Part shown: positions 1 to 42,896 of the stretch, in pieces
How the letters are laid out: the number at the start of each line of letters is the position of its first letter
Position numbering within the stretch: position 1 is the first letter of the stretch
Source of the DNA: Steroidobacteraceae bacterium
GTDB taxonomy: Bacteria; Pseudomonadota; Gammaproteobacteria; Steroidobacterales; Steroidobacteraceae
DNA length: 42,896 bases
Direction of reading: 5' to 3'
Assembly: GCA_019683695.1 (NCBI GenBank)
Contig: JADGHX010000020.1
Span: forward strand, 1 to 42,896
Position numbers and translations under genes: made by a program
Notes under the pieces: generated by a model
What the model saw: only the letters and a program-made list of their open reading frames with translations
Database searches by the model: none
Told to the model about the DNA's origin: nothing

Positions 1-2
1 TG

Positions 3-341
3 ATGTTTTTAAGAGACAGTTCCTGGACAGGCCGTGGCAGCGTCGCGGTTCTCGGTCCCGAAGATCTGTCCTTCAACGACATGGCGCGGATCATGTCCGA
101 TGTATTGGGCAAGCCCGTGCGCTTTCGGCAGATTTCGCTGGAGGACTTCATGGCCAACCTGCTGAGGAGCGGAATGTCCGAGGCCATGGCGCAGGGCATG
201 GTCGACATGATGGCGGCGAAGAACCAGGGCCTCGACAACGCGGAGCCACGCACGCCCGAGTCGACGACGCCCACGACCTTCCGCCAATGGTGTGAGGAAG
301 TGTTGAAGCCTGCTGTATCGAGAGGACGCTCTGATGCCTGA
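3..341 (+). CDS. NmrA-like NAD(P)-binding protein, C-terminal part
   Basis: About 112 residues of a reading frame open at the left edge, so this is probably the C-terminal part of a longer gene whose Rossmann domain lies outside the window. The segment GSVAVLGPEDLSFNDMARIM followed by LGKPVRF resembles the region after the Rossmann fold in NmrA/atypical short-chain dehydrogenase proteins, where a new state of the cofactor-binding protein is tested against a partner or substrate. No catalytic residues are visible in this part. The stop codon overlaps the start of the aldo/keto reductase by 8 bases, so the two are probably cotranscribed. The ATG at position 3 may be an internal methionine. The family call is tentative. 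Confidence 0.6.
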   Translation: MFLRDSSWTGRGSVAVLGPEDLSFNDMARIMSDVLGKPVRFRQISLEDFMANLLRSGMSEAMAQGMVDMMAAKNQGLDNAEPRTPESTTPTTFRQWCEEVLKPAVSRGRSDA

Positions 342-1206
342 AATCACTCAACCAGAAACTTTCAAGCTCGGAACGCGCATCGTGAATCGCGTCGGCTACG
401 GCGCCATGCAACTCGCGGGACCGGGCGTGTTCGGCCCGCCGAAAGATCGGGACGCGGCGCTCGCCGTGTTGCGCGAGGCGGTGGCCAGCGGCGTGAACCA
501 CATTGACACCTCCGACTTCTATGGCCCGCACATCACGAATCAGCTGATTCGGGAAGCACTCGCGCCGTACCCGGACGATCTGGTGATCGTCACGAAGATC
601 GGCGCCCGGCGTGGCCAGGACGGATCGTGGATTCCGGCGTTCTCGCGTGAGGAGCTGACGCAGGCCGTTCACGACAATCTGCGGAACCTGGGCGTTGACG
701 TGCTCGACGTCGTCAATTTGCGCTTCATGTTCGATGTGCACGGTCCTGCCGAAGGGCCGATCGAGGCGCCGCTGACCGTGCTGGCTGACCTGCAGCGAAG
801 AGGTCTCGTGCGTCACATCGGTTTGAGCAACGCGACGGCGGCGCAAATCGCTGAAGCGCGCGGCATCTGCGACATCGTTTGCGTGCAGAACCACTACAAC
901 CTTGCGCACCGGGCCGACGATGCCCTGATCGATGACCTTGCCGGCCGCGGCATCGCGTACGTTCCGTTCTTCCCGCTCGGTGGGTTCAAGCCGCTGCAGT
1001 CCTCCACGCTCGAGAAGGTGGCAACCCGGCTCAGTGCCACGCCCATGCAGGTCGCGCTCGCGTGGCTGCTTCAGCGCGCGCCCAATATTCTTCTCATTCC
1101 CGGAACATCGTCAGCTCTGCATCTTCGCGAGAATCTGGCAGCGGCTGGATTGCGCTTGTCGCCGGATGTGCTGGCGGAATTGGACGGGATCGCTGCAGGC
1201 GCCTAG
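334..1206 (+). CDS. Aldo/keto reductase family oxidoreductase
   Basis: A 290-residue cytosolic NADPH-dependent oxidoreductase of the aldo/keto reductase superfamily. It has the early strand motif GYGAMQLAGPGVFG, the HIDTSDFYG segment that carries the conserved Asp and catalytic Tyr, the Lys of VTKIGA, and the later GLSNAT and NHYNL segments of the TIM barrel. The C-terminal LLLIPGTSS stretch matches the cofactor phosphate-binding region. The pattern is closest to the YdbC/pyridoxal-reductase-like branch, but substrate cannot be read from sequence. The ATG start overlaps the preceding NmrA-like gene by 8 bases, suggesting translational coupling. Length is normal for the family. The oxidoreductase call is secure; the branch is inferred. 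Confidence 0.9.
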   Translation: MPEITQPETFKLGTRIVNRVGYGAMQLAGPGVFGPPKDRDAALAVLREAVASGVNHIDTSDFYGPHITNQLIREALAPYPDDLVIVTKIGARRGQDGSWIPAFSREELTQAVHDNLRNLGVDVLDVVNLRFMFDVHGPAEGPIEAPLTVLADLQRRGLVRHIGLSNATAAQIAEARGICDIVCVQNHYNLAHRADDALIDDLAGRGIAYVPFFPLGGFKPLQSSTLEKVATRLSATPMQVALAWLLQRAPNILLIPGTSSALHLRENLAAAGLRLSPDVLAELDGIAAGA

Positions 1207-1340
1207 CTTGCGCTCGAGCTTCGCGCGCGCCGCTATATGGACTCACGCCCTGACGCAATCAAACGGTCATCCACGCGCAAGTTCTGATTCACCAGCCCTC
1301 GGGAGACTGCACTCGGTCTTTGCTGAAGTGGAGTCTCACG

Positions 1341-2918
1341 ATGGGACAGAACAAGGATCTCTTCGTCTTCGGCCGGCGCGGCTTTCTCACCGGCGCGGGA
1401 GCGGCGCTGCTGCACACCGCGGTGTCGGCGCAAACGCTCTCAACCTTCGCATCACCCGAACGGCTGGGCGCATACCCGTTCACTCTCGGCGTCGCCTCCG
1501 GCGAGCCCACGTCGGATGGCTTTGTGCTCTGGACACGGCTTGCGCCTCAACCGCTACAACCTGATGGAGGCATGCCGCGGCGGCCGGTGCCGGTCCGGTG
1601 GCGCATCGCGCTCGACGAGAACATGCGCAAGGTCGTGCGGCGTGGCGTCGCGCTCGCGATGCCGGAACTCGCGCATTCGGTACACGTGGAAGTTCAGGGG
1701 CTGCAGCCCTCGCGTTGGTACTGGTATCAATTCGAGGTCGGGCGCGAAGAGAGCGCCATCGGGCGCACACGCACGGCTCCGCGATTCGGCGCGCACACGC
1801 GGCAACTCGCGTTCGCGTTCGCGTCGTGCCAGAACTACGTGAACGGGTACTTCCCCGCGTACAGGCGGCTCGCCGAAGAGGATCTGGATTTCATCGTTCA
1901 CCTGGGAGACTACATCTACGAGGGCGCCGGTGGTGCCGGCGTGCGAGCGCACCTGCCAGCGGCCGAAATCATGTCGCTCGAGGATTACCGCGTTCGTCAT
2001 GCGCTGTACAAATCGGATCTCGCTCTCCATGCCGCGCACGCGGTGTTTCCGTGGATCGTCACGTGGGACGACCACGAGACCGAGAACAATTACGCCGGCC
2101 TCATTCCGCAGGACCCTGCGGATAGCGCAATCTTCGAGGAGCGCCGGGCGCGCGCGTACCAGGCTTACTACGAGCACATGCCGCTGCGCCGCTTCTCGTT
2201 CCCGAGAGGCCCGGACCTGCAGCTTTACAGACGACTCAGCTTCGGCGGGCTGATGCAGCTTCATGTGCTCGATACGCGACAATACCGGTCGGCAGGGGCC
2301 CCGGCAGGTTGCACGCCCGGCGAGCGCATCGACGGGTATTGTCCGTCCGCGCTCGATACCACACGGACGATCACGGGCAATCGGCAGCGGGACTGGCTCA
2401 TCGAGGGACTGAGCCGCTCGCGCGCGCAGTGGAATGTGTTGGCGAACCAGGTGCCCTTCGCGCCGAACGACACGAATGCGGACCCGGCGATTCGTACCTT
2501 CGGCGGGGAGAAATGGGACGGCTATCCGTTCGACCGGGCGCAGATTCTCGATCTGATCGCCGGGCGCAAGCTGTACAACACCGTCATCATCACCGGAGAC
2601 GTGCATCAGAACTTCGTGCGCAATGTTCCGCCGGATTACGTGAATCTCGATGCGGAACCCATTGCGACGGAGTTCATCGGCACGTCCATCAGCAGCGGAG
2701 GCGACCGAACGATTCGAACCGTCTTCGGCGGAGACGCCAACAACCCGCACTTGCGTTTCCAGGACAACCATCACGGCTACGTGCGCTGCACGCTTTCCGC
2801 GCGGCAGTGGCAAGTCGATTACCGCGTCGTGCCCAGTGTGCTGGTGGAAGATGCGCCCATCAGCACGCTTGCGTCGTTCGTCGTCGAGCAGGGCCGCGCA
2901 GGCGCCGAGAAAATCTGA
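1341..2918 (+). CDS. phoD: PhoD-type alkaline phosphatase, Tat-exported
   Basis: A 525-residue secreted phosphodiesterase/alkaline phosphatase of the PhoD family, which releases phosphate from organic esters outside the cytoplasm. The N-terminus carries a twin-arginine signal (FGRRGFLTGAGAAL). An N-terminal PhoD domain follows (GVASGEPTSDGFVLWTRL), then the metallophosphatase core: FASCQN, the metal-binding LGDYIYEG, TWDDHETENNY, and the late ITGDVHQNF motif. The start chosen is the ATG at 1341, preceded by GGAG about 10 bases upstream and placing the Tat motif properly; an in-frame ATG at 1320 is further away and adds nothing recognisable. A GC-rich hairpin lies 38 bases after the stop. Phosphate-starvation control is usual for the family, but I saw no clear Pho box. 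Confidence 0.93.
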   Translation: MGQNKDLFVFGRRGFLTGAGAALLHTAVSAQTLSTFASPERLGAYPFTLGVASGEPTSDGFVLWTRLAPQPLQPDGGMPRRPVPVRWRIALDENMRKVVRRGVALAMPELAHSVHVEVQGLQPSRWYWYQFEVGREESAIGRTRTAPRFGAHTRQLAFAFASCQNYVNGYFPAYRRLAEEDLDFIVHLGDYIYEGAGGAGVRAHLPAAEIMSLEDYRVRHALYKSDLALHAAHAVFPWIVTWDDHETENNYAGLIPQDPADSAIFEERRARAYQAYYEHMPLRRFSFPRGPDLQLYRRLSFGGLMQLHVLDTRQYRSAGAPAGCTPGERIDGYCPSALDTTRTITGNRQRDWLIEGLSRSRAQWNVLANQVPFAPNDTNADPAIRTFGGEKWDGYPFDRAQILDLIAGRKLYNTVIITGDVHQNFVRNVPPDYVNLDAEPIATEFIGTSISSGGDRTIRTVFGGDANNPHLRFQDNHHGYVRCTLSARQWQVDYRVVPSVLVEDAPISTLASFVVEQGRAGAEKI

Positions 2919-2955
2919 CGCGCATGCGCCGAGTGCATCTGAGCTGAGCAGTGGC

Positions 2956-2982
2956 GGGCGGTGGCTCGCGGGGCCACCGCCC
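2956..2982 (+). terminator. Hairpin downstream of phoD
   Basis: A perfect 10-bp GC stem (2956-2965 paired with 2973-2982) with a 7-base loop. No T-tract follows, so it may be a transcript 3-prime stabiliser rather than a true intrinsic terminator. It sits between phoD and the DsbA-like remnant. Confidence 0.4.
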
Positions 2983-2990
2983 ACCCATAG

Positions 2991-3200
2991 ACCAACTTCA
3001 CGAATGCATACCGATCATTCGGCGTGAATACGCGGCTCATGCATGCCGAGCAGATGGTGCGCACCCATCGCGTGAACGAAATTCCCACGCTGGTGGTGGA
3101 TGGCCGGTTCATCGCGATGGGCCGCAGCTATGCGGACATGCTGCGTATCGCGAGCGAGTTGCACGCGAAGGTTCGTGCCGAAGGCGCTGCGCGGAAGTAG
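2991..3200 (+). pseudogene. DsbA-like thiol:disulfide oxidoreductase, C-terminal remnant
   Basis: An in-frame stretch of about 69 residues bounded upstream by a TAG at 2988 and ending at a TAG at 3198-3200. It reads NAYRSFGVNTRL, then EQMVRTHRVNEIPTLVVDGRF, which matches the C-terminal thioredoxin-fold half of DsbA proteins, including the cis-proline loop (IPTLVV). The N-terminal half with the CxxC active site is absent: only about 70 bases separate it from phoD and they hold a hairpin. A GTG at 3024 could start a 58-residue peptide but lacks a clear ribosome-binding site. The most likely reading is a decayed or deletion-truncated dsbA copy. Alternatively it is a short expressed fragment. Confidence 0.55.
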
Positions 3201-3274
3201 GCTCGCGAAGGAACATTCGATCCGCGCTCCCGTTCACCTCGTCTATCGAAATGACCGGACGGAAGGAGCGCAAC

Positions 3275-3562
3275 ATGTACGAGAACAGCACCACGGGTGG
3301 TACGAACGGCGATCAGATGGGCCAGGCCGCCCAGATGCGAACCGAAGAGATGGGTGAGCAGCTCCGCTCCGCACGGCAAACTGCGGCGGAAGCCTTGCGT
3401 GGACGCACGCAGGCCGCCCGGGAGTGGACCCGGTCGCAGTTCGGCCATCTGCAGGAGCGGGTGGAAGCGGAACCCTACCGCGCCACGGCCTGGGCACTGG
3501 CCCTGGGGTTCGTCGCGGGCGTGCTGATCACCGCCCTGGCCCGAGGCAGCTCACGGGACTGA
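3275..3562 (+). CDS. DUF883 (ElaB/YqjD-type) membrane-anchored protein
   Basis: A 95-residue protein with the ElaB/YqjD layout: a charged helical N-terminal region rich in Gln, Glu and Arg (about residues 1-65), then EPYRATAWALALGFVAGVLI and a short tail ALARGSSRD. The hydrophobic C-terminal helix is a single inner-membrane anchor, and GxxxG-like spacing (ALGFVAG) suits dimerisation. E. coli members bind ribosomes at the membrane in stationary phase, so a similar stress role is plausible but inferred. The ATG at 3275 is preferred over ATG 3251 because AAGGAG lies 6 bases before it. It stands alone between the DsbA remnant and the hem cluster. Confidence 0.85.
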   Translation: MYENSTTGGTNGDQMGQAAQMRTEEMGEQLRSARQTAAEALRGRTQAAREWTRSQFGHLQERVEAEPYRATAWALALGFVAGVLITALARGSSRD

Positions 3563-3659
3563 TTCCCGCGGTTCAGCCTGAGGCCGCACCGGGGTGCCGC
3601 AGGCCGCCGTGACGGTTCAGTGACACTTCCCCGGCCCGGCTCGTGGTCTCCTTGCGCCC

Positions 3660-4973
3660 ATGGACGAGATCGGCGTCGTGGGCGTCACTTATCGTCACGC
3701 GAGCGCGGACGAGATCGCCGCCTTTACCCTCCCGAAAGGGGAGCTGGCGGAGCGCCTGCCTGCGCTCCGCGCGGCGATCGGTGCGGCCGAGCTCATCTAT
3801 CTGGCGACGTGCAACCGCGTCGAGGTGGCCTTTGCCGCCCCGGCGGGCCAGATTGCGCACGATCTTCGCGCCGACGTCTTTCATGCCCTCACGGGCCGCC
3901 CGCCGCGCGCGAACGAAGCGCGTTCGGCGCTGCGCGCGTGGACGGGTGAGGCGGCGGTCGAGCATCTCTTCCTCGTCGCCTGCGGCCTGGATTCCGCGCA
4001 GGCCGGTGAGCGCGAGATCGCCGCCCAGCTGCGCGGCGCCTGGGATCTGGCGCGAGAGGCCCGGGTTTCCGGCCCCGTGCTGGATCGCATCCTGGGCGAA
4101 GCGCTGAGCCTCTCGGGCCGGCTGCAGCGCATGGTGGCCGATGCCCGTCCTCCCTCCCTTGCTGACATGGCGGCGGACCGCATGCTGCTGCATCTTGCGG
4201 ATCGCCCCGGTACCGTCGCGCTCGTGGGCGTCTCGCCCATGACCAAACGATGTGGAGAGATCCTCCATCGGGCCGGTGTGCAGGTGCTGGTGGTGAACCG
4301 GTCTGCCGAAACGGGCGAGGAGTTCGCCAACTCGATTGGCGCCTCCGCCATGCCGCTCGCCGAGTTCCGCACGAACCCATACCCGATCTCGGGCCTGATC
4401 GTGGCAACCGGCGGCACCGAGCCAGTGCTCGGGCCGGAGGCGTTGCAGAGGCTGGCGGGCGTCGTGACGGCCCCGCCGCTCATCATCGACTTCGGACTGC
4501 CGCCGAACGTCGACCCGAAGGCGGCGCGCGAAGAAGGCTTCGATCGCATCGGCATGAACGAGATGATCCAGGCGGCGCAGGATCGGCGGCTCGCCCAGCT
4601 GCTGCGGCTCGCGCCGATGCGTGCGGCCATCGACGAGCGGCTGGCGCGTCTGCGCGGGCAGCTCGCCACCCGAGCCATGGGCCGCCAGCTCGCACAGTTG
4701 CGCAGCGAATTCGAGCGGATTGCCGCGGATGAAGCGAACCGTGCGCTCGCCGAAGAGCTGCAGAAGCTGAGCGCGGAACAGCAGGAACACGTGCGCCGCG
4801 TGGCCAGCACCATCGCACATCGGCTGGCTCACTTGCCGCTGGCGGGAATTCGTGCCGCCGCCGCGCACGCCAGCACGGAGACGGTTGACGCGTTCTTCCG
4901 TGAGGCGCGCCTCCAGCGCGCAACGCGTGCCGGCGCGGCGCATACTCGAACCCATACTGAAAAGAGATCGTGA
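3660..4973 (+). CDS. hemA: Glutamyl-tRNA reductase (divergent)
   Basis: A 437-residue cytosolic enzyme that reduces glutamyl-tRNA(Glu) with NADPH to glutamate-1-semialdehyde, the first committed step of C5-pathway tetrapyrrole synthesis. The nucleophilic Cys lies in YLATCNRVEV (Cys51), and EHLFLVACGLDS keeps the conserved His102 region with AGEREI after it. A C-terminal helical dimerisation domain follows. Two parts depart from the family: the N-terminal substrate loop, usually NHxTAPVxxRE, reads TYRHASADEIAAF and lacks the expected Thr and Arg, and the NADPH glycine-rich loop reads VGVSPMTK instead of IGAGxM. It is first in the hem cluster and its TGA shares one base with the hemL ATG. No good ribosome-binding site precedes ATG 3660, so the start is less certain. 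It could be a second, specialised HemA. Confidence 0.85.
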   Translation: MDEIGVVGVTYRHASADEIAAFTLPKGELAERLPALRAAIGAAELIYLATCNRVEVAFAAPAGQIAHDLRADVFHALTGRPPRANEARSALRAWTGEAAVEHLFLVACGLDSAQAGEREIAAQLRGAWDLAREARVSGPVLDRILGEALSLSGRLQRMVADARPPSLADMAADRMLLHLADRPGTVALVGVSPMTKRCGEILHRAGVQVLVVNRSAETGEEFANSIGASAMPLAEFRTNPYPISGLIVATGGTEPVLGPEALQRLAGVVTAPPLIIDFGLPPNVDPKAAREEGFDRIGMNEMIQAAQDRRLAQLLRLAPMRAAIDERLARLRGQLATRAMGRQLAQLRSEFERIAADEANRALAEELQKLSAEQQEHVRRVASTIAHRLAHLPLAGIRAAAAHASTETVDAFFREARLQRATRAGAAHTRTHTEKRS

Positions 4974-6307
4974 TGACCAGGCTGAAGGGCAATCCACTGC
5001 CGGCTGAGGCGCCGACGCAGTCCATTGCGCTGTTCAACCGTGCCCTCAAGGTGATTCCGGGCGGCGTGAATTCACCGGTACGCGCCTTTGGCGCCGTGGG
5101 CGGCACGCCCCGATTCATCTCGAGGGGCGCGGGTGCGTATCTGTACGACGCGGACGGGCGGCGATATCTCGACCTGGTGGGCTCCTGGGGTCCGCTCATC
5201 CTCGGGCACGCGCACCCGGAAGTGGTGCGCGCGGTGGTGGAGGTGAGCCAGCTCGGTACCACTTTCGGTGCGCCCTCGTGGTCGGAGGTGGAACTGGCGG
5301 AGCGCGTCACCGCATCGTATCCGGGGCTCGAGCAGGTGCGCTTCGTGTCCTCTGGTACCGAAGCGGTCATGAGCGCCATCCGGCTCGCGCGCGCCTACAC
5401 CGGGCGCGATCTCGTCGTGAAATTCGCGGGGTGCTATCACGGGCACGCGGATCACCTGCTGGTGTCTGCAGGCTCGGGTCTCGCCACGTTTGGCAAACCA
5501 TCCTCCGCGGGCGTGCCGGCGGCATTCGTCGAATGCACACGCGTGCTGCCGTTGGATGACGAAGAGGCGCTTGAAGCTCTGTTCGCGCACGAAGGTGCGC
5601 GCATCGCAGCCCTCATCATCGAGCCCGCGCCCGCCAATCACGGCCTGCTGCTCCAGCGGCCGGAGTTCCTGAAGAAGCTGCGTGCGATCACGCGTCAGCA
5701 CGGCGCGCTGCTCATCTTCGACGAGGTGATCTCGGGCTTTCGCGTCGCGCGCGGTGGCATGGCGGAGCTGACGGGCATCACGCCGGACCTCGCCACGTTC
5801 GGCAAGATCATCGGCGGCGGTATGCCCGTCGGCGCCTTCGGCGGCGCCCGGCGGATCATGTCGCGCCTCGCGCCGGAGGGAGATACGTACCAGGCCGGCA
5901 CGCTCTCGGGGAATCCGGTCGCGATGTCTGCCGGCATTGCCGCGCTCGACGTGCTCGTGAAGCAGAATGCCTGGGCGCATCTCGAAGCGCTCGGGGCCGC
6001 ACTCGAGCGGATGCTCCAGCCCGTTCTCGCCAAGTCGCCGTTTCCGGTGCGCTTCGTGCGGCTCGGGTCCATGTTCTGGCTCGCGCTGAACGATGGCCCG
6101 GCGCCGCGCGCCGCCATCACGCTCACCGAGCTGGAATCCGAGCGCTTCGCCTCCATTTTCCACGCCATGCTCGCGCGGGGGGTGTACCTGCCGCCCTCTG
6201 CGTACGAAGTGTGTTTCCTCTCGCTGGCTCACACGACGGCGGACCTCGAGCAGCTCGTCGCCGCGCTGGGCGAGTCGATCGAGCTCACGGCGAGGCGAGT
6301 GAAATAA
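4973..6307 (+). CDS. hemL: Glutamate-1-semialdehyde 2,1-aminomutase
   Basis: A 444-residue PLP enzyme that converts glutamate-1-semialdehyde to 5-aminolevulinate. Family signatures run in order: IPGGVNSPVRAF near the N-terminus, FVSSGTEAVMSAIRLARAYT for cofactor phosphate binding, the GCYHGHAD segment, LIFDEVISGFR, and the Schiff-base lysine in TFGKIIGGGMPVGAFGG (about Lys278). The YQAGTLSGNP loop is also present. Length is slightly above the usual 430. The ATG at 4973 overlaps the hemA stop by one base (TGATG) and has AAAGAGA 5-6 bases upstream; a GTG at 4970 is the alternative start. Together with HemA it completes ALA synthesis from glutamate, so the cell uses the C5 pathway. No defects are visible. 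Confidence 0.97.
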   Translation: MTRLKGNPLPAEAPTQSIALFNRALKVIPGGVNSPVRAFGAVGGTPRFISRGAGAYLYDADGRRYLDLVGSWGPLILGHAHPEVVRAVVEVSQLGTTFGAPSWSEVELAERVTASYPGLEQVRFVSSGTEAVMSAIRLARAYTGRDLVVKFAGCYHGHADHLLVSAGSGLATFGKPSSAGVPAAFVECTRVLPLDDEEALEALFAHEGARIAALIIEPAPANHGLLLQRPEFLKKLRAITRQHGALLIFDEVISGFRVARGGMAELTGITPDLATFGKIIGGGMPVGAFGGARRIMSRLAPEGDTYQAGTLSGNPVAMSAGIAALDVLVKQNAWAHLEALGAALERMLQPVLAKSPFPVRFVRLGSMFWLALNDGPAPRAAITLTELESERFASIFHAMLARGVYLPPSAYEVCFLSLAHTTADLEQLVAALGESIELTARRVK

Positions 6308-6338
6308 CGGCGCAGGATTCCGCCATGAGTGCCCGCAC

Positions 6339-7421
6339 ATGAAGACTACGCGTGTATTCCAGCTCACCGCGCTGGTGCTCGTCGTGCTTTCCGTGGTGCA
6401 GGTGGGCTGGTGGGTGTACGACCAGCGCGGCGATGCGCTTCGCAAGGCGCAGATGCAGCGGGATTTCTATGCGCAGGAGCTCGCGGCCGCGCAGGCGCTT
6501 CTCGATGCGGGCACGCCGGAACAGCGCGTACGCGAGATGCTGCCGCGAGTGGTCATCGCCGAGGGGCGCGCCACGGCATCGCCGGATTTCGAGAGGCAGA
6601 TCGAGCGGCAGCAGTACAAGGAAATCAATCAGTATGTGTGGGAAAGCGCGTTCTTCCTGCTGGCGCTCGGGGCGTGCATGGCGGTGATCGCGCGCGCGTT
6701 GCGCGCCGAAGCTCGCGTGCTGCAGGAGCAGGATCACTTCCTCGCGCTGGTCTCCCATCAGTTCAAGACGCCGCTCGCGAGCCTGCAGCTCTCGCTCGAA
6801 ACGCTTTCGATGCGTTCGCTCTCGCCGCCGGAGCAGCGCTCGCTCATCGATCGCATGCTCGCCGATCTCGCGCGCATGGAGGCGCTTGTCACGCGCATCC
6901 TCGACAGCGTACGTCTCGAGCGCGGGCGCGTGGACCTGAAGCGCGAAGCCGTGGAGCTGAGCTCGGCTGTGGCGCGAGTCGTGGGGCAGTTCGAGGAGCG
7001 TGCCCGCAAGGAAGGCATCACGTTCTCCACGGACGTGCCGCGCGGCCTCGAGGTTTTTGCGGACCCGCTCGCCGTGGATGTGGTGATTCGCAATCTGGTT
7101 GAGAACGCACTGGCCGCCGTGGCTCCCCTGGGCGGCGGAACGATCACGCTCGCGGCGCGTCGCCTGAATGGCGAGATCGAGCTGGCTGTGCGCGATACGG
7201 GAGTCGGTTTCCGGCCGGATGACACGGCCCAGCTCTTTCGCAAGTTCTCGCGTCTGAAGCGCGATGGCGGCAGCGCGTACTACGGCACCGGACTTGGGCT
7301 CTTCATCGTCCGGCGCATGATGCAGCTTGCCGGCGGCCGCGTGTCCGCGCACAGCGATGGCGAAGGGCGGGGCGCGCAGTTCGTGCTCGCCTGGCCGATG
7401 GCACCCGTGGAGACTCGATGA
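6339..7421 (+). CDS. Membrane sensor histidine kinase within the hem cluster
   Basis: A 360-residue inner-membrane sensor kinase. Two transmembrane helices (about residues 9-27 and 103-120) bracket a 75-residue, largely helical periplasmic segment without a recognised domain. The cytoplasmic part has a HisKA dimerisation domain with the phospho-acceptor His140 in LVSHQFKTPL, then a HATPase domain with the N-box NLVENALAAV, the G1 motif VRDTGVGF and the G2 motif GTGLGLFIVRR. It starts 31 bases after hemL and overlaps the response regulator by 4 bases. Its position inside a tetrapyrrole operon suggests that it senses a haem-related, redox or envelope signal, but the sequence does not reveal the ligand; no haem-binding CxxC or CP motif is apparent in the sensor part. 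Confidence 0.93.
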   Translation: MKTTRVFQLTALVLVVLSVVQVGWWVYDQRGDALRKAQMQRDFYAQELAAAQALLDAGTPEQRVREMLPRVVIAEGRATASPDFERQIERQQYKEINQYVWESAFFLLALGACMAVIARALRAEARVLQEQDHFLALVSHQFKTPLASLQLSLETLSMRSLSPPEQRSLIDRMLADLARMEALVTRILDSVRLERGRVDLKREAVELSSAVARVVGQFEERARKEGITFSTDVPRGLEVFADPLAVDVVIRNLVENALAAVAPLGGGTITLAARRLNGEIELAVRDTGVGFRPDDTAQLFRKFSRLKRDGGSAYYGTGLGLFIVRRMMQLAGGRVSAHSDGEGRGAQFVLAWPMAPVETR

Positions 7422-8152
7422 ACGCCCCGCTTCCGCACACACCGCCCACCGTTCTGGTCGTGGAGGACGATCCGCATCTGGCCGCCGGGCTGGCGGAGAA
7501 CCTGCGCGCGGAAGGCTATCGGGTCGAGCACATCGGCGATGGCCGTGCGGCCCTCGAGTGGCTCAGGAAGCAGCACTGCGAGCTCGTGGTGCTCGATGTG
7601 ATGTTGCCCAACATGGATGGGCTCACCGTGTGCCGCACGCTTCGCGCGGAAGGCAACAATACGCCCGTGCTGTTCCTGACCGCGCGAGGGGATCCGCAGG
7701 ATCGCATTCACGGCCTCGAAGCGGGCGGGGACGATTACCTCGCAAAGCCGTTTCACCTGCACGAATTCCTCTTGCGTGTGCGCGCGATCCTGCGCCGCTG
7801 GGAGTGGTATCAAACCTCCTCGGCATCTCCCGCGGGCGCGGTGCTGCGCTTTGGGGGAAACGAAGTGGATTTCCGCGCGTTCAAGGCGCGCTCGTTCAAC
7901 GGCGTGACGCAGGATCTCACCGAGAAGGAAGCCATGATCCTGAAAGTGCTCGCCGAGAGGCCGGGCGAGATCGTTTCGCGGGAGGATCTGCTCGAGCGCG
8001 TGTGGGGCTATGACGTGTTTCCGTCCACACGCACCGTCGACAATTTCATTCTCCGCCTGCGCAAGCGCTTCGAGCGGGACCCGGCGCAGCCGAAGCATTT
8101 CCTCACGGTGTGGGGCGTGGGCTACCGCTTCCTGCTGGAGGGCGAGCCCTGA
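7418..8152 (+). CDS. OmpR/PhoB-type response regulator within the hem cluster
   Basis: A 244-residue DNA-binding response regulator. The receiver domain starts with VLVVEDDPHLAAGL, has its phospho-acceptor at Asp60 (LVVLDVMLPNMDG), the conserved Thr in FLTARGD and Lys in YLAKPF. The C-terminal half is a winged helix typical of OmpR (LTEKEAMILKVLAERPGEIV, then WGYDVFPSTRTVDNFILRLR and the wing VWGVGYRFL). The ATG overlaps the kinase stop (ATGA) and its own stop overlaps the hemC start by one base, so kinase, regulator and hemC are translationally coupled. This places it as partner of the preceding kinase and a candidate regulator of the hem genes. Pseudomonas algZR-hemCD has a similar order, but AlgR has a LytTR domain, not a winged helix. 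Confidence 0.95.
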   Translation: MNAPLPHTPPTVLVVEDDPHLAAGLAENLRAEGYRVEHIGDGRAALEWLRKQHCELVVLDVMLPNMDGLTVCRTLRAEGNNTPVLFLTARGDPQDRIHGLEAGGDDYLAKPFHLHEFLLRVRAILRRWEWYQTSSASPAGAVLRFGGNEVDFRAFKARSFNGVTQDLTEKEAMILKVLAERPGEIVSREDLLERVWGYDVFPSTRTVDNFILRLRKRFERDPAQPKHFLTVWGVGYRFLLEGEP

Positions 8153-9105
8153 TGTCCCCGCGCACGCTTCGCATTGGCACACGCGCCTCCGCGCTCGCAC
8201 TCTGGCAGGCAAACCGGGTGGCGGACCTCATTCGTTCGCTGCCCGGCGCGCCGCCCGTTGAGCTCGTGCACATCCGAACCGAGGGCGACGTGCGGACGGA
8301 TGTGCCGCTCTGGGCGGTGGATGGGCGCGCGTTCTTCACGAAGGAGATCGATCGCGCGCTGCTCGCGAACGAGATCGACATTGCCGTGCACAGCCTGAAG
8401 GACCTCTCCACCACCGTGGAGAGCGGTCTCACACTGGCCGCGATCGTCGAGCGTCAGAATCCGCGTGACGCCCTGTTGGCGCGTTCCGTGAAGTCTCTTG
8501 CAGAGCTGCCGCCCGGGGCGCGCGTCGGCACCAGCAGTCTCAGGCGACGCGCGTTTCTCGCGCGCGTTCGGCCGGACGTCACGCCGGTCGAGCTCCGCGG
8601 GAATGTGCCGACCCGTATCGAAAAGCTTCAGCGCGGCGAGTACGACGCGATTGTTCTCGCGTGTGCCGGCCTGGCCCGGTTGGGTCTGGAGCAGCACATC
8701 ACGGCTCAACTGCCGGTGGAGGACTTCACGCCCGCCGTATCGCAGGGGGCTATCGGTTGCTGCGCGCGTGCGGATGACGAGGAAACCTTGCGCTGGCTGC
8801 AGCCACTCGATGACAAGGCTGCGCGTCTCGCAACCACCGCAGAACGTGCGCTGCTCAGGCGCATCGAAGGTGGATGCCAGGTGCCGCTCGGCGCACTGGC
8901 GCACCTCGCAAACGACCGCGTTCATCTGTATGCCGCCGTGTGCTCCCTTGATGGCACCCGGCACGTGAGTGCCCGGGGCGACGCGGCAGCGACGATCGAG
9001 GAGGCTTCGGCGCTCGGCGAGCGGCTCGCGGAGGAGCTGCTGAAGCAGGGCGCAGCGCAGATCATCCAGGTGCAGCGCGGCGCACGCCGCGTGGAGGCGC
9101 CGTGA
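8152..9105 (+). CDS. hemC: Porphobilinogen deaminase (hydroxymethylbilane synthase)
   Basis: A 317-residue cytosolic enzyme that polymerises four porphobilinogen units into hydroxymethylbilane. It begins with the family signature LRIGTRASALALWQANRVADL, contains VDGRAFFTKEIDRALL and the active-site segment IAVHSLKDL, then GTSSLRRRAFL and LRGNVPTRIEKL. The dipyrromethane cofactor attaches to Cys242 in IEGGCQVPLGA, the same residue number as in E. coli. ATG 8152 is chosen because it overlaps the regulator stop by one base and gives the proper N-terminus; the frame stays open 42 bases further upstream inside the regulator gene. The stop overlaps the hemD GTG. Normal length and intact. Confidence 0.97.
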   Translation: MSPRTLRIGTRASALALWQANRVADLIRSLPGAPPVELVHIRTEGDVRTDVPLWAVDGRAFFTKEIDRALLANEIDIAVHSLKDLSTTVESGLTLAAIVERQNPRDALLARSVKSLAELPPGARVGTSSLRRRAFLARVRPDVTPVELRGNVPTRIEKLQRGEYDAIVLACAGLARLGLEQHITAQLPVEDFTPAVSQGAIGCCARADDEETLRWLQPLDDKAARLATTAERALLRRIEGGCQVPLGALAHLANDRVHLYAAVCSLDGTRHVSARGDAAATIEEASALGERLAEELLKQGAAQIIQVQRGARRVEAP

Positions 9106-9890
9106 ACACACCGTCCACACCTGAGACGTCCGACGTGGATCTGCCGTCCGTCGTCGTCACGCGCGCGGAGCCGGACAACGGGCCGTTGTCATCGCAGCTG
9201 CGGAGTCTTGGCCTGAAAGTGCTGCTCTGGCCCGCCATCAAGATCGCGCCGAGCGACACGCGCGAGCTGGACGAGGCGCTTGCGCGCATCGCGGAGTTCG
9301 ACTGGATCGTGTTCACGAGCCGGCATGCAGTGACGCCCGTGCTCGCTCAGTTGTCACAGCAGCCGCAACACCTCAAGGTGGCTGCTGTCGGAAGCGCGAC
9401 TGCACAGGTTTTGCGCCAGCGCGGCTGGCGCGTGGACCTCGTGCCGGAAGACGACTACAACGCCGGCGCGCTCGTTGCGGCTTTTGCGCCTGTCGCGAAA
9501 CAGGGCATGCGCGTGCTGTATCCCGCAAGCTCCCGTGCGCTCCCGACGCTTGCGAAAGGCCTCACTCAGCTCGGCGCCGAAGTGACGCAGCTCGAGGCCT
9601 ATCGCACCGAGACCTCGGCGGCGCTGAACGTGGAGGACTGCCGCGCGCGCATCGCGCGCAACGAGATCGGCGCCGTCACCTTCGCGAGCCCCTCCGCCGT
9701 CATCGAGCTGGAGCGCGCGCTCGGGCGCGAGCACTTCGACAAGCTGTTCAGCCACGCCGCGGCGGTCGCGATCGGGCCGAGCACGGCGCGCGTCCTCACA
9801 GAGCTCGGGCCCACGCCTGTGCTGGCGGAGTCCGCCACGCTGCGCGGGCTCGCCAACACCACCTTACGCTTGATGCAGACGAGGCACTGA
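9102..9890 (+). CDS. hemD: Uroporphyrinogen-III synthase
   Basis: A 262-residue protein expected to cyclise hydroxymethylbilane to uroporphyrinogen III with inversion of ring D. HemD is poorly conserved. Here the clues are VVVTRAEPDNGPLSSQL at the start, the DWIVFTSRHAV segment, VAAVGSATAQVLRQRGW, a central VLYPASSRALPTLAKGL, and the late VTFASPSAVIEL and AIGPSTARVL motifs, which together give the two-lobed HemD pattern. GTG 9102 overlaps the hemC stop (GTGA). It ends 2 bases before the hemB ATG. There is no fused HemX or methyltransferase domain. Context makes the call firm despite weak motif conservation. Confidence 0.95.
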   Translation: MNTPSTPETSDVDLPSVVVTRAEPDNGPLSSQLRSLGLKVLLWPAIKIAPSDTRELDEALARIAEFDWIVFTSRHAVTPVLAQLSQQPQHLKVAAVGSATAQVLRQRGWRVDLVPEDDYNAGALVAAFAPVAKQGMRVLYPASSRALPTLAKGLTQLGAEVTQLEAYRTETSAALNVEDCRARIARNEIGAVTFASPSAVIELERALGREHFDKLFSHAAAVAIGPSTARVLTELGPTPVLAESATLRGLANTTLRLMQTRH

Positions 9891-9892
9891 CC

Positions 9893-10870
9893 ATGGGATT
9901 CCCCTTGCACAGACCGCGGCGCCTGCGCCAGTCCGACGTCTGGCGGCGCATGGTTCGGGAAACGCGACTCACGACCGACGCGTTCATCTATCCGCTCTTC
10001 ATCGTGCCCGGCAAGCAGGTGCGGCATGCGGTGGAGAGCATGCCGGGCGTGTTCCAGCTGTCCGTGGACGAGATCGCGAAAGAAGCGAAGCGGGTGGCGG
10101 ATCTGGGCATTCCCGCCGTGCTGCTGTTCGCTGCGCCCGACCACAAGGATGCCAAGGGCAGCGCAGCCACGGACCCGAACGGTCTCGTGCCGCAGGCCAT
10201 CGCGGCCATCAAGGCCGTGGCGCCGCAGCTCCTCGTCTGGACGGATGTGTGCCTGTGCGGCGCCACGGACCACGGGCACTGCGGGCACGTGACGAAGGAC
10301 GGTGTGATCGAGAACGACTCGTCCATCGAAACGCTGGCGCAGGTGTCTCTCACGTACGCCCGCGCGGGAGCGGACGCCGTGGCGCCGAGCGACATGATGG
10401 ACGGGCGCGTGCTCGCCATCCGCCAGCTGCTGGATCGCAACGGATTCAGCAACACGCCGGTGATCTCGTACGCGGCGAAGTACGCGTCCTCGTTCTACGG
10501 GCCCTTCCGTGAAGCCGCCGAGTCGGCGCCGGCATTCGGCGACCGTCGCTCCTATCAGATGGATCCGGCCAACGGCCGCGAAGCGCTCCGCGAAGTGCTG
10601 CTCGATCTCGAGGAGGGCGCGGACATGGTGATGGTGAAGCCGGCCGGCCCGTATCTCGATGTGATCCGGCAGGTGCGCGACGCCGTGCACGTGCCGGTGG
10701 TGGCCTACCAGGTGTCCGGCGAGTACAGCCTCATCAAGGCCGCGGCGGCCCGCGGGTGGATCGACGAGCGCGCGGCGGCCTTCGAGACCCTCACGGGCAT
10801 CCGGCGCGCGGGCGCCGATCTCATCATCACCTACTTCGCCCCGGACATGGCCGAATGGTTGCGCAATTGA
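9893..10870 (+). CDS. hemB: Delta-aminolevulinic acid dehydratase (porphobilinogen synthase)
   Basis: A 325-residue cytosolic enzyme that condenses two 5-aminolevulinate molecules to porphobilinogen. The start RPRRLRQSDVWRRMVRET is typical. A cysteine-type zinc site is present: Cys120, Cys122 and Cys130 in DVCLCGATDHGHCG, the same spacing and numbering as the E. coli enzyme, so this is the zinc-dependent, not the Asp-rich magnesium, form at that site. The two active-site lysines lie in SYAAKYASSFYGPFREA (Lys196) and MVMVKPAGPYLD (Lys249). The gene begins 2 bases after hemD and its 3-prime end overlaps the hemE start. Length matches the family. Confidence 0.98.
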   Translation: MGFPLHRPRRLRQSDVWRRMVRETRLTTDAFIYPLFIVPGKQVRHAVESMPGVFQLSVDEIAKEAKRVADLGIPAVLLFAAPDHKDAKGSAATDPNGLVPQAIAAIKAVAPQLLVWTDVCLCGATDHGHCGHVTKDGVIENDSSIETLAQVSLTYARAGADAVAPSDMMDGRVLAIRQLLDRNGFSNTPVISYAAKYASSFYGPFREAAESAPAFGDRRSYQMDPANGREALREVLLDLEEGADMVMVKPAGPYLDVIRQVRDAVHVPVVAYQVSGEYSLIKAAAARGWIDERAAAFETLTGIRRAGADLIITYFAPDMAEWLRN

Positions 10871-11937
10871 GCACGCCCGGAAGTCACCCAGAGCCTGCGT
10901 TCCTGGCCGCCTGCCGCCGCCAGCCCGTGCCGCACACGCCCATCTGGATCATGCGCCAGGCGGGCCGCTATCTGCCGGAGTACCGCGAGCTGCGCTCGAA
11001 GGTGGATTTCGTGCAGTTGACGCGCACGCCGGACCTCGCCGCCGAAGTCACGATGCAGCCCCTGCGCCGGTTCGAGCTGGATGCGGCGATTCTCTTCAGC
11101 GACATCATGACGCCGCTGCAGGGCATGGGCGTGTCGCTCGATTTCGAGCCGGGGCCCGTCGTGAAGGACCCGGTGCGCTCCGATGCGCAGATCGACGCGC
11201 TGCCGGAGCTGGTGCCCCAGCGTGACGTTCCGTTCGTGATGGAAAGCATTCGGCTCGTGCGCGCAAACGTGCCGCGCGGCGCGCCGCTCATCGGTTTCGC
11301 CGGCGCGCCGTTCACGCTGTTCTGCTACCTGGTGTGCGGCCGGCCGTCGAAGGAATTCGGCGCCGCTCGCTCATTCCTCTACGCGCACCCGGGCTCCTCG
11401 GAGCGCTTGCTCGACAAGCTCGCGGATGCGATGGCGGCGTACCTTCGTGCGCAGGCCGAGGCGGGCGCCCAGGCGCTGATGATTTTCGAGTCGTGGGCGG
11501 GTCTGCTTGGGCCACGGGAATTTCAGCGTTTCGCACTGCGCGCGGTGAAGCGCACGGTGGCGGGGCTGAAGGACGTGGGCGTGCCGCTCATCTATTACGC
11601 AAACAACGGCGGCTCCGTGCTCGATCAGGTCGCCACGCTGGACGTGGATGTGGCCGGCATCGACTGGCGAACGCCGCTCAGCGTGGCTCGCCGCACGCTC
11701 GGCCCCGACAAGGCGGTGCAGGGGAACCTCGATCCCGCCGCTCTGTTTTCGGCGCCGGAGGACCTGCGGCGCCATGTGGACATCGTGCTCGAGGAAGCAG
11801 GGCCTGCACCGGGGCACGTGTTCAATCTCGGTCATGGCATCTGGCAAGACACCGATCCCGACGCGGTTGCGCGGCTCGTGGATTACGTGCACGAGGCCAG
11901 CATTCGCGCCGGCGTCGGAAAAGGAGCACGCGCGTGA
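10855..11937 (+). CDS. hemE: Uroporphyrinogen decarboxylase
   Basis: A 360-residue cytosolic enzyme that decarboxylates the four acetate side chains of uroporphyrinogen III to give coproporphyrinogen III. Signatures in order: FLAACRRQPVPHTPIWIMRQ then AGRYLPEYR, which holds the anion-binding Arg residues, LFSDIMTPLQGMG with the catalytic Asp, and GFAGAPFTLFCYLV. Later GLDWR-like and NLGHGI segments are present (AGIDWRTPL, VFNLGHGIW). ATG 10855 overlaps hemB by 16 bases; TTG 10867, overlapping the hemB stop, is an alternative 4 codons in. Neither has a strong ribosome-binding site. The stop overlaps the hemF GTG by 4 bases. Confidence 0.97.
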   Translation: MVAQLSTPGSHPEPAFLAACRRQPVPHTPIWIMRQAGRYLPEYRELRSKVDFVQLTRTPDLAAEVTMQPLRRFELDAAILFSDIMTPLQGMGVSLDFEPGPVVKDPVRSDAQIDALPELVPQRDVPFVMESIRLVRANVPRGAPLIGFAGAPFTLFCYLVCGRPSKEFGAARSFLYAHPGSSERLLDKLADAMAAYLRAQAEAGAQALMIFESWAGLLGPREFQRFALRAVKRTVAGLKDVGVPLIYYANNGGSVLDQVATLDVDVAGIDWRTPLSVARRTLGPDKAVQGNLDPAALFSAPEDLRRHVDIVLEEAGPAPGHVFNLGHGIWQDTDPDAVARLVDYVHEASIRAGVGKGARA

Positions 11938-12785
11938 GCAGCACGCCTGAAATCGGAAGCGTTCCCGCAGACCTCGCGGACACCGCCGCGGCCTGGTTCC
12001 GGGACCTGCAGAACCGCATCTGCGCCGCGTTCGAGCGGCTCGAGCCGGTTCGGCGCTTCGAATCCCGCAACTGGACGCGCCCGGAAGGGCATCGCCTGCA
12101 AGGCGGCGGTGAGAGCCGCCTGATGCGCGGCGAGGTGTTCGAGAAGGTGGGCGTGAACGTGAGCCACGTCTGGGGCGTGTTCGACCCGAAGTTCCGCAGT
12201 CAGATTCCGGGTGCGGAAGCATCCGAAGGCCGGTTCGTCGCCACCGGCATCTCCCTTGTGGCCCACATGTACAACCCGTACGTCCCGGCGGTGCACATGA
12301 ACCTGCGCTTCCTGCGCACGAGCCGGGCGTGGTTTGGCGGCGGCGCGGATCTCACACCGACGTTCCCCTTCGAGGAGGACACGGCGGATTTTCACGCGGC
12401 GCTTCGCAAGGCCTGCGATTCCTATCGGCCCGATGCGTATCGCGAATACAAGGAATGGTGTGATCGCTACTTCTATTTGCCGCATCGGAAAGAGCCGCGC
12501 GGTGTCGGCGGCATCTTCTTCGATGAGCTGGCGAGCGGCGATCTCGAAGCGGATTTCGCCTTTGTGCGTGCGGTGGGTGAGGCGTTCCTGTCCGTCTACC
12601 CCGCCATCGTCGCGCGCCGGAAGGACACGCCGTTCGATGACACCGCGCGCGAGAAGCTGTTCGTGAAGCGTGGGCGCTACGTGGAATTCAATCTGGTGTA
12701 CGACCGGGGGACCCGATTCGGCTTCGGCACCGATGCGGATCCCGACGCCTATCTCATGAGCCTGCCGCCCATCGTGAAGTGGTGA
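11934..12785 (+). CDS. hemF: Oxygen-dependent coproporphyrinogen III oxidase
   Basis: A 283-residue enzyme that uses O2 to decarboxylate two propionates of coproporphyrinogen III to vinyl groups, giving protoporphyrinogen IX. Motifs: RGEVFEKVGVNVSHVWG, VHMNLRFL, WFGGGADLTP, the stretch YKEWCDRYFYLPHRKEPRG, GGIFFDEL, and YVEFNLVYDRGTRFG near the C-terminus. GTG 11934 is chosen: it overlaps the hemE stop (GTGA), AAGGAG lies 8 bases upstream, and the length then matches known HemF; the frame is open far upstream inside hemE but that is shadow sequence. Using HemF implies aerobic haem synthesis; no anaerobic HemN is in the window. Last gene of the cluster, overlapped at its 3-prime end by a small opposing frame. 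Confidence 0.97.
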   Translation: MSSTPEIGSVPADLADTAAAWFRDLQNRICAAFERLEPVRRFESRNWTRPEGHRLQGGGESRLMRGEVFEKVGVNVSHVWGVFDPKFRSQIPGAEASEGRFVATGISLVAHMYNPYVPAVHMNLRFLRTSRAWFGGGADLTPTFPFEEDTADFHAALRKACDSYRPDAYREYKEWCDRYFYLPHRKEPRGVGGIFFDELASGDLEADFAFVRAVGEAFLSVYPAIVARRKDTPFDDTAREKLFVKRGRYVEFNLVYDRGTRFGFGTDADPDAYLMSLPPIVKW

Positions 12786-12960
12786 TGCGGGTCAAGGTGT
12801 GATGCCGCGGCAGGTCGAGCCAGCTCGGCGATTTGCGCCAGAACGGGCTCTTGGTCGCGGCCTTGGCCGCCGCCCAGTGTGCACACAGCGTGGCACCGAT
12901 CGCGGCCACTGTTTCGTTGGGAGGCGTCCAGTACGCCACTTGCGCAGTCCTCGAAAGCAT
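12754..12960 (-). CDS. Small hypothetical protein convergent with hemF
   Basis: A 68-residue reading frame not recognised as any family. It starts at the ATG at 12960 and is preceded on the minus strand by an excellent ribosome-binding site (GGAAGGAGG, 6 bases before the ATG), the main reason to list it. The product begins MLSRTAQVAYWTPPNETVAA, is amphipathic with an Ala-rich helix (TLCAHWAAAKAAT), then a basic Pro/Arg/His segment. No signal peptide or clear membrane helix is seen. The last 32 bases overlap the 3-prime end of hemF in antisense. It could be a genuine small protein or the leader of a decayed gene. Confidence 0.4.
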   Translation of the reverse strand: MLSRTAQVAYWTPPNETVAAIGATLCAHWAAAKAATKSPFWRKSPSWLDLPRHHTLTRITTSRWAAGS

Positions 12961-13479
12961 TGCTGCCTCCTTCCCCTGTGAACGTTCGTACACAGGTGGA
13001 GCGCGCGAAAGTTTCTGTAGTTCCGCGAAAAAGCGTCGCCCTCTGGCGACTTTTGTCATTTGGTTAGCGCGGCGGGAAATGGATTCGCGCAGCGGCAGAT
13101 CGCGGGAGGTGATCGTTCGAGCGGATGCTCGTGCGTGCGAACGATGCTGGCCCATTCACTTTCCTTAAATGCTGCGTGCGGAAAAGCGCGTGCGGCGGGC
13201 TGCGGCTTTGGCAACGCGTTTGAGGATTTCGAGCCGTGGCACGTCTTGCTCACGGAAAGAGTGGCTCAAGGCTTTGCCGGGATACCGCTCGGTGCGTGCC
13301 GGCCGACGGTGGCCTGCCGTCTTGCGCGGTCGGTCGCGACTGCAACGGTTTGCATCGAAAACAGGGACTGCCGGGGTTGAGCCCAGTTTGGAGATTCTGC
13401 TAAAACCGCAGGCACGCAGCGCTCTGGTGCGCTGCGAATCAGACACCCAACCGCTGCGAATGTCGCAAAGTAGCGCCGA
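12961..13479. other. Gene-free stretch between hem cluster and PAS kinase
   Basis: No convincing gene on either strand. It contains the hairpin at 13035-13054 and a second 8-bp stem (13415-13422 with 13429-13436, 6-base loop) 43 bases before the kinase start, which might act on its expression. No clear sigma-70 promoter was recognised. Confidence 0.5.
13035..13054 (+). terminator. Intrinsic-terminator-like hairpin after hemF
   Basis: A 6-bp perfect stem (13035-13040 with 13045-13050, loop CTCT) followed on the plus strand by TTTTGTCATTT and flanked on the minus strand by GCTTTTT, so it could act in both directions. It lies 250 bases after hemF. The stem is short, hence moderate confidence. 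Confidence 0.45.
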
Positions 13480-15780
13480 ATGCGCTTTCTCAAGCACCGT
13501 TTCGGCGATTCACGGGCCGCTTCGTCCACACTGAACGCGGCTTCTGCGTCTGCGCCGTCACGTTCCCTGCCTCCCGGCCGCGCAAGCGTTCCCGGTGTAT
13601 CGGATTCGGAGTTGCCGGCCGCGGCAGGCCGTGGCGCGCCCGACCTCGCCGCCGACGCCCGTCTGCAAACGGCGCTGTGGGGCGCCGACATGGGCTTGTG
13701 GGAGCTCGACTTCTCCACCGACACGACGCGCTGGTTCGATGGCTGGTGCGAGCGCTTCGATCTCGATCCCTGCGAAGGGCGGGACCACATCGCCCGTTGG
13801 GACGCGCGCATTCATGATGAGGATCGGCCGCTCGTCTGCGAGCGCCGCGCGCAGCATCTCGCCGGCGATGCCGAGCATTACGAAGCCGAGTACCGCATCG
13901 CGAACCGCCAGGGCACGTGGCTTTGGGTGGTCGAGCGTGGGCGTGTCGTGGCACGCGCGGCGGATGGCGCTCCGCTGCGCATGGTTTGTGTGTGCAAGGA
14001 GATCGGGGCGCGCAAGCAGGCCGAAGAAGCCTTGCGCGTGAGCGAGTTCCGCTATCGAAGCGTGGCCTCGCTGGCGCCGGGATACATCTTCGAATACCGC
14101 ATCCAGCCGGATGGCAGCATCCGCCACTTGTGGGTGAGCGATGGTGTGGAGGCCATCTATGGCGTGTCTCAGGAGGAGATCCTGCGGCTTGGCAGCCGCG
14201 ACAGTTTCATCGACCCCGAGTGGATGCCTGTCATTCAGGAGCGGCGTGCGGCGCTCGCGCGCGGAGAGCCGCGCAGTGGCGAGTTCCGCGCTCGCACGGC
14301 GAAGGGTGAAACGAAGTGGCTGCACGCGAGTGCCGTTCCCGTGCGGGACCCGAAGACGGGTGCGGTCATCGGCGTGCTCGGCTCCGTTTACGACATCACC
14401 GAAAGCAAGCTTGCCGAGATCGCACTCCACGAGTCGCGCAGCACGCTGCTCACGGTGGCCGAGAGCTCGGCAGACGTGCTTGCGCTCTTCGACCGTCAGC
14501 GCAAGTGCGTCTTCCTGAACCGGCCCATCCATGGCCTGACGCCGGACCCGTGGCTCGGCGCGCCCGTCGAGGCTTTCGCGCCGCCGGAGGATCGCGCACG
14601 CGTTCACGAAATCTTCGAGCGCGTGATCAACACCGGCGCGCCGCACGACTTCGAGCAGGTGTTCACGGATGACCAGTGCCGGCTGCGCTGCCTCGAAATG
14701 CGCGTTCGGGCCGTGCGGTCCGGCGATCGCATGCTCGGTGCGGTGGTGAACATCACCGAGGTGACGGAGCAGCGCGCCCAGCGCGACACGCTGCGTACAC
14801 AGGCGCGCATTCTCGAGACGATGCGCGAAGGTGTGGTTCTGGTCGATGCCGCCTCGATGGTGATCCGGCTCACCAATCCCACGTTCGACCGGCTGTTCGG
14901 GTACCGCCCCGGCGAGCTGATCGGCCAGTCCGTCGAGCCGCTCATCAGCCTGCCCGGCACGCAGCGCAAGCGTTTCGAGCGCAGGATCCGGGAGTACCGC
15001 ACGAACGGCGCGCCCATCGAATTCGAATGCATCCGCCAGGACGGCTCGCGCTTCGTCGCCTCCTGCGTGCTCTCGCCGCTCAGCATGGGCGGCACGGAAC
15101 ACTGGCTCGCCGTGATCAACGACGTCACGGAACGCAAGCGCCTCGAGCACGGCATCATCGAGATCGCCAATCGCGAGCAGCAGCGCATCGGCAGCGACCT
15201 GCACGACGGGCTGGGGCAGGAGCTCACCGGCATCGCGCTCATGCTGCGCGGGGTCGCGGCGCAGCTCAAACGGGAGAAATCCGCTGCCCGCCTCGACGTG
15301 GAAGACATCATCGGCCTGGTGAACAACGCCATCGAGAGCACGCGCTCGCTGGCGCGCGGCCTGTCTCCCGTCAGCGCGGAGCGCGGCGGGCTGAGCGCTG
15401 CACTCCGGGCGCTCGCCACCCGCGCGACGGAGCGCTTCGGCATGCACGTCGAATTTCACGAGCGCGTGAACGTTCCGCTGCGCCTGAGTGAGACCAACGC
15501 CACCCATCTCTACCGGATTGCGCAGGAGGCGCTCACGAACGCGGTGCGCCACAGTCTTGCTTCCGAGGTGAGCATCACGCTCGAAACCTGCGGAGACGAG
15601 CTGAATCTGCGCATCGACGACAACGGGCGCGGGTTCGGCCGTCGGGTTCCGGATGACGGGGCAGGGCTCGGTCTGAAGCTGATGCGCTATAGGGCGCAGA
15701 TGCTCGGTGGCGACCTGGTGTTCGACACATCGGCGGGCGGCGGAGCCTCTGTCCGCTGCTCGTGTCCGCTGGAGCCGTGA
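13480..15780 (+). CDS. Soluble multi-PAS NarL-type sensor histidine kinase
   Basis: A 766-residue kinase without any transmembrane helix, so it senses an internal signal. After a low-complexity N-terminus (1-58), about four PAS units follow: roughly 60-185 (WELDFSTDTTRW, ending in a PAC-like CKEIGARKQ), 190-310 (YDITESKLAE), 318-430 (NITEVTEQRA) and 436-560 (PTFDRLFGYRPGELIGQSVE, VINDVTERKRL). The kinase part is HisKA_3: His575 in REQQRIGSDLHDGLGQELTG, then a HATPase with YRIAQEALTNAVRHS, IDDNGRGF and GLGLKLMRYR. No haem- or flavin-binding residue can be assigned to the PAS units with certainty. The next gene is its regulator with a 4-base overlap. No ribosome-binding site is obvious before ATG 13480. 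Confidence 0.93.
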   Translation: MRFLKHRFGDSRAASSTLNAASASAPSRSLPPGRASVPGVSDSELPAAAGRGAPDLAADARLQTALWGADMGLWELDFSTDTTRWFDGWCERFDLDPCEGRDHIARWDARIHDEDRPLVCERRAQHLAGDAEHYEAEYRIANRQGTWLWVVERGRVVARAADGAPLRMVCVCKEIGARKQAEEALRVSEFRYRSVASLAPGYIFEYRIQPDGSIRHLWVSDGVEAIYGVSQEEILRLGSRDSFIDPEWMPVIQERRAALARGEPRSGEFRARTAKGETKWLHASAVPVRDPKTGAVIGVLGSVYDITESKLAEIALHESRSTLLTVAESSADVLALFDRQRKCVFLNRPIHGLTPDPWLGAPVEAFAPPEDRARVHEIFERVINTGAPHDFEQVFTDDQCRLRCLEMRVRAVRSGDRMLGAVVNITEVTEQRAQRDTLRTQARILETMREGVVLVDAASMVIRLTNPTFDRLFGYRPGELIGQSVEPLISLPGTQRKRFERRIREYRTNGAPIEFECIRQDGSRFVASCVLSPLSMGGTEHWLAVINDVTERKRLEHGIIEIANREQQRIGSDLHDGLGQELTGIALMLRGVAAQLKREKSAARLDVEDIIGLVNNAIESTRSLARGLSPVSAERGGLSAALRALATRATERFGMHVEFHERVNVPLRLSETNATHLYRIAQEALTNAVRHSLASEVSITLETCGDELNLRIDDNGRGFGRRVPDDGAGLGLKLMRYRAQMLGGDLVFDTSAGGGASVRCSCPLEP

Positions 15781-16487
15781 AAGTGGCCGCGCGTCATCCG
15801 GGCGAGTCGCCGCGTTCCGAGCGCCGCAAGGTGCTCATCGTGGACGATCATCCGATCGTGAGGCAGGGCCTGCGGCTGATGATCGACGCCGAGCCGGACC
15901 TGGAAGTGTGCGGCGAGGCGCAGAGCGAGCGGGAGGCGCGAACGGCCATCCGGGAGCTCTCTCCCGATGTCGTGATCGTGGATATCTCGCTCGCGCAGGG
16001 CGACGGGCTGGATCTCGTGCGGGACGTGCACGCGCACCACCCGCACTTGCCAATGCTCGTGCTGTCGATGCACGACGAGCTCATCTATGCCGAGCGGCTG
16101 CTGGCCGCCGGCGCGAGCGGATACATCATGAAGCAGGCAGCGGCCGACCAACTTCTGGTGGCTCTGCGCCGCGTGCTAGCGGGCGGCACGTACCTCAGTG
16201 ACTCGCTTGCGCAGAGTCTCGGGCGGCTGCGCGCCGGCAGTTCCGCTGCCGGCTCCGCCGGGGGCGATCCTCTCGAGCGGCTGAGCAACCGCGAGCTGCA
16301 GGTGCTGAATCTCATCGGGCGCGGCCAGTCCTCGCGCGAGGCGGCCGAAGCGCTCGGCCTCAGCGTGAAGACGGTCGAAACCCACCGGCAGAGCCTGAAA
16401 CGCAAGCTCAATCTGGCGACCAACGCCCAGCTCCTGCAGTACGCCATCAACTGGTACGCCAACCGGGACAAATCAGCGTCAATGTAG
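15777..16487 (+). CDS. NarL/FixJ-type response regulator
   Basis: A 236-residue regulator, partner of the preceding PAS kinase. The receiver domain begins at KVLIVDDHPIVRQGLRLMI; the phospho-acceptor is Asp69 in DVVIVDISLAQGDG; Ser and Lys of the switch lie in VLSMHDE and YIMKQAA. After a Gly/Ser/Ala linker comes a LuxR-type helix-turn-helix: LSNRELQVLNLIGRGQSSRE followed by AEALGLSVKTVETHRQSLK. GTG 15777 overlaps the kinase stop (GTGA) and is preferred; GTG 15762 would add five residues. The target genes are unknown; the pair forms a two-gene unit followed by a 268-base gap. Confidence 0.94.
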   Translation: MKVAARHPGESPRSERRKVLIVDDHPIVRQGLRLMIDAEPDLEVCGEAQSEREARTAIRELSPDVVIVDISLAQGDGLDLVRDVHAHHPHLPMLVLSMHDELIYAERLLAAGASGYIMKQAAADQLLVALRRVLAGGTYLSDSLAQSLGRLRAGSSAAGSAGGDPLERLSNRELQVLNLIGRGQSSREAAEALGLSVKTVETHRQSLKRKLNLATNAQLLQYAINWYANRDKSASM

Positions 16488-16717
16488 GGTGTCGGCAAGC
16501 CGCTGCGGCGAGCTTTGACCGGGCGAGGTGTCAACGGCTTGCGTGATGTCCCCACCGCTCCGGACGCTCACGTTGCTCACGGCCATGAGCGCCCACTTCG
16601 GGACCGGTGCCGGTGGTGCTGAGCCGCTCATCCCGCGCGGAAAAGCAGCCGTTGGCGAGCACGCGCAGGGTTCTGTCGGCGCTGCGATCCCGCCGGCCTG
16701 CAGCTGCCGCATCGGCC

Positions 16718-16748
16718 TGTAAACGCATCCGAGCAGGTCGACCTCTAA
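16718..16748 (+). promoter_or_regulatory. Candidate ECF-type autoregulatory promoter
   Basis: TGTAAAC at 16718-16724 and CCTCTAAC at 16742-16749 are spaced like the -35 and -10 elements of some ECF promoters (TGTAAC-type -35, CGTCTAA-type -10). Transcription would begin almost at the sigma-factor start codon, implying a very short or absent leader. This is a visual match only. Confidence 0.3.
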
Positions 16749-16755
16749 CGCGGGC

Positions 16756-17319
16756 ATGATGTCAGCCATGGCAAGCGTGGGTGGGCAGGAGATCGACTGG
16801 GAGGCGGCGCTGATCCAGCGCGCGTCGAAGGGCGATGCGTCTGCGTTCGAGCGGCTTTATCGGGAGTATTCCGGGCGCGTGTACGCCCTTTGCCTGCGCA
16901 TGACGCGGGACGCCGCGCTGGCCGAGGACTGCACGCAGGAAACCTTCATCAACGCCTGGCGCGCGCTCGCGCGGTTCGAAACCCGTAGCGCCTTCGGCAC
17001 CTGGCTACACCGGATCGCCGTCAACGTCGTCCTCGGTCGCCGCCGCCGTTCCAGCTTCGGCGCGGAAGCCTCGCTCGAGTCGGACCATCTCGAAGAGACC
17101 GAGTGGGCGTTCGACACGCCGGTCGAGGAAAGCGAGATCGAGGACGCGATCGCCGAATTGCCCGAGGGCGCGCGGGACGTGCTGGTGCTCTCCGGCATCT
17201 ACGGCTACTCGCACGTCGAGACGGCACAGATGCTCGGCGTGGCCGAAGGCACCTGCAAGGCGCAGCTGCACCGGGCGCGAAAGCTCCTGAAGGAGCGGCT
17301 GAACGTGGAGATGAGCTGA
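16756..17319 (+). CDS. RNA polymerase ECF sigma factor
   Basis: A 187-residue sigma-70 family factor of the ECF type. Region 2 covers FERLYREYSGRVYALCLRM to the DCTQETFINAWRALARF and TWLHRIAVNVVL segments (core binding and -10 recognition). After an acidic linker (LESDHLEETEWAF), region 4 carries the -35-binding helix-turn-helix: LPEGARDVLVLSGIYGYSHV, then VAEGTCKAQLHRARKLLKE. The anti-sigma candidate begins 1 base after the stop, and a DUF4097 gene follows, the usual autoregulated layout. Start choices are ATG 16756, 16759 or 16768; 16756 was kept, but a short leader and weak ribosome-binding site leave this open. Confidence 0.93.
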   Translation: MMSAMASVGGQEIDWEAALIQRASKGDASAFERLYREYSGRVYALCLRMTRDAALAEDCTQETFINAWRALARFETRSAFGTWLHRIAVNVVLGRRRRSSFGAEASLESDHLEETEWAFDTPVEESEIEDAIAELPEGARDVLVLSGIYGYSHVETAQMLGVAEGTCKAQLHRARKLLKERLNVEMS

Positions 17320-17320
17320 A

Positions 17321-17908
17321 ATGGCAAATCCGAACGGCACCGACAGCCGCAAGAACCGCATTCGCTCGCTGCGAGAGCTGCCGCAGGATATTCCGCCGGC
17401 GCGGGACCTGTGGCCGGACATCGCAGCGCGCATCGAAAAGCATGCGCAGGGCGCGGATCATCCGTCGGTGGAGACCTCCCGCCGGCGGCCACGCCCCTCG
17501 CGCGTGCCCTGGGTGGCGCTCGCCGCAGCGGTCGCAGCATTGGCCGTCGGCGTTTGGGTGGGCCGCGCGCTGCTGCCTGCGTCGGGGGTTTCTGCGCCGG
17601 GCCAGCTCGCATCGAACGGCACGCAGCCGCTGCTGCCGGCGGCTTTCGTGAACGATCCGCGCTACATTGAAGAACGCAAACAGCTCGTGCAGCAGCTGGA
17701 AAAGAAGCTCGCCTCGCTGCCCCCCGAAACACAGAACAAGGTCAAAGCGAGCCTCGCGACGATCCGTCAATCCATCACCGACATCCAGGCCGCCCTGGGT
17801 CAGGACCCGGGTAACGCGCTCCTTCAGGAGCTGCTCGTCAACACGTATCAGGACGAGATGCGCGTGCTCGCAACCGTGAATCAAGCCCAACCGCGACAGG
17901 AGATCTGA
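17321..17908 (+). CDS. Probable membrane anti-sigma factor
   Basis: A 195-residue single-pass inner-membrane protein. The first ~60 residues are cytosolic and basic (LRELPQDIPPARDLWPDIAA resembles the N-terminal helix of anti-sigma domains), a transmembrane helix follows at about 63-82 (VPWVALAAAVAALAVGVWVG), and the periplasmic part has a coiled-coil-like region (PRYIEERKQLVQQLEKKLAS) and a helical tail. The zinc-binding HxxxCxxC motif of ZAS anti-sigma factors is absent. Function is inferred from its position one base after the ECF gene and its topology. It ends one base before the DUF4097 gene. Confidence 0.75.
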   Translation: MANPNGTDSRKNRIRSLRELPQDIPPARDLWPDIAARIEKHAQGADHPSVETSRRRPRPSRVPWVALAAAVAALAVGVWVGRALLPASGVSAPGQLASNGTQPLLPAAFVNDPRYIEERKQLVQQLEKKLASLPPETQNKVKASLATIRQSITDIQAALGQDPGNALLQELLVNTYQDEMRVLATVNQAQPRQEI

Positions 17909-17909
17909 C

Positions 17910-18800
17910 ATGCCCCGTCTTGCCCCAGTCACCGCCAGCCTGCTTCTCGCAGCCTGCTCATCGAGCTTCGCTGCCGGGAAAGTGTTCGATCGGAGCGCAG
18001 CGGCGGATCCGCAGGGTTCGGTCGAAGTTTCGAATGTCGCAGGCCAGGTCAGGATCATGGGCTGGGACAAGGCGGAGGTCGCCGTGCATGGCGAGCTCGA
18101 CGACAACGTCGAGCGCATCGAGTTTTCGAGCAACAAGGGTCGCACCGTCGTGAAAGTGGTTCTGCCTCGGAACTGCGGTAACGGCTGCGGGGCGGATCTG
18201 GAGATTCGCGTGCCGAAGCAGAGTGAGCTACGCGTGTCGACCGTCAGCGCTGATCTGCAAACGGAGAACATCATCGGCGTTCAGCGCCTGAATACCGTGA
18301 GTGGCGAGCTGACAGCGCACACCGCCGGTGCCAACTTCGATGGCCGGACGGTGAGCGGCGACCTGCGTGTGCTCGGCAACGGTGAGCCAGCCGAAACGCG
18401 AGTCGAAACCGTGAGCGGAAACGCCACGCTGCAACGCGTTGCGGGGCGCGTGGAAGCCACCTCCGTGAGCGGCGAACTGCACCTGGAGGTGGATCCTGCG
18501 CACAACGTGCGCCTGCGCACGACGTCGGGCGACGTCTCATTCCGGGGTCAGCTGACCGGCTCAGGCACTTTGGAGGCGGAATCCGTGAGCGGTGAAGTGA
18601 GGCTTACGACGCGCGCGCAGGAGGGGTTCGCGTACGAGGCCTCGAGCTTCAGCGGTGACCTGGACAACTGCTTTGGCGCCTCCGCCCAGTCCACCAGTGC
18701 CTTTGGCCCCGGCAGCCGCCTCAGCGGCTCGAGGGGAGAAGGGAAGGCCCGCGTGAGCGTGAAGACCATGAGCGGCGACGTGGAAATCTGCGACCGCTGA
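17910..18800 (+). CDS. DUF4097-family exported beta-solenoid protein
   Basis: A 296-residue exported protein. The N-terminus is a signal sequence (ASLLLAACSSSFAAG); LAAC at Cys16 could be a lipobox, making it a lipoprotein, otherwise cleavage after FAA is likely. The mature part consists of repeated beta rungs centred on a turn with the pattern [TS]xSG[DEN]x: VSADL, VSGEL, VSGDL, VSGNA, VSGEL, TSGDV, VSGEV, FSGDL and MSGDV, about nine in 170 residues. This is the DUF4097 (putative adhesin-like) pattern, probably a right-handed beta-solenoid. There are two Cys pairs (NCGNGC; NCFG and EICDR). It is third in the ECF operon and so is probably an envelope-stress output or input. Its molecular role is unknown. 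Confidence 0.85.
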   Translation: MPRLAPVTASLLLAACSSSFAAGKVFDRSAAADPQGSVEVSNVAGQVRIMGWDKAEVAVHGELDDNVERIEFSSNKGRTVVKVVLPRNCGNGCGADLEIRVPKQSELRVSTVSADLQTENIIGVQRLNTVSGELTAHTAGANFDGRTVSGDLRVLGNGEPAETRVETVSGNATLQRVAGRVEATSVSGELHLEVDPAHNVRLRTTSGDVSFRGQLTGSGTLEAESVSGEVRLTTRAQEGFAYEASSFSGDLDNCFGASAQSTSAFGPGSRLSGSRGEGKARVSVKTMSGDVEICDR

Positions 18801-18884
18801 GCGCGGCGGCCGCGCCCGGAAAATTGCTTTGTCAATGCTCTCGGGCGTAGCCGTTACCGTATGCCCCACGTCAAATGATGGCAC

Positions 18885-18909
18885 CCCGCGCACGATGATC
18901 GTGCGCGGG
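18885..18909. repeat. Perfect 12-bp inverted repeat
   Basis: CCCGCGCACGAT (18885-18896) pairs perfectly with 18898-18909 around a single central base; with one bulge the stem extends by four more pairs (GCAC at 18881-18884 with GTGC at 18911-18914). No T-tract follows. It could be a dimeric-protein binding site, or a 3-prime hairpin of the DUF4097 transcript, whose stop is 84 bases upstream. Confidence 0.7.
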
Positions 18910-18993
18910 CGTGCGGGGCCGCTCCATCAGCGCCCGCAAAGCGCGGCGCAACACCGCCGACGAGAAGCTCGCAAACTCCGCAAGTAACTGTTC

Positions 18994-19165
18994 CGAAAGG
19001 GAAGTCTCCCTTTCGAGTGCAATGGCACGGCCATTGCATTTCCGGGCTTGCGGACGTCGCCTCTACGTCCGCAAGGGTGGACCCCCGTGAAGGGTCAACC
19101 AGGCAACGCCGCCGGTCGCAGCTCGTGACCCCCTCGCGAAACTTTGCGGCCGGCGGCGTCTTTTT
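18994..19165 (+). ncRNA. Candidate structured noncoding RNA with intrinsic terminator
   Basis: Five adjacent hairpins are visible on the plus strand: (1) 18994-19002 with 19007-19015, 9 bp, loop AGTC; (2) 19018-19026 with 19030-19038, 9 bp, loop ACG; (3) 19047-19057 with 19065-19075, 11 bp, 7-base loop; (4) 19076-19084 with 19092-19100, 8 of 9 pairs; (5) 19106-19120 with 19145-19159, 15 pairs with one G-U, followed by CTTTTTC. Tight packing, with gaps of 0 to 8 bases, ending in a terminator suggests a stable RNA of about 175 bases or a long leader. It does not match the tmRNA, SRP RNA, RNase P, 6S or common riboswitch consensus patterns that I know. The 5-prime end is not determined. Confidence 0.5.
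19106..19165 (+). terminator. Intrinsic terminator ending the hairpin array
   Basis: Stem 19106-19120 with 19145-19159 (14 Watson-Crick pairs plus one G-U), 24-base loop, then CTTTTT at 19160-19165. It is 375 bases before the peptidase start, so it separates that gene from transcription entering from the left unless read-through is regulated. Confidence 0.65.
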
Positions 19166-19540
19166 CTCGGCTTCGGGCACTCACCAGAATCTGTCAGATC
19201 ACTGCGGGGCGCTGCCTGCGTTGAGACGAGGCGCATACAAGACGAGCGCGACACCAGTTACCGTCAGGAATCGCGCTTCTTGCCAGTGCGCGTGTATCCT
19301 CGCGCCCCGCAGCCGCAAGAAGGCGGCTTGCGGTGTTGTGCACGCCCAGGAAACCAACACGGACGTACAACAGGCAGAGCACCACCTTCGTTTTCGGAGC
19401 AGGATGCTCGCGTCCAACCGTGCAGCCCGGCGAACGCACGGTGGGCCCACAAGGCTCGATCCGCGGTGCCGGCAAGCGAAGGCGTTATTCGGAAAATCGC
19501 CGCACGCGATTTTCACAGTGAACTCGGAGAGGAACATTTC

Positions 19541-22279
19541 GTGAAGAAGGCGATCCTCGCACTGACCCTGATTCTGGTATCGGTCACCGCCGTCGCGTCG
19601 GCCGACCTGCCCGAGATCGACATTCCCTACACGAAGTACGTGCTGCCGAACGGGCTGCGCCTCATCGTTCACGAGGATCACAAGGCCCCGATCGTGGCCG
19701 TCAACGTGTGGTACCACGTGGGCAGCAAGGACGAGCGGCCCGGCCGCACCGGGTTTGCGCACCTCTTCGAGCATCTGATGTTCAACGGCTCGGAGAATCA
19801 CAACGACGAGTTCTTCCGGCCGCTCGAGCCCGCCGGCGCCACGAAGATGAACGGCACCACGTGGCTCGACCGCACGAACTACTACCAGAACGTTCCGGTC
19901 AGCGCGCTCGACCTCACGTTGTGGCTCGAGTCCGACCGCATGGGCCACCTGCTCGGGGCCATCGATCAGAAGAAGCTCGACGAGCAGCGCGGCGTCGTGC
20001 AGAACGAGAAGCGGCAGGGCGAGAACCAGCCCTACGGCAAGGTGGACGAGATCATCGCCGCCAACACGTATCCCGCCGGCCACCCGTACTCGTGGGAAAC
20101 CATCGGCTCGATGGAGGATCTGAACGCCGCATCGCTCGAGGACGTGAAGGAGTGGTTCCGCACGTACTACGGCGCGGCGAACGCGGTGCTCGTGCTGGCG
20201 GGAGACATCACGCCCGAGGAAGCGAAGAAGAAGGTCGAGTATTACTTCGGCGACATCGGTCCCGGGCCCGTGCTCAAGCACCAGAAGGCCTGGATCGCGA
20301 AGATGAGCGGCGAGAAGCGCGCCGTGCTCCAGGATCGCGTGCCCCAGGCGCGCATCTACAAGACCTGGAACATCCCGGGATTCGCCACGCGCGACTTTGC
20401 GCTGCTCGACCTCACCTCCGACATTCTCGCGAACGGCAAGAACAGCCGGCTCTACAAGCGGCTCGTTTACGAGGATCAGATCGCCACGTCGGTGCAGGCG
20501 GGTGTCGGGCCCTTCGAGATCGGCTCGCAACTGCAGATCATCGCCACCGTGAAGCCCGGCGGAGACGTGCGCGCGGTGGAGAAGGCGCTTGATGAGGAGC
20601 TGGAGAAGTTTCTGCGCAAAGGCCCCACGGCAGCCGAGCTGGAGCGCGTGCGCACGGCCGGATATGCGAGCTTCGTGCGCGGCCTGGAGCGCATCGATGG
20701 CGCCGGCGGCAAGTCGTTCATCCTGGCCCAGAGCGAGGTGTACGGGGGCTCGCCGGACTTCTACAAGCAGCAGTGGCGCTGGGTCAACGAGGCCACGCCG
20801 AAGGACGTGCAGAACGTCGCGAAGCAGTGGCTCTCGGATGGCGTCTTCGTGCTCGAAGTGCAGCCGGTGCCCGAGTACAAGGTGGCCTCCACGGGAGCCG
20901 ACCGCAGCAAGCTGCCCCCCGTAGGCACGCCGCCGGATCTGACTCTGCCGCCCCTCCAGCGCACCACGCTGTCGAACGGGCTGAAGGTGGTGCTGGCCGA
21001 GCGGCACAACGCGCCGGTCGTGGATGCCACGCTCATCATCGATGCGGGCTATGCGGCTGACAGTCTCGCGACGCCCGGTACGGCGAAGCTCACCTTCGCC
21101 ATGCTGGACGAGGGCACGAAGAAGCGCACGGCGCTGGAGATTGCCGAGCGCGCGGAATTGCTCGGCGCACGGCTCGGTGCGGGGTCATCGCTCGATACCT
21201 CGTTCCTTGGCGTGAATGCCATCACCAACAAGCTCGAGGAATCGCTGGAGCTGTTCAGCGACGTGCTGCTGAACCCCACGTTCCCGCAAGCGGACTTCGA
21301 TCGGCTGAAGGCGCAGACCCTCGCAGCCATTCAGCAGGAGCAGACGCAGCCGCAGGGCATCGCGCTTCGCCTGTTCCCGAAGCTGGTCTACGGAGAGGGG
21401 CACGCCTACTCGAATCCCTTCTCGGGCAATGGCACGGCAGAGGCCGTTTCCGCGCTTCAACGCTCGGATCTGGAGACCTTTCACAAGCGCTGGATTCGCC
21501 CGGACAACGCCACGCTGCTCATCGTCGGCGACACCACGCTCGAGAGCATCGTGCCGTTGCTCGAAAAATATCTGGGCAGCTGGAAGGCTCCGGACGAGTC
21601 GCTGCCGAAGAAGAACATCGCGCCGGTGCCGCAGCAGACGAAGCCCCGCGTGTTCCTCGTTAACCGTACGGGCGCGGAGCAGTCGCTCATTCTCGCGGGC
21701 TATGCCGGTCCGCCCCGCTCGGATCCGGACTACATTGCGCTCGAGACCGTGAACACGATTCTCGGCGGCAACTTCGTCTCGCGACTCAACATGAATCTGC
21801 GCGAGGAAAAGCACTGGTCGTATGGCGCGCGGAGCGGGTTGTCTCCGGCTGAAGGGCAGGGGCCGTTCCTCGTGCGCGCGCCGGTGCAGACGGACAAGAC
21901 CGCCGAGGCCATGCAGGAAACGCTCAAGGAGCTGAAAGACTTTCTCTCGGGCCGCCCGCCGACGGAAGCGGAGCTTGCATTCGCGCGCGACAGCCTCGTG
22001 CTGACGCTACCGGGCGCCAACGAGACCTCGGACGGCGTTGCGGGTTCTTATGCGGAAGTTCTCATGTACGGCCTCAAGGATTCGTACTGGAACGACTACG
22101 TGGATGTCGTGCGGTCCCTGACGCCCGCACAGATCTCGGCCGCGGCACAGAAGCTCATCCATCCGGATGCGCTCACGTGGGTGATCGTCGGCGACCTCGA
22201 GAAGATCGAGGAGCCCGTGCGCAAGCTCGGGTTCGGCGAAGTGAAGGTGCTCGACACCGAGGGCAACGTGCTGCGATGA
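19541..22279 (+). CDS. Two-domain M16 zinc metallopeptidase, exported
   Basis: A 912-residue periplasmic peptidase of the M16 (pitrilysin) family. The N-terminus is a signal peptide (KKAILALTLILVSVTAVASA). The first half holds the inverted zinc site HLFEHLMF (His74, Glu77, His78) with the third ligand probably Glu156 in QNEKRQGEN, about 77 residues on, and an M16C-type domain after it. The second half begins near LQRTTLSNGLKVVLAERHNA and repeats the fold without HxxEH, as in the non-catalytic partner halves; RxxxY-type substrate residues occur (REEKHWSYGARS). Start GTG 19541 is chosen because GGAGAGGAAC lies just upstream and it gives a clean signal peptide; the frame continues upstream in unlikely sequence. 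Substrates are unknown. Confidence 0.93.
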   Translation: MKKAILALTLILVSVTAVASADLPEIDIPYTKYVLPNGLRLIVHEDHKAPIVAVNVWYHVGSKDERPGRTGFAHLFEHLMFNGSENHNDEFFRPLEPAGATKMNGTTWLDRTNYYQNVPVSALDLTLWLESDRMGHLLGAIDQKKLDEQRGVVQNEKRQGENQPYGKVDEIIAANTYPAGHPYSWETIGSMEDLNAASLEDVKEWFRTYYGAANAVLVLAGDITPEEAKKKVEYYFGDIGPGPVLKHQKAWIAKMSGEKRAVLQDRVPQARIYKTWNIPGFATRDFALLDLTSDILANGKNSRLYKRLVYEDQIATSVQAGVGPFEIGSQLQIIATVKPGGDVRAVEKALDEELEKFLRKGPTAAELERVRTAGYASFVRGLERIDGAGGKSFILAQSEVYGGSPDFYKQQWRWVNEATPKDVQNVAKQWLSDGVFVLEVQPVPEYKVASTGADRSKLPPVGTPPDLTLPPLQRTTLSNGLKVVLAERHNAPVVDATLIIDAGYAADSLATPGTAKLTFAMLDEGTKKRTALEIAERAELLGARLGAGSSLDTSFLGVNAITNKLEESLELFSDVLLNPTFPQADFDRLKAQTLAAIQQEQTQPQGIALRLFPKLVYGEGHAYSNPFSGNGTAEAVSALQRSDLETFHKRWIRPDNATLLIVGDTTLESIVPLLEKYLGSWKAPDESLPKKNIAPVPQQTKPRVFLVNRTGAEQSLILAGYAGPPRSDPDYIALETVNTILGGNFVSRLNMNLREEKHWSYGARSGLSPAEGQGPFLVRAPVQTDKTAEAMQETLKELKDFLSGRPPTEAELAFARDSLVLTLPGANETSDGVAGSYAEVLMYGLKDSYWNDYVDVVRSLTPAQISAAAQKLIHPDALTWVIVGDLEKIEEPVRKLGFGEVKVLDTEGNVLR

Positions 22280-22351
22280 GCTGAAACACCCGTGGCCGGG
22301 CGTGCCCCGGATGTGGCGTACGCCCGCAGCCCGGCGGCCTATCGGTGTGGT

Positions 22352-22445
22352 CGAGCACCGGCAGACCCTTGCCCGTGCTCACCAACGTGCTGCTTTTCGC
22401 GCGGGACCGGCACGCGAGCACACGGGCAATGCGTTCCGGTGCTCG
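22352..22445. repeat. Long nested hairpin at a convergent junction
   Basis: Three nested arms: CGAGCACCGG 22352-22361 with 22436-22445 (10 bp, perfect), TTGCCCGTG 22369-22377 with 22421-22429 (9 bp, perfect, extended by CTC/GAG with a 2-base bulge), and CGTGC 22386-22390 with 22410-22414. It sits between the ends of the peptidase gene and the opposing SnoaL-like gene. TTCTTTTCC follows on the plus strand at about 22455. It is likely a two-way terminator or a decayed mobile palindrome. Confidence 0.6.
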
Positions 22446-22466
22446 CAGCCGCCTCGTTCTTTTCCG

Positions 22467-23252
22467 TTATTTCCAGTACTTGCCCGTCACCGGGTGCGGG
22501 TAATGGAACGGCACCACCCGCGTGTTCGGCCAGGTGGGCGGCACCGACTCGAGCAGCTCATCGGGGCCGCGCGGATCCTCGGGGAAGCACTTCCTGAGCG
22601 GCGCAAGGTGCACACCGCTCTTCGCCCAGCCGGGCGCGTAGTCCGCCTGCCAGAGCATGTTGTAGTTGAGCCGGCGGATCTTCCAGACGCCGTTCTCCTT
22701 CACGTATTCGTTCTCGTGGATGCCGCCTTCCCAGCACTGATCCGGGAAGTGGGGAATGCGTTCCGTCTTGCTCTCATGCTGGCCGGCAAGCATCAGACAC
22801 CGGAAACGCCCCTTTGCGCTCTTCCCGTCCGGTGAGATGTCCACCACGTCCTGCAGCATCAGGTGGTCCAGCAGGAAACCGTACACGGGGCCGTTGTGCC
22901 CCTTCGTGAAGTGATTGCGGAACCACTCGCAGTACAGGCGCTTCACGCCCGCCTTGCCCTTGTACAACCCGTTCAGGAAGACGACTTCGCCGTTTTCGGC
23001 GAACAGGTCGCAGGCCTCGTCATAGAGGCACATGTCGATGTAATAGCCGTACTTGAAGTGAAGCGTGCGCACGGCATGGATGTCTTCGAGCGTCCGCACC
23101 TGGCGTGACAGTTCCTCCACCTTGCGCAGCAGAGTCCGATCCGCGCTGCTGCGGCTCGCGGCCTTTGTCACGCGCTTTGCGGATGCCTTGCGTGAGGGCG
23201 CTCTCGCGGATCTGGCGGCAGGCCTGCGTGTGCCGGTCTTTGATCTGGCCAT
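22467..23252 (-). CDS. SnoaL-like (NTF2-fold) protein with basic N-terminal tail
   Basis: A 261-residue protein. The first ~42 residues are a Lys/Arg/Ala/Ser tail (RPAARSARAPSRKASAKRVT) like histone-H1-type or nucleic-acid-binding tails. A short heptad-like helix follows (LLRKVEELSRQVRTLEDIHA), then an NTF2/SnoaL-like alpha+beta domain: HFKYGYYIDMCLYDEACDLF, AENGEVVFLNGLYKGKAGVK, and later VWKIRRLNYNMLWQADY. Such domains occur in aromatic-ring dioxygenase subunits, ketosteroid-isomerase-like enzymes and dehydratases; the catalytic residues are not assignable here. ATG 23252 has GAGGGGGG just upstream. The gene stands alone and is convergent with the peptidase. Function unknown. Confidence 0.8.
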   Translation of the reverse strand: MARSKTGTRRPAARSARAPSRKASAKRVTKAASRSSADRTLLRKVEELSRQVRTLEDIHAVRTLHFKYGYYIDMCLYDEACDLFAENGEVVFLNGLYKGKAGVKRLYCEWFRNHFTKGHNGPVYGFLLDHLMLQDVVDISPDGKSAKGRFRCLMLAGQHESKTERIPHFPDQCWEGGIHENEYVKENGVWKIRRLNYNMLWQADYAPGWAKSGVHLAPLRKCFPEDPRGPDELLESVPPTWPNTRVVPFHYPHPVTGKYWK

Positions 23253-23405
23253 GAATTCCCCCCTCGGATGTGGTCACGGACGGCGCACGCGATCATATCG
23301 ACAGCCGCGAACGCGGGTCACTGGAATGCCCTCCGCCTCCAGCATCTCGTCGTACGGCCGTGCGGGTGTGTACGGTGTCGGCATGGCGAAACCAGGCAAG
23401 GCGGA

Positions 23406-23496
23406 TGTGCAGAGGTGCCGGGTCAGGGGATTTCGGAGCAGCGAATCCCGGCGGGCCGGGTCGGGCCGAAATGGCCGGACCCGGCACCTCTGCACA
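23406..23496. repeat. REP/MITE-like palindromic element
   Basis: A perfect 19-bp inverted repeat, TGTGCAGAGGTGCCGGGTC at 23406-23424 and its complement at 23478-23496. Inside it a second stem pairs 23430-23436 (ATTTCGG) with 23466-23472. The unit is about 91 bases and lies between divergent genes. The GAGGTGCCGGGTC core resembles repeats mobilised by REP-associated transposases. No other copy or transposase is in the window. Confidence 0.65.
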
Positions 23497-23671
23497 CCCT
23501 CGCCTCTATTTCAGTCATTGGAAATGTCGCGCGCGGCTACTTTCCCGGGCAGAAATGCGAATGCCGTGCCAGCTTCGCCCACGTAGCCGCTTCAACGAGT
23601 TACATCCGGCGCGCGCGGCGCTGCCTCAGGCGGGTGCAGCACGCGCACGGCCACGGTGCACGCATGCGCAT

Positions 23672-23680
23672 TGCTAGAAT
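23672..23680 (+). promoter_or_regulatory. Extended -10 promoter candidate for asmA-mutY-yggX
   Basis: TGCTAGAAT has the TGn extension and a near-consensus -10 hexamer (TAGAAT at 23675-23680). No good -35 is present, as is tolerated in extended -10 promoters. It would give a leader of about 105 bases before GTG 23793. Confidence 0.35.
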
Positions 23681-23792
23681 CGCGCACGCCTCGCCGGCTG
23701 CACGGCCCTGGGTGCGCGCAAGCGCCTTTGCTCGCCAGATTCGGATTCGGTGCCGTGAGGCCAGTGTGTCGGGAATGAGCGGAAACATCTAA

Positions 23793-25130
23793 GTGCGCAT
23801 AGGACGATGGGTCATCGGGATCGTCGCCGGTCTCGTGCTGCTTGCCGTGCTCACCGTGCTTGCCGTGACCGTCTTCGTGGATCCGAACCGCTATCGCGGG
23901 CAGATCGAGGCGGCGGTGACGCGCGCCACCGGGCAACCGTTCAACATCGAAGGCGATCTGGAGATCGCGTGGTATCCGTGGCTCGCGGTGCGCATGGGCC
24001 CGTCGCAGTTCGGCGCGCCTGGCGCAGGCGGAGAGCCGCTGGTCCGGTGGAAGTCGGCGCGCGTCGGCGCGCGGCTCGTGCCCCTGATTCGAGGCGAGCT
24101 GATCATCGATCGCGTGCGTCTCGATGAGCCGCGGTTCGTCCTTCGGCGCGATGCCGCGGGCCGAGGCAACTGGGAGGATGTTTTCGCGGCGCTGAAGAAG
24201 CCGCCCACGCCGCCAATCACCGGACCCAATCCGCCGCCGGGCCCGCAGATCGCGGGATTCGAGATACAGGATGGCGCGCTCACCTACGTGGACGAGGCGC
24301 GCGGGCGGCACTTCACGATCACGGACTGGCAGCTCGATGTGGGGGCATGGCGCTCCGGGGCGACGGTCCCCGTGGCCACGGAATTTGCCTGGGAGGCAGA
24401 GCATGACGCGCGCGACAAGACACCGATCGGAGTGCGGCTGAGTGCAACCGCGCGCGTGCACGTGTCGGACGACGCGAACGACATCGACGTCTTCGAGCTC
24501 GTGTCCACGAGTCGTGTACAAGGCGGACCGCTGCCGAAGGCAGGCGTGCCGGTCTCGATGCGCCTGTCCCGATTTGCAGCCCGGCTTTCGCCGCTCGACA
24601 TCGCCATTTCGGAGGTGGCCGCCCGCGTCGGGGACGCCGACGTCACCGCGTCCATCCAGGCGGGCGAATCCGGCCCGGGGTTGTACGTGAGAGGCCCGCT
24701 GTCCGTCGAGCTGCCCTCGTTGCGGCGCTTCCTGCCGACCCTCGGTGCGAAGGTGCCACTTCCCGTCGACAAGACGACCATCGGCCCGATGAAGCTCGCG
24801 AGCATGTGGGAGTGGAACAACGGCGCGGTCCGCGTGAGCGGCATCGATCTGCATCTGGACGATACGCACTTCACGGGCGAGCTCTCGCGCACCAGCAGCG
24901 AGGATGCCGTGTGGACGTTTGCGCTTCACGGCGACAAGATCGATCTCTCGCGCTACCTCGAGATCGAGAAGACGAGCAAGAAACCCTTCGAGCTGCCGCT
25001 CGCCGCCTTGCGCGCCCTGAAGATGCAGGGGGAGCTGACGTTCGATCAGGCCTCGGTGGCCGATGCTGAGATGAAGGACGTGCGCATGCGTTTCGAGCTT
25101 GCGGACGGCGCGGTGAAATCGCTGCAATGA
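23793..25130 (+). CDS. asmA: AsmA-family protein, C-terminally truncated
   Basis: A 445-residue envelope protein of the AsmA family, thought to act in lipid transport between membranes. An N-terminal inner-membrane helix (residues 5-29, [20 protein letters not shown]) is followed by the typical [37 protein letters not shown] and [17 protein letters not shown]-like ([16 protein letters not shown]) periplasmic beta segments. Later [20 protein letters not shown] matches the start of the conserved C-terminal AsmA module, but the protein stops at ADGAVKSLQ, where homologues continue for about 200 residues. The stop overlaps the mutY ATG. GTG 23793 is the likely start, with weak GAGCGGAA upstream. 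Whether the short form works is unknown. Confidence 0.88.
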
Positions 25131-26224
25131 AACCCCGGGCATCGCGCGTTGCGAGCGCGCTCATCGAATGGCACGCGCGGCACGGTCGGCACGACCTGCC
25201 GTGGCAGCACGATCGCACGCCGTATCGCGTGTGGGTTTCGGAGATCATGCTGCAGCAAACGCAGGTTGCCACGGTTCTGCCGTATTACCAGCGCTTCATG
25301 CATCGGTTTCCGAACGTGCGCGCCCTGGCCGATGCGCCAATCGATGACGTGCTTCATCTGTGGACAGGGCTGGGCTACTACGCCCGCGCGCGCAATCTGC
25401 ACCGCGCGGCCGTGCGGATACGAGACGAGTTCGGCGGTGAATTTCCGCGCACGTTCGAAGATGTGGCGAGCCTTCCCGGTATCGGGCGCTCCACGGCCGG
25501 AGCCATTCTCGCCCTGAGCCGCGGCGAGCGCTTCCCCATTCTGGATGGCAACGTGAAGCGTGTGCTGTCTCGCGTGTTTGGCGTGCAGGGGGACCCGGCG
25601 GATCGCGAGACGACGGAAACGCTCTGGCAGTTGTCCGACGCGTGCACGCCCGAGAAACACGTGGACGTGTACACGCAGGCCATCATGGACATCGGCGCCA
25701 CCGTGTGTACGCGTCGCAAGCCGCTGTGCACGTATTGCCCTCTGAGCGAGGGGTGTTTTGCCCGAAGTCACGGCAAGCAGCACGAGATCCCTGCACCACG
25801 CCGTGCGAAGACGCGGCGCTCGCGCCATGTGTTCATGCTCGTGGCCATGCGGGAAGACGATTGCGTGCTGCTCGAGCGGCGGCCCGAATCGGGCATCTGG
25901 GGAGGGCTGTGGTGCCTGCCCGAATTCGAAACGGAATCCGCCGCGCGTGCGTTCGCGCGGCAAATGCTGCGCGCACCTCAAATCGATCCGCAGCACCTGG
26001 ATCGCATCGAGCACGCCTTCACGCACTTCGATCTCGTGATGACGCCCTTGCTCACGCGCTGCGCCGGGGCGGCTGGCGTGATGGATGAGCCGCGGAGCCT
26101 TTGGTATAACCCGCGCGAGCCGGCGCGCATCGGCCTGCCTGCGCCGATCAAGACGCTGCTCGCCGAGCTCACGGATCCATCGCTGTTCGACGAGCGCGTC
26201 GTGGCCTCGCCGAGCGGTGGCTGA
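25127..26224 (+). CDS. mutY: A/G-specific adenine DNA glycosylase
   Basis: A 365-residue base-excision repair enzyme that removes adenine mispaired with 8-oxoguanine. The catalytic Glu lies in [19 protein letters not shown]; the helix-hairpin-helix is [13 protein letters not shown], and the catalytic Asp follows in [12 protein letters not shown] [4Fe-4S] cluster is ligated by Cys194, Cys201, Cys204 and Cys210 with spacing C-x6-C-x2-C-x5-C. The C-terminal Nudix-like domain ([33 protein letters not shown]) reads the 8-oxoG side. ATG 25127 overlaps the asmA stop by 4 bases (ATGA). The order asmA-mutY-yggX is conserved in gammaproteobacteria such as Pseudomonas. Intact. Confidence 0.97.
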
Positions 26225-26243
26225 CCAGCGGAGAACCTCGATC

Positions 26244-26513
26244 GTGTCCCGAACCGTGCAGTGTGTGCTGCTGAAACGCGAAGCCCCGGGCCTGGACCGG
26301 CCGCCCTATCCGGGCGAGCTGGGCCGGCGCATCTACGAGAACGTGTCGAAGGAAGCGTGGCAGCGCTGGGTGCAGCACCAGACGATGCTCATCAACGAGT
26401 ATCGGCTCACGCCCGTGGACCCCAAGGCGCGCAAGTTCCTGGAGACCGAGATGGAGAAGTTCTTCTTCGGCCCCGGCTCGCAGGCGCCCGAAGGCTACAA
26501 GCCGCCCTCCTGA
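26244..26513 (+). CDS. yggX: Probable Fe(2+)-trafficking / oxidative damage protection protein
   Basis: An 89-residue cytosolic protein of the YggX family, which protects iron-sulfur enzymes and DNA from oxidation and has been proposed to move Fe(II). The family pattern is complete: [20 protein letters not shown] with the conserved Cys7 of the mature numbering region, [29 protein letters not shown], and [15 protein letters not shown]. Start GTG 26244 is chosen: GGAGAA lies 8 bases upstream and the length fits the ~90-residue family; the frame is open further upstream inside mutY. It starts 19 bases after mutY. A strong terminator follows. Confidence 0.96.
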
Positions 26514-26550
26514 GGTCGGGCGCGCCGCTCGGAACGGTTGCCGGAACGAC

Positions 26551-26580
26551 AAAAGCCCGAGCATCGATCTCGGGCTTTTT
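26551..26580. terminator. Bidirectional intrinsic terminator
   Basis: Perfect 11-bp stem AAAAGCCCGAG (26551-26561) with 26569-26579, loop CATCGAT, then T. The A-run on one side and T-run on the other make it work for yggX (plus) and for the regulator gene ending at 26610 (minus). Confidence 0.92.
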
Positions 26581-26609
26581 GCCGTACGCCGCGCAGCTTC
26601 CGCAGCGGA

Positions 26610-27239
26610 TCAGAGGTGAATCAGGCCGCGCTTGTGTGCCACCGCCACGGCTTCCGTGCGGCTGATGGCATCGAGCTTCGTGAGTATGGACTTGACGTGC
26701 GTCTTCGCCGTGCCCTCGGTGATGTTCAGCCGGCGCGCGATGTCCTTGTTGCTGCGGCCCTGCGCAATCTCCTGCAGCACGCTCATCTCGCGCTGGGTGA
26801 GGCTCGGCTTGGCCATGCGCTGAAGCGCCTTCGCCGCAACCGAAGAGGAGGTGTACGGCCGGTCCTCACTCACGGCACGAATGGCCGAGAGGATTTCCGA
26901 GCGCGGCGCGTCCTTCAGCAGATAGCCCTTCGCGCCCTGGCTCAGGCTGCGGAAGATGTCCTCGTCGCCATCGAAGGTGGTCATGATCAGCAGGCGCGCC
27001 TTCGGGTGCTTTTCCAGCACGCTCTGCACGACGGACACGCCATCGCGCTTGGGCATGCGCAGGTCGAGCACCATCACATCCGGCAGGTGCTGGTCGAAGA
27101 GCGCAATGGCCTCTTCGCCATCGCCGGCTTCGGCCACGACCTGCATGTCGGCCTGCTGGTTCACGATTGCCGCCAGTCCGTCGCGCACGACGGGGTGATC
27201 GTCGGCAAGGATCACACGAATCTTCGGTGCTGCAGCCAT
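26610..27239 (-). CDS. NarL/FixJ-type response regulator
   Basis: A 209-residue regulator. The receiver domain opens with IRVILADDHPVVRDGLAAIV; the phospho-acceptor is Asp59 in VMVLDLRMPKRDG; the switch Thr (MTTFDGDED) and Lys (YLLKDAP) are present. The LuxR-type helix-turn-helix is LTQREMSVLQEIAQGRSNKD followed by RRLNITEGTAKTHVKSILTK. It lies 24 bases downstream of the GAF kinase gene, so the two form an operon and a cognate pair. It ends at the shared terminator at 26551-26580. Targets are unknown. Confidence 0.95.
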   Translation of the reverse strand: MAAAPKIRVILADDHPVVRDGLAAIVNQQADMQVVAEAGDGEEAIALFDQHLPDVMVLDLRMPKRDGVSVVQSVLEKHPKARLLIMTTFDGDEDIFRSLSQGAKGYLLKDAPRSEILSAIRAVSEDRPYTSSSVAAKALQRMAKPSLTQREMSVLQEIAQGRSNKDIARRLNITEGTAKTHVKSILTKLDAISRTEAVAVAHKRGLIHL

Positions 27240-27263
27240 AGACTCACTTCACAAACACGAAAA

Positions 27264-29159
27264 TCACTTGGTGGCTCGCTGGGGAAGCGGAACGCGCACG
27301 CTGATGCACGTGCCTTCGCCGGGCTTGCTGTCGAGGCGCAACTCGCCGCCGATGGCTTTCGCGCGCTCGCGCATGTTCTCGAGGCCGAAACCCATCTTCG
27401 CGCAGAGCTCCGGCCCCTGCTTCATACCGATGCCGTCGTCGCAAACGGAAAGGACCCAGTGAGCGGGCTCCTCCTTCAGGACGATGCGTACGTTTTTCGG
27501 GTTGGCGTGCCGCAGGGCGTTGCTCACGGATTCCTGCGCAATGCGCAGCAGGGCGTGCTCGTGCTCCGGCGGCAGGCCGGTGGCCACCGTGCCGCCCTCG
27601 AACGTGCACAACACGCGCCCGGAGACCGTGGAGCGCTCGGCAAGCTGCGCAAGCGCCACGGTGAGACTGCCGCGACGGGTTTCTTCGGGGCGTAACGCGA
27701 GCACGGATCGGCGCGCCTCGGTGAGGCCTTCCTTCGCAAGATCCCGAATGCGCCCGAGCACGACGGCAAGGGGCGTGTTGCCGGTGGCGCCCTTCATGGA
27801 TTCCGTGGCGCCGAGCTGCATCAGGATGCCGGTGAACGCTTGCGCCAATCCGTCATGAATCTCCTGACCGATGCGGTTGCGCTCCATGAGCACCGCGGCC
27901 GTCTTGCTTGCATGCGCGCGATGCGTGAGCTCGATGGCCAGTGTGGCCTGATGGCCCAGCGCGACGAGCAGGCCGGTGACCTGCGGGCTCAGATCCTGCC
28001 GATGACGGAACGTGAGGCCGATGCAGCCCAGCGTGCGCTCGCCGAACACCAGCGGCAGCACGAACATGCGCTGAAGATTTTCCTGTCGCTTGTTCTCGAG
28101 CGTGCCCGGCCAGACACAGCTCGCGTCTTCCGGCACATCGAAATCGAGGTACACGGGATCGCGCTGCGCGCGAAGGCGCTTGTCGAAGCCCGCCTCCTCG
28201 CACGACACGCTGATGGGGAAGTCGGGCTCGGCGATCTCGCCGTCTTTCACGTAGGCGACCACGCGCCACTCGTGAAGCTGTTCCTTCAGCAGAACGACGG
28301 AGCCGCCGGCGGCGTCCGCCTGCCGCGTGGCCTCGAGCAGCAGGTGACGCATGAAGCTCTGCAGGTCCGGCTCGCTGGCGAGACGCTCGAGATTGCCCCG
28401 AATGGAGGCATTCGCCTTCGCGAGCTCCGCCACGCGCTCCTCGGCTGCGCGCTCACGCTCCCGCCTCACCGCATCGACGAGTCGCTCGCGATGGAGTGCG
28501 GCGCCTATGATGCCGGCCGCCATTTCGAGCGCGGAGAGCTCGGCGGAATCGATGGAGCGTAACTGACGCGTGCTGTCGAAACCGACCACGCCCACGTACT
28601 CGCCATCGATGAACATCGGTACGATGGCTTTCGTCTTCGTGCCCACGCCTTCGAGCGCGCATCCGCATCCGTGATCTTCGCGGGCGCCTTCCTTGATGAT
28701 GCAAACGGAACGCCCGGCGCGCAGCTCCGCGCACTCACGCGCGAAATCCCGCTCGTCGTAGGTGCCCATCGTCGGATGGCCGAGGTGGGGCACCACGCCT
28801 TCGGCGACCCATTCAGCCGCCACGACCAGAAGCCGCTCGCCGGAGGGGCCGGTCTGCGTGAGCATGAGGTTCACCCGGTCCACGACTGCGGCTTCGCCGA
28901 GCTGACGCAGCACGTGCGGCACGGCCGCCATCACGTCCGGCGCTTCCAGCAGGATGCGGCTCGCGTTGGCGGAGGCGGCCAGCAGACGTTCGCGTCGCTG
29001 GAGCGACTCGTACATCTGCGACAGCTGCAGCGCCCGCTCGCTGGCAAGGCGCTGGCACTCGGAATCCGGCAACGAATCGATCTCGCTCTTGCAGCGCTCC
29101 GCTTCGGCTTCCGCCTCTGCGGCCGCGTCTGCGAGAGCGGTCAGTGCACTCGCATTCAC
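27264..29159 (-). CDS. Soluble GAF-domain NarL-type sensor histidine kinase
   Basis: A 631-residue cytosolic kinase without transmembrane helices. An Ala/Glu-rich helical start (ALADAAAEAEAEAERCKSEI) and a coiled coil precede two GAF-like domains, roughly 65-235 and 270-425. The first contains a Cys-rich segment, EDHGCGCALEGVGTKTKAIV, and FIDGEYVGVVGFDS; the second has FVLPLVFGERTLGCIGLTFR. The transmitter is HisKA_3 with His435 in NRIGQEIHDGLAQAFTG, and a HATPase with LRIAQESVSNALRHANP, VCDDGIGM and GFGLENMRERA. GTG 29159 is chosen because GGAGAGACAG precedes it directly; a longer frame runs 34 codons upstream. The CGC segment might bind a metal, cluster or redox signal, but this is inference. 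Confidence 0.93.
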   Translation of the reverse strand: MNASALTALADAAAEAEAEAERCKSEIDSLPDSECQRLASERALQLSQMYESLQRRERLLAASANASRILLEAPDVMAAVPHVLRQLGEAAVVDRVNLMLTQTGPSGERLLVVAAEWVAEGVVPHLGHPTMGTYDERDFARECAELRAGRSVCIIKEGAREDHGCGCALEGVGTKTKAIVPMFIDGEYVGVVGFDSTRQLRSIDSAELSALEMAAGIIGAALHRERLVDAVRRERERAAEERVAELAKANASIRGNLERLASEPDLQSFMRHLLLEATRQADAAGGSVVLLKEQLHEWRVVAYVKDGEIAEPDFPISVSCEEAGFDKRLRAQRDPVYLDFDVPEDASCVWPGTLENKRQENLQRMFVLPLVFGERTLGCIGLTFRHRQDLSPQVTGLLVALGHQATLAIELTHRAHASKTAAVLMERNRIGQEIHDGLAQAFTGILMQLGATESMKGATGNTPLAVVLGRIRDLAKEGLTEARRSVLALRPEETRRGSLTVALAQLAERSTVSGRVLCTFEGGTVATGLPPEHEHALLRIAQESVSNALRHANPKNVRIVLKEEPAHWVLSVCDDGIGMKQGPELCAKMGFGLENMRERAKAIGGELRLDSKPGEGTCISVRVPLPQRATK

Positions 29160-29190
29160 CTGTCTCTCCAGAGCCTTTGGACCCGGGAGT

Positions 29191-30693
29191 CTAGCGCGAA
29201 CCCGACGCTGTGGCCGCAAGGGGCGTTCTCCTGGGAACAGGGGCGCCCTGCCAGCCGCCACCCAGTGCCTTGTAAACCGCGATCAGACTGGTGGCGGCTT
29301 GCGTGCGGCTCTGGGCCAGCCGGTCCTCGGCCTCGAGCTGGGTTCGCTCGGCATCCAGCACCTCGAGGAAATCCACCACGCCGCCGTCGAATCGGGCCCG
29401 GGCGAGCTGCGCCGAGGTCTGGCTGGCCCGGGCACTATCCGCCGCATGCTGCAGGCGTTCCCGCGCACGGGCGTGGGTGACCAGCGCGTCCTCGGTTTCC
29501 TGCAAAGCTCGCAGCACTGTTTGCTCATACACCGCGAGCGACGCGTCCGCCCGGGCGCGGGAGCCGGCGATGCGCGCGCGCACGCGCCCGAGATCGAATG
29601 CCGCCCACGAGATGCTCGGCGCGATCAGCCGAGTGCCCGTGCCGCTGTCGCCCAGCGCACTCGCGTCCGTGGCGCCGTAGCCCACGCTGCCGATGAAGCT
29701 CACCTTGGGGAACAGGTCCGCGACGGCGACTCCAATGCGAGCCGTGTCCGCGGCGAGAGCGCGCTCGGCGGCCAGAATGTCTGGCCGCCGCCGCAGCAGG
29801 TCTGCGGGATTGCCGACGGCGATGACCCGAGGCAGCGGGGGGAGGTCTTGCGCTGCGCTCAGCGTGGAGGTCAACGCCGTCGGTTCCCGGCCTGTCAGCA
29901 CACTGAGTTGATGAATGGAACGCGCGACCGCCGCTTCGAGCGGGGCGATCGACGCGAGCGTGGCGCTGAGCTGCGCCTGCGCCCGGGAGGTATCGAGCTC
30001 GGTGCCGCGGCCGGCATCGAGGCGCACCCTGGTGAGCTCCAGCGTGGCGCGCTGGTTTTCCACGTTCCGGCGCGCCACATCGAGCTGACTTTGCTGCCCG
30101 CGCAGCTCGAAGTACGTGCGCGCCACTTCCGCGGTCACCATCACCTGCGCATCACGCAGGCGGGCTTCGGCGCTTTGCGCATCGGCGGTGCGGGCCTCGA
30201 TGTTCCGGCGGATCTGGCCGAAGAAGTCCAGCTCCCAGGCCGCATCGAAGCTCGCGTCGTACACCCTGACCTCGCCGCCAGGCGCGAGCGCTCGCTCCGG
30301 TTGCGAGAGACGCTGCTCGGTATAGCCGCCGGACGCCGTGATCGTGGGCGCGATGTCGAACACGGACTCGCCGCGCGCCGCACGCGCTTCGATGAAGCGC
30401 GCGAGCGCAATGCGCAGATCGTGATTCGCCTCGAGCGCGTCCTGCACGAGCTGGTTCAGCGTGGGGTCGTTGAACTGCGTCCAGAACTGCGCGAGCGCTT
30501 CTTCCTGCGAGTACGGTTCCGCAGCGATGCCTTCGAAGCGATCCGCGGTGTCGATCTCCGGCTTCACGTAATCCGGCCCGACCGCGCAGCTCGCCAGCCA
30601 CAGCGCGCCGAACAGCGCGGTAAGCCCTCGCGTCAAGCCGCTTTGCCACACGTGGTCGCGAATGTTGTTCACGTGTTGTGTTCGCTTACGCAT
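29191..30693 (-). CDS. RND efflux outer-membrane lipoprotein (OprM/NodT family)
   Basis: A 500-residue outer-membrane channel of a tripartite efflux pump. A lipobox LWLASC places the lipidated Cys at 36, after a long basic start; AVGPDYVKPE follows as in OprM proteins. Two repeated halves of helical coiled coil and beta-barrel strands are seen, e.g. FNDPTLNQLVQDALEANHDL, AAWELDFFGQIRRNIEARTA, then DILAAERALAADTARIGVAV and DLFPKVSFIGS. ATG 30693 has GGAGGG about 7 bases upstream; the GTG at 30699 would overlap that site. It overlaps the end of the RND transporter gene by 8 bases. Last gene of the operon. Substrates unknown. Confidence 0.94.
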   Translation of the reverse strand: MRKRTQHVNNIRDHVWQSGLTRGLTALFGALWLASCAVGPDYVKPEIDTADRFEGIAAEPYSQEEALAQFWTQFNDPTLNQLVQDALEANHDLRIALARFIEARAARGESVFDIAPTITASGGYTEQRLSQPERALAPGGEVRVYDASFDAAWELDFFGQIRRNIEARTADAQSAEARLRDAQVMVTAEVARTYFELRGQQSQLDVARRNVENQRATLELTRVRLDAGRGTELDTSRAQAQLSATLASIAPLEAAVARSIHQLSVLTGREPTALTSTLSAAQDLPPLPRVIAVGNPADLLRRRPDILAAERALAADTARIGVAVADLFPKVSFIGSVGYGATDASALGDSGTGTRLIAPSISWAAFDLGRVRARIAGSRARADASLAVYEQTVLRALQETEDALVTHARARERLQHAADSARASQTSAQLARARFDGGVVDFLEVLDAERTQLEAEDRLAQSRTQAATSLIAVYKALGGGWQGAPVPRRTPLAATASGSR

Positions 30694-33600
30694 GGCCACC
30701 CTCCGAAGCGATGGCGGGTGTCGCTTGCGCCTTGGCTGCGCCGCTTCGCTTCGCGAGGCGGCGGATCACCACATAGAACACGGGCGTGAGCAGCAGCCCG
30801 AAGAACGTGACGCCGATCATTCCCGCGAACACCACGACACCGAGGGCATGCCGGATCTCGGCGCCCGCGCCGGTGGCGAAGACGAGTGGCACCACGCCCG
30901 CGATGAACGCGATGGACGTCATGAGGATCGGGCGCAGGCGCAGGCGGGCCGCTTCGAGCACCGCCTTCTTCGCGTCGAGCCCTTGCTCCTCGAGGTGCTT
31001 GGCGAACTCGACGATGAGAATGGCGTTCTTCGACGCGAGCCCCACCAGCACGACGAGCCCGATTTGCGTGAAGATGTTGTTGTCTCCGTGCGTGAGCAGC
31101 ACGCCCGTGATCGCCGCGAGCAAGCACATCGGCACGATGAGCACGATGGCCAGCGGCAGGCTCAGGCTCTCGTACTGTGCCGCGAGCACCAGGAACACGA
31201 ACACCACGCAGAGCGCGAAGACAATGCCCGTGGTGTCCCCCGCGACCTTCTGCTGATACGAAAGGTCCGTCCACTCGTGGCTCATGCCACGCGGCAGGGT
31301 TTCATCCAGGATCTTCGCGATGGCGGCTTCCGCCTGCCCGGAGCTGTAGCCCGGCGCCGGCCCGCCATTGATGTCTGCCGACGGGAAGCCGTTGTAGTGC
31401 GCGACCACATCGGGGCCGAAGGTCTCCTCGATGGTGACCAGCGCGCCGAGCGGCACCATGTCACCGTGGATGTTCCGGGTCTTCAGGCGCAGCACGTCTT
31501 CCTTCTGCGCGCGGAACGGCGCGTCCGCCTGCGCCATCACCTGATAGGTGCGGCCGAAGCGGTTGAAGTCGTTCACGTACAGCGAGCCCAGATAGACCTG
31601 CATGGTCTGAAAGACATCCGACAGGCGCACATCAAGCTGCTTCGCCTTGATGCGATCGATGTTCACCTTCAGCTGCGGAACATTGATCTGGTACGAGCTG
31701 AAGACGCCGGCCAGCGCCGGATCCCGCGCCGCCTTGGCGACCACCTCCTGCGTCACCTTGTACAGCGCCTCGGGGCCCTGCGCGCTGCGATCCTGAATGT
31801 GCAGCTTGAAGCCGCCGAGCGTGCCCATGCCCTGCACGGGCGGCGGCGGAAACACGCCGATGAAGGCTTCCTGGATCGCGCTCAACTTCTGGTTGAGCGT
31901 TCCCGCGAGCCCCATCACGGACAGCTCCGGCGATGTGCGGTTGCTGAATTCATCCAGCTTGAAGAACGCCATCGCGCTGCTCGGGCTCGCGTTCAGCGTG
32001 CTCGTGGACATGCCCGCGAACTGCACGACGCCCGTGATGCCCGGCTCCTTCAGCCCGATCTCGCCGATGGCGCGCGTCACGGCCTCCGTGCGCTCGAGCG
32101 AAGACGCCGGCGGCAGCTGCGCGACCGTGACGAGGTACTGCTTGTCCTGCGCGGGGATGAACCCGCCGGGCACGGCGGAGAAGCCCAGGTAAGTGAGGCC
32201 GATCAGGCCGCCATACACGATGAGCGCGATGCCGCTGCCGCGCACGATGTGCACGAGCGAGCGCGAGTACGCGTCACCGGAACGGGCAAACGCCCGATTG
32301 AAGGCGCCGAAGGGCTTCCCGAGCAGCTTGTGCATGCCGCGCGAGAGCCAGTCCGTCTGCTGATCGTGGGGCTTCAGCAGCGCAGCGGCGAGCGCGGGGC
32401 TCAACGTGAGGGAGTTGAACGCCGAGATCACGGACGAGATGGCGATGGTGAGCGCGAACTGCCGATAGAACTCACCCGTCAGGCCGCTCACGAACGCCAC
32501 GGGAACGAACACCGCGCACAGCACGAGCGTGATGGCGATGATCGGGCGGCTCACCTCGTTCATGGCGACTCGGGTCGCCTCGACCGGTGAGAGCCCCGCG
32601 GCGATGTGCCGCTCCACGTTTTCCACCACGACGATGGCGTCATCCACCACCATGCCGATCGCGAGCACGAGGCCGAAGAGCGACAGCGTGTTGATGGAGA
32701 AGCCGAACGCGAGCAGCACCGCGAACGTGCCGATCACCGAGACAGGCACGGCAACCAGCGGAATGATCGAGGCGCGCCACGTTTGCAGGAACAGAATGAC
32801 GACGAGCACCACCAGCGCGATGGCTTCGAGCAGCGTGTGGAACACCGCCTCGATCGACTGCTCAACGAACTCGGTGGTGTCGTAGATAATGGTGTAGTCG
32901 AGCCCCTCCGGGAAATTTTGCTTCAGCTCTTCCATCGTGGCGCGCACGCGCTTGGAGAGCTCCAGCGCATTCGAGCCCGGCGCCTGAGAGATGGGAATGG
33001 CGACGGTGTTCTGATTGTTCAGCAGACCACGCAGGGCGTAGTCGGCCGCGCCAAGCTCCACCCGCGCGACGTCGCCCAGGCGCACGACCTGACCGTTGTC
33101 GCCCGTCTTGAGAACGATGTCGCGAAACTGCTCCTCGTCCTCGAGGCGCCCCATGGAATTGAGCGCGATCTGGAACTCGCTCTGGTTCCCGGGTGGCGCG
33201 CCGATCTGGCCCGCGGCGACCTGCACGTTCTGCTCACGAATGGCATTCACCACGTCACCCGTCGTGAGATTGCGCACGGCGAGCTTTTCAGGGTCCAGCC
33301 AGACACGCATGGAGTAGTCGCCGCCGCCGAAGAGTTGCACTTCGCCCATGCCGGGCAGGCGTGCGAGCACGTCCCGCACATTCAGCACGGCGTAGTTGCG
33401 CAGGTACAAAGAGTCATAGCGGCCGTCGGGCGAAACGAGGTTCACCACCATCATGAGATTCGGAGAGCTCTTGACGGTGGTGACGCCCAGGTCGCGCACT
33501 TCCTGCGGCAGGCGTGGCAAGGCCTGCGCCACGCGGTTCTGCACCTGCACCTGAGCGCGATCGATATCCGCGCCGATATTGAAGGTGACGGTGAGCGTGA

Positions 33601-33868
33601 GCGTGCCGTCCATGGCGGCCTCGGAAGACATGTACATCATGTCTTCCACGCCGACGATGGCCTGTTCGAGCGGCGAGGCCACCGTCTCGGCAATCACCTT
33701 CGGATTGGCGCCCGGATACGTCGCCCGCACGACGACCGACGGCGGCACCACTTCCGGATACTCGCTGATGGGCAGCTGGAAGAGGGCGATCGCGCCGCCG
33801 ATGGTGATGAAGGCCGACAGGACGGCCGCGAAGACCGGCCTGTCAATGAAGAAATGGGAGAGTTTCAT
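30686..33868 (-). CDS. RND multidrug efflux transporter, HAE-1 family
   Basis: A 1060-residue inner-membrane proton antiporter of the AcrB/MexB type. It begins with FFIDRPVFAAVLSAFITIGG, has the periplasmic porter segments (GVEDMMYMSSEAAMDGTLTL), and the proton-relay Asp pair at 409-410 in GMVVDDAIVVVENVERH. The second half repeats the fold (GLVVLVGLASKNAILIVEFA with the expected TM10 Lys) and ends with MTSIAFIAGVVPLVFATGAG. About twelve transmembrane helices are expected. Its ATG overlaps the adaptor stop by 4 bases (ATGA). HAE-1 pumps export many hydrophobic drugs, bile-like compounds and solvents; this one's range cannot be read from sequence. Confidence 0.97.
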   Translation of the reverse strand: MKLSHFFIDRPVFAAVLSAFITIGGAIALFQLPISEYPEVVPPSVVVRATYPGANPKVIAETVASPLEQAIVGVEDMMYMSSEAAMDGTLTLTVTFNIGADIDRAQVQVQNRVAQALPRLPQEVRDLGVTTVKSSPNLMMVVNLVSPDGRYDSLYLRNYAVLNVRDVLARLPGMGEVQLFGGGDYSMRVWLDPEKLAVRNLTTGDVVNAIREQNVQVAAGQIGAPPGNQSEFQIALNSMGRLEDEEQFRDIVLKTGDNGQVVRLGDVARVELGAADYALRGLLNNQNTVAIPISQAPGSNALELSKRVRATMEELKQNFPEGLDYTIIYDTTEFVEQSIEAVFHTLLEAIALVVLVVILFLQTWRASIIPLVAVPVSVIGTFAVLLAFGFSINTLSLFGLVLAIGMVVDDAIVVVENVERHIAAGLSPVEATRVAMNEVSRPIIAITLVLCAVFVPVAFVSGLTGEFYRQFALTIAISSVISAFNSLTLSPALAAALLKPHDQQTDWLSRGMHKLLGKPFGAFNRAFARSGDAYSRSLVHIVRGSGIALIVYGGLIGLTYLGFSAVPGGFIPAQDKQYLVTVAQLPPASSLERTEAVTRAIGEIGLKEPGITGVVQFAGMSTSTLNASPSSAMAFFKLDEFSNRTSPELSVMGLAGTLNQKLSAIQEAFIGVFPPPPVQGMGTLGGFKLHIQDRSAQGPEALYKVTQEVVAKAARDPALAGVFSSYQINVPQLKVNIDRIKAKQLDVRLSDVFQTMQVYLGSLYVNDFNRFGRTYQVMAQADAPFRAQKEDVLRLKTRNIHGDMVPLGALVTIEETFGPDVVAHYNGFPSADINGGPAPGYSSGQAEAAIAKILDETLPRGMSHEWTDLSYQQKVAGDTTGIVFALCVVFVFLVLAAQYESLSLPLAIVLIVPMCLLAAITGVLLTHGDNNIFTQIGLVVLVGLASKNAILIVEFAKHLEEQGLDAKKAVLEAARLRLRPILMTSIAFIAGVVPLVFATGAGAEIRHALGVVVFAGMIGVTFFGLLLTPVFYVVIRRLAKRSGAAKAQATPAIASEGGHA

Positions 33869-35061
33869 TGAGTGGGCTCCGCTCGGAACGCGAGGACGCC
33901 CTCGCCAGGCTTCTTCTCACCCATCGCGACACGTTGCGGCGCCACCTCGATGCCCGGGCGCACACGCTGCAGCCCGCTCACGACGACGATGTCACCTTCG
34001 GCAAGGCCTTCCCGTACGACCCGGAGGCCGTCACCCACGAGCGGGCCCAGCTTCACGGGGCGATACTGAACCTTGTTGTCGGGCCCGAGCGCGAGCACGT
34101 AGCGCACGCTCTGGTCCGTGCCGATCGCACTGTCGTTCACCAGAAGCGCGTCGTAGGCCTCGCTGCTCGGGAACTTCACGCGCGCGAACAGGCCCGGCGT
34201 GAAGAGACGCTCTTTGTTATCCAGCAGTGCGCGAACGCGGATGGTGCCGGTTTGCGGATCGAGCGCGTTGTCCACGAACACCATACGGCCTTCGTGTGGC
34301 GTGCCCTTCTCGTTCACGAGGCCAATCCAGATGGGCAGCGGATCCGAGTCCGCACCGCCCGGCCGATCGGCGTTGCGCACGCGAGCCGCATACTTGAGGT
34401 ACACCTGCTCGTCGCCGTCGAACTCGACATAAATCTTGTCGACGGAGACCACCGTGGTGAGCAAAGTCTCCCCGGCGGTGACGAGATTGCCCTCCGTGAC
34501 TTCCTCGCGGCTGACGACGCCGGAGATGGGCGAGCGCACCTGCGTGAAGGAAAGGTTGAGCGCAGCGGTGTCCACGGCGGCGGATGCGGCCTGCACGTTC
34601 GCCTCAGCCTGCTCGTTGCCCGCGACGCGCGCGTCGAACTCCTCACGCGAGATGGCGCGCTGCTCGAGCAGCTTCACCGCGCGTTCACGCTCGGAACGGC
34701 TCAGTGCGAGTTGGGTGCGTGCGCGTGCAAGCTCGGCTTGCGCGCGCTTCAGCTCGGCCTGATACGGACGTGGGTCGATCGTGAACAGGACGTCGCCTTT
34801 CTTCACCTCACGCCCCGGCTCGAAAGAGACGCTGGCGATGTAGCCGCTGACGCGTGGGCGCACTTCGACGCGCTCCACTGCGACGAACCGGCCGGTGAAT
34901 TCCTCGTAGTCCGTCACCTGCTTGCGGATGACTTCGGCGACGCTGACTTCGGGCGCTGGCATTGCGGTGGCAGCCGGCGCAGCTTCGTTCCGTGCGCAGC
35001 CCGCGGCGACGAGAATGGAGACAACCGCAACCGGAACAAAGATTGCTGACGTGCGCTTCAT
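33865..35061 (-). CDS. RND efflux periplasmic adaptor (MFP) lipoprotein
   Basis: A 398-residue membrane-fusion lipoprotein. The lipobox SILVAAGC puts the lipidated Cys at 22. Then come the typical parts: FVAVERVEVRPRVSGYIASV lipoyl half, an alpha-hairpin (RAQAELARARTQLALSRSER, RAISREEFDARVAGNEQAEA), LSFTQVRSPISGVVSREEVT second lipoyl half, and the beta-barrel and membrane-proximal domains (RVRALLDNKERLFTPGLFAR, VVVSGLQRVRPGIEV). ATG 35061 is chosen: GAGG is 5 bases upstream with GGGAGGAG behind it, and the lipobox fits; the longer open frame upstream is not credible. First gene of the adaptor-transporter-channel operon. Confidence 0.96.
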   Translation of the reverse strand: MKRTSAIFVPVAVVSILVAAGCARNEAAPAATAMPAPEVSVAEVIRKQVTDYEEFTGRFVAVERVEVRPRVSGYIASVSFEPGREVKKGDVLFTIDPRPYQAELKRAQAELARARTQLALSRSERERAVKLLEQRAISREEFDARVAGNEQAEANVQAASAAVDTAALNLSFTQVRSPISGVVSREEVTEGNLVTAGETLLTTVVSVDKIYVEFDGDEQVYLKYAARVRNADRPGGADSDPLPIWIGLVNEKGTPHEGRMVFVDNALDPQTGTIRVRALLDNKERLFTPGLFARVKFPSSEAYDALLVNDSAIGTDQSVRYVLALGPDNKVQYRPVKLGPLVGDGLRVVREGLAEGDIVVVSGLQRVRPGIEVAPQRVAMGEKKPGEGVLAFRAEPTQ

Positions 35062-35090
35062 GAGACCTCGGCTCCTCCCGACAACACAAC

Positions 35091-35219
35091 GGTGCACCGC
35101 GACTGTGTGCACCGGCTCGGGACGGAATTCTTCGCGATGAGCCTCGCAGCCGCTATTCACCCGCTGCGGGGTGATTGCGATTTCCGCGGATAGGGCGGCC
35201 GCTCCCTCTTTGGAGGGAG
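35091..35219. promoter_or_regulatory. Inverted repeats in the divergent RND/lpxR control region
   Basis: The 280-base divergent gap carries three inverted repeats: GGTGCAC 35091-35097 with 35107-35113 (7 bp, 9-base gap), TCACCC 35157-35162 with 35169-35174 (6-base loop), and CTCCCTC 35202-35208 with 35213-35219 (4-base loop). The first is close to the adaptor start, where a TetR-like repressor operator would be expected. No regulator gene adjoins the operon, so control would come from elsewhere. Confidence 0.4.
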
Positions 35220-35341
35220 ATGTGTTCCGGGCTTTTGCGGATTGGGTGTTTGGCCGGCAACAAGCAACATTTCCGTAACAAGAGCGGGCGCGGCGCTGTA
35301 TCGATTCGAGCGGCACGTCAACCCGAAGCGACAGGAAGGGG

Positions 35342-36430
35342 ATGAGTGGCTTGTTACGCAATCTGGTCTGTCTCGCATTGCTCGTAACGGCGAGCGCCGT
35401 GCACGCACGGGATTTCGGCGAGCAGGCGCAGAACACAATTCCGTGGACGAGCGAGCGCGGATATTCCATTCACATCGACAACGATCTTTTCTCGGGCGCG
35501 CATCGTGACCAGGACTACAGCTGGGGGCTCGGGTTCACGTACGCATCGCCGCGCCCGGGTCCGGTGCTCTCGCCATTGCATTCCCTGCGGAACCATTTCG
35601 ATACATGGCTCACGACGGAGGATTCCGCGGGGCGAAGCTGGGCGCCGGATCAGCAGGCGACGCAGATCGGGCTCATTGCGATGACGCCCTCGACATTGCG
35701 GGAGTCGGATCCATTGCCCGGCGATCGCCCGTTCGCGAGTCTTCTGTTCGTCACCAGCTCGCAGACACGCGTGCACGACAGCGGGCGCAGCGCACGCTTT
35801 TCCAGCCTTACCGTCGGCATGCTCGGGCTCGATCTCGCGGGGAACCTGCAACGCGGCGTGCACGCGCTCGTGCAAAACGAGCCGCCGCTGGGTTGGGGCC
35901 ATCAGATCTCCGCGGGCGGCGAGCCGACCGCGCGCTATGTCGAGGCGCGGCAGTGGTTGCTGGATGGCGAGGCCGCACAGGGCGGCGATCAGCCCGAAGT
36001 GAAATTCACGCTTGCAGGCAGCGCCGGGTACATCACGGAAGGGAGCCTGGCGCTGTCGGCTCGATGGGGGCGCATCCAGTCACCGTGGTGGAACTTCGCT
36101 CCGGAACTGAGCGATTACATGGCGGCACCCGTTGCCCCGGTGGCCCGTTTCAGCTCGCACAACCCGGCGGAAATTTTTGCGTTCGCGGGCGTTCGTTTGA
36201 AGGCGCGCGCCTACAACGCACTGTTGCAGGGGCAGTTCAGGCACAGCGATGTGCGCGTTCAGGGCCATGACTTGGCGCACTTCCACGCCGAGGCGTGGCT
36301 CGGGTTCGCGACCACGTGGTCGGATGTTCGCATCACATATGCGATCCGTTACGCCTCGGAAGAGATGAGGACGGAGCCGGGCGCGCGCAGCCTGATCTGG
36401 GCCGGGATCAATTTCGATCGCAGCATGTGA
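35342..36430 (+). CDS. LpxR-family (DUF2219) outer-membrane protein
   Basis: A 362-residue outer-membrane beta-barrel of the LpxR family; the Salmonella founder removes the 3-prime acyloxyacyl chain of lipid A. A signal peptide (LLRNLVCLALLVTASAVHA) precedes the family hallmark YSIHIDNDLFSGAHRDQDYS, where the conserved Asn-Asp lies in IDNDLF, and then WGLGFTYAS. The usual YTNG reads YSWG, so the catalytic Thr position is Ser, which may be tolerated. Further strand motifs include RPFASLLFVTSSQT and LGWGHQISAGGEPTARYVEA. ATG 35342 follows AGGAAGGGG closely. It is divergent from the RND operon, possibly sharing envelope-stress control. Enzymatic activity is inferred. Confidence 0.85.
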   Translation: MSGLLRNLVCLALLVTASAVHARDFGEQAQNTIPWTSERGYSIHIDNDLFSGAHRDQDYSWGLGFTYASPRPGPVLSPLHSLRNHFDTWLTTEDSAGRSWAPDQQATQIGLIAMTPSTLRESDPLPGDRPFASLLFVTSSQTRVHDSGRSARFSSLTVGMLGLDLAGNLQRGVHALVQNEPPLGWGHQISAGGEPTARYVEARQWLLDGEAAQGGDQPEVKFTLAGSAGYITEGSLALSARWGRIQSPWWNFAPELSDYMAAPVAPVARFSSHNPAEIFAFAGVRLKARAYNALLQGQFRHSDVRVQGHDLAHFHAEAWLGFATTWSDVRITYAIRYASEEMRTEPGARSLIWAGINFDRSM

Positions 36431-36442
36431 GCGTGCGTTTCG

Positions 36443-36498
36443 GTGCACGCGCACGGCGTGTGCACGCACTGCGCGTGCATCGCGTGTGCACGGCGCGC
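36443..36498. other. Alternating purine-pyrimidine tract
   Basis: Four blocks of strictly alternating purine/pyrimidine (36443-36455, 36456-36469, 36470-36480, 36481-36492) with GTGCAC three times and GCGCGC at the end. Such sequence can form Z-DNA and cruciforms under torsion. It lies 12 bases after the LpxR-family gene in a convergent gap. Confidence 0.5.
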
Positions 36499-36533
36499 TA
36501 ACGGTGGCCAGCAACCGGCTCCTCCCTGAGCCT

Positions 36534-36546
36534 CGTTCCGGGAACG
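36534..36546. terminator. Short palindromic hairpin at convergent gene ends
   Basis: CGTTCC (36534-36539), one base, then GGAACG (36541-36546), extended by one T-A pair. No T-tract on either strand, so a terminator role is only possible. Confidence 0.25.
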
Positions 36547-36606
36547 AAAGCTCGCGCTCCGGGTAAGCGCCGATGAGCGCCAGTGGGTGAGGCGCGCCGC
36601 GCTCGT

Positions 36607-37371
36607 TCAGGCCGTGAGACGGTGCTCCGGTGGCCGGCCGGTGGGATAGCCGGGCGCCAGGGGATGCAGGCGCTCGTCTCGCCCCAGGCCGCCGTAGAGA
36701 TCGAAGCCGCGATTCAGCCAGTCGAACAGCGAGTCCGATCGCTCGAGCGGCGGCAGTGTGTTGATGGCCGCCGCCCAGAGAAACACGCTCAGCGCGCAGA
36801 AGTCGACGTAGTTCGGCCGCAGGCCACCGAGCCAAGGCGTTTCGGCGAGTTGCACGCGCAAGGGTTGCAGTGAATCCCGTATCGCAGGCAGACGCTTCTC
36901 GCGACCGCTCACGACCTCCTCCAGCCGGCGGCCGCCGAGGAACGTGCGCTCGCGGCTTTCGCGCAGGTACTCACGGTCTTCCGGGAGCGCCTGGTTGTAG
37001 TTGTCCAGCACATAGCAGTGGTACATGTGCGGCACCACGTCCCGGAACATCCAGCGGTCGAAAAAGCGGGCGGCGACGTACTCTCCATATGTGCGGAAAA
37101 GCAGCGGTCGTTCGGTGTAGGTGCGATCCAGATACTGCGCGATTTTCCAGCTGTCCGCGATGACGCGGCCGTGATCCTGAATGATGGGCACCTGCTCGTA
37201 TCCTCCGCCGAGGATCTTGCGGATGCCGGTGAACGAGACGGGCTCGATCTCGTAATCGAGGCCCTTGTGCGCGAGCGCATAACGGATGCGCCACACGAAC
37301 GGGCTCAGCGTGACTCCATTTGCGAGGACGACGTCGTAGAGACGGATGGGAAGGCGTGTGACTTGGCTCAT
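36607..37371 (-). CDS. Glutathione S-transferase family protein, LigE-like
   Basis: A 254-residue cytosolic protein with an N-terminal thioredoxin-fold GST domain: LYDVVLANGVTLSPFVWRIR, ALAHKGLDYEIEPVSFTGI, QVPIIQDHGRVIADSWKIAQ then YLDRTY. The ANGVTxSPFVWR and DSWxIAxYLD pattern is typical of LigE/LigF-type beta-etherase-related GSTs and fungal Ure2-like relatives. The C-terminal helical domain follows (GGLRPNYVDFCALSVFLWAA). Known LigE enzymes cleave beta-aryl ethers in lignin fragments with glutathione, but many relatives have other substrates, so the reaction is unassigned. ATG 37371; no good ribosome-binding site. A TAAAAT box lies about 10 bases upstream, so the leader may be very short. 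It stands alone. Confidence 0.88.
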   Translation of the reverse strand: MSQVTRLPIRLYDVVLANGVTLSPFVWRIRYALAHKGLDYEIEPVSFTGIRKILGGGYEQVPIIQDHGRVIADSWKIAQYLDRTYTERPLLFRTYGEYVAARFFDRWMFRDVVPHMYHCYVLDNYNQALPEDREYLRESRERTFLGGRRLEEVVSGREKRLPAIRDSLQPLRVQLAETPWLGGLRPNYVDFCALSVFLWAAAINTLPPLERSDSLFDWLNRGFDLYGGLGRDERLHPLAPGYPTGRPPEHRLTA

Positions 37372-37785
37372 GGGGGCGGAATTTTAGCGGTGGACGAAGG
37401 CGCTTCTCGTATCAGAGAGAAATGCTCGGTGAGCCGACGCCTGGGCGCGGTGGATGCCGGAGGCGCGCGCGGCAGGCGACTTATGTCATCTCGGGCGAGC
37501 GGCCGGACGCGCGCGGTCGGGCGCAGCGTTCGCCGCGCCCGTGGCGCCCAGGGTGCCCCAGAAAAAATTCGGTGACCGAAATAGATGCATGCAAGTGGTT
37601 CCCGCTTTTACAGAAGTTTGCGAGCGCCGATGGACGTGACGGGCTGGGGAGAATGCCGGGACGGCTTCGCGACGTGCCCCCGTGCCCCGTGCGACGTCGT
37701 CGGCGCCGTGTGGTTTCGTTGCCGCATATAGCCGGCGCGTGCTCCTGTTTAGGCCGGTGGCATTCGACGATGCGTGCTACGGACG
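37372..37785. other. Gene-free stretch between GST and Gfo/Idh genes
   Basis: 414 bases without a credible gene. The only structured element seen is the palindrome TTCGGT-G-ACCGAA at 37568-37580, next to an A-run, which looks like a small operator and could serve the GST gene about 200 bases away. The other open frames lack family features. Confidence 0.45.
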
Positions 37786-39282
37786 TCACGGAGCAGCGGC
37801 ATGGACCAGACGCGACGGCTCAATGCCCGGGCGGCGTATCTCCTGGCGCAGTGTGGGCCGGCGGGAACGTTGTGGAATATCGAGCGGCACCCAGCGCCCG
37901 GACTCGAGCGATTGATGGATGGCCTGGATGACACACACGTCCGCCAGACCTTCCTCGCCAGAGGGCTCGGGCTCGCGATCCTGCAGAATGCAATCGGAGA
38001 AGTAGATCAGCTCCGGCGCGAACTGATCGCTCTTTTCCAGCCGGCGCTCGCGTGTGCGGCCGTTCGTGCGCAGGGTGTACGCGAGTCCTTCGGTGTATTC
38101 GTATGCCGGGTCGAGTGTGATGCTGCCTTTCGTGCCAACCACCGCGTACGTAGAGCGGTCCGCCGCTCCGAAGCTGCATGTGAATGAGGCGATGCGTTCG
38201 CCGGGAAACTTCATGATGACGGATACGGTATCCGGCACCTCCCGGAAGCGCCGGTCGCGCGGCCGCGTCGCCGCCGCGATGAGCTCCGTCGGCTCGGCCG
38301 CGAACGCAGCGCGTGCGGCGTTGATGCAGTAGATGCCCATGTCGTACACCGGTCCGCCGGTCAGCTCGTCATCGAGCCGGATGTTTCCCTGCGAGACCTG
38401 CTGAGAGAACTCGGAGCTGAAGTAGCGCAGATCACCGAGTTTTCCGGAGTGCGCGAGCTCCGCCGCTTCGAGGTTCGCGCGCTCGAAGTGCAGCCGATAG
38501 GCCGTCATCAGCTTCACGCCGTTCTCGCGAGCGGCCTCGATCATCTCCTCGCAGTCCTCCGCGGTGACCGCCAGCGGCTTTTCGCACAACACGTGCAGTC
38601 CCGCATTCGCGGCGCGCACGGTGTAGTCCTTGTGCATGTTGTTCGGCAAGGCGATGAAGACGGCATCGATCTCGCCGCTGGCGAAGAGATCGTCGACTTC
38701 GTCGTAGGTGCAGGTGTGCTGAACGCCGTAGCGCTTGCTGAGCGACTTCAGTTTCTGGCGATCACTGGAGACAAGCGCCGCGAGGGTGCTGTTGCTGGCT
38801 GCGTTCTTGAACGCTGGCAGCACTGCGACTTGCGCGATGTAGCCGAGGCCGATGACGGCGTAGCGGATTTTGCGAGGCCCTTGGGCGCTGCGAGTAGTTG
38901 CGGCGCGCCGGGTGCCGCGGACGGGTGTAGCGCGCAGGGCGCCCCGGGTAGCTGTGGCGTGTCGGGTGCCCTGGGGAGATGTGGCGCGTCGGGTCCCGCG
39001 AGCAGTTGCGCGGCGCTGGGTGCCGTGAGCGGCTGTGGAGCGCCGGGTGCTGCGAGCGGTTCTGCGGGATGGGAGTCGGGATGCTCTGCTGCTGCTTGCG
39101 TGCGATTTGCCCCCCGGATGCGCACGCCGAGCGGCGCTGTGCCGGCCGCGGTCGCCGTCAAGCGCGCTGCTTGCGGTCGCGCCCGCGCGCCTCCTGCCCG
39201 TGTGCCGCTGCCGGTCACGCGGTCCGGCGCCTGCGCCATGATCCTCGCGCTGAGTGCTCCTTCGCCGCTGGCGTCTGGCCAT
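37786..39282 (-). CDS. Gfo/Idh/MocA oxidoreductase with long basic N-terminal tail
   Basis: A 498-residue protein in two parts. Residues 1-137 are a low-complexity Arg/Thr/Ala/Gly tail with five nonapeptide repeats of the form GTRRATxxR (about residues 87-131). From residue 138 a normal NAD(P)-dependent oxidoreductase follows: KIRYAVIGLGYIAQVAVLPA as the dinucleotide fold, ALPNNMHKDYTVRAANAG, HVLCEKPLAVT with the conserved Glu-Lys-Pro, and GGPVYDMGIYCINAARAAF. It resembles the glucose-fructose oxidoreductase branch. ATG 39282 is chosen because GGGGAGG lies 7 bases upstream, so the tail is probably translated, although an internal start near residue 137 cannot be excluded. Substrate unknown. 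Confidence 0.85.
   Translation of the reverse strand: MARRQRRRSTQREDHGAGAGPRDRQRHTGRRRAGATASSALDGDRGRHSAARRAHPGGKSHASSSRASRLPSRRTARSTRRSTAAHGTQRRATARGTRRATSPQGTRHATATRGALRATPVRGTRRAATTRSAQGPRKIRYAVIGLGYIAQVAVLPAFKNAASNSTLAALVSSDRQKLKSLSKRYGVQHTCTYDEVDDLFASGEIDAVFIALPNNMHKDYTVRAANAGLHVLCEKPLAVTAEDCEEMIEAARENGVKLMTAYRLHFERANLEAAELAHSGKLGDLRYFSSEFSQQVSQGNIRLDDELTGGPVYDMGIYCINAARAAFAAEPTELIAAATRPRDRRFREVPDTVSVIMKFPGERIASFTCSFGAADRSTYAVVGTKGSITLDPAYEYTEGLAYTLRTNGRTRERRLEKSDQFAPELIYFSDCILQDREPEPSGEEGLADVCVIQAIHQSLESGRWVPLDIPQRSRRPTLRQEIRRPGIEPSRLVHAAAP
38890..39024 (-). repeat. 27-base tandem repeat encoding Arg-rich nonapeptides
   Basis: Five consecutive 27-base units encode GTQRRATAR, GTRRATSPQ, GTRHATATR, GALRATPVR and GTRRAATTR. 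Units are diverged in sequence but keep frame, so the array has been kept as coding sequence within the Gfo/Idh gene tail. Confidence 0.75.
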
Positions 39283-39392
39283 GAGCAGGCCTCCCCTTGC
39301 GTACGTGCACACTGCACCGCCGGCAGGGCAGCAATCCCGGTGCCGCAGGGGCCACAACCCGCTCAGAATCAAGAGCTTATTCGAGGCATTGC

Positions 39393-39421
39393 TTGACGGC
39401 TGCGGAGGCGGCAGGTCTAAT
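39393..39421 (+). promoter_or_regulatory. Sigma-70 promoter of the tRNA-Phe gene
   Basis: TTGACG (39393-39398), a 17-base spacer and TCTAAT (39416-39421) match the sigma-70 consensus well. The GC-rich discriminator after it (ACGCGCCCC) is typical of stable-RNA promoters under stringent control. Transcription would start about 10 bases before the tRNA. Confidence 0.75.
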
Positions 39422-39436
39422 ACGCGCCCCTCCGAC

Positions 39437-39512
<76 letters not shown>

Positions 39513-39521
39513 TAAATTCAC

Positions 39522-40571
39522 TTATTTTCCAACGACTTGCAATTTGGGTGTGCCGCGGAAATCCGGTGGTTGTGCCGTATTTGTGCCGTGAATTTCCGTG
39601 TTCGCCGCATGTATCGCCAGATGGTCCGCAGCCAGGTGCGCATAGCGACGAACCATCTTCTCGGTCTCCCAACCACCGAGCTCCTGTAACGCGAAGAGCG
39701 GTGTGCCGCTCTGCACGTGCCAGCTCGCCCACGTATGGCGCAGATCGTGCCAGCGGAAGTCTTCGATACCCGCGCGCCTGAGCGCGAGGTACCACGCCCG
39801 CGTGCTCACCTGTTTGATCGGCTGACCTTGGTAGGTGAACACGTGCGTGGGATGCTTCCCGCGCTGTGCGCGCACGACTTCCATCGCCGTGTCGTTGAGC
39901 GGAACCGCAATCGCCTTTCTCGCCTTCGCCTGATCCGGATGAATCCACGCGAGCTTGCGTGACAGATCGACCTGCTCCCAGGTCAGCCCCGTCACGTTCG
40001 CAGCGCGCAGTCCCGTTGCGAGCGTGAAGGTCGCCATCTCGCGCAGATGCTGAGGCAACTCGCGCAACAACACTCGCGCCTGCTGCCGGGTCAGGAATCG
40101 AACGCGCCGCGTCGGCTCTTTGAGCAGCCGTACGGCCGGTGCGCGATCGAGCCATTCCCACTCGCGCACACACTTGCGCAGAATCGCCCGAATCAGGGCG
40201 AGCACTCGATTGACCGTTCCGTTGCTGCATCCTTCGGCGAGCTTCGCTTCGGTGATCGTATCAATCAATGCTCGATTGATACTCTCCAGTTCACGATCGG
40301 CCAGATAGCGATCCAGCCAACGCAGCTTGGCTCTGTCGTCTTCGATCGAGGCCTTGTGGGCCTGCTCCCGAAGCCAGCGCACCGCTGCGTCCTGCCAGAT
40401 GCGTCGTGGCCGGTCCCCAAGCTTGTGCAGGCGCCAGACTTCGCTCTTCAGCTTGTCGTGCAGTTCCTGCGCCTGGGCTTTGTTGCCGGTCTCAGTAGAT
40501 CGTCGTATTCGCTCGCCGCTTGGCGTCGCGATGTCGATCCACCAGACGCTACCGCGTTTGCGTAGTGACAT
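39522..40571 (-). CDS. int: Tyrosine-type site-specific integrase
   Basis: A 349-residue tyrosine recombinase. The N-terminus MSLRKRGSVWWIDIATPSGE is an arm-binding type start; a core-binding SAM-like domain spans about 55-150; the catalytic domain holds Arg189 (ATGLRAANVTGL), His275 and Arg278 (WHDLRHTWASWH), Trp301 in place of the last His, and nucleophile Tyr310 (MVRRYAHL). All catalytic positions are filled, so it should be active. ATG 40571 has GGAGGA 7 bases upstream. The stop lies 10 bases from the tRNA-Phe 3-prime end, marking the tRNA as attachment site. It overlaps the preceding HTH gene by 124 bases in another frame. Confidence 0.95.
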   Translation of the reverse strand: MSLRKRGSVWWIDIATPSGERIRRSTETGNKAQAQELHDKLKSEVWRLHKLGDRPRRIWQDAAVRWLREQAHKASIEDDRAKLRWLDRYLADRELESINRALIDTITEAKLAEGCSNGTVNRVLALIRAILRKCVREWEWLDRAPAVRLLKEPTRRVRFLTRQQARVLLRELPQHLREMATFTLATGLRAANVTGLTWEQVDLSRKLAWIHPDQAKARKAIAVPLNDTAMEVVRAQRGKHPTHVFTYQGQPIKQVSTRAWYLALRRAGIEDFRWHDLRHTWASWHVQSGTPLFALQELGGWETEKMVRRYAHLAADHLAIHAANTEIHGTNTAQPPDFRGTPKLQVVGK

Positions 40572-40861
40572 ACCGTTTCCTCCGAACGTGTCACTCGCAG
40601 CGCTTGCCGCGGCCGAGGATACCGCGAGCGCAGATACTCTGCGAGATCCACCTCCAGGAACACCCAGCGCCGGCCGGCTTTGGCGCCCGGAAGCAATCCG
40701 CGCTTGGCGCGGCTGCGAACCTCCTCCGGGTGCATGTGCAGGAAGGCGGCGGCGTCTTCGAGATTGAGCGTCCGCAAGCCCGCGTCCTTGGAATCCGAAG
40801 GCTCGCGAGTCCGAGACTCGAAGAGATCCGCTTCAGGCTGGAGCGAGCGTCGAACGGGCAT
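40448..40861 (-). CDS. Helix-turn-helix protein, possible excisionase
   Basis: A 137-residue protein. A MerR/AlpA-like winged HTH spans about residues 28-82: LNLEDAAAFLHMHPEEVRSR, then KRGLLPGAKAGRRWVFLEVD and LAEYLRSRY, the pattern of phage and island excisionase or AlpA-type regulators, which control integrase direction. The C-terminal ~45 residues are Arg/Ser-rich and without recognised features; they overlap the integrase start region by 124 bases, so the gene may have been extended or frame-shifted relative to shorter homologues. Start is uncertain: ATG 40861 or GTG 40879, neither with a clear ribosome-binding site. Role inferred from position between integrase and relaxase. Confidence 0.75.
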   Translation of the reverse strand: MPVRRSLQPEADLFESRTREPSDSKDAGLRTLNLEDAAAFLHMHPEEVRSRAKRGLLPGAKAGRRWVFLEVDLAEYLRSRYPRPRQALRVTRSEETVCHYANAVASGGSTSRRQAASEYDDLLRPATKPRRRNCTTS

Positions 40862-40946
40862 AATGCGCGCAAGCGTCACTGCCCGCGGCGTGCCGCGGCA
40901 ACCGACAAATCGGCGCTGGCCGCCTTCTGATTCATCTGTATCGGCA

Positions 40947-42782
40947 TCACGCCGCGTTGCGCTTCGGGGCGGATGTCAGGAGCCTGAGATAGGGATTGTC
41001 GCAGGGCATGTCTGAGAACAGCGTGTGCCCGTCGAGCAGCAGGTAGCCGTGCAGGCGCCGTGTCTTTCGAGGTCCGGCTACCTCGCACATCCAGATATTG
41101 AGACCGTTGTCCTGCCTTCTATGAAGGCGCAGCTTCTCAAACTGTTTTTGAACCCACGCCCATTCGGCGACTCCGCTTTGCTTGGCGAGGCGGGCGATTT
41201 CTGGATGCTCTTGTGTGTAGCGCTGGAACACGCCGGGGCTGACCAAAAACGCTGTGCCGGCAACGGTGTGAACGAGAGCCTTCGCATCGTTGATGATGAG
41301 ACGATGGGCTTGAATGCTTTCGCGCAGCCAGGAGACGAACTGAAGCCCGATTGGTTCATCGGGCGCGACGGAAGGCGCATGCTGAGATCGTGCCTCGACG
41401 GGCGGCGGCGCGGGGCGAAGCATGTGAGTGGGCTTCGTGTCCGTCGCTACGCGATATGTCTGCGCGTGGACGCCTTCAGTGTGCACATTGGGCGATGCCG
41501 CCGCCTTGTGATCGACAGAATCGCTTGCCGTTACCTCAGGTGCGGTCGACATGTCGGTCGCGGAAGCCACTGCCGCCGATGAACTCGTGGGCGATGCACT
41601 TGCGGTCGCGGGCGCTTCCAACAAGGAAGTGGCCACGGCTTCTTCGACGTGCACGGAGCCGGCGAACGACGCAGGACGCTCATTCATATCCCAGATGAGC
41701 GCGGGCGCGATACGCAGGAATGTGAAGCTATGTGTCCAGCCGTTGCCGCTCGTGACGGTCGCCCTCCAGATCGCTTTGCCGTCAGGCGTGGCCTGCACAA
41801 TGCCGTGCTCCTGCAGCACATCGAAGACTGCGGTATTTGTGCTCGGGATTCCATCGATCCCCTGTGACAGCAGGTGCGCACGCAGTTTGTCGCAGACGGT
41901 TTTCGATACGAGCCACAAGCTATCCGCCGTGAGCCAGCCATCGGAGGCTTCACTCCGATTCAGCTTGAGTTGCTCGCGGACTAGGAAGCGCAGTCCATCG
42001 AGAAGCTGGCGATGGAGGGCGTGCGTGGGAGACGTACGCACCTTCTGCGGATCGCCGCCGAGAGCGGCTGCCGTGGAGGCGCGATCCGCCTGCAGGACCA
42101 GCTCGCCGAGCACACCGGCATGCTCATATCGTCCGGCGAGAAGATGCAGCAGCGCTGCCCAAAGCTCGCGAAAGCCGCTGAGCCAGTCGAGGATCGCGGA
42201 GTCCAGAATGTCCGTGTACAGCAGCCCCGCAGCCACGCTGTGAAGACGATACTCGCGGTCCGAAACGTACCGGAATCGATAAGGATGTCGCAGCGGTCCG
42301 TGCCAGGGATGCCAGCGCGTGCCGTTGGCGTATTCCACATGCAGGTCGACGGCGATTTTTCCGAGATCGTGTAGAAGGGCGCCGTAAGCCGCGCCAGCCG
42401 TCCAGGCCTCGGCCTGCGCGGCCTGCGTCTCGGGAGGTGCACCGGCAGGCAGCAGGTGAGATTGCCGAAGCCGCAGCGCATATGCGACGGATTCGAGACC
42501 GTGATCCAGCATTCCACCCGGATAAGCATGGTGATGGCTTTCCGAGGCGGGAAACTGCTGGACCAGCGCCGCGTAGCGCTCGATCGGCGCGCGATACAGA
42601 AGATCGAATTGCGCGCGGGAAACGGACGTGCGTTGCCAGATCTGTTCGAGCAGTCGCTGACGGCGCAAAGTGCCGAGCAGTGCCGCAGCCGGTTCGGGTC
42701 GCAGCAGGTCCGTGTACGTTTCGGCGGTCGGCGTCGAAAGTAGCGAAACCCTTTTTCTACGCAACAGCGCGAATATCGCCAT
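40947..42782 (-). CDS. MobH-family relaxase (TraI_2)
   Basis: A 611-residue protein of the MobH/TraI_2 family, the DNA-nicking relaxase of ICEs such as SXT- and ICEclc-like elements. The N-terminal domain has an HD-hydrolase-like metal site: three His (83-85) and His94 in HHHAYPGGMLDHGLE, and His138-Asp139 in LLHDLGKIAVD. A middle region binds DNA, a Ser/Ala/Thr-rich linker lies at about 385-450, and the C-terminal TraI_2_C-like domain contains FLVSPGVFQRYTQEHPEIAR and ends near PYLRLLTSAPKRNAA. ATG 42782 is chosen over GTG 42785; the ribosome-binding site is weak. It would nick at an oriT, possibly in the purine-biased stretch just upstream. Confidence 0.88.
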   Translation of the reverse strand: MAIFALLRRKRVSLLSTPTAETYTDLLRPEPAAALLGTLRRQRLLEQIWQRTSVSRAQFDLLYRAPIERYAALVQQFPASESHHHAYPGGMLDHGLESVAYALRLRQSHLLPAGAPPETQAAQAEAWTAGAAYGALLHDLGKIAVDLHVEYANGTRWHPWHGPLRHPYRFRYVSDREYRLHSVAAGLLYTDILDSAILDWLSGFRELWAALLHLLAGRYEHAGVLGELVLQADRASTAAALGGDPQKVRTSPTHALHRQLLDGLRFLVREQLKLNRSEASDGWLTADSLWLVSKTVCDKLRAHLLSQGIDGIPSTNTAVFDVLQEHGIVQATPDGKAIWRATVTSGNGWTHSFTFLRIAPALIWDMNERPASFAGSVHVEEAVATSLLEAPATASASPTSSSAAVASATDMSTAPEVTASDSVDHKAAASPNVHTEGVHAQTYRVATDTKPTHMLRPAPPPVEARSQHAPSVAPDEPIGLQFVSWLRESIQAHRLIINDAKALVHTVAGTAFLVSPGVFQRYTQEHPEIARLAKQSGVAEWAWVQKQFEKLRLHRRQDNGLNIWMCEVAGPRKTRRLHGYLLLDGHTLFSDMPCDNPYLRLLTSAPKRNAA

Positions 42783-42785
42783 CAC

Positions 42786-42896
42786 AAACGAGTTGCCCGC
42801 AGTTCGAACCCTTTTCGCCCCTTACCCAGCCCTTTCGGATAGGGCCTTTACCCTTGCTGCCCCGTCCCTTCGCCTTTCGCCATTAGCCCCAAGCCC
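42786..42896. other. Strand-biased stretch upstream of the relaxase
   Basis: On the minus strand, which reads into the relaxase, this stretch is purine-rich with AAGGG or close variants about six times (e.g. GAAGGGAC, CAAGGGTAAAGG, GAAAGGGCTGGG) and a small inverted repeat CCCTTTCGGATAGGG at about 42831-42845. It may hold the promoter, iterons or part of an oriT; the window ends here. Confidence 0.35.

Follow-up and report, generated by a model that had tools for sequence, protein, structure and literature searches.

The locus examined here lies in a 42,896-nucleotide stretch of DNA from a Steroidobacteraceae bacterium (the window, below, is that whole stretch), between a DUF4097 gene and an M16 peptidase gene. 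The DUF4097 protein is the last of three encoded in a row at 16756-18800, after an ECF sigma factor and a weak anti-sigma-like protein (below the cut-off). An initial annotation had described five near-perfect, adjacent stems with a final CTTTTT in the intergenic stretch, and had read them as one undescribed structured RNA. The features of the locus are:

17910-18800, plus strand: DUF4097 gene, upstream context
18885-18909, no strand: palindrome with an NtrC-type dyad GCACGATGATCGTGC at 18890-18904 (GCAC-N7-GTGC), predicted enhancer; absent from the initial annotation
18994-19015, no strand: stem 1 (18994-19002/19007-19015), perfect inverted repeat of 9 pairs between enhancer and promoter
19018-19026/19030-19038: stem 2, inverted repeat of 9 pairs (11 in the fold), overlapping the sigma-54 promoter
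19023-19038, plus strand: sigma-54 promoter TGGCACGGCCATTGCA (TGGCACG-N4-TTGCA), the only exact match in the window
19047-19057/19065-19075, plus strand: stem 3, hairpin 1 of the predicted RNA, 11 pairs, from the fold
19076-19084/19092-19100, plus strand: stem 4, hairpin 2 of the predicted RNA, 3+5 pairs around one mismatch, 7-nt loop CCGUGAA
19102-19113, plus strand: P2-like mini-hairpin GGC-AACGCC-GCC, loop with A at position 1 and G at 4; it overlaps the terminator at its 5' base
19106-19120/19145-19159, plus strand: stem 5, terminator hairpin, 14 Watson-Crick pairs and one G-U (16 pairs in the fold)
19124-19138, plus strand: conserved apical CGTGACCCCCTCGCG with C-rich loop, proposed seed, from the terminator alignment
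19160-19165, plus strand: 3' end of the terminator, C19160 followed by TTTTT at 19161-19165 (terminator with T tract, 19106-19165)
19541-22279, plus strand: M16 peptidase gene, start GTG at 19541; downstream context, not part of the RNA

All five stems and the final CTTTTT were recovered within 18994-19165, each where the initial annotation had placed it, from the listing of inverted repeats and the fold. The comparison with shuffled sequence that it had proposed for 18850-19200 likewise came out in its favor, with a folding energy of -176.1 kcal/mol, whereas 100 dinucleotide shuffles averaged -137.28 (sd 5.34) and none was as good (z = -7.27); for the minus strand of the same region z was -4.73. 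Stems 3-5 alone (19047-19165) gave z = -6.71 and the upstream part with stems 1 and 2 (18920-19046) z = -3.94, with 0 of 200 shuffles as good in either case; as the part upstream of 19047 also beats its shuffles, fold scores alone cannot separate RNA from DNA repeats. A simple terminator scan, whose rule requires the stem to be closed directly by a short loop (3-8 bases), found no terminator; the stem of this one carries an inner hairpin.

The sigma-54 promoter pattern TGGCACnnnnnTTGC, with GG and GC at -24/-12, is matched exactly at 19023-19038, and the arms of stem 2 contain both of its elements; the consensus is TGGCACnnTTnTTGC in the accessible text of PMC8743547. With one mismatch allowed, the window contains 2 matches to the promoter pattern, against 0.60 expected. 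Transcripts from sigma-54 promoters begin about 12 bases past the -12 GC, and this spacing puts the predicted transcript start at 19047-19048, where stem 3 begins. Judged from the sequence, stems 1 and 2 thus lie in the DNA before the putative RNA gene, and stem 2 is the promoter itself. The single RNA of five hairpins was accordingly abandoned, since stem 2 doubles as promoter and stems 1-2 precede the predicted start; what is predicted instead is an RNA of three hairpins, stems 3-5, that covers about 19047-19165 and ends in the terminator. By eye, the 100 bases that precede each of the other copies described below contain no repeat resembling stem 1. The host genome carries two rpoN genes (L103, G000:C276; L104, G000:C255) as well as hfq.

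Upstream of the promoter, the dyad at 18890-18904 shares with the NtrC box, given as TGCACCAnnnTGGTGCA (TGCACC-N5-GGTGCA) in the available part of PMC8743547, the core and spacing GCAC-N7-GTGC but not the T/A ends or the CC/GG letters. The window contains five exact dyads where chance would give 2.35, so the argument rests on the position of the dyad rather than on its mere presence. It lies 133 bases upstream of the sigma-54 promoter, and the corresponding positions are -133 at the host nrtA leader, -122 at the host nirB leader and -134 at the copy in genome G004. In an enhancer scan (L038 excluded), an exact dyad was present in 12 of 20 leader-type rows, 11 of these 12 between -113 and -135, and in 4 of ten orphan rows (L064 included), a fifth having one mismatch at -129; the second copy in the host (G000:C306) has no exact dyad upstream. 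Exact dyads numbered 12 over a total of 112,260 bases, or about 0.003 for every 31-base span, in a pool that includes the sites in question. Over the whole host genome (G000), dyad, 95-125 bases and promoter occur together at three places, namely two nas leaders and the window RNA; the reversed control gave 2, so that the count proves little; which three places these are is more telling. NtrC is the putative activator of the window promoter, to judge from this layout.

In an Rfam search of the window, the RNA locus had no match, the sole match being a tRNA gene at 39437-39509 (Rfam tRNA, 72.4 bits). Raising E to 10 brought three weak matches, far below gathering scores and none of them sX13, and 16 related loci gave 0 matches. 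Together with the fold and the copies in relatives, this upholds the proposal of an undescribed structured, terminated RNA. A DNA search for homologues matched 3 of 59 genomes, the host itself included; one non-host match of 26 bases (L006 in G019) reads as coding sequence and was dropped. Against plasmids and phages, the window RNA gave no match at E 0.01. A covariance model of the downstream hairpins (R1) reached at least 10 of 217 family genomes, at no fewer than 13 places; one terminator arm from G004 is misaligned by one base in this model and no more than 16 candidates were scored in each genome, so that its misses mean little. The promoter followed after 57-87 bases by GYRMCCCCCYC was found at 11 places in 7 of the 217 genomes (reversed control, 2), and an order-wide search with GTGACCCCCTC at 6 places in 4 of 396 genomes, all in the family of the host, with no control match in its result table. 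The hairpins of the homologues are preceded by TGGCAY-N5-TTGC, the sigma-54 consensus; L016 (G062) has the same terminator and no clear sigma-54 promoter upstream. The second copy in the host has no T tract. Orphan copies in the host, G004, G105, G106 and G107 adjoin, by eye and within the retrieved stretches, genes other than nas: an M16 peptidase, a small ORF, mutY and others. When ten orphan copies were folded, all came out below their shuffles (z from -2.4 to -8.7).

The same promoter also precedes leaders of nitrate assimilation operons. Promoter, 60-90 bases and GGCAACGC occur together at 18 places in 17 of the 217 family genomes (reversed control, 7), and promoter, 50-80 bases and GGCAACGCYGCC at 24 loci of a named genome collection. 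Of the latter, 18 show the full layout and one, L038, is truncated by the end of its locus; the other five (L039, L046, L051, L053, L057) do not fold in this way and were dropped as chance. Loci of this type were seen in Steroidobacter, Peristeroidobacter, Povalibacter, gammaproteobacterial MAGs, Hoeflea and one further alphaproteobacterial MAG, many of them lying, by eye, between NasT/NasS-like and nitrate-uptake or nirB genes. HMM checks, which covered L063, L060, L052 and L045, identified a response regulator with ANTAR domain at L063 and L052, NirB at L063, and NMT1_2 proteins of the NasS/NrtA type at L060 and L052; the protein beside L045, considered as NasR, is a CHASE3 histidine kinase by Pfam and was set aside. 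A nas leader attenuated by NasT, called NalA at nirBD, is described in the accessible part of PMC12830290, and the nas-operon loci are this known leader. The host has its own nas locus (L063, contig C127), with two leaders, at 4724 (minus strand) and 6835 (plus strand), and with the sole ANTAR protein found in the host genome, one NasT.

The window RNA carries one of the two elements of an ANTAR dual-hairpin RNA. As stated in the available portion of PMC3369931, the ANTAR rule asks for two hairpins, each with a hexaloop having A at position 1 and G at position 4. Such a hexaloop stands at the 5' base of the terminator (19102-19113), in a mini-hairpin identical to P2 of the nas leaders, and the second host copy carries GGC-AACGCC-GUC. 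No A1/G4 hexaloop was found for P1, the loops of hairpins 1 and 2 being of 7 nt; this weighs less because the host nas leaders themselves break the rule, their P1 hexaloops (AGCAUU, AGCAGC) having A at 1 but A at 4. Among nas leaders of the family (L063, L042, L044, L060, L040, L050), P1 hexaloops such as AGCAGC, AACAGC, AAUAGC and GACAGC have A at 4, and that of the Hoeflea leader, AAUGAC, has G at 4. P2 is not kept in the copies of G004, G106:C62, G105 and G107, whereas the C-rich loop is, and the gene next downstream of the window RNA, 376 bases on, is the M16 peptidase gene rather than one of nitrogen metabolism. Thus, measured against the NalA and NasT-NasR leaders as portrayed in the accessible text of PMC12830290, PMC5424462 and PMC3369931, the window RNA shares the sigma-54 promoter, putative NtrC control, small hairpins before the terminator and P2, but differs in not preceding a nitrogen gene, in having no A1/G4 P1, in its conserved C-rich loop and in its several copies per genome. 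The two are probably related by common descent. In the nas-type leaders L045, L047, L048 and L059, the terminator loop is CACACCCCCCGC, C-rich like that of the orphan RNAs.

In the terminator, the apical GTGACCCCCTC hardly changes while the stem varies with its pairing kept. An alignment of 11 rows was used, with L074 (G108) and L076 (G025) excluded for their other layouts and L016 (G062) and L066 (G106:C62) included. GTG(A/C)CCCCCTC occurs in all 11, with A in 10; nine rows were obtained through R1, which has the loop in its seeds, and two by way of the loop pattern, so that this invariance is partly built in, and the same caveat of row selection applies to the apical C-rich stretch as the mark of a C-rich-loop sRNA. 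Stem cells were paired in 89.8% (75.9 in shuffles), double-change cells numbered 26 (9.2 in shuffles, at most 5 in slid versions) and the covariation score was 0.401 (0.153 in shuffles). Two other measures did not go beyond shuffles: 40 of 500 shuffles equaled the number of pairs changed on both sides and 295 of 500 that of pair types, or surpassed it. The double changes, moreover, mostly fall between two stem types, so that few independent events are involved. For hairpins 1 and 2, covariation over only three sequences was not significant. The expectation of homologues with compensatory changes is thus borne out for the homologues themselves and, on some measures, for the terminator stem, but not for the other hairpins. 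The 15-mer CGTGACCCCCTCKCG occurs 11 times in the 217 family genomes, 9 of them within these RNAs, against 8 for its reversed control; the two places in G108 and G119 look coding and were not counted as this RNA. In three RNAs (two in G105, one in G107), GTGACCCCCTC is present in both hairpins, an observation with no dependence on row selection and the strongest indication that the work is done by the loop.

A search of the host genome for complementary sites brought no enrichment: the loop complement GCGAGGGGGT occurs at 10 places, one of which is the antisense of the RNA itself, against 9 for the reversed control. At L097 (G000:C201) and L102 (G000:C307), the ribosome-binding site CGCGAGGGGGU is perfectly complementary to the RNA loop over 11 bases, with ATG 15 bases on; the ORFs that follow are short paralogs (MSE...) with no Pfam match, and the two loci amount at most to one independent target lead. 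Several known sRNAs offer models. NrsZ of Pseudomonas aeruginosa is a stand-alone sRNA under NtrC and sigma-54, as the window RNA is predicted to be. Rli55 and EutX are sRNAs that sequester the ANTAR protein EutV; the window RNA likewise has an ANTAR-type element outside its operon, but lacks the first ANTAR hairpin. The closest functional parallel is sX13 of Xanthomonas, which the accessible part of PMC3771888 describes as a stand-alone gene for an RNA of about 115 nt with three stems and C-rich loops (4C, 4C, 5C), repressing mRNAs with G-rich motifs near the start. Three hairpins, a stand-alone gene and a C-rich apical loop are also features of the window RNA, in which, unlike in sX13, the conserved C-rich loop sits in the terminator and polA is not adjacent. 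In the same portion of that paper, sX13 is reported only in Xanthomonadaceae, always downstream of polA, and a sigma-54/NtrC layout is not reported for it (PMC3771888). The Rfam search places the window RNA outside sX13 by sequence and structure. In a literature search that covered a minority of subscription journals, no paper turned up that describes a sigma-54-dependent sRNA with a C-rich loop or any sRNA of Steroidobacter.

Overall, we suggest, with a probability of roughly 55%, that the locus is a nitrogen-starvation sRNA gene in a relative of Steroidobacter, whose product acts in trans through its C-rich loop in the manner of sX13. This reading builds on computed results, namely the structure, the promoter and dyad matches, the copies beside different genes and the loop kept while the stem changes; transcription, activation by NtrC, action in trans and the seed role of the loop are what we infer. 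Under nitrogen limitation, NtrC would bind the dyad at 18885-18909 and activate sigma-54 RNA polymerase at 19023-19038; transcription from near 19047 to 19165 would yield a three-hairpin RNA of about 118 nt. Its last hairpin, the terminator, would expose the C-rich loop GUGACCCCCUC, and this loop would repress messages by pairing in trans with G-rich sequence close to their start codons. We file the RNA as an undescribed family of a known functional kind, the C-rich-loop sRNAs.

Four other explanations bear on the same evidence. Chance hairpins in G+C-rich DNA are very improbable: G+C is high and the upstream part, read as non-RNA, also folds better than shuffles, but the RNA itself has z = -6.7, homologues in other genera and an exact promoter. 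An attenuation leader of the M16 peptidase gene, as the initial annotation had entertained, would fit the same-strand gene next downstream and the habit of nas leaders of attenuating the genes that follow them; yet GTG 19541 lies 376 bases past the terminator and the genes downstream of other copies differ (mutY or a small ORF), which makes this improbable too, if less extremely so. Could the RNA instead titrate the antiterminator NasT, as Rli55 and EutX do EutV? The exact P2 in the window, its near-identical form in the second copy, the one NasT of the host and a promoter and enhancer arranged as in nas leaders speak for such a decoy; on the other hand, P2 has no A1/G4 hexaloop hairpin before it, hairpin 2 having a 7-nt loop, and the copies of G004, G106:C62, G105 and G107 have lost P2 while retaining the C-rich loop, so that we hold it to be unlikely. 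Only slightly less unlikely is a sigma-54 leader or terminator of the nas type that has strayed or is in decay and plays no part in trans, its C-rich loop serving only to shape an efficient terminator. Many nas leaders share the layout, some (L045, L047, L048, L059) with C-rich terminator loops, and targets were not enriched; the retention of the loop across two unrelated stem types and its repetition in a non-terminator hairpin of three RNAs speak against this reading.

As to the origin of this sRNA, we tentatively propose that a nas attenuator became a free regulator: copied out with its promoter and NtrC enhancer, it would have lost P1, its terminator loop turning into a CCCCC seed that silences G-rich messages, and would then have multiplied until a genome held several copies. 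Since L045, L047, L048 and L059, which are still leaders in place, already have a C-rich terminator loop, a single RNA may serve both as leader and as sRNA. Since promoter, enhancer and P2 are common to leaders and sRNA, the step from one to the other is testable. If correct, the proposal would add an undescribed nitrogen-controlled sRNA family to the family of Steroidobacter and a concrete case of an attenuator leader that has perhaps become a trans-acting sRNA.

Further loci carry RNAs of this or a similar type. At L070 (G105:C195), L072 (G106:C78) and L079 (G107:C389), the RNA lies between motB-like and opgH-like genes (named by eye), with a sigma-54 promoter of the TTTGCTTTA type and the same CGTGACCCCCTC loop; a second regulon may use the same loop. 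L074 (G108:C105) and L076 (G025:C468) have sigma-54 promoters with structured RNAs of other kinds after them, whose loops read ACCCCCUC or GCCCCCCUC; these may be distant members of the RNA family.
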